From positions 1-41,889 of the forward strand of contig JAFRPC010000006.1 of assembly GCA_017429325.1 (NCBI GenBank): a stretch of 41,889 nt of DNA, written 5' to 3'. This DNA is from Oscillospiraceae bacterium. Its GTDB lineage: Bacteria; Bacillota; Clostridia; Oscillospirales; Oscillospiraceae. Numbering within the stretch: the stretch's first letter is position 1; each line of letters starts with the position of its first letter. Made by a program: the position numbers and the translations under genes. Shown piece after piece: positions 1-41,889 of the stretch. Under the pieces are notes generated by a model, which saw only the letters and a program-made list of their open reading frames with translations, did no database searches and was not told where the DNA came from.

Positions 1-232
1 ATGTTTCTTGTTATCTCCCGCCTGGTAGGTATTCAGTTCTTATATAGGCACCTGACCTGTTCTTTCAGGGCGACAGACCCGCTCTTGGGCGTTCCCATGT
101 TTCTTGTTATCTCCCGCCTGGTAGGTATTCAGTTCTTATATAGGCACCTGACCTGTTCTTTCAGGGCGACAGACCCGCTCTTGGGCGTTCCCATGTTTCT
201 TGTTATCTCCCGCCTGGTAGGTATTCAGTTCT
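1..232. repeat. 96-bp tandem repeat, 2.4 copies at window edge
   Basis: Two identical full 96-bp units begin at 1 and 97. A third begins at 193 and stops matching after about 40 bases (near 231). Because 96 is a multiple of three, one plus-strand frame stays open through the copies (a 32-residue repeat), which explains the 94-codon ORF here. I see no ribosome binding site and do not recognise the peptide, so I do not call a gene. The array probably continues beyond the window. The sequence between 232 and 297 is unremarkable AT-rich DNA. Confidence 0.9.
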
Positions 233-297
233 ATAAAGGCATCAGGAAAATTGCAATTGCACCTGATTATGGTATCATCTTCTAATTCTCCAATGTT

Positions 298-675
298 CTA
301 TCCTCTTGCTTCCAAGCTCCGCAGAAGGGCTATTAGAAGCTTCTGCGTTTCATGAAGCAAAGCGTTAACTTGAAGCGCATCTTTCTGAGAGAAATATCCG
401 AGATCTTCGCAGAGGATTAATTGTGTTTCTAATTCATAACAAGAACCGCGTGCGACACGGAGAAACCGTATGTAATCCTGAAGAGAGTTTCTGCCATATC
501 CCTCCGCGATATTGGACGGAATAGAGATTGCAGAACGATGAATTTGAGAAGACATCGCGTACATTTCTTCTTTTGGCAGCGACTGCGTTAGACGATAAAC
601 TTCCCGAACAAGCTGTCTGCCCTTTTGCCATGCCACAAGGTCCTTGTAATCTATGATCTTTCCCATTTTATGCAC
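298..675 (-). CDS. Four-helix bundle protein (23S rRNA IVS-type / S23 family)
   Basis: The 125-residue product matches the small four-helix-bundle family first found in 23S rRNA intervening sequences. Its hallmarks are visible: a DLVAWQKGRQLV start, then RSAISIPSNIAEGYGR near residues 48-63, then a helix rich in E, L and Y. The family is widespread, often next to mobile DNA, and its biochemical function is not established. The diversity-generating-retroelement accessory protein Avd has the same fold, but no reverse transcriptase lies nearby. Start choice is open between the ATG at 675 and a second ATG three codons in (666). It is separated from the amidohydrolase by about 50 bp, follows the tandem repeat array, and has lower GC than the genes to its right, which fits an accessory gene. 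Confidence 0.85.
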   Translation of the reverse strand: MHKMGKIIDYKDLVAWQKGRQLVREVYRLTQSLPKEEMYAMSSQIHRSAISIPSNIAEGYGRNSLQDYIRFLRVARGSCYELETQLILCEDLGYFSQKDALQVNALLHETQKLLIALLRSLEARG

Positions 676-723
676 CTATAGAAAAAAGATTCATTGTATG
701 CTTTACAACTGCGCCGCGCTCTT

Positions 724-2067
724 CTATCCCTGTTGCCTGTTGCCCGTTGCCTGTTGCCTCTCATTATCCAGAAAGACCTTCGGCATGGCGTACTCCGCCA
801 GCTCACGGACCACGGCGTCCAGGTCGATGGTGGGCCATTTCCCGGCGGCGTAGAGGATCTTGCCGCGGACCATGGTCATGACCACATCATGCCCGGAGGC
901 GGCATAGCAGAGATGGGAGAGGACATCGTGGCAGGGCATGAGGTGGGGCGCTGTGAAATCCAGCAGGATCAGGTCCGCGTCCATGCCGAGCTTCAGCATC
1001 CCGCACTCCCGCTCCCGGCCCTGGGCGCGGGCGCCGCAGACCGTGGCCATCATCAGCGCCGCCTGGGGCGGCAGGGCGGTGGCGTCGGCATGGAGGGACT
1101 TCGCCAGCAGGGAGGCGGCCTTGATCTCCTCAAAGAGGTCCAGGTTGTTGTTGGAGGCAGCGCCGTCGGTGCCCAGCGCCACGTTCATCCCGGCCTTGAC
1201 CATGGCGAGCACGTCCGCCCGGCCGGAGGCCAGCTTCAGATTCGACACGGGGCAGTGGACCGCTGTTACCTTCCGACGGGCCAGCAGGGCCATATCCTCG
1301 GGCTCCAGCCAGACGCAGTGGGCGGCGGCGGTCCTGGTCTCGAAGACGTGGTGGCAGTCCAGGAGCTGAGCAGGCGTCAGCCCGTACTTCTCCTTGCATT
1401 CCTCGTGCTCCTTTTGGGTCTCGGAGAGGTGGATCTGCATCCCCAGGCCTTCGTTGCAGGCATACTCCCCCAGGGCCTCCCAGAGATGGTAGTTGGAGCT
1501 GTACTCGGCGTGGACCGAGGCCTCGGCCCGGATGCGTCCGCCGTCATAGCCGTCCCACTTCTCCCGCAGCTCCCGGAGCTCCACGCAGGCGGGGTAGGTC
1601 TCGAAGTCGAAGTCCTCGGACCAGAGGGTGATGCCCCGGCTGATATTGGCCTTGATGCCGCTCTCGGCCACGGCCTCGGCAATGGCGCCGGTGTGGTCGT
1701 ACATCTCCGAGACCGAGGTGGTGCCGAAGCGCAGGCATTCGGCCAGGGCGAGCAGGGTCGCGGCCTTCACGGCCCGGTCGTCCAGCCTGGCCTCCCGGGG
1801 AAAGATGTCCTCGAAGAGCCAGGTGTGCAGGTCGTGGCCGTCCCCGTAGCCCCGAAGCAGGCTCATGGGCAGGTGGGTGTGGCAGTTGATGAGACCCGGC
1901 ATCAGGACCATGCCCTCGCCGTTGATGATTTGTTGGGGCTTATCCTTCGGGGCCGTCTTCCCGATGTAGGAGATCTTTCCGTCGGTGACGCCCAAAAAGG
2001 CGGCATACCAGACGTGCATCGCCTCGTCCATGGTGACGAGGGTGACGTTTGAGAATAAGGTGTCCAT
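724..2067 (-). CDS. Amidohydrolase, MtaD / S-adenosylhomocysteine deaminase family
   Basis: The 447-residue protein belongs to the metal-dependent amidohydrolases of the methylthioadenosine / S-adenosylhomocysteine deaminase and TrzA/AtzB group, which remove amino groups from purine nucleoside derivatives. The metal-binding pair is in INCHTHLPM (H63, H65). Further ligand motifs are QIHLSET, VHCPVSNLKL and LGTDGAASNN. A GAGGT ribosome binding site overlaps the stop codon of the kinase gene just upstream (4-bp gap), so the two are probably translated together. The last dozen residues, rich in Q, N, R and T, and the stop codon are supplied by a TTGCCTG heptamer array (729-759), so the natural C-terminus has been replaced or extended by repeat DNA. 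The exact substrate cannot be read from sequence. Confidence 0.85.
   Translation of the reverse strand: MDTLFSNVTLVTMDEAMHVWYAAFLGVTDGKISYIGKTAPKDKPQQIINGEGMVLMPGLINCHTHLPMSLLRGYGDGHDLHTWLFEDIFPREARLDDRAVKAATLLALAECLRFGTTSVSEMYDHTGAIAEAVAESGIKANISRGITLWSEDFDFETYPACVELRELREKWDGYDGGRIRAEASVHAEYSSNYHLWEALGEYACNEGLGMQIHLSETQKEHEECKEKYGLTPAQLLDCHHVFETRTAAAHCVWLEPEDMALLARRKVTAVHCPVSNLKLASGRADVLAMVKAGMNVALGTDGAASNNNLDLFEEIKAASLLAKSLHADATALPPQAALMMATVCGARAQGRERECGMLKLGMDADLILLDFTAPHLMPCHDVLSHLCYAASGHDVVMTMVRGKILYAAGKWPTIDLDAVVRELAEYAMPKVFLDNERQQATGNRQQG
729..759. repeat. TTGCCTG heptamer array inside amidohydrolase 3' end
   Basis: About four units of the 7-bp sequence TTGCCTG, one with a substitution (TTGCCCG). 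The array is read as coding sequence at the end of the amidohydrolase and supplies its stop codon. The same heptamer occurs at 26616-26647 and 31245-31275. Confidence 0.85.
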
Positions 2068-2071
2068 TTCG

Positions 2072-2992
2072 TTACCTCGGCAAAAATTCCTCTTTCAGCA
2101 GGGAGGTTTCCGGCAGGGTGGCGGGGTCCAGGGGGTCGAAGGATTCGAGGCCCTCTAAGATCAGGTCCACTAACTTGGGCTGGGGATGCTCCTCCAGCTC
2201 AATGAGCATGGGCTCCGCGATGGGGCGGAAGGCGGCGACCTCGTAGCCCAGGGAAGAGTCAATGGCATAGTGGGCGCTGCTCTTGAAGGGGGTGATGTAC
2301 TTCTTCTCGCCTAAGCGGACGTTGCGCCACATGCCCAGGGTCTCCTCGGCAGTGGAGGCGCGGAAGTGGAAGTCCCGGACGATGCGCCGCAGGACCCGCA
2401 TCCACACCCGGTCAAAGACCTCCACGTCATTGTCGTAGACCGAGGAGGCGGTGGAGACGAAGAGGCGGGTCGCCTCGGGGTTCTTGTCGGTGAGCATGGG
2501 GTTCAGGCCGTGGATGCCCTCAAAGATCACGACCTCGTGGTCATGGAGCCGCAGGGCCTTGTACTTCTCCGGCACCTGGGCCTGGAGCTGAAAATCAAAG
2601 TGGGGGACCAGGATCTCCTCGCCCTTGTCCAGGGCTTCCAGATGGCGGCCCAGCAGAGCGGTGTCCAGGCCCTCCGGGGCCTCCAGGTCCAGCTCGCCGT
2701 CCCGGGTCCGGGGGAAGTCCGGCTCCGCCTTGGAGCGATAGTAGTCGTCAAGGGAGATCATGTGGGCGTAGACGCCCCGGTCTGCCAGGGCCTTCCGGAT
2801 ACGGGAGGCCGTGGTGGTCTTGCCGGAGGAGGAGGGTCCCGCCAGCAGGGCGACCCGGCTCCGGTTCATGCGGCTCACCACCAGGTCGGCAGCCTTGCCG
2901 ATTCGGTTGTTGTAGAGGGCGTCGCAGCGGGCCACATAGCCCTTGGGGTCTGTGCGCAGCGCAGTGTTGATGTCGATTAGTTCAATCCGCAT
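2072..2992 (-). CDS. Uridine kinase-like P-loop nucleoside kinase
   Basis: The 306-residue protein has a clear Walker A motif, GPSSSGKTT, at residues 52-60, followed by SLDDYYR and, further on, VIFEGIHGLNP, the signature order of the uridine kinase / phosphoribulokinase family. These cytoplasmic enzymes phosphorylate nucleosides such as uridine for salvage. It is longer than classical Udk (about 210 residues) and resembles the clostridial nucleoside kinases that often carry an N-terminal TGS-type domain; here the N-terminal part is only about 45 residues, so that domain is absent or much reduced. An AGGAG site lies upstream of the ATG. The start overlaps the last 11 bases of hemZ, so translation is probably coupled. 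Substrate is inferred from the family only. Confidence 0.85.
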   Translation of the reverse strand: MRIELIDINTALRTDPKGYVARCDALYNNRIGKAADLVVSRMNRSRVALLAGPSSSGKTTTASRIRKALADRGVYAHMISLDDYYRSKAEPDFPRTRDGELDLEAPEGLDTALLGRHLEALDKGEEILVPHFDFQLQAQVPEKYKALRLHDHEVVIFEGIHGLNPMLTDKNPEATRLFVSTASSVYDNDVEVFDRVWMRVLRRIVRDFHFRASTAEETLGMWRNVRLGEKKYITPFKSSAHYAIDSSLGYEVAAFRPIAEPMLIELEEHPQPKLVDLILEGLESFDPLDPATLPETSLLKEEFLPR

Positions 2993-4505
2993 GGAAGTTG
3001 GCTCCTTCTCTTTCTGTTATTTTGCTTGGGTCCCGACAGAGGCCCGCTTCGGTGTCCCGCCGGATCTGCTCCAGCAGGGCGGCCTTTTCCGCCAGGACCT
3101 CTTCGATTCGTTCCACATACTGATTGGGGTATTTGGGGTTGCACTGGCGTTCCAGCCGATGCTCGGGGAGATTGCGCTTGCTGACGGCGCCGCCCCCCAG
3201 GGCCAGGATGGAGCTCAGCTCCTCCATCATGTAGATGTTGTAGAACCCCAGGTCCCCGTCCCGGCACCAGCCCACATTTTCCAGGCTGCCGGACATGTAC
3301 TTCTGCCGGTAGAGGTAGTAGGGGGCGTAGCCTCCGGCGCTCAGCACCGCGTTGGCGTGGTCCACCATCGCCTCCACCGCTTCCTGGGGCGGCAGCTCGG
3401 CCCGCCGGGAGAAGAGCTCCGCGCCCTTTTTCAGGGCCAGGGTGTGGACCGTCACATTGGAGGGACCCAGGTCCATCACCCGCTTCAGAGAATCGGCAAA
3501 GCTCTCCGGGTCGTCCCCGGGCAGGCCCGCGATGAGGTCCATGTTGATGCTCGTGAAGCCGGCCTCCACGGCCTGGGCATAGGCCCGCTCCACGTCGGCG
3601 GCGGTGTGGGGCCGTCCTACCGCCCGCAGCACCGCGTCGTTCATGGTCTGGGGGTTGATGCTCATGCGGTCCGCCCCCAGCTCCCGGATCACCTTCAGCT
3701 TTTCCAGGTCCAGGGTGTCGGGCCGCCCGCCCTCCACCGTATATTCTATCCGCCTGTCAGCGGGAAAATACCGGGCAATTGCCTCCATCAGCAGCCGAAG
3801 CTGCGCCGCGCTGAGGGTGGTCGGAGTGCCGCCGCCGATGTAGAGGGTCCGGGGGCTCAGCCCCGCGGCCCGCAGCCCCGTCCCCACGATCTCGATCTCC
3901 CGGAGCAGGCAGTCCAGATAGGGCGTCAGCAGCTTCCCGGCGCTGCCCTCGGTCTGACTGACAAAGGAGCAGTAGGAGCAGCGGGTGGGGCAGAAGGGGA
4001 TGCCGATATAGACAGAGATGTCCGTCGGCGCCAGCTTTTTTGCCGCCTCCACAGAGGCCAGGCTCGCCGCGACGCAGAGCCGCCGCCGGGCCGGGGTGAC
4101 GAAGAAGCTCTGCTCCAGCAGCCGGTCCGCCGAGGCGGGCGTGCCGCCCTCCAGCAGGTGCCGGGTGGTGAGCTTGGTGGGCCGGACCCCGGACAGGGCT
4201 CCCCAGGGGGGCAGCGCCGGGAGCAGGGAGAGGGCCGCCAGATAGTAGGCCCGCTGCAAAATGCGGCGGCGCAGGGCGTAGCTCTCCCGCTCTAAGGCCA
4301 GCCGCTGGACGCCCCGGCCTGTCACACCGTTCCGGGTGATCTTCGCCGTGGCGGTCAGGTATTTTCGGCCCCGGCTGAGCCGGGAGACTGCGCCGTCCCC
4401 CCGGAAGGGGGTCTCGCAGTACTCCATGGGCTCCTCCGGAAAGAGGCAGAGCTGGAGCTGCTCCAATGCGTAGCGGTCCGTATGGCCGGATAGGTATAGC
4501 TTCAT
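2982..4505 (-). CDS. hemZ: Oxygen-independent coproporphyrinogen III dehydrogenase HemZ (radical SAM)
   Basis: A radical SAM protein of 507 residues. The cluster-binding motif CxxxCxxC is seen as C172, C176 and C179 in PFCPTRCSYCSF, followed by YIGGGTPTTL. Its length and N-terminal part fit HemZ rather than the shorter HemN/HemW proteins. The family decarboxylates coproporphyrinogen III to protoporphyrinogen in anaerobic haem synthesis, but many such homologues are HemW-like haem chaperones, and no other haem gene lies here. The frame stays open upstream to 4589, but those 28 codons are mostly a GTAGGG-palindrome repeat (about 4530-4560). The ATG at 4505, with GAAGGG just upstream and the usual MKLYL start, is preferred. 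It leads the hemZ / kinase / amidohydrolase set. Confidence 0.88.
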   Translation of the reverse strand: MKLYLSGHTDRYALEQLQLCLFPEEPMEYCETPFRGDGAVSRLSRGRKYLTATAKITRNGVTGRGVQRLALERESYALRRRILQRAYYLAALSLLPALPPWGALSGVRPTKLTTRHLLEGGTPASADRLLEQSFFVTPARRRLCVAASLASVEAAKKLAPTDISVYIGIPFCPTRCSYCSFVSQTEGSAGKLLTPYLDCLLREIEIVGTGLRAAGLSPRTLYIGGGTPTTLSAAQLRLLMEAIARYFPADRRIEYTVEGGRPDTLDLEKLKVIRELGADRMSINPQTMNDAVLRAVGRPHTAADVERAYAQAVEAGFTSINMDLIAGLPGDDPESFADSLKRVMDLGPSNVTVHTLALKKGAELFSRRAELPPQEAVEAMVDHANAVLSAGGYAPYYLYRQKYMSGSLENVGWCRDGDLGFYNIYMMEELSSILALGGGAVSKRNLPEHRLERQCNPKYPNQYVERIEEVLAEKAALLEQIRRDTEAGLCRDPSKITEREGANFHAD

Positions 4506-4529
4506 AGTATCCCTTCGATTCTTCGCCTG

Positions 4530-4562
4530 TGGCGGAGCGGACGGCAGCGTGCCGTCCCTACA
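4530..4562. repeat. GTAGGG-palindrome element upstream of hemZ
   Basis: The minus strand reads GTAGGGACGGCACGCTGCCGTC, a GTAGGG followed by a short hairpin. It belongs to the same style of element as those at 27071-27162, 37622-37705 and in the MITE-like repeats. It lies in the hemZ leader and creates a false N-terminal extension of the reading frame. Confidence 0.6.
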
Positions 4563-4625
4563 GAGCTTTTCCGATTTTTCGTTTTGCAATTTGCGTTTTC
4601 ATTGTATAGGAAGCCCTCCGCCAGG

Positions 4626-5234
4626 TCAGCTACGGACGCAGCGGAGGGTCAGGCGGGCCTGACCGCCATAGGTGCAGGTAAAAAAGGTGAGGTCGTAGCC
4701 GGAGTCGTTCATCTCCGTAACCATGTCTGGCTCTAAAACCTCCAAGTCCGCCACTTCATAGGTCCAGATCAGCCCGTCCATATCGGTAAAGAGTACCTCG
4801 TCGCCTGTCTTCAGCTTCCCCAGACGCCGGTAGAGGCTGTTGTAGTTGTGGGCGCAGAGTACCAAATTCCCCGCAAAGGTCGAACCGTGGAAGCGGCAGG
4901 CGCTGACGGCCAGCTTCTCCAGAGACCAATCGGCCAGGATCGGCGCGTCGTAAGAAATGGAGGGGATGGAAAAGACGCCGATATAATCCCAGCCATCGAT
5001 GGTGCAGACGGTCATCTCCCTGGGACCGGTCCGCGGGTCGTCCTCCAATGGCAGGGTCTCCGCCGCGCCGTGCTGTGCCCGCTCTTGGATCTCTTCAGAG
5101 AGTTTTGGCAGAATGCGTGCAGAAAAGGAGGCCTCCCGTTCCGACTCCTGTTGGTTGTACAGGAGCAGACCGGCGGCCCCCAAAATCATCAGGATGCCAA
5201 GTCCGATAAGAATACCGCTTAGGATCCGTCTCAT
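4626..5234 (-). CDS. Sortase, second enzyme of the pilus island (class B/D-like)
   Basis: The 202-residue protein has an N-terminal membrane segment (about residues 4-25) and the sortase catalytic triad: H129 in LCAHNY, C187 in TFFTCTYGG and R194 in ARLTLRC. Sortases cleave LPxTG-type signals and join the protein to the cell wall or to another pilin. It differs from the class C enzyme at 5906-6754 by being shorter and lacking a C-terminal membrane segment. It may be the one that attaches the finished pilus to peptidoglycan; that role is inferred from context. Its ATG overlaps the stop of the LPPTG pilin gene by four bases (ATGA), so translation is coupled. It is the last gene of the pilus operon; a 120-bp gap then separates it from hemZ. 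Confidence 0.88.
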   Translation of the reverse strand: MRRILSGILIGLGILMILGAAGLLLYNQQESEREASFSARILPKLSEEIQERAQHGAAETLPLEDDPRTGPREMTVCTIDGWDYIGVFSIPSISYDAPILADWSLEKLAVSACRFHGSTFAGNLVLCAHNYNSLYRRLGKLKTGDEVLFTDMDGLIWTYEVADLEVLEPDMVTEMNDSGYDLTFFTCTYGGQARLTLRCVRS

Positions 5235-5881
5235 GTCTTTTTATCTTTCCGCAGACAGATTCCAAGCAGGATCAGGAAGCTGCCCACGAGAACCAGCACA
5301 GGGATCGGCCAATTGGTCTGTCCGGTGGGCGGAAGCTCTTCATAGGGTTCCGTGGTGGTCTCCGTGGGCTCTGTCGTCAGCGGACTGAGCTTCGGCGCCG
5401 CCTCGACCTCGTAGACCCAGGTATCATCCATCCGGCAGGGCACACAAATCAGCGCAGGCTTGATGTAGCTGAAGCCTGCAAAGGGAACGGACTGACTCAC
5501 CAGATAGACCCCTGGCTCCAGCTTCTCTGCCGTCGCTTTGCCGTCTTTGCCAACGGGAATCGTAAAGCTGCTCAGGTTCGTTACCAGAGCATAGAGATAG
5601 AGCTGATTGGCCGCTTTCTCGGAACCAATGTCATCCAGAGAAACCCCGGCAGAAGCATAGTTTTCGCACCAGCACCAGGTACCAAGCGCGTCATCCCAAT
5701 AGGCCACCTTCCGAAGCTCCAGATTGCCACCCTTGACAGGCTTCTCAGCGCCTGAGAAATCAAAGGAGATTGACCCGGCCTGTGTGGCATCCGGAACCGA
5801 TGCGGCAGCAAAAACCGCAGTTGCTGCCAGACACATTATAGAAATGCAGCACAGCAGGCAGCACAACGTTTTTCGCAGCAT
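5231..5881 (-). CDS. Small LPPTG-anchored pilin (probable minor/basal subunit)
   Basis: The 216-residue protein has a signal peptide (about residues 1-27, ending near VFAAAS), one compact extracellular domain, a short Thr/Glu/Pro linker (TTEPTETTTEPYEE) and a sorting signal: LPPTG at 183-187, a hydrophobic stretch and the basic tail RKDKKT. The size and its place between two sortase genes fit a minor or basal pilin that ends up linked to the cell wall. An eight-residue segment contains a CWC pair and there are further cysteines, unusual for Gram-positive pilins. A GGAGG site lies 7 bases upstream of the ATG. It overlaps the following sortase by four bases. The pilin role is inferred from context; the anchoring signal is directly visible. 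Confidence 0.85.
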   Translation of the reverse strand: MLRKTLCCLLCCISIMCLAATAVFAAASVPDATQAGSISFDFSGAEKPVKGGNLELRKVAYWDDALGTWCWCENYASAGVSLDDIGSEKAANQLYLYALVTNLSSFTIPVGKDGKATAEKLEPGVYLVSQSVPFAGFSYIKPALICVPCRMDDTWVYEVEAAPKLSPLTTEPTETTTEPYEELPPTGQTNWPIPVLVLVGSFLILLGICLRKDKKT

Positions 5882-5905
5882 AGCGAATTCCTCCGGTTTT
5901 TTCTG

Positions 5906-6754
5906 TCAGTCCGGGAAATGGCTTCCCGTGTGTTTGATGCTTATCTTCTTCTTCGTGGGCCGCACCATGACCAGAATGAAAATCAACAACAGGACTGGTG
6001 CAGCTAAAAATGGGATCACGATCATCGGGTCGATCTGCAGGGCGTCGGCAGAGAAATGCATGATATTCTCTTGCTTGGTCTCGATCCGGTGTCCACGTAC
6101 CAGCAGGCGATGGGTATTGATGCCGTAGGGCGTACATGTCACCAGGGTACAGAGGTCTTCGCCTTCCACGACAGCAAGCTCGTCCGTCTTTTCCGGCAGG
6201 ACCTTGCGGATCTGGTCCACCTCGTAGGTCAGGGTCTCGTCCATGATTTGGATGAAGAAAATATCCCCGATCTCCATCTCGTCCAGGTCTGTCAGCAACC
6301 GGGCGCTGGGCAGGCCGGTATGTCCGGTCAGTACTGAATGGGTGCTCTCTCCGCCCACCGGCAGGGATGTGCCGGGCAGATGCCCGATGGCAAATTCCAA
6401 AACCGTCTCTTCTGTGCTGTGGTAAATGGGAAGAGATACGCCGATTTTCGGAACCTCCAAATAACCCATAACGCCGGTTCCGCTGACGTCCAAGGTATTT
6501 TCATATTCCTCCTGCTCTGATTCAGATAATACAAAATGCAGCGGGTATTTCCGAAGTTCCTGATTATAGTTGTTTGCTTCCTCAAAAAAGGCAGTTTTTC
6601 GACTGTCTTGGAGCTCGGAAACACTCTGCATATAATCCGCAACGAGCCTGGATTGTCGAAGGGAATTCCAGTAGTCGCTGACGGCAGGGTACAGAAGCAA
6701 GGACAGTCCTGCAAGAAAAATGAAAACCAATAGACATGTTTGCCATTTTTTCAT
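5906..6754 (-). CDS. Class C (pilin-polymerising) sortase
   Basis: The 282-residue protein is a typical class C sortase: an N-terminal membrane segment (about residues 6-24), the catalytic histidine H145 in LTGHTGLPSARL, the catalytic C207 in LVTCTPYGINTHRLLVRG with R216, and a second membrane segment at the C-terminus (about 244-264) with a basic tail. Class C sortases join pilin subunits through isopeptide bonds into a covalent shaft, here presumably the 6836-8668 product. I do not see the usual DP(W/F) lid motif near residues 40-80, so the active site may be gated differently. The frame is open to 6796, but an AGGAG site seven bases before the ATG at 6754 decides the start. It follows the major pilin gene after a strong hairpin. 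Confidence 0.93.
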   Translation of the reverse strand: MKKWQTCLLVFIFLAGLSLLLYPAVSDYWNSLRQSRLVADYMQSVSELQDSRKTAFFEEANNYNQELRKYPLHFVLSESEQEEYENTLDVSGTGVMGYLEVPKIGVSLPIYHSTEETVLEFAIGHLPGTSLPVGGESTHSVLTGHTGLPSARLLTDLDEMEIGDIFFIQIMDETLTYEVDQIRKVLPEKTDELAVVEGEDLCTLVTCTPYGINTHRLLVRGHRIETKQENIMHFSADALQIDPMIVIPFLAAPVLLLIFILVMVRPTKKKISIKHTGSHFPD

Positions 6755-6771
6755 GCAGGATTCTCCTTGCC

Positions 6772-6802
6772 GCCGCGATGCGGGCAAAGCCCGCACCGCG
6801 GC
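6772..6802. other. Hairpin between major pilin and class C sortase genes
   Basis: A 14-bp inverted repeat (6772-6785 with 6789-6802, one mismatch, three-base loop) rich in G and C sits between the pilin stop and the sortase ribosome binding site. There is no T run, so it is not a classic terminator. It could stabilise the upstream pilin mRNA or reduce read-through, which would make pilin more abundant than sortase. Confidence 0.7.
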
Positions 6803-6835
6803 AGAGTTTAGTTTTGCGTTTATGTACGCAGGGTC

Positions 6836-8668
6836 TTACTTGACGTCAGAGAACTTTTTGACGACCATCAGGACACCAGCGCCCAGGACGAGCATACCGC
6901 CCAGGACATAGAACAGGGTGGTGCCAATTCCGCCGGTGGAGGGCAGAACGCCGCCGCTCTGGTTCACGATGGTGCCGTACAGAATGCCTTCGTTCTCGCC
7001 TTCCTTGGGCATGAAAGGATTGCCGTTCACGTCGATAAGCTGAGGATCCTGGCTCTCAGTCTCGTGCTCAGCAACAATGTCGAACTCCACGGGGTCCAGA
7101 GTGTTGTATCCCGGAGGCGTGACAGTCTCAGTGATGCGGTAATGACCATCGTCAACACCGTTCCAAGAGAAGGTAGTGCCACCAGTGACTTCACGCTCAA
7201 TGGAGCGGATGGAGTAGGAGAAGTTGCCGGCAACGCGGGAGATAACGCCGTTCTTCAGTTCGTAGTAGGGAACACCCAAGGTCATACCATTGCTTACAGC
7301 ACTGGCAACAGCATCAACCTCGGAGGCCTTCAGATAGATGTCGGTCTCGCTGGCATCTTCAGTGGCCTTGTCACGGATCTTGTAGTACAGGTCGCCGGTA
7401 GCGGGGTCGGTGTACTCAGTCACCAGCTTGCCGTTGATCCGAATGATTCTGCCTTCACCGTCTTCGGTGGTGCCGCCAACAACGCCGCCGGGAACCTCTT
7501 CCCAGTGACCGTACTCTTCGTTGCCAAAGTTCTCGGGCAGAGCGCCTTCCTCGGTGTCGGGGATCCACTTCTCAAGGGTGAACTCAGCGCCGGACAGAGG
7601 ATTGCCGTTCTCGTCAACCTTTTCCACAACAACTTCGTAAGTGAAGACAACAACCTTGTCCTCGGGGGTGGTGCCGGTGCTGGTCTCGTCGGTGGGGTTG
7701 TTGGAGTACTCCATGTACATGACGTTGGGGTTGCCGGGCTCGCCGATGACGGCGTTCTCGTTCAGGATAGACTCGTACTCAACAGAGATAACAGAGCCAG
7801 CCACAACAGACTCGATGGTCTTGAGGTCTTCGAACACAACCTCGAAGGTGCAGCCGTCGGTGGGATTGGTAACAAGGGTGTATCCCTCGGTGATCTCAAC
7901 GCCGTCAACATACACGCCGGTGATGTGGTCAAAGGTCAGGCCTTCGCTCTCCACGTCGTGGAAAATCAGCTTGTAGGTGTTGTACTTGTCGTAATCCTCG
8001 GAAACGGTGCCGGAGAGCTTGAAGGGAACGGGATCGCCGATGTCGTAGTCGGCGGAATCCTGCCAGTCGGAGCCTTCCAGCGTGGAGTCGTTGATGTCCT
8101 TGACCTTCTTCTCAGAAGTCACGCCGGTGGTGTCCTTGGCTTCCACAGTGACGTCACCCTCAACCAGGAGGATGTAGTCAGAGTAGGTGTCCTGAGCCAG
8201 GTTGGTGGACTCGTCCTTGACATAGTAGTAGCCGTCGCCGGTCACGTTGAGAACAGCGGGATTCTCGGCATCAGCGTCAGCCGTGTCAGCGGGGGTGGTG
8301 ATAAAGCGGTCAACTACAGCGGCAAATTCGCGGAGTTCTTCGCTGTTGTCGGCAAAATCGACAAGAACCTTGACGACCTGGGCAGCGGTCTCGCAGTCAG
8401 CGAAGGCGGGGATTTCGTCACGGAGAGCCTGGAGCAGCGCCAAACCATTGACGCCGGAGCCCCAGCTCACGTTGGACAGAGCGCCGGAAACATCATCATA
8501 ATTGCCGGCAAAAACCTGATACGCGGAATAGGTGTGGGTGTCATTCGCATCGGGGTTGGTGACAGTGATGGTGTGGGGAGTCGTGGCGTCGGCAAAGACG
8601 GCAACAGACATCGTCAGCACCAGAGCAGCAACCACAAGAATGCTAATGAGCTTCTGCATTGCTTTCAT
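6836..8668 (-). CDS. Major LPSTG pilin (SpaA/FimA type, isopeptide-forming)
   Basis: The 610-residue protein begins with a signal peptide (about 1-26, ending AVFADA) and ends with a sorting signal, LPSTG at 575-579, a hydrophobic helix and a VKKFSDVK tail. Between them are fimbrial-type domains: an N-terminal domain beginning HTITVTNPD, a middle domain preceded by SEKKVKD (a lysine region of the sort used for cross-linking), and a CnaB/SpaA domain starting VVEKVDENGNPLSGAEFTL. The E-box YRITETVTPPGY is visible near the end; its glutamate supports an internal isopeptide bond. This is the expected backbone subunit for the adjacent class C sortase. A GGAGG site precedes the ATG. It is encoded immediately after the large surface protein and before the sortase, the usual order of pilus islands. 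Confidence 0.92.
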   Translation of the reverse strand: MKAMQKLISILVVAALVLTMSVAVFADATTPHTITVTNPDANDTHTYSAYQVFAGNYDDVSGALSNVSWGSGVNGLALLQALRDEIPAFADCETAAQVVKVLVDFADNSEELREFAAVVDRFITTPADTADADAENPAVLNVTGDGYYYVKDESTNLAQDTYSDYILLVEGDVTVEAKDTTGVTSEKKVKDINDSTLEGSDWQDSADYDIGDPVPFKLSGTVSEDYDKYNTYKLIFHDVESEGLTFDHITGVYVDGVEITEGYTLVTNPTDGCTFEVVFEDLKTIESVVAGSVISVEYESILNENAVIGEPGNPNVMYMEYSNNPTDETSTGTTPEDKVVVFTYEVVVEKVDENGNPLSGAEFTLEKWIPDTEEGALPENFGNEEYGHWEEVPGGVVGGTTEDGEGRIIRINGKLVTEYTDPATGDLYYKIRDKATEDASETDIYLKASEVDAVASAVSNGMTLGVPYYELKNGVISRVAGNFSYSIRSIEREVTGGTTFSWNGVDDGHYRITETVTPPGYNTLDPVEFDIVAEHETESQDPQLIDVNGNPFMPKEGENEGILYGTIVNQSGGVLPSTGGIGTTLFYVLGGMLVLGAGVLMVVKKFSDVK

Positions 8669-8687
8669 TGCTAGTCCTCCATCATTT

Positions 8688-11600
8688 TTAAATTTTTTTT
8701 GCTTGGGTTTTTTTCTTGCGTGTTATATACACAACGCTCGCCGTCAGCATCAGCATGATTCCCAAGACCTCGATTGCCCCGCTTCCTTCTTTGCCCGTAG
8801 AAGGAAGAACATAGGGTTCGCTGTCATTGGCAATCACGATGGTGCCGCCAGTGATTCCGTTGTTTATATACCTTGGGATATAACCGGGGATCTCATTCTC
8901 AGTGACAAAGTAGTACAGAACATTGCCGTTTTCGTCGTGGGTAGGCAGACTACCCCAGGTGTAAGTCCAGTCTTCATCCGCCCGTACAACAACGGGATTC
9001 TGCACCTTCTCGCTGGGTTCCACAAGGGTGGGGGCAGGATCTGCGCCATTGGGGTCCGTACTGACATAGAGATGAACGGTAATGCTGTCCTGCCGCACAT
9101 CTGTCATTTCGCTGCCGTCGAGATTGAACCAGCGCTTGTCCACGGTGAGGCCGCTGAAGTGGTTGCTCACAACACAGGAACCGCCGTTTACACCAAAGAA
9201 GTTGGTCTCGTCAAAGACAGCATCGGAACCGGCAGCCGCCTCTGCAAAGACTTGTTCACGGCTCCCGGAGGCGCGAGGCATACAGATTAACCAGATAATG
9301 GTGCCGTCCGCATCATAGCCCGGCGCAGGCCGGGTCTCCGTCAGGCGATAGAGGATACTGGTCTCCACATCCTTATCGCTGCCCACGAGATTCAGGATGA
9401 CTTTGCCGGACGCATCTGTGACATAGGTCCGCAGATTTCCTTCCGAATCCGCTGCGCGGGTCCAGACCTGGTGCTCCACATCCCAGTACTCTAAGATAAA
9501 CTCCGTGTCAGGCAGAACCTTGGCGTAGTTCTCCTCGTCCACCTTGGTAACGGTAATGACCCGCTGCCAGGCCGTGGCGCTGGAGTTGACGCCCCGCAGT
9601 GCCATGGAGGTCGAAGAATGGTAGCCGCCGGTCAGCTCGGCACTGTTGGAAACCATGGTCTGTCCGTCCAGGATGGAGGTGAAGTCCACGGTATACTCAT
9701 AGACAAGAACCAGAGCGGTTTCATCCGGAACGATAACGGTCATCTGCTTGGTCTGCGTGTTGTAGAAGAGCTGATACTCATAGGACATGACGCGGTTGCC
9801 CAGGTCGTTCGGCTGCGTGGGGTCATAGTAGTAGAGCTTCACGCTGCTGAACTCGATCTCAGAGGCAATGCCGGAGGAGAAGGTATCGGTCAGGGTCAGG
9901 GTATCTCCCTCGGGATTCAGGTCTTCTTCGGCCGCATTGATAAGGACCGTGAAGTGCAGACGATTGGTAGGCTCATTCTCACCGTCCATCAACTGAGCGC
10001 CGGTCTTCTCTAAGCGTTTCGGAGAATTCACCACAGTCGCGGTCTGGGTCGCGGTGTATTGGTCCCAAGTTGCCACGTTGGTAAAGGTAGCGCTGGATTC
10101 AGTATAGTCGTTCCAGAGGGTTTCGTCCGTCAGGCGGACCTGATAGACAATGGCGATGTAGGCGTAGGTCTGTTTCATCTGGTCCGTGATGCCGGTGCCG
10201 GTGAAGGTGACAAGGGAGGTTCCGTCGGGCTTTGACTCAACAGCGACGGCAAAATTCTCGGGATTGGAGAAAGTACCGCTGTATTGGCCGTTGTAGCTGT
10301 CGTTGGTGAAGAAGACCCGGGGACTGCCCTCCACCAACTCCATGCCTTCGGGCAGCAGGTCGGACACCGTAAAGTTGTCCGACGCCAGAGCGGCAAGGTC
10401 CAGCAGCAGCCGGTATTCCAGCACGCCGTCGCAGCCCGAATAGGAAATGGTGATGCCGTCGGAAGTGAATCTGCCGTTGCTCCCCTTCACCTGCTTTTCA
10501 AAGGCGTCGCCCTTGCGGTAGAAGGCCGGGACCACGTCGAATATCTTGTCGCGCAGGTAGAGGTAGTTCTGGTAAGACCAGTAATCTCCCTCCTCGGCAG
10601 AGCTGGCATCCAGCCAGGTGGGGTAGTTGTCCGCCACGATCTCATAGCCATGGAAGGTCGTGCCGTCGTGGGGCGTCAGCTGGAAGAGGACGCGGGAGAC
10701 GTGAGAGGTCTCGTCGGTGGGGTCCAGCACCTGGCCTCTGGCATCCAGATAGGTCAGGGTGAAGTCCACATAGTCGTTGGCTTCGTCGCCATAGTAATAG
10801 GTGTTGCCGTCGGAGATCAGGCGCAGGTTGCCGCGGAACGCCGCCTCCAGCTCGGCGGGAACGCCGTAGTGGAGATTGTTGTCCAGGTAGATGCCCTCGT
10901 TCATGTCCATGATGGGCGTGGAGATGTTGTCGCGGAAGGTGTAGCTCTCCAGGTCGCCGACGGGCATCATGACGGTAAAGCTCCAGAAGGTCTGCACCAT
11001 GCCGTCAGGCCGGGCATATTTCGCACCCAGCGTCTTGTCAACGCCCTCGGTTCGCTCCACCACGTCCACCTCGGAAACCACGGAAATATCGTGCTCATTG
11101 ATAAGTCTGACCGTGTTCCGGACGGTAGAAGCTGTGGTGGGGGCCGCAGTGCTGTAGCGGATAAAGTAGGGTCTGGCCGGGAGGCCGGGCGGGAAGGTGT
11201 AGCGGAGAGTCCGACCGTCCGCCGGGGTGATGTCCGCGATTTGTACGCCGTTGGCGTTGGTCAGAAGGACCTTGCCCACCGCGGGATAGGGCAAATCGTC
11301 CTCGATGCGCCAGCCTGCCACGGGACGGCTGTCCGGGTTGACGGTGATGACCCAGTCAATCAAGCCGGTGGTGGGATTGAAGGCGCCGCTCTTAGTCACG
11401 TCGCAGACGTAGGTGATGAAGAAGGTCGCCGTGGCTTCCATCTTGCCGCAGACTGCGGTGGCCTCGTTGTCCAGCTCGAAGCTGCCGCTGAGGTCCGGGT
11501 CAAGCTCCACATTGTAGACGATCTCATAGCGCTCTCCTGCGCCGAGGGCCGGAAGCCCGGTCAGGTTGAAGCTCATGCCGTCGCTGGCCCACTGGATGTT

Positions 11601-12935
11601 GTACTCGTCGCAGGGCGTCACCGTCCCGTCGGCAGCAACGTGTCGGATGGCAAAGCTGCCAGCCTCATAGGCCGCGCCAAACAGGGTCGAGGGCGTCTGA
11701 ATGGAAAGCAGGTCAATGACGGAAAGCGGATCTCCGCTGCCCTTCGTGGAAGAAATCGTCAAGACGTATTCCGCTCCGGTGTAATCCGAATTGAAGACGC
11801 CGGTCTTGCCCAGGTTCAGGTCGTATTTCTGCTCATCGGGAACGGTAATGGTGATGCTTCCTGCGTTGTTGCCGAACTCAATCACGCGGTCGGTGTCGTC
11901 GTCGTTGGCAAAGACCCAGCAGGAGAACTCCACCGTGCCCATGATGGCGTTGCCGTTGGCAAAATCCTCGTTGAAGAGGATGTGGATCATGCCGTCGGTG
12001 TCAATGGTGTAGACGCCCACCACAACCCCTTCGTCCAGCACGTCGCCGGAGGTCTCCTCAATGGGCTGGATGCCTTCGGGAAGCTGGTAGTAGACGTAAC
12101 GGTTGTCCGGGGTCACAATGTCCTTGGGGATGTCGTAGATGATGGCAGCCTTGACTGTCTCACCGTTTTCAAACCAGGTATCCTCGACGTAGGCGCCGCC
12201 CTCCTGGCGCTGGAAAATCACACTCTCCAGATAATCCTCCAGGTCAGTGCCCTCCTCGGGGTATACAATTGTTTCCGTCGGGAAATCGCTGGCAGGTCTG
12301 AAGGTCAACTCCGGGATGCGCACCGGCGTCTCTTCGCCCACAGGCTCCGCAGTCTCCACCGGTTCGGGTTCCGTCGTCTCCGGGATGGGCTCTGTCTCCA
12401 CGGGCTCCGTGGGCTCCTCCGGGTTGGCAGGCTCCGTCTCCACGGGCTCCTTTGTCGCCTCCGGGTCGGGAGCTTCTGTCTCCGCGGGCTCGGTGGTCTC
12501 GGCAGCGGGCGCAGTCGTCTCGACGGCAGCTTCTGTGGCCTCCGTAGTCTCTGCGGCTTTCGTCTCCGTTGCAGGCGCCTCCGTCTCAGGGGCTTTGGTC
12601 TCCGGGATAATCTCGGCGTAGCAGTCCTCCGTGTGGGTATGCTCATCCAGCGTACAGGTGAGCATCGAGGTATAGCATTCCTCTGTATGCTGATGCGACT
12701 CCTCGTCCTGCATCCCACAGCAGAGCACCTGAGAATAGCACTCCGGGCCGTGGATATGCTCCTGCTTCCCGCAGATCAACTCCTTCTCCACCGTTCTGGC
12801 GGGGAAGATCAGCACATAAGAGGTGAGCAGGACGACCACAAGAGCCACGATCATGCAGCTCTTCATCCATATTGACTTGTTCTTTCGGCGCTGCGTATAG
12901 ACGGCAACGCTGTTGGAAATCAGGTCCTTTTTCAT
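8688..12935 (-). CDS. Large LPSTG surface protein, probable pilus tip adhesin
   Basis: The 1415-residue protein has a membrane or signal segment (about residues 25-45), then three short Cys/His repeats of the form H-x-H-x-x-x-C-Y (about 58-110), then a Thr/Pro/Glu-rich stalk (about 110-205). A long series of beta-sandwich, adhesin-like domains follows. Towards the C-terminus are SpaA/CnaB-type domains (VTKVDEENYAKVLPDTEFIL, with RLTETRPAPGY as E-box) and a CnaB domain starting LTVDKRWFNLDG. The sorting signal is LPSTG at about 1377-1381 with an RKKKTQAKKI tail. It is probably the tip adhesin of the pilus. The frame opens at 12950, but the ATG at 12935 has AAGGG seven bases upstream and the first ATG has none. 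The ligand is unknown. Confidence 0.88.
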   Translation of the reverse strand: MKKDLISNSVAVYTQRRKNKSIWMKSCMIVALVVVLLTSYVLIFPARTVEKELICGKQEHIHGPECYSQVLCCGMQDEESHQHTEECYTSMLTCTLDEHTHTEDCYAEIIPETKAPETEAPATETKAAETTEATEAAVETTAPAAETTEPAETEAPDPEATKEPVETEPANPEEPTEPVETEPIPETTEPEPVETAEPVGEETPVRIPELTFRPASDFPTETIVYPEEGTDLEDYLESVIFQRQEGGAYVEDTWFENGETVKAAIIYDIPKDIVTPDNRYVYYQLPEGIQPIEETSGDVLDEGVVVGVYTIDTDGMIHILFNEDFANGNAIMGTVEFSCWVFANDDDTDRVIEFGNNAGSITITVPDEQKYDLNLGKTGVFNSDYTGAEYVLTISSTKGSGDPLSVIDLLSIQTPSTLFGAAYEAGSFAIRHVAADGTVTPCDEYNIQWASDGMSFNLTGLPALGAGERYEIVYNVELDPDLSGSFELDNEATAVCGKMEATATFFITYVCDVTKSGAFNPTTGLIDWVITVNPDSRPVAGWRIEDDLPYPAVGKVLLTNANGVQIADITPADGRTLRYTFPPGLPARPYFIRYSTAAPTTASTVRNTVRLINEHDISVVSEVDVVERTEGVDKTLGAKYARPDGMVQTFWSFTVMMPVGDLESYTFRDNISTPIMDMNEGIYLDNNLHYGVPAELEAAFRGNLRLISDGNTYYYGDEANDYVDFTLTYLDARGQVLDPTDETSHVSRVLFQLTPHDGTTFHGYEIVADNYPTWLDASSAEEGDYWSYQNYLYLRDKIFDVVPAFYRKGDAFEKQVKGSNGRFTSDGITISYSGCDGVLEYRLLLDLAALASDNFTVSDLLPEGMELVEGSPRVFFTNDSYNGQYSGTFSNPENFAVAVESKPDGTSLVTFTGTGITDQMKQTYAYIAIVYQVRLTDETLWNDYTESSATFTNVATWDQYTATQTATVVNSPKRLEKTGAQLMDGENEPTNRLHFTVLINAAEEDLNPEGDTLTLTDTFSSGIASEIEFSSVKLYYYDPTQPNDLGNRVMSYEYQLFYNTQTKQMTVIVPDETALVLVYEYTVDFTSILDGQTMVSNSAELTGGYHSSTSMALRGVNSSATAWQRVITVTKVDEENYAKVLPDTEFILEYWDVEHQVWTRAADSEGNLRTYVTDASGKVILNLVGSDKDVETSILYRLTETRPAPGYDADGTIIWLICMPRASGSREQVFAEAAAGSDAVFDETNFFGVNGGSCVVSNHFSGLTVDKRWFNLDGSEMTDVRQDSITVHLYVSTDPNGADPAPTLVEPSEKVQNPVVVRADEDWTYTWGSLPTHDENGNVLYYFVTENEIPGYIPRYINNGITGGTIVIANDSEPYVLPSTGKEGSGAIEVLGIMLMLTASVVYITRKKKTQAKKI

Positions 12936-13040
12936 GGCGAATCCCTTCATTATATAATATAAGTCTGCCGGAGTAGAACGGGGGCGGGAAAATGCCGCCG
13001 CTCGGGAGGCTCCGCCTTCTGCGGGAAGCCTTCCCGGCGC

Positions 13041-13625
13041 TCAGTGGATTACATGCAGTCGGTTCAGGGGCCAGATGCAGAACAGGACACGGCCCAGCAT
13101 ATCATCAGGCTCTACGCAGCCCAGGGTCGTGCTGCGGGAGTCTGCTGAGGCCATTCGGTTGTCGCCCAGGACGAAGTACTGTCCGTCGGGGACCTGGAAG
13201 GGGAACTCAACGTCGCCGTTGCCGATGGATCTCTCCGTCACATAGGGCTCGTCCAGCCGTTCGCCGTCCACATAGACAAAGCCCTCTTCGTCGATGTCCA
13301 CTTCCGCGCCGCCCAGAGCGATCACGCGCTTGATGAAAATCTTGTTGTTGTAATAAAACGCAATCACGTCTCCCTGGGAGGCGGTGCTGGTTTTGATTGC
13401 CACCACGATCTCGCCCTCTTCCAGCGTGGGGGTCATGGAGGTGCCGTAGGTCTTGAGGACCGGCATGAAGAGAATGGCGATGAGGGCGGTGACAGCCGCT
13501 ACAGTGATCAGGGCATAGAGGGCGTTGCGCAGCAGGTGATGTTGGGTCTGCCGATGCTTCTGTCGATAAATCTCCGCCTCCAGCTCCTCAATGCTGGGCA
13601 GCTGAATGGGTCTGTTGTTCTTCAT
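13041..13625 (-). CDS. lepB: Signal peptidase I (S26), pilus-island member
   Basis: The 194-residue protein is a type I signal peptidase: a cytoplasmic N-terminus, one membrane helix (about 34-57), the catalytic serine S63 in YGTSMTPTL and the catalytic lysine K99 in IFIKRVIALGG, then VPDGQYFVLGDNRMASADSR, the third conserved box. It cleaves signal peptides outside the membrane. Its place directly before the adhesin and pilin genes suggests a dedicated enzyme for their secretion, as is seen in several Gram-positive pilus islands. A GGAG site precedes the ATG. The N-terminal 30 residues are rich in Q, H and R and longer than in minimal SipS-type enzymes. Whether it also serves general secretion cannot be judged from this window. 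Confidence 0.93.
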   Translation of the reverse strand: MKNNRPIQLPSIEELEAEIYRQKHRQTQHHLLRNALYALITVAAVTALIAILFMPVLKTYGTSMTPTLEEGEIVVAIKTSTASQGDVIAFYYNNKIFIKRVIALGGAEVDIDEEGFVYVDGERLDEPYVTERSIGNGDVEFPFQVPDGQYFVLGDNRMASADSRSTTLGCVEPDDMLGRVLFCIWPLNRLHVIH

Positions 13626-13656
13626 GGAATTCTCCAGGTCAGCAGATTCGCGCTTC

Positions 13657-15282
13657 TCAGGCGTTGACGCTGCCGATCATCTTGAGCATCTCCCGCAGAC
13701 CCTCGTGCTGGTCATAGAACTGCTCCAGGTCTGTGGTGATCTTGCTCCAGTGGTCGTCCGCCTGGCGAACCTTCTGCACATAGAGCTCCGCCGCCTCGCG
13801 GCCCAGCTTGTCGGCCTGAAGTCTGGCGTTGTGGACCATGCGCTCCGCATCCTGCTGGGCTTCCTCGCGGATGCGCCCGGCCTCGGCCTCTGTCTTCGTC
13901 TTGTCGCTTTCGGCGTTCTGCAAAAGCTCCTCCGCCTGGGCCTTCGCCCGGGCGAACACCTCGTCGGCTTCCTGTCTGCGGGCCGTCTCATAGGCCTCGG
14001 CCTCCCGGCGGGCGGCGTCCGCCCGCTGCTCCGCCTCGGCCTGAACGCGCTCCGCCTCACTGTGGGCGCTTGCCAGGAGCTGTTCGGCCTGCTGTCTGCT
14101 CTCCAGGGTGAGGTTCTCGGCCTCCTCCTGTGCCTTGGCCAGCAGGGTATCGGCCCGTTTCTGGGCCTCCGCAACGGTGGAGGTGGCCTTCATCTGCGCC
14201 TCTAAGAGCGTGGAGTTTGCCATATTATGCTTCTGGGAGCTGACCAGGTCCGCTTCCTTTTCCATGATGTTGGCCTTGGTGCGGGAATTCTCCAGCAGGG
14301 TATCGGCCTTCTCCTGGGCCTCCGTCAGCAGGTCGTTTGCCTGCTTCCGGGCGTTCTCCAGCAGAGTGTCGGCCTGCGCCCGGGCATCCGACCGCAGGGT
14401 GTCGGCCTCCGCCTGGGCGTTGGACCGCAGGGCGGCGGCCTCCTCCTCGGCGGAGCGGACAGCTTCTTCCGCACGGGCTCTGGACTCGGTTTCCAGCCGC
14501 TCGCTGGCGGCCTGCTGCTCGGCGTCCAAGCGGCGGACGTTCTCAAGATATTCGTCGGCAGCAGCCTGGGCTGCCTCAAAGATGCCGTTGAGCTGCAGGG
14601 ACGCTTCCGCGATGGAACCGGCGTCCTTGAGGATGACAGCCCGGCGCTCCAGCTCGGCCTCCCGCTCCCGCAGGGTAGTCTCGGTCTGCTCGAGTTTTTG
14701 GGCGGCGTCGCGAAGCTGCGCCTCCTGCCCGGCAGCCGCCAGCTCCAACTCGGACAGGCGTTCTGTCTGGGCGGCGAGCTTCTGGTCCCGCTCCGCCAGC
14801 AGCCGGTCCTTTTCGGAGAGCTGCCGGTCTTTTTCCTGGTAGAAGGCCTCCCGGGCGGCCAGGTCCTGTTCCCGGTCCTGGTAGCGGGTCTCCAGCATCT
14901 CGTTCTTCTCGGAAATCAGGTCGTCCTTCTCCCGAAGCTGCCGGTCCTTGTCGGCCAGCAGGGCGTCCCGCTCGGCATAGAGCCGAGCCTGCTCGGCAAG
15001 TCGGTCATCCTTCTCGCTGAGCTGGCGGTCCTTCTGGATCAACTGGCGGTCCTTTTCCGCCATCTGGTCGTCCTTATCCGCCAAAAGGCGGTCCTTCTCC
15101 GCAAGCTGCTCGGAGCGCTCGGAAAACTGCTGCCGTTCCTCCTCCAGACGGGAATTCGTCTTTTTCAGGTCCGACTCCTGGCTCTCCAGCTTTCTTTGCA
15201 GCCATTCGTTCTGCTTCATCTGGTCCACCAGCAACTCCATAAGCTCGGTTTTGCGCAGCCGACGCAGTTCTTTATTCGTCAT
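13657..15282 (-). CDS. Long cytoplasmic coiled-coil protein at head of pilus operon
   Basis: The 541-residue protein starts MTNKELRRLRKTELMELL and is almost entirely predicted coiled coil. Residues of about 45-150 are near-perfect heptads of the type LAEKDRQL/LADKDD; about 250-500 is an Ala/Glu/Arg-rich stretch of the type AEAQKRADTLLAKAQEEAENL, like DivIVA, the ATP synthase b subunit or tolA stalks. No membrane segment or secretion signal is visible, so it is probably cytoplasmic. The function is unknown. Being first in the operon, directly before signal peptidase I, suggests a role in placing or assembling the secretion/sortase machinery at the membrane. The frame opens at 15303; the ATG at 15282 has GAGGCGAGGAG just upstream and better fits this family's N-terminus. 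Confidence 0.75.
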   Translation of the reverse strand: MTNKELRRLRKTELMELLVDQMKQNEWLQRKLESQESDLKKTNSRLEEERQQFSERSEQLAEKDRLLADKDDQMAEKDRQLIQKDRQLSEKDDRLAEQARLYAERDALLADKDRQLREKDDLISEKNEMLETRYQDREQDLAAREAFYQEKDRQLSEKDRLLAERDQKLAAQTERLSELELAAAGQEAQLRDAAQKLEQTETTLREREAELERRAVILKDAGSIAEASLQLNGIFEAAQAAADEYLENVRRLDAEQQAASERLETESRARAEEAVRSAEEEAAALRSNAQAEADTLRSDARAQADTLLENARKQANDLLTEAQEKADTLLENSRTKANIMEKEADLVSSQKHNMANSTLLEAQMKATSTVAEAQKRADTLLAKAQEEAENLTLESRQQAEQLLASAHSEAERVQAEAEQRADAARREAEAYETARRQEADEVFARAKAQAEELLQNAESDKTKTEAEAGRIREEAQQDAERMVHNARLQADKLGREAAELYVQKVRQADDHWSKITTDLEQFYDQHEGLREMLKMIGSVNA

Positions 15283-15373
15283 GCTCCTCGCCTCACAATC
15301 CATATGTCCCGGGCATCCGCCGCGAGACGGCGATAAAATGGGTATAACTAACCCATCTTCACAGTTCTAACAC

Positions 15374-15402
15374 ATTATACCATGTTTGTAACATTCTTGC
15401 AA
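15374..15402 (-). promoter_or_regulatory. Sigma-A promoter of the pilus operon
   Basis: On the minus strand TTGCAA (15397-15402) and TATAAT (15374-15379) are separated by 17 bp, a near-consensus sigma-A promoter about 90 bp before the coiled-coil gene start. No equally good promoter was found inside the operon, so it probably drives the whole set down to 4626. Confidence 0.8.
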
Positions 15403-15460
15403 TCCTTTTTTTCATATTTTTGTAAAAACTTTTTATCCTTCCCGGAAAAATGCCGCTTTT

Positions 15461-15491
15461 TTCTTCCAAATCCGTATTTTTATGGTATAAT
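15461..15491 (+). promoter_or_regulatory. Possible promoter of the Y-family polymerase gene
   Basis: A perfect TATAAT at 15486-15491 lies 52 bp before the ATG; the -35 region (TTCTTC, 15461-15466, spacing 19) is poor. No clear LexA box of the Bacillus type was found around it, so SOS control cannot be claimed. Confidence 0.5.
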
Positions 15492-15542
15492 AAAGGCACA
15501 AAGTCCCGCCGGAGCGGCGGTAACGAGAGGAGGGGTGCACGC

Positions 15543-17045
15543 ATGGAGCGGCAATATCTTGCCATTGACCTGAAATCCTTCTACGCCTCGGTGGAGTGCG
15601 TGGAACGGGGATTGGACCCTCTGAACACGAATTTGGTGGTGGCCGACGAGAGCCGCACCGATAAAACCATCTGTCTGGCAGTCTCCCCCTCCCTGAAGGC
15701 CCACGGCATTCCGGGACGTCCCCGGCTCTTCGAGGTGAAGCAGGCCGTGGTGCGCATCAACGCCCGCCGTCTGGGGGCGGCGCCTGCCCAGCGTTTCACC
15801 GGGTCCTCGGTCTTCGCCGACGAGCTGCGGGCCAATCCCGGACTGAAGCTGGACCTCATCATCGCCACGCCCCGCATGGCCCGCTACATGGACTGCAGCG
15901 CGGGGGTCTATCAGACCTATCTGAACTACGTCGCCCCGGAGGACATCCACGTCTATTCCATCGACGAGGTCTTCATCGACGTGACCCCCTACCTGCGGAC
16001 TTATCAATGCACAGCCCGGGAGCTGGCCGGACGCATGATCCGGGACGTGCTGCGCCGCACAGGCGTCACCGCCACCGCCGGCATCGGCACCAACCTCTAT
16101 CTCTGCAAGGTCGCGATGGACATCGTGGCGAAAAAGCTCCCCGCCGACGCGGACGGGGTACGCATCGCGGAGCTGGACGAGCGCAGCTACCGGGAGCAGC
16201 TCTGGGAGCACCGGCCCCTGACGGACTTCTGGCGCATCGGCCACGGCATCAGCCGGAGGCTGGAGGCCAACGGCCTGTTCACTATGGGGGACATCGCCCG
16301 CTGCTCCCTGGGAAAGGACCACGAGCGGCGGAACGAGGCCCTGCTCTACAAGCTCTTCGGCGTCAACGCGGAACTGCTGATCGACCACGCCTGGGGCTGC
16401 GAATCCTGCACCATGGCGGACATCAAGGCCTATCGTCCCCAATCCAGCTCCCTCTCCGTGGGTCAGGTCCTGCATCGGCCCTACAACTGGGAGGAGACCC
16501 GGCTGATCGTCCGGGAGATGGCGGATTCCCTGGTCCTGGACCTGGTGGAAAAGGGCCTCGCCACGGACCAGCTCGTGCTCTCGGTGGGCTACGACGTGGA
16601 AAATTTGAAGACCCCCGAGGCCCGAAGCGGCTTCGGCGGCCCCACGGCCCGGGACTGGTACGGCAGGACGATGCCCCAGTCCGTCAACGGCTCGGTGAAT
16701 TTGGGGCGGCACAGCGCCTCCACCAAGGCCCTCACCCAGGCGGCGGTGGCCCTCTTCGAGCAGATCGCGGACCCACATCTGACGGTGCGGCGGCTCTGCA
16801 TCGCGGCGAACCACGTCCGCAGCGAGACGGAGCTGGCCCAGGTCCCCGCCCAGCTCAGCCTCTTCTCCGACCCGGAGACCGAAGCCGCCCGGGAGGCCGA
16901 GGCCGAAAAGGAGCGCCGCCAGCAGGAGGCCATCCTGGCCATTCGGAAGAAATACGGTAAGAACGCCATCGTCAAGGCCATGAATCTCCAGGAGGCCGGC
17001 ACCGCCATAGATCGCAACGCCCAGGTCGGCGGCCACAAGGCATAA
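15543..17045 (+). CDS. Y-family DNA polymerase (DinB/UmuC type)
   Basis: The 500-residue protein is a translesion polymerase. The first metal-binding motif is AIDLKSFYASVE (D9, with F13/Y14 at the steric gate) and the second is YSIDEVFIDVT (D141, E142). The palm, fingers and thumb regions are followed by a little-finger domain (from about 300, LSVGQVLHRPYNWEETRL). It copies damaged DNA at low fidelity. Length and the C-terminal tail, rich in A, E and R, match the UmuC-like proteins common in Clostridia rather than the shorter DinB (about 350-420). No umuD or lexA gene is nearby. The frame opens upstream at 15450, but the ATG at 15543 has AGGAGG before it and begins the conserved domain. Its stop lies in a long inverted repeat. 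Confidence 0.93.
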   Translation: MERQYLAIDLKSFYASVECVERGLDPLNTNLVVADESRTDKTICLAVSPSLKAHGIPGRPRLFEVKQAVVRINARRLGAAPAQRFTGSSVFADELRANPGLKLDLIIATPRMARYMDCSAGVYQTYLNYVAPEDIHVYSIDEVFIDVTPYLRTYQCTARELAGRMIRDVLRRTGVTATAGIGTNLYLCKVAMDIVAKKLPADADGVRIAELDERSYREQLWEHRPLTDFWRIGHGISRRLEANGLFTMGDIARCSLGKDHERRNEALLYKLFGVNAELLIDHAWGCESCTMADIKAYRPQSSSLSVGQVLHRPYNWEETRLIVREMADSLVLDLVEKGLATDQLVLSVGYDVENLKTPEARSGFGGPTARDWYGRTMPQSVNGSVNLGRHSASTKALTQAAVALFEQIADPHLTVRRLCIAANHVRSETELAQVPAQLSLFSDPETEAAREAEAEKERRQQEAILAIRKKYGKNAIVKAMNLQEAGTAIDRNAQVGGHKA

Positions 17046-17078
17046 GGCCGGCGCTTCCGCATGGGCCTTATGCCTTGT
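17035..17078. repeat. 15-bp perfect inverted repeat over the polymerase stop codon
   Basis: ACAAGGCATAAGGCC (17035-17049) is exactly repeated in inverse at 17064-17078, with a 14-base loop. It contains the polymerase stop codon and marks the junction with the AT-rich restriction-modification island. There is no T run on either strand, so it may end transcription poorly; it could equally be a scar of insertion. Confidence 0.8.
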
Positions 17079-17093
17079 GAAAATATTGCGTTA

Positions 17094-17849
17094 TTATCTT
17101 ATTTTTCGAAAAATGAAAAGATACTCATGCGCGATCAACAGGAAATCATACCGCTCCTTTCGATTGAGCCACTTCATGGTTCCACGGCAATTATGCTGCT
17201 CTTTAATAACAATCTCTTTGAGAGAAAACCCGGCCTTTTCAAATAATTGCATCACATAAAACGCCAACGGTATTATGTAGCCTCGCTCCCGAATATCTCC
17301 CACCATTATAGCGCAATATCTTCCATATTTTATCACTCTGTAGCACTCGTGTGCAACCTTTTCCATTTCGTGAAGGTATTCATTTGCTGCCAAGCGCGAG
17401 AGATCTCCTTCGATATCCACACTGTACTGAATGATGTTTGAATAAGGGGGATGCGTGCAAATTAGGTCAATGCTGTCATTCGGAATGAATAAAAGGTTCC
17501 TGGCATCTCCGACCCTAAGGTAAACACGGCCATCTGTCTCACTGCGTTGAATTTTGGTTTTTCTCCGACACCATGCGATTGCTTCTGCATTAATGTCTAT
17601 ACCTATTACATCTCTCTTTAGAAGTTTTGCCTCAGTAAGCGTTGTTCCTCCTCCCGCAAATTGATCCAGTACAAGGTCTCCTTCAGAAGAATACCGAAGA
17701 ATTACATTTCGCGGAATAAAAGGAGACCAATTTCCTCTCCATTTTGCATCGTGGTTTGCCCAATCCCCGTGTGATGGGAATGACCAAACAGAGGTTGTTT
17801 CCAAGGAAAAGTCCTTTGGCTCCCAACAGATTTCATCATGATTGTTCAT
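17094..17849 (-). CDS. Site-specific DNA methyltransferase (N6/N4 amino type)
   Basis: The 251-residue protein is an SAM-dependent amino-methyltransferase. The SAM-binding motif I is DQFAGGGTT (62-70), the acidic loop is VIGIDINAEA and the catalytic motif is THPPY (132-136), a variant of the D/N/S-PPY of DNA amino-methylases. The order, motif I before the PPY motif, and the C-terminal KEQHNCRGTMKW box match a family of compact DNA methylases found with restriction systems. A separate target-recognition domain is not obvious. It is the last gene of the island, 25 bp after the nuclease candidate, with no strong ribosome binding site. It may protect the other strand of an asymmetric or hemimethylated site, but the target base is not readable from sequence. 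Composition is clearly AT-rich compared with its neighbours. Confidence 0.85.
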   Translation of the reverse strand: MNNHDEICWEPKDFSLETTSVWSFPSHGDWANHDAKWRGNWSPFIPRNVILRYSSEGDLVLDQFAGGGTTLTEAKLLKRDVIGIDINAEAIAWCRRKTKIQRSETDGRVYLRVGDARNLLFIPNDSIDLICTHPPYSNIIQYSVDIEGDLSRLAANEYLHEMEKVAHECYRVIKYGRYCAIMVGDIRERGYIIPLAFYVMQLFEKAGFSLKEIVIKEQHNCRGTMKWLNRKERYDFLLIAHEYLFIFRKIR

Positions 17850-17874
17850 ATCTGATATTCATGCAGAGACGGTT

Positions 17875-19146
17875 TTAGCTGCTTTCTATTATACTAAGAA
17901 TCCAGTTGACCCATCCTATAATTGTCGATGCCCTCCGAAAATATGTGCTGTCAGCTTCAACATGAAATAGCTCGGACTGTTTCATAATCTGCATAATTGT
18001 GTTAACGTCCGGCATCTCTCCGCACTGTAGATGGCGTTGTAATGTCTCTCGGAATACCTTATGCTTCATGATCTGGGAAATAATTCCCAGTTGTCTTTCC
18101 CTGTAAGGAAGCGCCATGATCTGTTGTCCGCATTCAGAAAGGCCAAAACAGATCGCCCCGTTGACCCGGTGCTTTTCGATCATCCCAAGGTAGCGGCCTG
18201 CATCCGTGTAATAATTTGTTTGTCGTGAATCAAACGCATATCTCGAAGTAATTTCATCTCTAAACAAGGGTCTCTCTCGCAAAAGCTCCATAAGATTGAC
18301 AACTCGCGACATACTGTTAGCCTGCGGGAAAGGAATATCAGACTCATGCACTATCGCTAAAGAATCAAGAAGTTGCTCAAGATCTGTCAAAGTAATATCT
18401 GTTTCAATCATATAATTTTTCTGCTTTACAAGATGTAAGGAGTTGTAATCCTTTGGATCGTCAAACTGGTATTGATATAAATAAAACACGCCATTTGAAA
18501 AAATGAAGAACACCGGTTTTATCGGCTTAGTTACTCTGTTGCTCCACACTCTGTAAGGGTAGTAAAGCTGTCGCACCAAAAAATCGTCAGACAGATCTCT
18601 TTTTGCTTCTAAAATCGACAAATTGCGTATTCCTTCATATGCCGCATCAATCTCAATCTGTGAATTGCTAACCTCAATATGCAATGGTCCGGCAGTAGTG
18701 TTAATGCAATAATCAAATTCACCTGAGCCCATGCGCCCGCTGACGGTAGGAACTAAATCGTCATCCTCTAAAAAATCAGTCAATATCCCAGTTGCGCTTG
18801 CGCAATTAATCGCGATTGTCTCACTCACCAGGTATTGCGGCATAAGGCTCTGAAGATATAAAGGAATAGAAACCCGTTGAATGTCAAGCGAAGGTTCTTC
18901 GAGCTCACAGTAGGCAGAAAAAGAGGAAATGATATAATCTCCTCTTGTAATTGGAAGGATTGCGAGGTTGTTCTCAGAAAAAATTAACGGCAAATTAACC
19001 TTATGATCAAATTTTGTCATGAGCCGGGGCTCTCTGAATTCTTTTATTTGATCTGCCGTTATTTTACAGTATCCCAAACGACAAACCTCGTCCAGGATGT
19101 GGTATTTGGAAAATAGCTTTTCCCACGCATCATCATTTCGCCCCAT
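17875..19146 (-). CDS. Candidate type II restriction endonuclease, PD-(D/E)xK type
   Basis: The 423-residue protein has no obvious well-known domain name, but residues 140-200 look like a nuclease core: GEFDYCI, HIEVS, D167 and E171 in EIDAAYEG, then the E-x-K triad ILEAK (E180, K182), then QLYYPYR. The region after about 270 (SRVVNLMELL, then ITSRYAFDSRQTNYY) resembles a winged helix-turn-helix. Its place between two DNA methylases makes a restriction enzyme the best explanation. The ATG overlaps the methylase upstream by 14 bases; a GAGGAGG site lies 15 bases before it, further than usual. The cognate site is unknown; the flanking D12 methylase would fit a short palindrome such as GATC but this is a guess. 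The assignment is an inference. Confidence 0.7.
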   Translation of the reverse strand: MGRNDDAWEKLFSKYHILDEVCRLGYCKITADQIKEFREPRLMTKFDHKVNLPLIFSENNLAILPITRGDYIISSFSAYCELEEPSLDIQRVSIPLYLQSLMPQYLVSETIAINCASATGILTDFLEDDDLVPTVSGRMGSGEFDYCINTTAGPLHIEVSNSQIEIDAAYEGIRNLSILEAKRDLSDDFLVRQLYYPYRVWSNRVTKPIKPVFFIFSNGVFYLYQYQFDDPKDYNSLHLVKQKNYMIETDITLTDLEQLLDSLAIVHESDIPFPQANSMSRVVNLMELLRERPLFRDEITSRYAFDSRQTNYYTDAGRYLGMIEKHRVNGAICFGLSECGQQIMALPYRERQLGIISQIMKHKVFRETLQRHLQCGEMPDVNTIMQIMKQSELFHVEADSTYFRRASTIIGWVNWILSIIESS

Positions 19147-19975
19147 AATTTGTAATCAGTACCTCCTCAACTGCCCCGCGCTTTCTGGCATCAGAATTGA
19201 TAGCACGTCTGGCATGTACCGTTTTCACATTATAGTCCGCATAGAGTTCCCTGATAAACGCCGTTGAAGAATTGGATAAAAGAAATTTGATTCCGCGCCT
19301 CGTCAATTCATCACAGCATCGTTTTAATCGCCTTTGCTCCTCTCGATCAAATCCGCCTTTATTGTAACCAGTAAAGCTGGCTGTATCTGAAATCGGATCA
19401 TAAGGGGGATCTATATAGACAAACCCTCCTTCCGGAACACGTTTCATTGTTGCTTCAAAATCCTCACTGAATAGCTGAATTCCCGGTGCTGACAGGTATT
19501 TGTTTACCGCCCGCAAGGTAGGCGCATTTACAATATTTGGATTTTTATAATTTCCAAACGGAGAATTAAACTCCCCAGCTGCATTAACTCTAAATAATCC
19601 ATTATAACAGGTTTTGTTCAAATAAACTGTGCGAGCAGCTTTATTTGTATCAGTTAGCAAATCATAATTTACTTTATCCCGATCTAAATCCCGAATTCGA
19701 TAATATGCCTCCGCCGTGTTTTCAAACTCCTGCAATTGAATTATTAATTCCTCAACATTATCTCTTATGACCCTATAAACTCTCATCAGATCGTCATTCA
19801 GATCATTAATGATAGCTTTCTTCGGCTGAATCTCAAATAGTACTGCTCCACCGCCCAAGAACGGTTCGCAATACGTTGAAAATTTTTTTGGCAGTAACGG
19901 TACGATTTCATCTATAAGCTGCCGCTTTCCACCTACCCATTTCACAACAGGAGCAACCAACTGATTCTTTGCCAT
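19133..19975 (-). CDS. D12-class (Dam/DpnM-like) adenine-N6 DNA methyltransferase
   Basis: The 280-residue protein is an alpha-class adenine methyltransferase. The N-terminal SAM-binding region has KWVGGKRQL (12-20) and PFLGGGAVLFEI (38-49); the catalytic motif DPPY is at 189-192, and IINDLNDDL is the acidic motif. Such enzymes methylate adenine in short sites, GATC being the best-known case (Dam, DpnM), but the site cannot be assigned from sequence. It is the first gene of the three-gene island, with its own promoter and an AGGAG site 12 bases before the ATG. The last codons overlap the nuclease gene, so methylase is made before nuclease, a usual safety arrangement. Composition is AT-rich, unlike the flanking rny and polymerase genes. 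Confidence 0.94.
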   Translation of the reverse strand: MAKNQLVAPVVKWVGGKRQLIDEIVPLLPKKFSTYCEPFLGGGAVLFEIQPKKAIINDLNDDLMRVYRVIRDNVEELIIQLQEFENTAEAYYRIRDLDRDKVNYDLLTDTNKAARTVYLNKTCYNGLFRVNAAGEFNSPFGNYKNPNIVNAPTLRAVNKYLSAPGIQLFSEDFEATMKRVPEGGFVYIDPPYDPISDTASFTGYNKGGFDREEQRRLKRCCDELTRRGIKFLLSNSSTAFIRELYADYNVKTVHARRAINSDARKRGAVEEVLITNYGAK

Positions 19976-20017
19976 AGGAAATGCACTCTCCTCTTACCAC
20001 ACATTCTGCTTATTTAC

Positions 20018-20046
20018 ATTGTACTCCAGCTGATTAAATAATTCAA
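20018..20046 (-). promoter_or_regulatory. Promoter of the restriction-modification island
   Basis: Minus strand TTGAAT (20041-20046), 17 bp, TACAAT (20018-20023), about 40 bp before the methylase start and just downstream of the rny terminator. Confidence 0.75.
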
Positions 20047-20056
20047 GTCCTTTTGC

Positions 20057-20089
20057 AAAGACCCGTGCGCGATTTGCGCACGGGTCTTT
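20057..20089 (-). terminator. Terminator after rny
   Basis: A perfect 14-bp inverted repeat, AAAGACCCGTGCGC (20057-20070) with its complement at 20076-20089, directly after the rny stop codon. The arms end in T-rich sequence; the T run on the minus strand is short (TTT then GC), so efficiency is uncertain. Confidence 0.75.
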
Positions 20090-20092
20090 GTG

Positions 20093-21643
20093 TTACTTGG
20101 CGTAATCCACGGCCTTGGTCTCGCGGATGAGGTTGATCTTGATTTGGCCGGGGTATTCCAGCTCGGCTTCGATCTTCTTGGCGATCTCCCGGGCCATAAG
20201 GACCATATTGTCCTCGGAAACGTCCTCGGGCCGGACCATGATGCGGACCTCGCGGCCTGCCTGGATGGCATAGGCCTTCTCCACGCCGGGGAAGGAACCG
20301 GTGAGCTCCTCCAGCTTCTCCAGACGGCGGATATAGCTCTCCACGTTCTCACGCCGGGCGCCGGGCCGGGCCGCCGAGATGGCGTCCGCCGCCTGCACCA
20401 GGCAGGCGATGACCGTCTTGGCCTCCACGTCGCCGTGGTGGGCCTCGATGGCGTGGACGACCTCGGGGGATTCCTTGTACTTCCGGGCCAGCTCCACGCC
20501 CAGCTGGACGTGGCTGCCCTCCATCTCGTGGTCCACGCTCTTGCCCAGGTCATGCAGCAGACCGGCCCGCTTCGCCAGGGTCACGTCCTCGCCCAGCTCG
20601 GAGGCCAGCAGGCCCGCGATGTGGGCCACCTCCATGGAGTGGTTGAGCACGTTCTGGCCGTAGGAGGTACGGTACTTCTGGCGGCCCAGGAGCTTGATGA
20701 GCTCGGGGTGCAGGCCCTGCACGCCGGTCTCGAAGGCGGCGCGCTCGCCCTCCCGCTTGATGGTGGCCTCCACCTCGCGGCGGGCCTTCTCCACCATGTC
20801 CTCGATGCGGGTGGGGTGGATGCGTCCGTCGGCAATGAGCTTCTCCAGGGCGATCCTGGCGATCTCCCGGCGAACCGGGTCGAAGGAGGAGACTGTGATG
20901 GCCTCCGGGGTGTCGTCGATGATGAGGTCCACGCCGGTGATGGTCTCAAGGGTCCGGATGTTGCGGCCCTCGCGGCCAATGATGCGGCCCTTCATCTCGT
21001 CGTTGGGCAGGGCCACGACGGAGACTGTGGCCTCGGCGGCGTGGTCGGCGGCGCAGCGCTGGATGGCGGTGGAGATGATCTCCCGGGCGAGCTGGTCGGC
21101 GTTGTCCTTGAGCTCGGCTTCGATGTCCTTGAGCTTGACAGCGGCGTCGTGGCGGGCTTCGGCCTCCACGTTTTTGATGATGAGGACCTTGGCCTCTTCC
21201 TGGGTCAGGCCGGAGATCTTCTCCAGCATTTCCATCTGGGACTTCTTGATGAGGTTGACCTCCTCCTGCGACGCGGCCACGGCCTGCTGCCGCTTGTGGA
21301 GCTCCTCCTCTTTGCGCTCAAAGTTGTCCAGCTTTTTGTCGAGGGATTCTTCCTTTTGCTGCAAACGGCGCTCCTGCTTGCTGAGGTCGCTGCGGCGCTC
21401 TTTGATCTCCCGTTCGTTTTCGGTGCGAGTTTTATGGATTTCTTCCTTGGCCTCCAGAAGCATTTCACGCTTCTTGCTCTCTCCGGCCTTGATGGCCTCA
21501 TTATAAAGACGCGTGGCTTCTTCGTCCGCGCTTTTTATCTTCTCAACCGCGTCCTTCCGCATTTTCATGAAAAGGAGCCCGGCTGCAATTGTGCCAACGG
21601 CGATGCCCAACAGGGGCAGGAGAATAAACCAAAACCATTCCAT
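20093..21643 (-). CDS. rny: Ribonuclease Y
   Basis: The 516-residue protein is the membrane-bound endoribonuclease that starts mRNA decay in many Firmicutes. It has an N-terminal membrane helix (about 3-24), a long charged coiled coil (about 25-190), a KH RNA-binding domain (about 205-270, [17 protein letters not shown]) and an HD metallo-phosphohydrolase domain with the catalytic pair H364-D365 in LLHDLGKS. The length is that of the family. A frame-extending GTG lies four codons upstream, but the AAAGGAGG site ends right before it, so the ATG at 21643 is the start. It stands alone between a consensus promoter and a hairpin terminator and is divergent from the pseudouridine synthase gene. Confidence 0.97.
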
Positions 21644-21746
21644 AACTCCGCACACCTCCTTTCATAAAGAATTGGGTATGCCGAGAAAAAGAAAGCCCGG
21701 ACTGCCATCCCCTACAGGCAGAGACGAGCAAACTAATCCATTTGCT

Positions 21747-21775
21747 ATTGTAACCTCTGCTTGAATCATTGTCAA
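21747..21775 (-). promoter_or_regulatory. rny promoter
   Basis: Minus strand TTGACA (21770-21775), 17 bp, TACAAT (21747-21752), a near-perfect sigma-A promoter about 100 bp before the rny start. It faces the promoter of the divergent gene at 21794. Confidence 0.85.
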
Positions 21776-21793
21776 GGGGAAATTATGTCAATC

Positions 21794-21822
21794 TTGCTTT
21801 TTTCTGTTCAACCGGGTATAAT
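21794..21822 (+). promoter_or_regulatory. Promoter of the pseudouridine synthase gene
   Basis: TTGCTT (21794-21799), 17 bp, TATAAT (21817-21822), 43 bp before the ATG at 21865. The two back-to-back promoters are only 18 bp apart at their -35 boxes. Confidence 0.8.
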
Positions 21823-21864
21823 AGAGTTCCAAAACATGCCGCAAAAGTGAGAGGAGGCGTTTCC

Positions 21865-22710
21865 ATGGAGCTCCGCTGCGTGATGGCCCGCAGGGCCAGG
21901 CTGCTTTCCGCCCTGCGGCGGGAGCTGCGCATCTCCGACGGGCTGGTCCGGCGTCTCAAGCCCATGGACGCCTTTCGGGTCAACGGGGAGAGCGCTCACA
22001 CCGACCGCCTCCTGGTCCCCGGAGACGTGGTGACAGTGCGCCTGGCTGAAGCGGCGCCGGACTTCCCGGCAGAGGACGGCCCCCTGGAGGTCCTCTGGGA
22101 GGACGAGTGCCTGATCGCGGTGGACAAGCCCGCGGGCCTGATCGTCCACCCCACCTTCTCCCGCCAGAGCGGGACCCTCGCCAACTACCTGCTGGGCCAT
22201 TACCGGCGCACGGGCCAGGCCTGCGGGGTCCACGTCCTGACCCGGCTGGACCGGGACACCATGGGCGTGGTGGTCTTCGCCAAAAGCGCCTGGGCCCACT
22301 GGCTGCTGATGGAGGAGCTGGACCGGGGCCAGGTGGAGAAGGTCTACGAGGCCCTGACCGTGGGCGGGCCGGAGGCCGACGAGGGCCTCATTGACCTGCC
22401 CATTGCAAAATGTCCGAACCCCAGCCTCCTGCGCTGCGTCAGCCCCGAGGGCAAGCCCGCCAGGACCCGCTACCGGGTCCTGGAACGGGGCCCGGTCTGC
22501 CGCCTGGAGCTCCGCCCTCTCACGGGCCGCACCCACCAGCTCCGGGTCCACTGCGCCCACGAGGGCTTCCCGATTTTGGGAGACCCTCAGTATGGAGACG
22601 GCGCGGCGGAAGCGCATTGTACCGGTCAACGGCTGGTGGCCCGGCGCGTCACCCTGACCCACCCTCTCACCGGGGAGCGGCTGACCTTTATCTCCCGGAT
22701 ACCTTTATAA
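21865..22710 (+). CDS. RluA-family pseudouridine synthase
   Basis: The 281-residue protein converts specific uridines in RNA to pseudouridine. The N-terminal 70 residues resemble an S4-type RNA-binding region (RISDGLVRRLK, PGDVVTVRL); the catalytic domain has IAVDKPAGLIVHP, then HVLTRLDRDTMGVV with the catalytic aspartate after RL, then GRTHQLRVH. It could be the 23S rRNA or tRNA type; the target cannot be read from sequence. The frame is open to 21769, but the ATG at 21865 has GAGGAGG upstream and lies properly below the promoter. It is a single-gene unit, ending just before a very strong hairpin. Confidence 0.93.
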   Translation: MELRCVMARRARLLSALRRELRISDGLVRRLKPMDAFRVNGESAHTDRLLVPGDVVTVRLAEAAPDFPAEDGPLEVLWEDECLIAVDKPAGLIVHPTFSRQSGTLANYLLGHYRRTGQACGVHVLTRLDRDTMGVVVFAKSAWAHWLLMEELDRGQVEKVYEALTVGGPEADEGLIDLPIAKCPNPSLLRCVSPEGKPARTRYRVLERGPVCRLELRPLTGRTHQLRVHCAHEGFPILGDPQYGDGAAEAHCTGQRLVARRVTLTHPLTGERLTFISRIPL

Positions 22711-22716
22711 TATTAT

Positions 22717-22771
22717 AATACCCGTGGGGCCGTCCGTTTCGCAGAAACGGACGGCCCCACGGGTATTTTGT
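22717..22771. terminator. Perfect 24-bp hairpin terminator
   Basis: Left arm 22717-22740, three-base loop, right arm 22744-22767, all 24 pairs matching, followed by TTTTG on the plus strand. It ends the pseudouridine synthase mRNA and probably also shields it from the convergent mrdA transcript. A smaller hairpin, TGCCGC-TGC-GCGGCA with TTTTA, follows at 22771-22785. Confidence 0.93.
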
Positions 22772-22787
22772 GCCGCTGCGCGGCATT

Positions 22788-24854
22788 TTAATCCAACTCG
22801 TTCTCCGGCGCAACGGTGTCGTTCTGGGCGACGGCGGCGAAATAGGTGTCGAAGATCGCCTTGGCAATAGTGCCCAGGCTGCCGCCCTGGGCGCCCTTCT
22901 CCACGTAGATCGCCACGGCCACCTGGGGGTCGTCGGCGGGGGCGTAGCAGACGAAGGAGGCGTGGTCGGAGCCCGCGGAGCCGTGCTGGGCCGTGCCGGT
23001 CTTGGCGCAGACGGGAATGGAATAGTCCCCGAAGACGCTGTTGGCCGTGCCGTTCAGCGCAGTGACAGCCTGCCGCATTCCCGTGGTATAGACCTCCATG
23101 GCCTCGTTGCTCATGTGGAGCCGGGAGACGATGTAGGGCTTGCTCTCATAGAGCAGGTCCTGGTAGTCCGCGGAGATGATGCGGTTCAAGAAGGTGGCCT
23201 TGTAGCGGATGCCTCGGTTCGCCAGGGCGGCGGTGTAGACGGCCATCTGCATGGGGGAGAAGCGGTTTTCGGACTGGCCGATGGCCATGGAGATGATGTC
23301 GCCGGCGGTGAAGACCTGATAGGCTGGGTCGGAGTAGAGGGCCTTCTTGCTGGTGGGGTTGGCCCGCCAGCCCTTGGTCTCGGAGAGCTCCACGCCGGTG
23401 GGTTCTCCCAGGCCCAGAGCCTTGGCGACGGCGTCCATCCGCTCCCAGCCCGTCAGGCGGCCCACCTCATAGAAGAAGTAGTTGCAGGAGACGGCCAGGG
23501 CTTGGACGCAGTTGATGACCCCGTGGGTCATGCCGGTGGCGGTAAAGAGATAACACTGGGGCTGATAGTCCTCGTAGTAGTCGTATTTGCCCTTGTCCTC
23601 CACAGTGGTGTACTGGGTGATGATGCCGTCGTTCAGGGCGGCGATGGCGGTCGCCATCTTATAGGTGGAGCCGGGGGGATAGGCCTGCATCAGGGCCCGG
23701 TTCAGCATGGGCGAGTACTTGTCCTTCACCAAGTCGTTGTAGTCCTTGGAGAAGGTGGCGAGATTGAAGGTCGGATAGGAGGCGCAGGCCAGCACGGCCC
23801 CGGTCTTCACGTCCAGGAAGACCACGGCGCCGCCCTCGGCGTCCTTGCCCTCGTGCTTGGCGCCCACGCCGTTCTCCCGCAGGTCCAGGATGTAGCTCTT
23901 CAGGGCTTCCTCGGCGATCATCTGGTAGTTGATGTCGATGGTGGTCTCCACGTTGGACCCGGCCTTGGGCTCCACGGCGTAGTACTGGGCGATCACGTTG
24001 CCCTCCCGGTCCACGGTAGTCCGCAGGATGCCGTCGGTGCCGTGGAGCTCCGCCTCGAAGGCCTTCTCCAGCCCCTCCTTGCCCACGTAGGCGTCCATAG
24101 CGTAGCCCTTTTCCTTGTAGATCTCCCACTCCTCCGGGCTCATCGCGGCAGTGCGGCCCAGGATGTGGGCGGCGTAGGAGGTGTTGTACTCCCGGACGGT
24201 GCTGGCCTGGACCTGCATTCCCGGGATATTCAGCTCCATGAGCTCCGCCAGCTGGGTGGCGTCCACGTCGGAGAGGAGGGTGTAGGTGGACAGGGAGGTG
24301 TAGTACCGCAGGTCCAGCTCGTAGCGCAGGCCCAGCACGCCCCGGACCTCCTCGTCGCTCCAGTCGTTGGGGATGCGAAAGCGGCTGCGCATGAGCTTGA
24401 TGAGCTGGGCGGCCGAAACGTCGGAATCCCAGTCGTTCTGCCGCAGGAAGCTGCGGAAGTAGTTGTTCCAGGTGTCGGAGTAGTTCCCCGTCTCATACTC
24501 ATAGGGCTTGACCTTGGTGACGGGAAGATGGTCCACAAAGCTGATGTCCAGCTCTCGGCAGAGCCGCACCAGCTGGCGCAGGCTCTCGTTGGGGCTCTCG
24601 GAGTTGAAGAGGGCGTAGTTGGAGATGATCAGATTGTAGCTGGCCCGGTTCGTCACCAGCACGTTGCCGTTCCGGTCCAGGATCTCGCCCCGGGCCGCGG
24701 TAACGCGGGTGTCGTAGGTGTAGGTGCCGGTGGCCCCGGTGTTCTTCCGGGGATTGACCACCTGGAGCTGAATGAGGCGGTAGGCGTAGGCCCCGATCAG
24801 CAGGCCGAACACCGTGAGGAACAGGCCCAGGCGAAGCTTGACGTTATAGCTCAT
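22788..24854 (-). CDS. mrdA: Penicillin-binding protein 2 (MrdA), elongation transpeptidase
   Basis: The 688-residue class B penicillin-binding protein has one N-terminal membrane helix (about 9-28), a dimerisation domain starting VTAARGEILDRNGNVL, and the transpeptidase domain with its three motifs: S396-TYK399 (PGSTYKMAT), SCN at 456-458 and KTG at 618-620 (KTGTAQ). It cross-links peptidoglycan during rod elongation. It follows mreC and mreD, its natural partners. A GTG one codon upstream could also serve, but the ATG overlaps the mreD end by 11 bases and is preferred. It is the last gene of the elongation cluster. Confidence 0.95.
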   Translation of the reverse strand: MSYNVKLRLGLFLTVFGLLIGAYAYRLIQLQVVNPRKNTGATGTYTYDTRVTAARGEILDRNGNVLVTNRASYNLIISNYALFNSESPNESLRQLVRLCRELDISFVDHLPVTKVKPYEYETGNYSDTWNNYFRSFLRQNDWDSDVSAAQLIKLMRSRFRIPNDWSDEEVRGVLGLRYELDLRYYTSLSTYTLLSDVDATQLAELMELNIPGMQVQASTVREYNTSYAAHILGRTAAMSPEEWEIYKEKGYAMDAYVGKEGLEKAFEAELHGTDGILRTTVDREGNVIAQYYAVEPKAGSNVETTIDINYQMIAEEALKSYILDLRENGVGAKHEGKDAEGGAVVFLDVKTGAVLACASYPTFNLATFSKDYNDLVKDKYSPMLNRALMQAYPPGSTYKMATAIAALNDGIITQYTTVEDKGKYDYYEDYQPQCYLFTATGMTHGVINCVQALAVSCNYFFYEVGRLTGWERMDAVAKALGLGEPTGVELSETKGWRANPTSKKALYSDPAYQVFTAGDIISMAIGQSENRFSPMQMAVYTAALANRGIRYKATFLNRIISADYQDLLYESKPYIVSRLHMSNEAMEVYTTGMRQAVTALNGTANSVFGDYSIPVCAKTGTAQHGSAGSDHASFVCYAPADDPQVAVAIYVEKGAQGGSLGTIAKAIFDTYFAAVAQNDTVAPENELD

Positions 24855-25386
24855 CACGCACCCCGATTCTGCTGATGCTCTTCACCAGCGGGTATTGCAG
24901 CGGGAAAAAGACCATGGACAGGGCCGCCGTCGGCAGGAGGATGCGCCAGTAGTTGGCCAGCTCCACAGTGGGGGGGAGGATCAGCTTGAAGATGAAGATC
25001 GCGGTGGCGTTCAGCAGGGTCACGGCAAAGGCGCAGAGGGCCGTGGGCAGGAAGCGCAGGGTCAGCACCGCCCGGCACAGCACCGCCGAGAGCATAGCCC
25101 CCACCGGGAGGACCGCCACGGAGAGGTTGCCGAAGTCCGCCCCGGAAAAGCACCAGAACAGGGCCGCCAGGATGGCATAGGCGCCGCCCTTCTCCGGCCC
25201 CTCCCGGACGCAGACGCAGACCACCAAAATGGGATAGGGCGTCAGCTTGATGCGCAGCCCCGTGGTCCGGGACAGCACCACCGTTTGCAGCAGCAGGGTC
25301 AGCAGGGTCAGCAGCCCGTAGAGGGACCACTTCAGAATACTCTGCCTCTGCATTTTGGTCAGATGAAAATACTTAAACATGAACAC
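24844..25386 (-). CDS. mreD: Rod-shape protein MreD
   Basis: The 180-residue protein is a small polytopic membrane protein, rich in L, A and F, with about five hydrophobic segments and ending PLVKSISRIGVRDEL. MreD is part of the elongasome with MreC and PBP2 that directs wall growth along the cell length. Sequence conservation in the family is weak, so position between mreC and mrdA is the main evidence. Start: GTG at 25386 lies six bases after GGAGG and is favoured; ATG at 25380 is 12 bases away and also possible. The 3' end overlaps mrdA by 11 bases, so translation is coupled. Confidence 0.88.
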   Translation of the reverse strand: MFMFKYFHLTKMQRQSILKWSLYGLLTLLTLLLQTVVLSRTTGLRIKLTPYPILVVCVCVREGPEKGGAYAILAALFWCFSGADFGNLSVAVLPVGAMLSAVLCRAVLTLRFLPTALCAFAVTLLNATAIFIFKLILPPTVELANYWRILLPTAALSMVFFPLQYPLVKSISRIGVRDEL

Positions 25387-25435
25387 GCAGCCCCTCCTTT
25401 CCTTTTTTTCGAGGCGCTCGGCCCCTGCGGGTTAT

Positions 25436-26266
25436 TTACTGATTCTCGTACTCCGTAATGATGAACACCTGTTCGAGATTGTCCAGGTCCGCGGCGGGGC
25501 GGAGCAGGGCGTATTTCGCCACGCCGGTCTGGTCGAAGTCCGCGTCGGTGATATAGCCGATGATGAGGCCCCGGGGATAGACCGTGGAGCCCGTGGTCAG
25601 CACCTGGTCATTGTTGCGCAACACGGAATCCGTGGGCAGGTAGTTCATCCGCAGCAGGCCCTGAGAGCCCGTGGCGAGGGCTCCCTCCACCACGCCGTTG
25701 TAACCCGTGGAGGCCACCGTGGCGGAGATGCCCAGGGCGGAGTCCAGCACCGTCGTCACCGTGGCCCAGTTGGGTCCGGCGGCGGTGACGAGGCCCACCA
25801 CCTGTCCGTATTCGGTAATGGCCACCAGCCCCTCATGGATGCCGGAGTTGGTGCCCTTGGCGATGGTAAAGGCGCTCTTCCAGCTGCTGTCCACCCAGGA
25901 GATGATGTAGGCCGAGGCCAGCTTGTAGTCCTCGTGCTCCTCGGTGAGCCCCAAAAGCTGATGCAGGCGCTCGTTCTCCCGCTGGAGGGAGTCCGCGCTG
26001 CGCACGTCCTCCTCCATAGCGATGATCCTGGCCTTCAGGGCCTCGTTCTCCGCCTGTAGGGATTCAAATTTGAACACATAGTCGTAGTAGCGCTCCGTCT
26101 GGCGCACCAGGGCGCTGGAGGCGGAGCGGAAGGGCGTCAGCACCGTCTGGACGAGGTTCTCCCCCGGATGGGCGGCGTTCACCGCGGCCACGATGGTGAC
26201 AAGGCCCGCCAGCAGCACCGCTATGACGATGAGCCACTTGGTTTTCGCGGACAGATGCTTTTTCAT
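25436..26266 (-). CDS. mreC: Rod-shape protein MreC
   Basis: The 276-residue protein has a membrane helix at about 10-30, a coiled coil at about 65-105 (SLQAENEALKARIIAMEE) and two small beta domains, the fold of MreC. It sits outside the membrane, binds PBP2 and forms a scaffold for cell-wall elongation. The pattern ITEYGQVVGLV, TVLDSALGISA and LPTDSVLRNNDQVLT matches the family. A GGAGAAGGA site precedes the ATG. It follows maf, the usual order in Firmicutes. mreB itself is not in this window. Confidence 0.95.
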   Translation of the reverse strand: MKKHLSAKTKWLIVIAVLLAGLVTIVAAVNAAHPGENLVQTVLTPFRSASSALVRQTERYYDYVFKFESLQAENEALKARIIAMEEDVRSADSLQRENERLHQLLGLTEEHEDYKLASAYIISWVDSSWKSAFTIAKGTNSGIHEGLVAITEYGQVVGLVTAAGPNWATVTTVLDSALGISATVASTGYNGVVEGALATGSQGLLRMNYLPTDSVLRNNDQVLTTGSTVYPRGLIIGYITDADFDQTGVAKYALLRPAADLDNLEQVFIITEYENQ

Positions 26267-26312
26267 AGTCCTTCTCCTGTGCCTTGTTTTCGTTGGATGG
26301 GCGAAAACGCCC

Positions 26313-27038
26313 TCAGGCCTCCCGCATGACCAGGGGGTCGATGCCGTATTGCTTCAGCGCCTGGGCCAGACGGCAGACGGGCAGGCCCATCACCGTGAAA
26401 TAGTCGCCGTGGATGGACTCCACCAGCATAGCGCCCAGGCCCTGGATGCCGTAGGCTCCGGCCTTGTCCATGGGCTCTCCGGTGGCGACGTAGGCGGCGA
26501 TCTCCGCCTCGGTCAGCTCCCGGAATCTCACGATCGTTTTTTCACAGTGCGTAAACGCCCCGATCCTGTCGTCCTGAGCGGAGCGCAGCGGCGTCGAAGG
26601 ACCCGTTCCCCCGTCCCCTGTTGCCTGTTGCCTGTTCCCTGTTGCCTCGACGGGCAGCAGCGTGAAGGCTGTGTACACCTCGTGCTCCCGGCCGGAGAGG
26701 GTGCGCAGCATAGCCCGGGCCTCGTTCTCGTCATGAGGCTTGCCCAGGATCCGCCCGTCCAGCACCACGATGGTGTCGGCTGTGAGGATCAGAGCTGCGT
26801 TCTCGTCGAAGGCCCCCTCATCCGCCCCAGTGTGCGCACTGGGACACCTTCCCCCCAGGGGGAAGGCTTTTGCCACGGCAAACGCCTTTTCCCGGCAGAT
26901 GCGGCGGACGGAGGCCTCGGGGTCCTCGGTCTCAAATTTCGTTTCGTCGATGTCGGCGGTCAGGACCCGGAAACGCAGGCCCATCCGCTCCAGCAGCTCC
27001 CGCCGCCGCGGCGACTGAGATCCTAAAATCAATTCCAT
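26313..27038 (-). CDS. maf: Maf-family nucleotide pyrophosphatase with two repeat insertions
   Basis: The core is Maf, which hydrolyses non-canonical NTPs (dTTP/UTP and modified forms) and may slow septation. Conserved blocks are present: LILGSQSPRRRELLERMG, TADTIVVLDGRILGKP, MLRTLSGREHEVYTAF, FRELTEAEIAAYV, DKAGAYGIQG and SIHGDYFTVMGLP. At 241 residues it is about 40-50 longer than the family norm. The excess is in two places. One, about 26815-26868, between the KAFAVAKAF and LTADT blocks, is a copy of the CCCAGTGCGCACACTGGG element. The other, about 26556-26650, between the AFTLLPVEA and VRFREL blocks, carries a TTGCCTG heptamer array and a CGTCCTGAGCGGAGCG-type element. Both keep the frame. 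No ribosome binding site is clear before the ATG, which lies next to a TACTTCT array. Confidence 0.88.
   Translation of the reverse strand: MELILGSQSPRRRELLERMGLRFRVLTADIDETKFETEDPEASVRRICREKAFAVAKAFPLGGRCPSAHTGADEGAFDENAALILTADTIVVLDGRILGKPHDENEARAMLRTLSGREHEVYTAFTLLPVEATGNRQQATGDGGTGPSTPLRSAQDDRIGAFTHCEKTIVRFRELTEAEIAAYVATGEPMDKAGAYGIQGLGAMLVESIHGDYFTVMGLPVCRLAQALKQYGIDPLVMREA
26556..26650. repeat. Repeat insertion 2 within maf (heptamer array plus dispersed element)
   Basis: Four to five TTGCCTG units (26616-26647, one variant unit) next to a sequence of the type TCGTCCTGAGCGGAGCGCAG at 26569-26588. In the maf frame it encodes ATGNRQQATGD followed by STPLRSAQDDR, neither of which belongs to Maf. 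Confidence 0.8.
26815..26868. repeat. Repeat insertion 1 within maf (CCAGTGTGCGCACTGG element)
   Basis: The core CCCCAGTGTGCGCACTGGGA followed by CACCTTCCCCCCAGGGGGAAGG is the same style of element as at 35346-35547, where it is not coding. Here it adds about ten to fifteen residues to Maf. Confidence 0.75.
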
Positions 27039-27070
27039 ACTTTTTACTTCTTGCTTTTATTTCTTACTTC
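27039..27070. repeat. TACTTCT-type heptamer array
   Basis: Degenerate 7-bp units of TACTTCT/TGCTTTT between maf and the 46-bp tandem repeat. A second array of the same sequence is at 29680-29707. Confidence 0.65.
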
Positions 27071-27162
27071 TGACTGATCCCGTCAGGCGGGCCGTCCAGG
27101 GGCCGGCCCCTACAGCTGACTGATCCCGTCAGGCGGGCCGTCCAGGGGCCGGCCCCTACGGC
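27071..27162. repeat. 46-bp tandem duplication with a GTAGGGG palindrome
   Basis: Two 46-bp copies (27071-27116 and 27117-27162) differ at one or two bases. Each contains the palindrome CAGGGGCCGGCCCCTAC, whose complement GTAGGGGCCGGCCCCTG reappears at 37625-37641 between hrcA and grpE. It fills the space between the U32 and maf genes. Confidence 0.9.
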
Positions 27163-27166
27163 TCTC

Positions 27167-29251
27167 TTACTCAACGCCTCTGTAGTACAGCCCCCGGGTG
27201 CAGGCGCCCGGGTCGAAGACCGCGCCGCCCCGGAGGGCGTTCACCACAGCGTCCACCTCCATGGGGTTCTCAGTGGTGAACTGGACCCGCAGGGCCCAGA
27301 GGCCCAGGTTCCGCAGGTCGGGCTGCTTGTCCAGCAGATAGAGCTTTTTGCCGTTGTAGATCACGCTGCGGCAGCTGTCCTGCTCCCGCAGAACCCGGAA
27401 CTCCTCGCCCTTCCGGTCCACCAGCTTGGCGGGGCCGGAGCGGCAGGCGCAGCGGCCCGTGCGGTTCTTGATGACGCAGTTCTCCGTCAGCATCAGGGGC
27501 AGGCGGCCATAGGCCAGCAGCTCCGTGGGCAGGGGCTTGGACAGGTCCCGGATCCGGGGCAGGGTCAGCTCAAAGCTCACCGTGGCGCTCTCCAGGCCCA
27601 GGCCTCTGGCAACGCTCATCGCTCTGGAGTTGAAGAGGTTCAGCCCAAAGTCTCCGCAGACGGCGAAGCCCCGGGAGCGGGCCAGGGAGATGTGGCCCAG
27701 GTTGCCGCAGAGGGCCAGCCGAATGCCCAGGCCCCGGGCCAGGTCCAGGGTTTGCAGCACCCGCTCCGATTCGGCGTCGAAAATGACGCGGGGCAGGACC
27801 ACCGCCAGCTCCGTCTGCTCCGGGACCCGGCGGATCCAGTCGGTCTCCTGCCGGAGCATGGACAGGGGCACGTAGAGGCGGGCGGGCTTCATCGCCAGGA
27901 GCTTGGGCGTGAGCTGCTCCCGGCTCAGGATGCCCACGGTCCAGCGGGGCGGCTTGAGCGGCCCCGGATAGAGCTTGACGGCGGAGAAGGAGTTCAGCTC
28001 CCGCTCCGGCTGGCGGCCCCGGAGGGCCGTCAGATGGGCCAGCACCTCCCGGCGCATCGCGTTGATCGCTGCGGCGGAGAGGGTCAGGCCCGGCTCCACC
28101 GCGCTCTTGGTCTCCACGCAGCGATAGGGGGTGCCGCCGGTCTTGGACAGGCGCTCGGCCAGAGCCTCCTGGGTCAGGGCCCGGGCGCGGGCCTCCTGGG
28201 GCTGAGGCCCCTCGGTCTTGCAGAGGTTGCCCAGTTCGTCCTCCACCGCCAGCAGGGCGTTCTGCCGCCGGTTCAGGATCGCGTAAAAGCGCACAGGCAC
28301 CAGGGGGGCCTCGGCGTTCTCGTAGCCCGCCCGGGCTCTCGCCATCAGCTCCCGGTTCTCCCGCTCCTTCTGGCGGGTGCCGAACATCTCCGGGCCGATG
28401 CGGCCCGCGTAGTAGCCCTCGGTGAAGCCCTGCCGGGAGAAGACCTCCCGCAGGTCCCGCATATCCTCGGCGGAGACGGGGGCGCCGTCGATAGCGGCGC
28501 GGTAGAGCCGGGTCGCCACGGCCACGTACTCAGGCCGCTTCATCCGGCCCTCGATCTTCACGGAGGCCACGCCCAGGCGGCGCAGCTCCTCCATGTGGGA
28601 GATCAGGCAGTTATCCTTGAGGCTCAGGGGGTACTTGTCCTCATAGTGGCCGTAGCCGTAGGCCAGACGGCAAGGCTGGGCGCACTGGCCCCGGTTGCCG
28701 GAGCGGGTCCCCACCACGGCGGAGAACCAGCACTGGCCGGAATAGCACATGCAGAGGGCTCCGTGGACGAAGACCTCGATCTCAATGGGACTGTTGCGGC
28801 AGATATAGGCGATGTCGTCCCGGCTCAGCTCCCGGGCCAGCACCACCCGGCTCATGCCCATAGCGGCGGCCCGCAGCACCCCGTCCAGGGAGTGGATGGA
28901 CATCTGGGTGGAGGCGTGGATGGGGACCTCCGGAGCCATCTGCCGCAGCAGCGACACCAGGCCCAGGTCCTGGACGATAAAGGCGTCCACCCCGGCCCGC
29001 GCGGCGGCGGTGATGGTCTGGGCTGCCTGCTCCAGCTCCCGGTCCGTCACCAGGGTATTCAGGGTCAGGTGCACCTGGACGCCCCGGACGTGGCAGTAAC
29101 GCACGGCCTCCGGCAGCTCGTCCAAGGAGAAGTTCTTGGCGTTCTGTCGGGCGTTGAAGGGACCGGAACCTAAATATACGGCGTTGGCGCCGCTTTGGAC
29201 CGCCGCACGAAGGGCGTCCATGGAGCCGGCGGGGGCGAGCAATTCCAGCAT
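27167..29251 (-). CDS. U32-family peptidase / RNA hydroxylation-type protein with C-terminal extension
   Basis: The 694-residue protein starts MLELLAPAGSMDALRAAV, the U32 N-terminus, and contains the U32 signature EVFVHGALCMCYSGQC at 159-174 with C167, C169, C174, C190 and C194. Some U32 members (RlhA, TrhP) are now known to be needed for RNA hydroxylation and appear to use an iron-sulfur cluster on such cysteines; others were named collagenase-like peptidases. The two later blocks (about 380-500 and 570-680) fit the long clostridial forms with a DUF3656-type region. The function here is not certain; RNA modification is at least as likely as peptidase. A TGAGGTC site precedes the ATG. A TATAAT on the minus strand at 29293-29298 lacks a good -35. 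It heads the run to maf and mreCD. Confidence 0.9.
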   Translation of the reverse strand: MLELLAPAGSMDALRAAVQSGANAVYLGSGPFNARQNAKNFSLDELPEAVRYCHVRGVQVHLTLNTLVTDRELEQAAQTITAAARAGVDAFIVQDLGLVSLLRQMAPEVPIHASTQMSIHSLDGVLRAAAMGMSRVVLARELSRDDIAYICRNSPIEIEVFVHGALCMCYSGQCWFSAVVGTRSGNRGQCAQPCRLAYGYGHYEDKYPLSLKDNCLISHMEELRRLGVASVKIEGRMKRPEYVAVATRLYRAAIDGAPVSAEDMRDLREVFSRQGFTEGYYAGRIGPEMFGTRQKERENRELMARARAGYENAEAPLVPVRFYAILNRRQNALLAVEDELGNLCKTEGPQPQEARARALTQEALAERLSKTGGTPYRCVETKSAVEPGLTLSAAAINAMRREVLAHLTALRGRQPERELNSFSAVKLYPGPLKPPRWTVGILSREQLTPKLLAMKPARLYVPLSMLRQETDWIRRVPEQTELAVVLPRVIFDAESERVLQTLDLARGLGIRLALCGNLGHISLARSRGFAVCGDFGLNLFNSRAMSVARGLGLESATVSFELTLPRIRDLSKPLPTELLAYGRLPLMLTENCVIKNRTGRCACRSGPAKLVDRKGEEFRVLREQDSCRSVIYNGKKLYLLDKQPDLRNLGLWALRVQFTTENPMEVDAVVNALRGGAVFDPGACTRGLYYRGVE

Positions 29252-29479
29252 GACGGGACCTCACAGGAGCGAAATTCGCAGATAGGGATATTATTATAAC
29301 AGACAAGGCCGGAAATTTCCATAGCAAACCTGCATTTCCAGCCGGAAAAATTTTCCGCCCTTCGGCATTTTTACGGAGAAGTTACAGTTCGACACTCTTT
29401 TCCCGGGACCACAACGGATAGATTCAGGGTAACATAATTCCCCAAAATAACCGCGGCCCCTCGCTTGGCTCCGGGGGAG

Positions 29480-29583
29480 TTGTCCACAATTTCCACCGGG
29501 TTTTCCACCGTTCGATTTCCTTTCCCACCGGAAAACCCGTCGAAAAATCGGGGATCTGCGAAAAAATTTGTAGGTTTTCCACA
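29480..29583 (+). other. Cluster of DnaA-box-like 9-mers
   Basis: TTGTCCACA (29480-29488), ATTTCCACC (29489-29497), TTTTCCACC (29501-29509), TTTCCCACC (29521-29529) and TTTTCCACA (29575-29583) share the TTnTCCACA core. TTGTCCACA and TTTTCCACA are one mismatch from the consensus TTATCCACA; the others have two or three. Confidence 0.45.
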
Positions 29584-29589
29584 GACAGG

Positions 29590-29619
29590 GAAAACCCCGT
29601 CGGTTTCGCCCGACGGGGT
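29590..29619 (-). terminator. Rho-independent terminator downstream of cca
   Basis: On the minus strand a 10-bp perfect stem, ACCCCGTCGG with CCGACGGGGT (29594-29603 and 29610-29619), is followed by TTTT. It lies about 200 bp after the cca stop and before the U32 promoter. Confidence 0.85.
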
Positions 29620-29679
29620 CTCGCGCCAGTTGCGCAGAAGTTACCATAATCCGCTGCGCTCCTGCGCCAGTTTTTCTTT

Positions 29680-29707
29680 CTTCTTACTTTTTACTTCTTA
29701 CTTCTTC
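29680..29707. repeat. TACTTCT heptamer array
   Basis: Three to four 7-bp units of TACTTCT/TACTTTT. The same array type is found before maf at 27039-27070. Confidence 0.7.
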
Positions 29708-29713
29708 CGTAAT

Positions 29714-29827
29714 TGTTCAGTCGCCCGTAGGGGCCGATGCCTACATCGGCCCTACCTACCGATTTTTGCCTGCAAGCGAGGGCGGATGTGGGCATCCGCC
29801 CCTACGACGAAGGGGGCTACTGAATAG
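29714..29827. mobile_element. MITE-like palindromic element, copy 1
   Basis: A 114-bp element with imperfect ends TGTTCAGTCG and CTACTGAATA (inverted), containing GTAGGGGCCGATGCCTACAT and GGATGTGGGCATCCGCCCCT palindromic halves. It is about 90% the same as 41645-41757. It holds no gene and supplies the cca stop codon. Confidence 0.85.
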
Positions 29828-31286
29828 ATACCTTCTTCCTTCCGACTTCCCCCAGCAGCGCTTCCCGCTCGTTGGGGGCCCTGCCGTCCAGCACAGCCTC
29901 CAGCAGGGCGTTCAGGGTCCGCCCGAGCTCGGGGCCTCTGGGGATGCCCAGGGCCAGCAGGTCGTTTCCGTCGATGGCCAGGTCCTTCACGGTGAAGCAG
30001 GGCGGTTGGGACAGCAGCTCCCGGGCCAGGGCCTCCAGCCGGTCACAGGCGGCGGTCCGGCCCCGGTAGTCCGGGTGGTGGGCCAGGGCGTCGGCCCGCT
30101 TCAGGGCCAGGAGGCGGAAGAAGTCCTCCTCCCCCAGCTTCCCGATCAATTTCCGAATCGCCCGCTCGGGGCTGCCCTCCGGCGGGTCAATGGGATAGTC
30201 GTGGAGCTCCACCAGGGCCGCGATTCGGCGCACCGTGTCCTTGTCGAAGCGCAGCCGGGTGAGGACGGTCCGGGCCAGCTCGGCGCTGACCTTCGCGTGG
30301 CCATAGAAGTGGCCGCCCCCCGCCTCGTCGATGCGCAGGCAGGCGGGCTTGCCCGCGTCGTGGAGCAGGGCCGCCCAGCGCAGAAGCTTCTCCGGGGGCA
30401 CGGCCTCCACAGCGGCGGCGGAGTGGGTCAGCACGTCGTAGCAGTGGTATTTGCTCCGCTGGTCCAGCCCCGCCATGGGGTCCAGCTCCGGCAGCAACAC
30501 CGCCAGGATGGGCCAGTGCTCCGTCAGCACCCGACGCGCGTCGGGGCCGCAGAGGAGCTTCGTCAGCTCCGCGGCGACCCGCTCCCGGCTCACCAGCTCC
30601 AAAGTCTGCCGCAGCGCCAGAGCCGCGGCGGCGGTGTCGGCCTCCACGGAAAACCGAAGCTGGGCGGAAAAGCGCAGGGCCCGGAGGATGCGCAGAGCGT
30701 CCTCGTCAAAGCGCCGCGCCGGATCTCCCACGCAGCGGATCACCCCGGCCTCCAGATCCGCCCGCCCGCCGAAGGGGTCAACGATCCCCTCCTCAGGATC
30801 CCACGCCATTGCGTTGATCGTAAAATCCCTTCGGGCCAGGTCCTCCTCCAGGGAGGAGGTAAAGGCCACGGCGTCGGGGTGCCGGTGGTCGGCGTAGCCC
30901 GCCTCGGTGCGGAAGGTGGTGATCTCCAGGGACAGGCTCGTCAGATTTTTGTCCTTGCGAGACCAGTGCTCACACTGGTCGTGGCAATCCGTTCTCCCCA
31001 GCAGGACCGTCACGGTCCCGTGCTTCAGCCCCGTCTCAATGACGCGCTCCCCGGCGAAGACCGCCTTCACCTGCTCCGGCAGGGCGGCGGTGGCAATGTC
31101 CCAGTCCCCGGGCTCCCGGCCCAGCAGCGCGTCCCGGACACAGCCGCCCACCAGGTAGGCCTCGTAACCTGCCGCCCACAGCCGCCGCAGAGCCTCCAAA
31201 GCAGCGGACGGCACCGTGGCACACAGATGTTCCCAGCTGCCGTCCCCTGTTGCCTGTTGCCTGTTGCCTGTTGCCCGGCCCATCAT
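29817..31286 (-). CDS. cca: CCA tRNA nucleotidyltransferase
   Basis: The 489-residue class II nucleotidyltransferase adds or repairs the CCA end of tRNA. The head has YLVGGCVRDALLGREPGDWD, with the DWD metal residues; then FTINAMAWDPEEGIVDPFGG and RIRRALRF-like ILRALRFSAQ. An HD-type domain (ALLHDAGKP, VSAELARTVLTRL) follows, as in clostridial long forms. The ATG overlaps the upstream gene by four bases (ATGA), supporting 31286. The first 15-20 residues come from a TTGCCTG array, and the last codons and stop from the MITE-like repeat. A start further in would be weak: only a GTG with no ribosome binding site. Neither end is natural family sequence, but all catalytic parts are intact. Confidence 0.92.
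   Translation of the reverse strand: MMGRATGNRQQATGDGSWEHLCATVPSAALEALRRLWAAGYEAYLVGGCVRDALLGREPGDWDIATAALPEQVKAVFAGERVIETGLKHGTVTVLLGRTDCHDQCEHWSRKDKNLTSLSLEITTFRTEAGYADHRHPDAVAFTSSLEEDLARRDFTINAMAWDPEEGIVDPFGGRADLEAGVIRCVGDPARRFDEDALRILRALRFSAQLRFSVEADTAAAALALRQTLELVSRERVAAELTKLLCGPDARRVLTEHWPILAVLLPELDPMAGLDQRSKYHCYDVLTHSAAAVEAVPPEKLLRWAALLHDAGKPACLRIDEAGGGHFYGHAKVSAELARTVLTRLRFDKDTVRRIAALVELHDYPIDPPEGSPERAIRKLIGKLGEEDFFRLLALKRADALAHHPDYRGRTAACDRLEALARELLSQPPCFTVKDLAIDGNDLLALGIPRGPELGRTLNALLEAVLDGRAPNEREALLGEVGRKKVSIQ
31245..31275. repeat. TTGCCTG heptamer array at cca 5' end
   Basis: About four units of TTGCCTG, coding in the cca N-terminus (ATGNRQQATGD). Loss or gain of one unit would shift the frame. 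Confidence 0.85.
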
Positions 31287-32572
31287 TGCAGCCCCCCGGA
31301 GATCAGCCCGGCGTTGACCATCTCCTGCAAAGAGCGCAGGATGCCCAGCTTGGCGTGATACCAGGTCAGGCCGCCCTGGAAATAGACCGCGTAGGGCTCC
31401 CGGATGGGGCCGTCGGCGGAAAGCTCGATGGAGGAGCCCTGGACGAAGGCCCCCGCGGCCATGATGACCTGGCTGTCGTAGCCCGGCATGGCCCAGGGAA
31501 TGGGCTCCACGTAGGAATCCACCGGCGCGGCGGCCTGGATGCCCTTGCAGAAGGCCCGCATCCCGGCCTCGGAGCCCAGCTCCACGGCCTGGATGATGTC
31601 GTGGCGCTCCTCGGCGCCGCTGGGGACGACCCGGAAGCCCAAGCGCTCATAGAGGACGGCGGCGAAGATGGCGCCCTTCAGGGCCCCGGCCACCACCGTG
31701 GGGGCCAGGAAGAGGCCCTGGTAGAAGCTGGGCAGGATACCTAAGTTGGCCCCCACCTCCTGCCCCAGTCCGGGGGCGGAGAGGCGGTAGGCGCAGCGCT
31801 CCACGCAGGCCCTCGTACCCACGATGTAGCCGCCGATGGGCGCCAGGCCGCCGCCGGGGTTCTTGATGAGGCTGCCCACGGTCATGTCCGCGCCGACCTG
31901 GGAGGGCTCCAGGGCCTCCACGAACTCGCCGTAGCAGTTGTCCACCATCACCAGCAAGTTGGGCTTGAGGCCCTTGCAGAAGGCGATGAGCTCCCCGATC
32001 TGCGTCACGGAGAAGCTGGGCCGGGTGGCGTAACCCTTGGAGCGCTGGATGGTGACGAGCCTGGTTTTCTCGTTGATGGCGGCCCGGATGCCCTCCCAGT
32101 CAAAGCCGCCGTCAGGCAGCAGGTCCACCTGCCGGTAGCTGACCCCGTACTCCGCCAGGGAGCAGGGGGAGGGTCGGATGCCGATGACCTCCTGGAGGGT
32201 GTCGTAGGGCGCCCCCACCGGGGAGAGCAGCTCGTCTCCCGGCAGGAGGTTGGCGGACAGGGCCACGGTCAGGGCGTGGGTGCCGCAGGTGATCTGGGGG
32301 CGCACCAGGGCGGCCTCCGTCCCGAAGACCGAAGCGTAGACCTGTTCCAGCCGTTCCCGGCCCAGGTCATCGTAGCCGTAGCCGGTGGTGGCGGCAAAGC
32401 AGGCGGCGTCCACCCGGTTCTCCCGCATCGCAAGAATGACCTTCCCCTGGTTCAGCTCGGCCATTTCGTCAATGGCCGCGAAGCGCGGTTTCAATTCATT
32501 CAGCGCCTTTTCCCCAAAGGCATAGACCTCCGGGGAAACGCCGTTCTGTCGATAGATCTCTTGGATTGTCAT
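31283..32572 (-). CDS. PLP enzyme, aluminium-resistance / methionine gamma-lyase-like family
   Basis: The 429-residue protein is a fold-type I PLP enzyme with K179 in TIQRSKGYATRPSF as the likely cofactor lysine and VRPQITCGTHALTVAL for the phosphate site. It matches the YnbB / aluminium resistance protein family (PF06838), often annotated as methionine gamma-lyase family protein. The reaction is not established for the family; cysteine/methionine-type lyase activity is assumed. A hydrophobic helix is absent, so it is cytoplasmic. The ATG has only a weak ribosome binding site; the nearest promoter is at 32748-32775, 176 bp upstream, giving a long leader with a hairpin. The stop overlaps the cca start, so the two are coupled. 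Confidence 0.88.
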   Translation of the reverse strand: MTIQEIYRQNGVSPEVYAFGEKALNELKPRFAAIDEMAELNQGKVILAMRENRVDAACFAATTGYGYDDLGRERLEQVYASVFGTEAALVRPQITCGTHALTVALSANLLPGDELLSPVGAPYDTLQEVIGIRPSPCSLAEYGVSYRQVDLLPDGGFDWEGIRAAINEKTRLVTIQRSKGYATRPSFSVTQIGELIAFCKGLKPNLLVMVDNCYGEFVEALEPSQVGADMTVGSLIKNPGGGLAPIGGYIVGTRACVERCAYRLSAPGLGQEVGANLGILPSFYQGLFLAPTVVAGALKGAIFAAVLYERLGFRVVPSGAEERHDIIQAVELGSEAGMRAFCKGIQAAAPVDSYVEPIPWAMPGYDSQVIMAAGAFVQGSSIELSADGPIREPYAVYFQGGLTWYHAKLGILRSLQEMVNAGLISGGLQ

Positions 32573-32634
32573 AGTTTTTTACTCTTTTCCGCGTGGACCT
32601 TCAGGCACGCTGTTTGCTGTACGTTGGATCATGA

Positions 32635-32775
32635 CTGGTATTTTATATCCAGAATAGCAAGAAGTAACCGCCCAGCCTCACAAACTTAGCGGTTACTTCA
32701 ATCGCAGAGGGAGGCTAACCGTTACCGGCAACGCCTTTCCTGTGTGTATTATACCACGGCTATCAGAATTGTCAA
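32635..32775 (-). ncRNA. Possible type I antitoxin-like RNA, with toxin remnant opposite
   Basis: On the minus strand a consensus promoter (TTGACA/TATAAT) is followed by an RNA that folds into an 11-bp perfect stem, GAAGTAACCGC with GCGGTTACTTC (32661-32671 and 32689-32699). On the plus strand the stem overlaps a stop codon at the end of a ten-codon open stretch reading LVFYIQNSKK (32635-32667). This layout (toxin 3' end ending in KK-stop inside a shared hairpin, antisense RNA from a strong promoter) resembles holin-like type I toxin loci of Firmicutes. The toxin's upstream part is missing (an in-frame TGA precedes it), so it would be an orphan antitoxin or just the leader of the 31283-32572 gene. 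This is inference from layout. Confidence 0.4.
32748..32775 (-). promoter_or_regulatory. Consensus promoter before the PLP-enzyme gene / antitoxin-like RNA
   Basis: Minus strand TTGACA (32770-32775), 16 bp, TATAAT (32748-32753). It overlaps the last codons of msrA. Confidence 0.8.
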
Positions 32776-33284
32776 GCGTGGTTTTTCTTTTTCTCTTTTA
32801 CCTTCTCGATCAGATCCCGCGGGATATGGCAATATCCGGTGGGATTTTTGATCAGGTAGTCCTGGTGGTATTCCTCCGCGGGGAAGAACTGCTCCAGGGG
32901 CTTCAGTTCGATGGCCGTCTTCTGCCCGATCCTGGCTTCCAGCTTGTCCAGCTCGGCGCGGATGGTGGGAACCATGCTTTCGTCCACATAGTAGATGCCG
33001 GTGCGGTACTGCTCGCCCACGTCCGGTCCCTGGTGGTTGACGGCGGTGGGGTCGATGGTCATGAAATAGCAGTCCAGCAGCTCCGGTGTGGGCAGGAGGT
33101 TCTCGTCATACACCAGCTCCACAGTCTCGGCGTGGCCCGTGTGCCGGTACTTCACCTGCTCGTAGCTGGGGTTCTCGGTGCGGCCGTTGGCGTAGCCCAC
33201 ACGGGTGGAGATGACGCCGGGAAGCTGGCGCAGGAAATGCTGGGCGCCCCAAAAGCAGCCCGCGGCAAGGTAGAGGGTCTTCAT
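32772..33284 (-). CDS. msrA: Peptide methionine sulfoxide reductase MsrA
   Basis: The 170-residue protein reduces the S form of methionine sulfoxide in proteins. The catalytic cysteine C10 is in AAGCFWGAQHF, and GYANG, the HAETV region and YRTGIYY complete the signature. It is a single-domain form with no MsrB domain. A GGAGG site lies 9 bases before the ATG. It may share a transcript with the metallophosphoesterase gene, from which it is separated by 94 bp, but the stop overlaps the promoter of the next unit. Confidence 0.96.
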   Translation of the reverse strand: MKTLYLAAGCFWGAQHFLRQLPGVISTRVGYANGRTENPSYEQVKYRHTGHAETVELVYDENLLPTPELLDCYFMTIDPTAVNHQGPDVGEQYRTGIYYVDESMVPTIRAELDKLEARIGQKTAIELKPLEQFFPAEEYHQDYLIKNPTGYCHIPRDLIEKVKEKKKNHA

Positions 33285-33378
33285 AATCGTTCCTCCGTTC
33301 TGATGATTTGGTCGATATACAGCTTCTTCCAGCGATCTGCGGGCAATCGCTCTGTCGCCGCAGGCGCAGAAGCATTTA

Positions 33379-34215
33379 TTATTTCTGCTCGCCCCGCAGG
33401 ATCACGGTGACAAGCTCCGGCTTGTTTTCGATGCGCAGGGGGAAGGAGGAGTTGCCCAAGCCCCGGCTGACGCACATCACCGTGTTTCCCAGCCGGTACA
33501 TCCCGGCGGTGTAGCGGGGGATGACGCCCTGGCCCGGCGCGTAGAGACCGCCGATGCCTGGCAGCCGCCACTGGCCGCCGTGGGCGTGGCCGGTCAGCAC
33601 CAGGTCCACCCCGGCCCGCTCGTAGTACTTCGCGTAGTGGGGCTTGTGGGCCAGCAGGATGTTCAGCTCCTCCGGGGGCCGGTCCGCCATCAGGCGCTTC
33701 AGGGTCTCGGTCCGGCCTTGGTTGCAGTCCACGCCCACAAGACGGAAGCCCGTCCCGAGGCCCAGGCCCACGGCCTCGTTCCGCAGCGGAATGACCCCGG
33801 CCTCCTCCAGACCCTGATAGAAGTCCGCCTGCCGGGCCTCGCTCATGCGGTGCTCATGGTTGCCGGTGACGTAGTAGCAGGGGGCCAGCTTCGCCAGACG
33901 GCGGGCGCTGTCCAGGGCCTTGTCCAGGTCGGTGTGGTAGCTGTCCATGAGGTCGCCGGTGATGACCAGCAGGTCCGGAAGCTGGGCCTCCGTCAGGGCC
34001 AGCAGACGGCAGTTCTCCTTCCCGAACTCCCGGTTGTGGAGGTCGGAGACCTGGGTGATGCGAAAGCCCTCCAGGGCTCCCTGCACCTTGGGGGAGCGGA
34101 AGACGTAGTGGGAGGCCGTGAGCTCCGTGTTCTGCCTGTAGAAATACGGCACGGAGGCGGCGGCAGCCGCGGTGCCCAGGACCGCCGCAGCGGCGGCGAC
34201 GGTGGATTTTTTCAT
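33379..34215 (-). CDS. Membrane-anchored metallophosphoesterase (YkuE/YaeI-like)
   Basis: The 278-residue protein carries the calcineurin-like phosphoesterase motifs in order: QVSDLHNREFG, ITGDLMDSYH, VTGNHEHRM, LAHKP and LTGHAHGGQW. The first 22 residues (KKSTVAAAAAVLGTAAAAA) are a signal or membrane anchor, so it acts outside the membrane. Related proteins cleave phosphodiester or pyrophosphate bonds in lipids or nucleotides; the substrate here is unknown. An AAAGGAGGCC site precedes the ATG. It lies 53 bp after the DUF3810 gene, probably in one transcript. Confidence 0.9.
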   Translation of the reverse strand: MKKSTVAAAAAVLGTAAAAASVPYFYRQNTELTASHYVFRSPKVQGALEGFRITQVSDLHNREFGKENCRLLALTEAQLPDLLVITGDLMDSYHTDLDKALDSARRLAKLAPCYYVTGNHEHRMSEARQADFYQGLEEAGVIPLRNEAVGLGLGTGFRLVGVDCNQGRTETLKRLMADRPPEELNILLAHKPHYAKYYERAGVDLVLTGHAHGGQWRLPGIGGLYAPGQGVIPRYTAGMYRLGNTVMCVSRGLGNSSFPLRIENKPELVTVILRGEQK

Positions 34216-34268
34216 GGAAAAGGCCTCCTTTGCATATCAATATATAATGTATAGGAAGACGGCGTTCG

Positions 34269-35330
34269 TCAGTTTGCCGTCTTGAGATACTCCGCGATCA
34301 GATAGTCCACCACCAGGCCGTAGGACTTGACCCCGGCCTCGGTGAAGGTCTTGAGATAGGCGTCGTTCACCGCCTGGGCGGCCTTCTGGACCTTGCCCTC
34401 GTACTGCTTGTTGTGCTCCACGTGGACATTGGTGTCGTGGATCAGCTCCTCCGTGCACCGGTCCCAGAGGGTCCGGGCCTGGGAGGGGCTCTCGGCGTAG
34501 AGGGCGTTGTAGCAGTAGACGAAGGCGCTGTAATAGCCGGAATAGCGCAGCAGGGCGCTGTCGGAGGCCCGGCAGGCCAGGAAGCCCAGGTAGTTGGCCT
34601 CGTCCTCCCGGGCCACGGCCAGGCTGTGGCCCAGCTCGTGGCAGACGGTGAAGGGCTGGGCCAGGGAGAAGGTCTCGGTGCTGACCGAGGCCTCCCCGGT
34701 CAGGCAGACAAAGATCCCCGTGGTGCCCATGTAGGCGAAGGCCTTGCTGACCAGCAGGGGCTTGACCCGGGGCGCCGGGTCGGCAAAGCGCTCGTTCTCC
34801 TCCGCCAGCCGGGCATAGGCTGCCAGGGCCTCGTCGGACAGGGTCTCAAACTCCGGCATCACCAGGTCCCCGGCCTCATCCCGCTCCACCCGGACGGACC
34901 ACTCGCTGGCCCGGTCCGCGTACCAGGCCGCGGCGGCCTTGAGCTCCTGGGTCGTGTACTCCCGGACCTCCAGCCCTGTCTGCTCCCCGATGGTGGGGGC
35001 GAAGTGGTTGAGGCCCCAGAGGCCCATAAAGAGGGCGACCGCCAGCACCGCCAGCTCCAGCACTGCCGTCAGATAGCCCAGAATGCGGGCCTTTTTGACG
35101 GCGTAGACCAGCCCGGCCAGGAGGGCAAACACCAACAGGACCAGCAGGACCTCCCAGACCGGGAAGGGGACCCAGCCGAAAGCCGCCCCCAGCAGCTTCA
35201 TAGCGCCGCGGGAAAAGTCGGTATAGAAGGAAAACCAGAGACCGGGCAGGAACTTCGCCAGCCCCACCGCCGCAGCAGTCAGAGCCGCCAAAATCGCCGC
35301 CCCGATCAGGTGACGAACGGGCTTGAACAT
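34269..35330 (-). CDS. DUF3810 membrane protein with HExxH zinc-protease motif
   Basis: The 353-residue protein has two to three membrane segments in the first 120 residues (LIGAAILAALTAAAVGL; VWEVLLVLLVFALLAG; VLELAVLAVALFMGLWGL), then an extracytoplasmic domain with H231-ELGH235 in TVCHELGHSLAVAREDEANYLG, the DUF3810 signature. A zinc-dependent peptidase activity is likely but not proven. The frame is open to 35504, but those 58 codons (PPPQCAHWG repeated) are translated CCCAGTGCGCACACTGGG repeat; the ATG at 35330 has AAAGGT before it and starts the hydrophobic N-terminus. Confidence 0.88.
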   Translation of the reverse strand: MFKPVRHLIGAAILAALTAAAVGLAKFLPGLWFSFYTDFSRGAMKLLGAAFGWVPFPVWEVLLVLLVFALLAGLVYAVKKARILGYLTAVLELAVLAVALFMGLWGLNHFAPTIGEQTGLEVREYTTQELKAAAAWYADRASEWSVRVERDEAGDLVMPEFETLSDEALAAYARLAEENERFADPAPRVKPLLVSKAFAYMGTTGIFVCLTGEASVSTETFSLAQPFTVCHELGHSLAVAREDEANYLGFLACRASDSALLRYSGYYSAFVYCYNALYAESPSQARTLWDRCTEELIHDTNVHVEHNKQYEGKVQKAAQAVNDAYLKTFTEAGVKSYGLVVDYLIAEYLKTAN

Positions 35331-35345
35331 AATCTTTACCTTTCT

Positions 35346-35547
35346 ACCTCCCCTGCTCGCAGGGGAGGTGCCCCAGTGCGCACACTGGGGCGGAGGGGTT
35401 CCTTCCGGGTACGCACACGGTCCGAGGGAGGCCCAGTGCGCACACTGGGGCGGAGGGGTTGTAGCGTTTTTGTAATGCCTCTGTAGACGGAACGACCCCT
35501 CCACCGGCCTTGAGGCCGGTCCCCCTCCCCTGCAAGCAGGGGAGGTT
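35346..35547. repeat. Compound palindromic repeat block between thiT and the DUF3810 gene
   Basis: The block is bounded by two hairpins, CCTCCCCTGCTCGCAGGGGAGG (35346) and CCTCCCCTGCAAGCAGGGGAGG (35526-35547), and contains two copies of CCCAGTGCGCACACTGGGGC followed by GGAGGGGTT, plus the hairpin ACCGGCCTTGAGGCCGGT (35511-35528). The related element in maf suggests a family spread through the genome. No gene is seen. Confidence 0.85.
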
Positions 35548-35567
35548 ATTGCGGAGGTGCAGGCTGT

Positions 35568-36173
35568 CTACTTCAAATCGTCCCCCCGGAAGTATTTGCC
35601 CAGGGGCTTGTAGAGCAGCAGCACCACGATCTCAGTGAGGATCAGCTCCGCCAGCATATACCAGCCGTTGTACAGAGCCGAATAGACCCAGGGGTTGGTC
35701 ATGGGCATTTTCATGAATTCATCGGGCATCCAGACGCCCCAGATCCATGCGCCGGTGACAAGGTGGCAGAGGAAGCGCAGGAAGAAGGTGACGGCGACGC
35801 CCACTACGACAGCCGTGGGCTTGCTCCGGTCGGGGAAGACCTTGTTGAAGGCGCCGGAGAGCCCCAGCACCGTGTAGGCGATCACATAGTCCAGCAGGAC
35901 GATGCCGACGGCCATCACAAAGGTTTCGCCGTAGGCCACGTTGTCCAGGCCCAGCACCAGCTGGATCAGGCTGTAGACGAAAGCCGTCGCCAGACCCCAG
36001 ACGAGGCCGTGGCGATGGGAGATCAGGATGATCGGGAGCATACTGCAGATGGTCAGGCCGCCGCCGAAGGGCAGGTCGATCTTCAGCAGGCTCAACACCG
36101 TGGCGATGGCCACCATCAGAGCGCTTTCCACAAATCTGCGCAGGTACATGCTTTTTTTCTGCTTGGGTTCCAT
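35568..36173 (-). CDS. thiT: ECF thiamine transporter substrate-binding subunit ThiT
   Basis: The 201-residue protein is a small hydrophobic membrane protein with about six helices, the S-component fold. Recognisable blocks are SALMVAIATVLSLLKI, GGGLTICSMLPIILISHRHG, WGLATAFVYSLIQLVLGL and the C-terminal PMTNPWVYSALYNGWYML. It binds thiamine and works with the shared ECF ATPase and T subunit encoded elsewhere. The frame opens at 36224, but the ATG at 36173 has GGAGG upstream and follows the riboswitch. The TPP riboswitch upstream confirms the vitamin. Confidence 0.95.
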   Translation of the reverse strand: MEPKQKKSMYLRRFVESALMVAIATVLSLLKIDLPFGGGLTICSMLPIILISHRHGLVWGLATAFVYSLIQLVLGLDNVAYGETFVMAVGIVLLDYVIAYTVLGLSGAFNKVFPDRSKPTAVVVGVAVTFFLRFLCHLVTGAWIWGVWMPDEFMKMPMTNPWVYSALYNGWYMLAELILTEIVVLLLYKPLGKYFRGDDLK

Positions 36174-36189
36174 AAACGAATCCTCCTTC

Positions 36190-36217
36190 AAAAATACCGA
36201 CGGTAGCAGGCCGTCGG
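36190..36217 (-). terminator. TPP riboswitch expression-platform terminator
   Basis: On the minus strand CCGACGG (36211-36217) and CCGTCGG (36197-36203) form a 7-bp stem followed by TATTTTTG, just before the thiT ribosome binding site. Confidence 0.85.
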
Positions 36218-36227
36218 CATCCAAAGG

Positions 36228-36325
36228 AATCGCACCCTTTTCCTACGACGGCATGATCCGTATCAGGTTCACGGGTGAGGGCGCCTTTTCGCCCACTCTC
36301 AGCCGGAACGGTCCGGCCCCCCGAA
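36228..36325 (-). promoter_or_regulatory. TPP (THI-box) riboswitch before thiT
   Basis: The minus strand shows the conserved THI-box core in order: CTGAGAGTGG, CACCCGTGAACCTGAT, ACGGATCATGCCGT and CGTAGGAAAAGGG. When TPP is bound the downstream terminator should form and thiT expression stop. Confidence 0.97.
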
Positions 36326-36335
36326 GAGCGATTCT

Positions 36336-36364
36336 ATTGTATCGCTTTTCCGGGGGAATGTCAA
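36336..36364 (-). promoter_or_regulatory. thiT promoter
   Basis: Minus strand TTGACA (36359-36364), 17 bp, TACAAT (36336-36341), just ahead of the riboswitch. Confidence 0.87.
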
Positions 36365-36407
36365 GCCCGCGAACTCATGAACAAATCGTGAATTCTGAAA
36401 ATATCCC

Positions 36408-36436
36408 TTGACAATTCCGGGGGACGGGTGTATATT
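36408..36436 (+). promoter_or_regulatory. hrcA operon promoter
   Basis: TTGACA (36408-36413), 17 bp, TATATT (36431-36436). The -10 overlaps the first bases of the CIRCE element, so HrcA binding would block RNA polymerase. Confidence 0.9.
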
Positions 36437-36461
36437 AGCACTCAGAAAGAAAGAGTGCTAA
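36435..36461 (+). promoter_or_regulatory. CIRCE element (HrcA operator)
   Basis: TTAGCACTC, nine bases, GAGTGCTAA: the perfect inverted repeat recognised by HrcA. It controls the heat-shock operon to its right. Confidence 0.98.
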
Positions 36462-36469
36462 GCACTTTT

Positions 36470-36540
36470 CCGAAGCGAGTGCCAGCGAACGGAGGAAGGA
36501 ACGTATCCTTTGCTTCGCGCAGAATCACCGGATTGGAGGC
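36470..36540 (+). repeat. Dispersed repeat-like sequence in the hrcA leader
   Basis: On the minus strand it reads GTGATTCTGCGCGAAGCAAA, a sequence type that recurs as dispersed repeats in many bacterial genomes (shadow reading ILREAKD). It lies between CIRCE and the hrcA ATG and provides the GGAGG ribosome binding site. No second copy is in this window. Confidence 0.5.
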
Positions 36541-36546
36541 GTCCGC

Positions 36547-37617
36547 ATGGAACTGACTGACCGGCAAAAGCAGATACTCCGGGCCATTGTGGACATCTAC
36601 GTCTCCACTGCGGAGCCCGTGGGCTCCAAAGCCATCGCGGCCCTGCCCGATATGAAATTCTCCTCCGCCACCATCCGCAACGAGATGGCGGACCTGACCC
36701 AGATGGGCCTGCTGGAGCAGCCCCACACCTCCGCCGGGCGCATCCCCTCTCCGGCGGGCTACCGGCTCTACATCGACGAGCTGATGCAGGACTACCGCCT
36801 GAGCCTGGACGAGACCCGGAGCCTCAACGAGGCCCTGGAGCTGAAGAGCCAGGAGTTCGACAAGATGATGTCCCAGGTGGGCAAGCTGGTCTCCAAGATG
36901 ACGAACCTCCCGGCCTACACCGTCGCCACCCGGCAGAGCGAGGCCGTGGCCCGGCACTTCGACCTGATCATGACGGCCCCCGGCAGCATCATCTTAGTGC
37001 TGATGCTCTCCGGCGACGTGGTGAAGAACAAGCTGGTGAAGCTGCCCGTGCAGGTCACGGAGCCGGAGCTGAAGCTCCTGGCCGCGGTGCTCAACGCCAG
37101 CCTCACCGACCTCACCGCCGAGGAGATCACCGGGGAGCTGCTGGACAAGATCACCCGCTCCGCAGGCGCGGCGGCGCCGCTGGTGCCGCTGGTGGTGGAC
37201 TTCACCCTGGAATGCCTGCGGCAGCAGCACGGGGACGTGCACCTGACCGGCCAGATGCGGCTGCTGGGCCAGCCCGAATACCGGGACGCCGCGGAGAAGG
37301 CCCAGGAGGTCTTTGAGACCCTGGACGAGGAGATGATCTCCAACCTCCCCGCGGTCCTGCCCAAGGAAGGGCCGGTGCAGTTCCTGGTGGGTCCCGAGAA
37401 CGTGGCGAAGGAGCTCAAGGACACCTCCGTGGTCATGATGCGCTTCGACATCGGCGACGGGATGCAGGGCACCATCGGCGTGGTGGGCCCCACCCGAATG
37501 GACTACGCAAAGATCACCGCGAAGTTGGGCTATTTCGCCGAGAACCTGGGCAGAATGTTCCAGAAGTCCAACCCCGCCATGCCGCCGGCCCTGTCCGACG
37601 GAGAAAGCAATCCGTAA
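36547..37617 (+). CDS. hrcA: Heat-inducible transcription repressor HrcA
   Basis: The 356-residue protein starts with the HrcA winged-helix DNA-binding domain (LTDRQKQILRAIVDIYVSTAEPVGSK, then SSATIRNEMADLTQMGLLEQPHTSAGR), followed by the long GAF-like and regulatory domains. It represses the heat-shock genes by binding CIRCE and depends on GroEL for activity. It is the first gene of its own operon, so it autoregulates. A GGAGG site lies 7 bases before the ATG. The C-terminus ends in a short Pro/Ala tail. Confidence 0.97.
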   Translation: MELTDRQKQILRAIVDIYVSTAEPVGSKAIAALPDMKFSSATIRNEMADLTQMGLLEQPHTSAGRIPSPAGYRLYIDELMQDYRLSLDETRSLNEALELKSQEFDKMMSQVGKLVSKMTNLPAYTVATRQSEAVARHFDLIMTAPGSIILVLMLSGDVVKNKLVKLPVQVTEPELKLLAAVLNASLTDLTAEEITGELLDKITRSAGAAAPLVPLVVDFTLECLRQQHGDVHLTGQMRLLGQPEYRDAAEKAQEVFETLDEEMISNLPAVLPKEGPVQFLVGPENVAKELKDTSVVMMRFDIGDGMQGTIGVVGPTRMDYAKITAKLGYFAENLGRMFQKSNPAMPPALSDGESNP

Positions 37618-37621
37618 GAAG

Positions 37622-37705
37622 TATGTAGGGGCCGGCCCCTGGACGCCCCGAATCTCCGTAACGATGCGCCGGCACGGGGCGTCGAAGGCGCCGCCCCCTA
37701 CGATT
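37622..37705. repeat. GTAGGGG-palindrome element between hrcA and grpE
   Basis: GTAGGGGCCGGCCCCTGGACGCC at its left end and CGCCGCCCCCTACGA at its right end are partly inverted, with GGGGCGTCGAAGGC between. It shares about 17 bp with the 46-bp tandem copies at 27071-27162. It adds no gene. Confidence 0.75.
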
Positions 37706-37743
37706 TGATCAATCGGAAACCATTTGCAAAGGGATGAGGAACC

Positions 37744-38334
37744 ATGTCTAAGAAAGATAAGGAAAAGAAAGAAAAAGCTCCTTTGGAAGAAACCGTGAAC
37801 CCTGAGACCCCCGCAGAGGAGGTCAAGGAGCCTGTCGAAGAGGTCCCCGCGGAGGAAGCTCCGAAGGAGGGGACCCCCAAGGAGGAGCCCAAGGAAACCG
37901 AGCTGGAAAAGGCCCAGAAGGCCTTGGCGAAGGAGCACGACCAATACCTGCGTCTGGCGGCAGAGTACGACAACTTCCGCAAGCGCAGCCGCAAGGAGAA
38001 GGAGGCCCTCTACACCGACATCAAGGCCGAGACTGTGGCGAAGTTCCTCCCCGTCTATGACAACTTAGAGCGGGCCCTCGCCAACGAGACCGCCGACGAG
38101 GCCTACAAGAAGGGCGTGGAGCTCATCATGGTCGAGCTGAAGAAGATCATGACGGGCTTAGGCGTGGAGGAATTCGGCGAGACCGGAGACCCCTTCGACC
38201 CCAACGCCCACAACGCGGTCATGCACGTGGAGAACGAGGAGCTGGGCGAGAACGTCCTGGCCCAGGTCTTCCAGAAGGGCTTCCGGATCGGCGAGAAGGT
38301 CATCCGTCACGCCGTCGTCCAGGTGGCGAACTAA
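37744..38334 (+). CDS. grpE: Nucleotide exchange factor GrpE
   Basis: The 196-residue protein has a Lys/Glu/Pro-rich N-terminal third (1-60), then the GrpE coiled coil and beta domain (YLRLAAEYDNFRKRSRKEKE, then FDPNAHNAVMHVE and RHAVVQV). GrpE releases ADP from DnaK. A GAGG site precedes the ATG. It follows hrcA after a repeat element and precedes dnaK after a heptamer array. Confidence 0.97.
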   Translation: MSKKDKEKKEKAPLEETVNPETPAEEVKEPVEEVPAEEAPKEGTPKEEPKETELEKAQKALAKEHDQYLRLAAEYDNFRKRSRKEKEALYTDIKAETVAKFLPVYDNLERALANETADEAYKKGVELIMVELKKIMTGLGVEEFGETGDPFDPNAHNAVMHVENEELGENVLAQVFQKGFRIGEKVIRHAVVQVAN

Positions 38335-38336
38335 TC

Positions 38337-38406
38337 CCAGCCCCCAGCCCCTAGCACCTAGCCCCTAGCACCTAGCCCCTAGCACCTAGCCCCTAGCACC
38401 TAGCAA
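38337..38406. repeat. AGCMCCT heptamer array between grpE and dnaK
   Basis: About nine 7-bp units alternating AGCCCCT and AGCACCT, starting just after the grpE stop and ending 41 bp before the dnaK start. It is a third heptamer sequence in this window. Confidence 0.9.
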
Positions 38407-38447
38407 CTTTGTAATCCATACACTTTCATATATAGGAGGAATTCATC

Positions 38448-40295
38448 ATGAGTAAAATTATCGGTATCGACCTCGGCACCACCAACTCCTGCGTGGCGGT
38501 CATGGAGGGCGGCGAGTCCGTCGTCATCGCCAACGCGGAGGGCAGCCGCACCACCCCGTCTGTGGTGGCATTTTCCAAGACCGGCGAGCGCATGGTCGGC
38601 CAGATTGCTAAGCGTCAGGCCGTCACCAACGCCGAGCGCACCATCTCTTCCATCAAGCGTCACATGGGCGAGAGCTACAAAGTGACCATCGACAACAAGA
38701 ACTACACGCCTCAGGAGATCAGCGCCATGATCCTCCAGAAGCTGAAGGCGGACGCCGAGGCCTATCTGGGCGGCACCGTCTCCGAGGCCGTCATCACCGT
38801 CCCCGCCTACTTCTCCGACAGCCAGCGGCAGGCCACCAAGGACGCCGGCAAGATTGCCGGTCTGGAGGTCAAGCGCATCATAAACGAGCCCACCGCGGCC
38901 GCTCTGGCCTACGGCGTGGACAAGGAAGCCGAGCAGAAGATCATGGTCTACGACCTGGGCGGCGGCACCTTCGACGTGTCCATCCTGGACATCGGCGACG
39001 GCGTGGTGGAGGTCCTCTCCACCGCCGGCAACACCCACCTGGGCGGCGACGACTTCGACAAGTGCATCATGGACTACCTGGTAGCCGAGTTCAAGAAGAG
39101 CGACGGCATTGACCTCAGCCGCGACAAGGTCGCTATGCAGCGCCTCAAGGAGGCCGCCGAGAAGGCCAAGATCGAGCTCTCCGGCGTCATGTCCACCGAG
39201 ATCAACCTGCCCTATATCACCGCCGACGCCAACGGCACCAAGCACATGAACGTCACCCTGACCCGGGCCAAGTTCAACGAGCTGACCGCCCATCTGGTGG
39301 AGGCCACCATGGGCCCCGTGCGCCAGGCTATGTCCGACGCCGGCCTGAAGTCCAGCGACCTGAGCAAGGTCCTGCTGGTGGGCGGCTCCTCCCGCATCCC
39401 CGCGGTCCAGGAGGCCGTCAAGAAGATCACCGGCAAGGAAGGCTTCAAGGGCATCAACCCCGACGAGTGCGTGGCTATGGGCGCCGCCATCCAGGCGGGC
39501 GTGCTGACCGGCGACGTGAAGGACCTGCTGCTCCTCGACGTGACCCCGCTTTCTCTGGGCATTGAGACCATGGGCGGCGTGTTCACCAAGCTGATTGAGC
39601 GCAACACCACCATCCCCGTCAACAAGAAGCAGATCTTCTCCACCGCCGCCGACGGCCAGACCTCCGTGGAGGTCCACGTGCTCCAGGGCGAGCGCGAGAT
39701 GGCCGCCTACAACAAGACCCTGGGCCGCTTCCAGCTCAGCGGCATCGCTCCGGCGCCCCGCGGCGTGCCGCAGATCGAGGTCAGCTTTGACATCGACGCC
39801 AACGGCATCGTGAACGTCTCCGCCAAGGACCTGGGCACCGGCAAGGAGCAGAACATCACCATCACCGCCTCCTCCAACCTGTCCAAGGAGGACATCGACA
39901 AGGCCGTCCGCGAGGCCGAGCAGTTCGCCGCCGAGGACAAGGCCCGCAAGGAAGAGGTAGACACCCACAACGAGGCCGACCAGACCGCCTACCAGATGGA
40001 GAAGACCCTGAACGAGCTGGGCGACAAGATCTCCGCCAGCGAGAAGGCCCCCATCCAGGCCGCCATCGAACACCTGAAGGAGGTCAACAAGGGCAGCGAT
40101 GTGAGCGCCATCAAGGCCGCCATCGAGGAGGCCCAGAAGGCCTTCTATCCTGCGGCAGAGAAGCTCTACAAGCAGGCCGCGCCCCAGGGCGACCCCAACG
40201 CCGCAGGCCAGGGCTTCAACCCCGGCGCAGGCTTCAACGGCGGCAAGCCCGACGACGGCGTGGTAGACGCCGACTTCGAGGAAGTTAAAGACTAA
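38448..40295 (+). CDS. dnaK: Chaperone DnaK (Hsp70)
   Basis: The 615-residue Hsp70 starts [26 protein letters not shown] and [14 protein letters not shown] mark the ATPase domain, [16 protein letters not shown] the start of the substrate-binding domain, and the lid ends in DADFEEVKD. It binds unfolded proteins in an ATP-driven cycle with DnaJ and GrpE. The N-terminal ATPase domain lacks the 24-residue insert of Gram-negative DnaK. A perfect AGGAGG site precedes the ATG. The gene is about 110 bp after grpE. Confidence 0.99.
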
Positions 40296-40345
40296 TTAAG
40301 CGTCTCCGGGCGGCGCAAGAGACCGCCTGCGAAATAGAAAAAATG

Positions 40346-40388
40346 GCTTATCGCGCAAAAATGCCAAGGCATTTTTTGCGTGATAAGC
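40346..40388. other. 20-bp hairpin between dnaK and dnaJ
   Basis: Left arm 40346-40365 pairs with 40368-40388 with one mismatch and one bulge, enclosing T-rich sequence. It may trim or slow transcription so that less dnaJ than dnaK is made, or protect the dnaK mRNA end. The adjacent GCCGAGCGAAGCGAGGCAT (40394-40412) is a second small hairpin. Confidence 0.7.
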
Positions 40389-40437
40389 ACATTGCCGAGC
40401 GAAGCGAGGCATATCCCTCTACGAAGAGGTGAAGATT

Positions 40438-41583
40438 ATGGCAGACAACAAACGAGATTACTATGAGGTCCTGGGCGTCGAGAAGAACGCCGCGGCGGAC
40501 CAGATCAAGAAGGCCTACCGCAAGCTGGCGGCCAAATATCACCCGGACGTGAACCACGAGGCCGACGCCGAGGCCAAGTTCAAGGAGATCAACGAGGCCT
40601 ACGAGGTCCTGTCCAACCAGGAGAAGCGGCAGCTCTACGACCAGTACGGCTTTGCGGGGGTGGACCCCAACTTTGCCGCGTCCCAGGGGGGCAACCCCTT
40701 TGAGGGCTTCGGCGGATTCGGCGGCTTTGGCGGCTTCGGAGACATTTTCGGCGACTTCTTCGGGGGCGGCACCCGCACCCGGAGCAGCGGCAGCCGGGCG
40801 GCCCGGGGCGAGAACGTGGTGGTCCAGGTGGAGGTCAGCTTCGAGGAGGCAGCCTTCGGCACGAAGAAGGAGGTCAACGTCTCCCGCATCGAGACCTGCG
40901 ACCAGTGCCAGGGCTCCGGCTGCGCTGAGGGCACCCAGCCCGAGACCTGCCCCCAGTGCCGGGGCAGCGGCCAGGTCCGCACCACTCAGAACTTCATGGG
41001 CATGACCATGCAGTCCACCACGGCCTGTCCCACCTGCGGCGGCAAGGGCAAGCTCATCAAGAGCCCCTGTACCCGCTGCAAGGGCAAGGGCCGCGTCAAG
41101 CGCAGCCTGCGCCAGACCGTGGAGGTCCCCGCCGGTATCGACAACGACCAGGCCTTCAAGATTTCCGGCCAGGGCAGCGCCGGGGCCAACGGCGGCCCCA
41201 ACGGCGACCTGATCGTGAACGTCCGCATCCGGCCCCACGCCCTCTTTGAACGACGGGGCTCCGATGTTCTGTGCGAGATGCCCATCACCTTCTGTCAGGC
41301 CGCCTGCGGCGCAGAGATCGAGGTTCCCACCCTGGACGGCAAGGTCCGCTACAACGTCCCCGAGGGGACCCAGACCGGCACCACCTTCCGGCTCAAGGGC
41401 AAGGGCATCCCCTACGTGGGCTACAAGAACCGGGGCGACCAGTACGTCACCGTGGTGGTGGAGACCCCCACCAAGCTCTCCAAGGAGCAGAAGGAGCTCC
41501 TGCGCAAATTCGAGACCTCCGCCGAAAAATCCCACCCCAAGCGGAAGTCCTTCTTCGACAAGCTGAAAGCAAATTTTGGTTGA
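40438..41583 (+). CDS. dnaJ: Chaperone DnaJ (Hsp40)
   Basis: The 381-residue protein has the J domain with H35-P36-D37 (KYHPDVNH), a Gly/Phe-rich stretch ([13 protein letters not shown]), four CxxCxGxG-type zinc motifs ([32 protein letters not shown]) and the C-terminal peptide-binding domain. It is a type I DnaJ that delivers substrates to DnaK. A GTG three codons upstream is open, but the ATG at 40438 has GAGG at proper distance. It ends the operon before a terminator. Confidence 0.98.
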
Positions 41584-41594
41584 TCAAACCTGAT

Positions 41595-41631
41595 AAAAAC
41601 GGAGACAGCCGACAGGCTGCCTCCGTTTTTT
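41595..41631 (+). terminator. Terminator of the heat-shock operon
   Basis: AAAAACGGAGACAGCC (41595-41610) pairs with GGCTGCCTCCGTTTTTT (41615-41631) with one mismatch, ending in a T run. Confidence 0.93.
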
Positions 41632-41644
41632 CTGTTCTCGTATC

Positions 41645-41757
41645 TGTTCAGTCGTCGTAGGGGCCGATGCCTACATCGGCCCTTCCTACCGGTTTTTGGC
41701 CGCAAACGAGGGCGGATGTGGGCATCCGCCCCTACGAAGAAGGGGGCGACTGAATAG
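41645..41757. mobile_element. MITE-like palindromic element, copy 2
   Basis: A 113-bp near-copy of 29714-29827 with ends TGTTCAGTCG and CGACTGAATA that are inverted repeats. It lies directly before the IS110 element. Confidence 0.85.
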
Positions 41758-41767
41758 ACAATATGAA

Positions 41768-41857
41768 GTGACTCCCGACTTGCAAAACGTGGATTTACCT
41801 GTCATAATGGAATTGCACACCACAACACAGGAATTACCACATACAAGGGGGAGTCAC
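41768..41857 (+). other. IS110 left-end region: candidate bridge-RNA span
   Basis: GTGACTCCC (41768-41776) and GGGAGTCAC (41849-41857) are a perfect 9-bp inverted pair enclosing about 70 noncoding bases just before the transposase ATG. IS110-group elements encode their guide (bridge) RNA in this end. A specific RNA was not identified; the span is a candidate. Confidence 0.4.
41780..41808 (+). promoter_or_regulatory. Promoter at the IS110 left end
   Basis: TTGCAA (41780-41785), 17 bp, CATAAT (41803-41808), upstream of the transposase start and within the candidate noncoding RNA span. Confidence 0.65.
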
Positions 41858-41858
41858 C

Positions 41859-41889
41859 ATGACAAGTATACTCTATGTTGGGCTGGATG
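41859..41889 (+). CDS. IS110-family transposase, 5' end only
   Basis: Ten codons are visible, reading MTSILYVGLD, the usual start of IS110-family (DEDD) transposases, where the aspartate belongs to the first catalytic motif. An AAGGGGG site precedes the ATG. The gene is cut by the window end; that it is intact and of this family is inferred from these residues and the left-end features. Confidence 0.7.
   Translation, partial: MTSILYVGLD

Follow-up and report, generated by a model that had tools for sequence, protein, structure and literature searches.

Why does the Maf protein of an Oscillospiraceae bacterium carry two stretches of residues that Maf proteins of other genera lack? In this study, we examined the maf gene (26313–27038, minus strand; 241 aa, identified by ORF, Pfam and NCBIfam) of contig JAFRPC010000006.1, the whole 41,889-nt stretch of which is here called the window, together with its own genome and those of relatives. 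We consider it very probable that the extra residues are in-frame insertions of dispersed repeats, that they are translated, and that the process is clade-wide.

Repeat families in maf and in the window

The gene lies between mreC (25436–26266) and a U32-peptidase-like gene (27167–29251), and its product has the Pfam domain and conserved motifs of a Maf nucleotide pyrophosphatase, the domain covering residues 2–230 of the 241-aa ORF in a profile search (1.3e-63). Both end motifs are kept in 30 of 30 aligned Mafs, in line with a sequence-only reading of this DNA that had described the motifs as intact. Compared with Maf of B. subtilis (1ex2), the additional residues are approximately 58–80 and 128–162; solved Mafs skip both in the alignment, and going by these gaps both inserts would be surface loops. 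That reading had also called the two segments foreign to the family and placed them, with the frame kept, between conserved blocks. Both points were borne out: the 10 aligned Mafs from other genera are all without both segments, relatives lacking the repeats have shorter loops, and repeat-free relatives with the same extra residues in the same places were not seen. Nor was any disruption of the frame seen in the one assembly looked at, where the 241 codons contain no stop and run open through both inserts.

Site 1 is a single copy of an element we call F1 (26814–26870, minus strand; earlier placed at 26815–26868), defined by sequence, own-genome search and folding. Its 57 nt form 19 codons reading KAFPLGGRCPSAHTGADEG, with two strong hairpins (z −3.3). 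The complete extra loop at site 2, delimited by alignments with relatives, spans 33 residues (26553–26651, minus strand). It consists of F3 (26606–26649, minus strand), a heptamer array of CAGGCAA on the coding strand reading EATGNRQQATGDGG and recognised by sequence, own-genome search and a tandem-repeat scan, adjoining F2 (26568–26604, minus strand), which reads GPSTPLRSAQDD and was delimited by own-genome search. The earlier description of site 2 as a heptamer array plus a second dispersed element thus stands, although the repeat families in Maf number three and not two. F3 has no stable fold, and that of F2 is no better than shuffled sequence. The elements are approximately 31–57 nt long. 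Of the marks of a MITE, terminal inverted repeats and a target-site duplication, F1 shows internal hairpins, and the empty sites with which a duplication would have to be compared are from diverged species.

When the maf DNA was used to search its own genome, 63 matches were returned, namely itself and 62 others, and all 62 fall in the two inserts (query 255–347 or 478–568). An exact 25-mer of F3 occurs 15 times in this genome, some occurrences overlapping, and is absent from all 294 other genomes of an order sample that included no congener. F1-like DNA was present in 13 of 150 family genomes, the own genome included, when the best six candidates per genome were scored; F1 is therefore not confined to the genus. 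By eye, near versions of the F2 peptide are seen in a MiaB-like enzyme (genome G002), MutL (G003, G007, G021) and an Orn/Lys decarboxylase (G006). Against Rfam at the gathering threshold, no known RNA family was found at the repeats, and the sole match in the window is a TPP riboswitch elsewhere (36223–36333, minus strand).

Further copies lie in the window itself. The earlier statement that the site 1 element also occurs in noncoding DNA at 35346–35547 is matched by two partial F1-like copies before a DUF3810 domain (35362–35454, minus strand; 35362–35394, 94%, and 35424–35454, 90%), probably in 5′ noncoding sequence. One F3 copy lies at the 3′ end of an amidohydrolase ORF, whose C-terminus it may lengthen (728–760, minus strand), and another, probably noncoding, lies upstream of where the poly(A)-polymerase/HD domains begin in a tRNA nucleotidyltransferase-like gene (31240–31275, minus strand). 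Directly upstream of the maf start is a degenerate ACTTCTT-type array (27042–27069), to which the scan gave a 13-nt period, and adjoining maf are two tandem noncoding copies of a 46-nt hairpin repeat (27065–27156) containing ...GGCCCCTAC, GTAG-type in reverse. The window also holds a 103-nt repeat pair (29726–29828 and 41656–41758; 93% identical) with a GTAGGGGC-type hairpin, a 24-nt inverted repeat without mismatches, its arms separated by a 3-nt loop, just 3′ of the PBP2 gene (22717–22767), perhaps a terminator, and, at the contig start (1–241), 2.5 near-perfect tandem copies of a 96-nt unit, possibly an assembly-end artefact.

F3 is one of many heptamer arrays. In a 361.9-kb sample of the own genome, which includes the window, 37 of 145 tandem arrays have period 7, two have period 6 and none period 8. 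Sequence of the same length simulated with a Markov-1 model had 15 arrays and no period-7 array among them, which excludes chance for the heptamers. Period 7 accounts for 28 of 62 arrays in eight repeat-rich neighbourhoods (114.0 kb) and 8 of 43 in twelve others (188.5 kb), with period 8 at zero in all three DNA sets. Across many distinct heptamers the median array length is 32, 32 and 32.5 nt, the tail of the distribution reaching 79 nt; a wider spread of lengths would be expected from slippage alone. Since 7 leaves a remainder of 1 when divided by 3, the seven residues encoded by an array of sevens are the same whichever frame of its strand is read. A 66-nt AGCCCCT/AGCACCT array (38339–38404) lies outside ORFs of at least 100 codons; its unit contains CTAG and hence gives a stop in every frame within the seven-codon cycle, so that this array is unable to sit in a gene.

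The same loops in relatives and in other enzymes

The supposed peculiarity of this insertion to one gene did not hold. Searching the repeats genome-wide, as had been proposed, revealed coding insertions in further genes, and repeats occur in many conserved enzymes across the genus. In the 361.9-kb sample, 32 of 112 repeat places fall in genes as called by a rough, home-made dicodon caller, and a hand count put 17 of these 32 in large repetitive proteins. Of the other 95 places, 15 touch 11 of 270 called genes, with 85.6% of the sample called coding; repeats are strongly depleted in genes, yet not absent. Pfam matches flank or span the inserts in TrmK, MnmG, MutL and a GntR-aminotransferase regulator of the own genome; in its MiaB-like enzyme the repeat follows the radical SAM domain, and a DpaA match was weak. 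In congeners, lipoate ligase, a PcrA-like helicase, GH53 and CoaE have F1 copies that fall within a Pfam match or separate two of them. An Orn/Lys decarboxylase with F1 had a C-terminal Pfam match that missed the cut-off, and ComEC and a P-type ATPase carry F1 beyond the limits of the matched domain. In one congener (L280; G006:C130:6000-9100), CoaE with a repeat-derived insert reads in frame and stop-free into an M18 aminopeptidase.

Orthologous loops differ in what they hold. Fifty-one genomes had a Maf match, and 30 sequences were aligned, 20 from the genus and 10 from other genera (G017 was left out for a match without a locus, G011 and G013 for having no match). Within the genus, site 1 has at least 20 aa in 6 of 20 members, 12–18 aa in nine and 6 aa in five; site 2 has at least 20 aa in 6 of 20 and 5–14 aa in the remainder. 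Given the site 1 loops of 12–18 aa, some of the added length there may be other than repeat. The contents include MQN-type peptides from heptamer AAAATGC (G006, G007, G016), ATGNRQQ (G000, G004, G016), NSQFPIL from AATTCTC (G016), CHLS from TGTCACC or TGTCACT (G004, G016, G021), RILRFAQND (G007) and the module VGSDPLIAPVIASGNDAAAARRQEASGDASLR (G004), and by eye site 1 of G005 (KALPLWEKCPEGAEEG) looks like a decayed F1 variant. The same pattern, with modules varying by species and short or empty sites elsewhere, is found in the Maf loops, at single loop sites in MnmG, TrmK, the MiaB-like enzyme and TruB, and in the MutL linker. MnmG has a loop of at least 20 aa in 6 of 19 species and 3–9 residues in 13; TrmK has at least 20 aa in 7 of 22; the MiaB-like enzyme has 21–146 aa in 9 of 22 and 4–6 aa in 13. 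Aquifex MnmG (2zxh) has six residues where MnmG of the own genome has 37. Among 19 aligned TruB sequences, an ILNSQF heptamer peptide is present in G006, G012 and G021 and a VGSDPLIAP module in G004 and G016. Rows left out were MnmG of G004 (N-half missing; omitted from the counts) and of G012, G014 and G018 (partial); TrmK of G009 (partial); the MiaB-like enzyme of G013 (no ortholog); MutL of G011, G013 and G014 (partial, split or at a contig end) and of G018 (in two frames); and TruB of G014 (partial), G000, G002 and G019 (no match).

Mapped onto a tree built from 1045 columns of the MnmG, TrmK and Maf cores (the same genes as the loops and so not independent of them), the filled state requires a minimum of 3 changes for MnmG, 3 for TrmK, 5 for the MiaB-like enzyme and 3 for Maf site 2, at least 14 in total. 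The MnmG site is empty in G008 and filled in its sister G007 (support 100), a difference that a precise loss, a replacement or a repeated gain would each explain. Contrary to the tree, the MnmG loop DNA of G002 resembles that of G007 (L157, L159), and a second version is common to G021 and G006, their nearer relatives.

Loops of unrelated genes share modules. We compared 93 loops, each 24 nt or longer, of five genes, a hit to another gene's loop with E no higher than 1e-4 counting as a match. By this measure, 48 of 56 loops in nine repeat-rich species match a loop of an unrelated gene, as do 8 of 37 elsewhere and 4 of 4650 random non-loop segments from the same genes; the nine species were selected after loops and F1 counts had been seen. 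They have 22–55 F1 matches per genome, and the other 14 have 0–23, at most the best 40 candidates per genome being scored. Could these be old native loops that merely resemble repeats? The 12–18 aa of Maf site 1 in nine of the 20 genus members, several of which show no evident repeat there, would fit such loops, but the idea is hardly credible: over 58 nt the site 1 DNA matches a TrmK loop from a different species at 98% identity, and further F1 copies lie outside called genes.

Reading frame, translation and rival explanations

A single ORF contains both flanks in 30 of 30 Mafs, 19 of 20 MnmGs (the exception being G004), 22 of 22 TrmKs and 19 of 19 TruBs. Checked by an anchor pattern, the same was found for 20 of 22 MiaB-like enzymes and 18 of 19 MutLs; the three misses (MiaB-like of G004 and G006, MutL of G017) reflect a substituted letter in the anchor pattern, and both flanks are in the alignment. 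In MutL of G018 (L255), a genome with few F1 copies whose MutL is outside the alignment, the frame changes inside the linker, either through a true break or an assembly error.

The frame used by the inserts is also biased. F1 has no stop in five of six frames. Among 70 copies of at least 38 nt, 17 lie within called genes, 11 in frame +0 and six antisense; the other stop-free sense frame, +1, is used by 0 of 17. With orthologs merged by eye, 9 of 15 sites in genes have F1 in +0 (P = 8e-4 under equal use of the five open frames), or 8 of 14 without one chimeric contig (approximately 2e-3, by hand); behind these counts are rough gene calls and stretches chosen mostly because they matched F1 DNA best. 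Within loops, 17 of 20 F1 matches are +0 and 3 of 20 antisense, the GTAGGGGCG hairpin keeps one frame in 12 of 12, and the heptamer words GCAACAGGC (25 of 25) and ATGCAAAATG (22 of 22) are read in sense only; these in-loop counts include many orthologous copies, take the two Maf sites as different genes and rest on pairs that are not independent. The antisense of both heptamers is stop-free but hydrophobic. The frame bias of F1 together with the hydrophilic sense of the heptamers suggests that the inserts are probably translated and filtered by selection, and translation with purging of bad peptides is probably the simplest reading of the bias. Module copying from loop to loop, rather than selection, could account for part of it.

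We propose that small non-autonomous dispersed repeats, namely the two-hairpin F1, the near-constant-length heptamer array F3 and F2, inserted into Maf, where they would have landed in frame in two permissive loops and be translated as part of a working enzyme. The same process has very probably acted across a clade of one genus of gut Oscillospiraceae. The repeats are mainly intergenic, and copies in loops would persist if they keep the frame, contain no stop and encode a soluble peptide. A loop with one repeat could receive further nested repeats, and copies could be swapped or lost, so that orthologous loops come to differ by species. This proposal draws on dispersal, presence or absence at orthologous sites, open frames, modules shared across genes, and frame and orientation bias, all read from the DNA itself; translation in vivo, near-neutrality, retained activity and swapping by ectopic conversion are what we infer from them. 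As to a mover, the one transposase family searched for, Y1_Tnp (RAYT), showed no clear link, being patchily distributed and all but missing from the own genome: in a profile search of 23 incomplete genomes, 11 scored above cut-off, the own genome gave a partial match below cut-off, and G002, G007 and G008 gave none. Strong, nearly full-length Y1_Tnp transposases are present at L205 (G005:C9) and L206 (G009:C148), in two congeners with few F1 copies.

A bolder idea, which we regard as rather unlikely, is that the genus has a pool of in-frame loop cassettes spread over the genome, in which multi-family modules would be copied from one protein into another, for the most part without a change of sense or frame, and exchanged at fixed sites via conserved arms. 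If true, linker insertion and swapping would be an ongoing route of protein change, with heptamer arrays as frame-proof linkers. We give little credence to the proposal that the loops are adaptive, serving as functional linkers, as tags for interaction or as a store of variation. The same sites are re-filled with different modules and the peptides are skewed hydrophilic, as such roles would have it; however, contents often differ by species, the site of a sister can be empty (MnmG of G008 and G007), and purifying selection against bad peptides accounts for the bias.

It is very unlikely that short-read assemblers created the inserts by joining repeat-bearing contigs inside genes. The assemblies are fragmented (68 contigs for the own genome, 110–300 for the other eight repeat-rich species), and such joins do appear to occur: in the chimeric contig excluded above (L281; G004:C28:15800-17540), the N-part of a carbohydrate kinase is joined to the C-part of TruB exactly at F1, near a contig end, and MnmG of G004 breaks off at a repeat. 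Yet in Maf, MnmG, TrmK, the MiaB-like enzyme and TruB the two flanks come from one gene, correctly ordered and sharing a frame, in all aligned species but for G004 MnmG, and loop contents are species-specific; random joins would not preserve the frame. As a warning, such repeats can produce chimeric gene calls in metagenome assemblies.

Ribosome bypassing is known for mitochondrial byp elements, and the two strong hairpins of F1 (z −3.3) invite the thought that the inserts are absent from the mature protein, through bypassing, RNA splicing or mini-intein removal. We find this scarcely likely: removal needs no open frame, yet the loops are open in aligned orthologs except G004 MnmG, with frame and sense biased, and for mini-inteins the segments look too short and too diverse.

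Insertion of translated repeats, the reading we prefer, would extend protein-coding repeat insertion to a genus of gut Bacillota in which the same loops can be followed empty, filled and re-filled in approximately 20 species. This comparative record makes insertion tolerance, solubility filtering, the rate of loop turnover and the near-constant array length testable.

Comparison with known systems

In-frame repeats in proteins recall the Rickettsia palindromic elements (RPEs), reportedly described by Ogata and Claverie. In the accessible parts of later papers, RPEs are approximately 150 bp long and known from intracellular Alphaproteobacteria, with 44 integrations in R. conorii, nearly half of them within ORFs (PMC10969869, PMC2996958, PMC3733652). 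The likeness drawn by the sequence-only reading is apt as a way of working, since here too a dispersed element lies in frame in unrelated conserved ORFs, with TruB a target in both. It does not establish membership: compared by description, and as far as these sources go, the present elements are shorter (approximately 31–57 nt), F1 has two separate hairpins and not one palindrome of approximately 150 bp, the heptamer arrays are not palindromes, several families are nested per site, and the host is from Oscillospiraceae.

Intragenic GTAG and CGTC REPs are closer in some respects. According to the available portion of one source, they are short hairpin repeats in ORFs, often of DNA-repair or tRNA-modification genes (UvrD/Rep helicases, TruB); their clusters sometimes encode 43–82 aa, and two Xanthomonas recB genes were struck near the same site (PMC3733652). 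A GTAG REP has a GTAG end, a stem of 5–13 bp and a partner RAYT (Y1_Tnp), and a CGTC REP has a CGTC end and a stem of 8–9 bp; the same portion lists Proteobacteria, Cyanobacteria, Chloroflexi and PVC for GTAG repeats and five phyla for CGTC repeats, without Bacillota (PMC3733652). Among our elements, F4 (one copy, from MnmG of G006) begins GTAGG followed by a 7-bp stem and is alone in having a GTAG end, and CGTC in F2 lies two bases from one end. By contrast with the REPs so described, F1 has neither motif, F3 has neither at its ends, the host is of Bacillota, and a RAYT link is not clear.

As to the heptamers, Elhai and colleagues are said to have described, in 2008, heptamer arrays of Nostoc punctiforme into which small dispersed repeats are nested. 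Like the STRRs of Nostoc and Xanthomonas, as far as these are covered by the parts of the papers available, ours have a 7-nt unit, several in a row, scattered over the genome (PMC4692102, PMC2670836), and tandem 7-nt units stand far above neighbouring periods. GGGAATC-type heptameric repeats are, in the accessible text, mostly intergenic (89–93% in two Xanthomonas, 68% in Anabaena; PMC4692102), whereas here many distinct heptamers form arrays alike in length, several of them within enzyme loops. A literature search found no paper on in-gene loop repeats in Oscillospiraceae, with subscription papers mostly beyond its reach. Thus, on the sources available in part, in-frame coding repeats are already known as RPEs and intragenic REPs, and heptameric repeats are known and mostly intergenic, but the combination looks new: a Bacillota host, nested families including heptamer arrays of approximately 32 nt, and orthologous loops that are re-filled.
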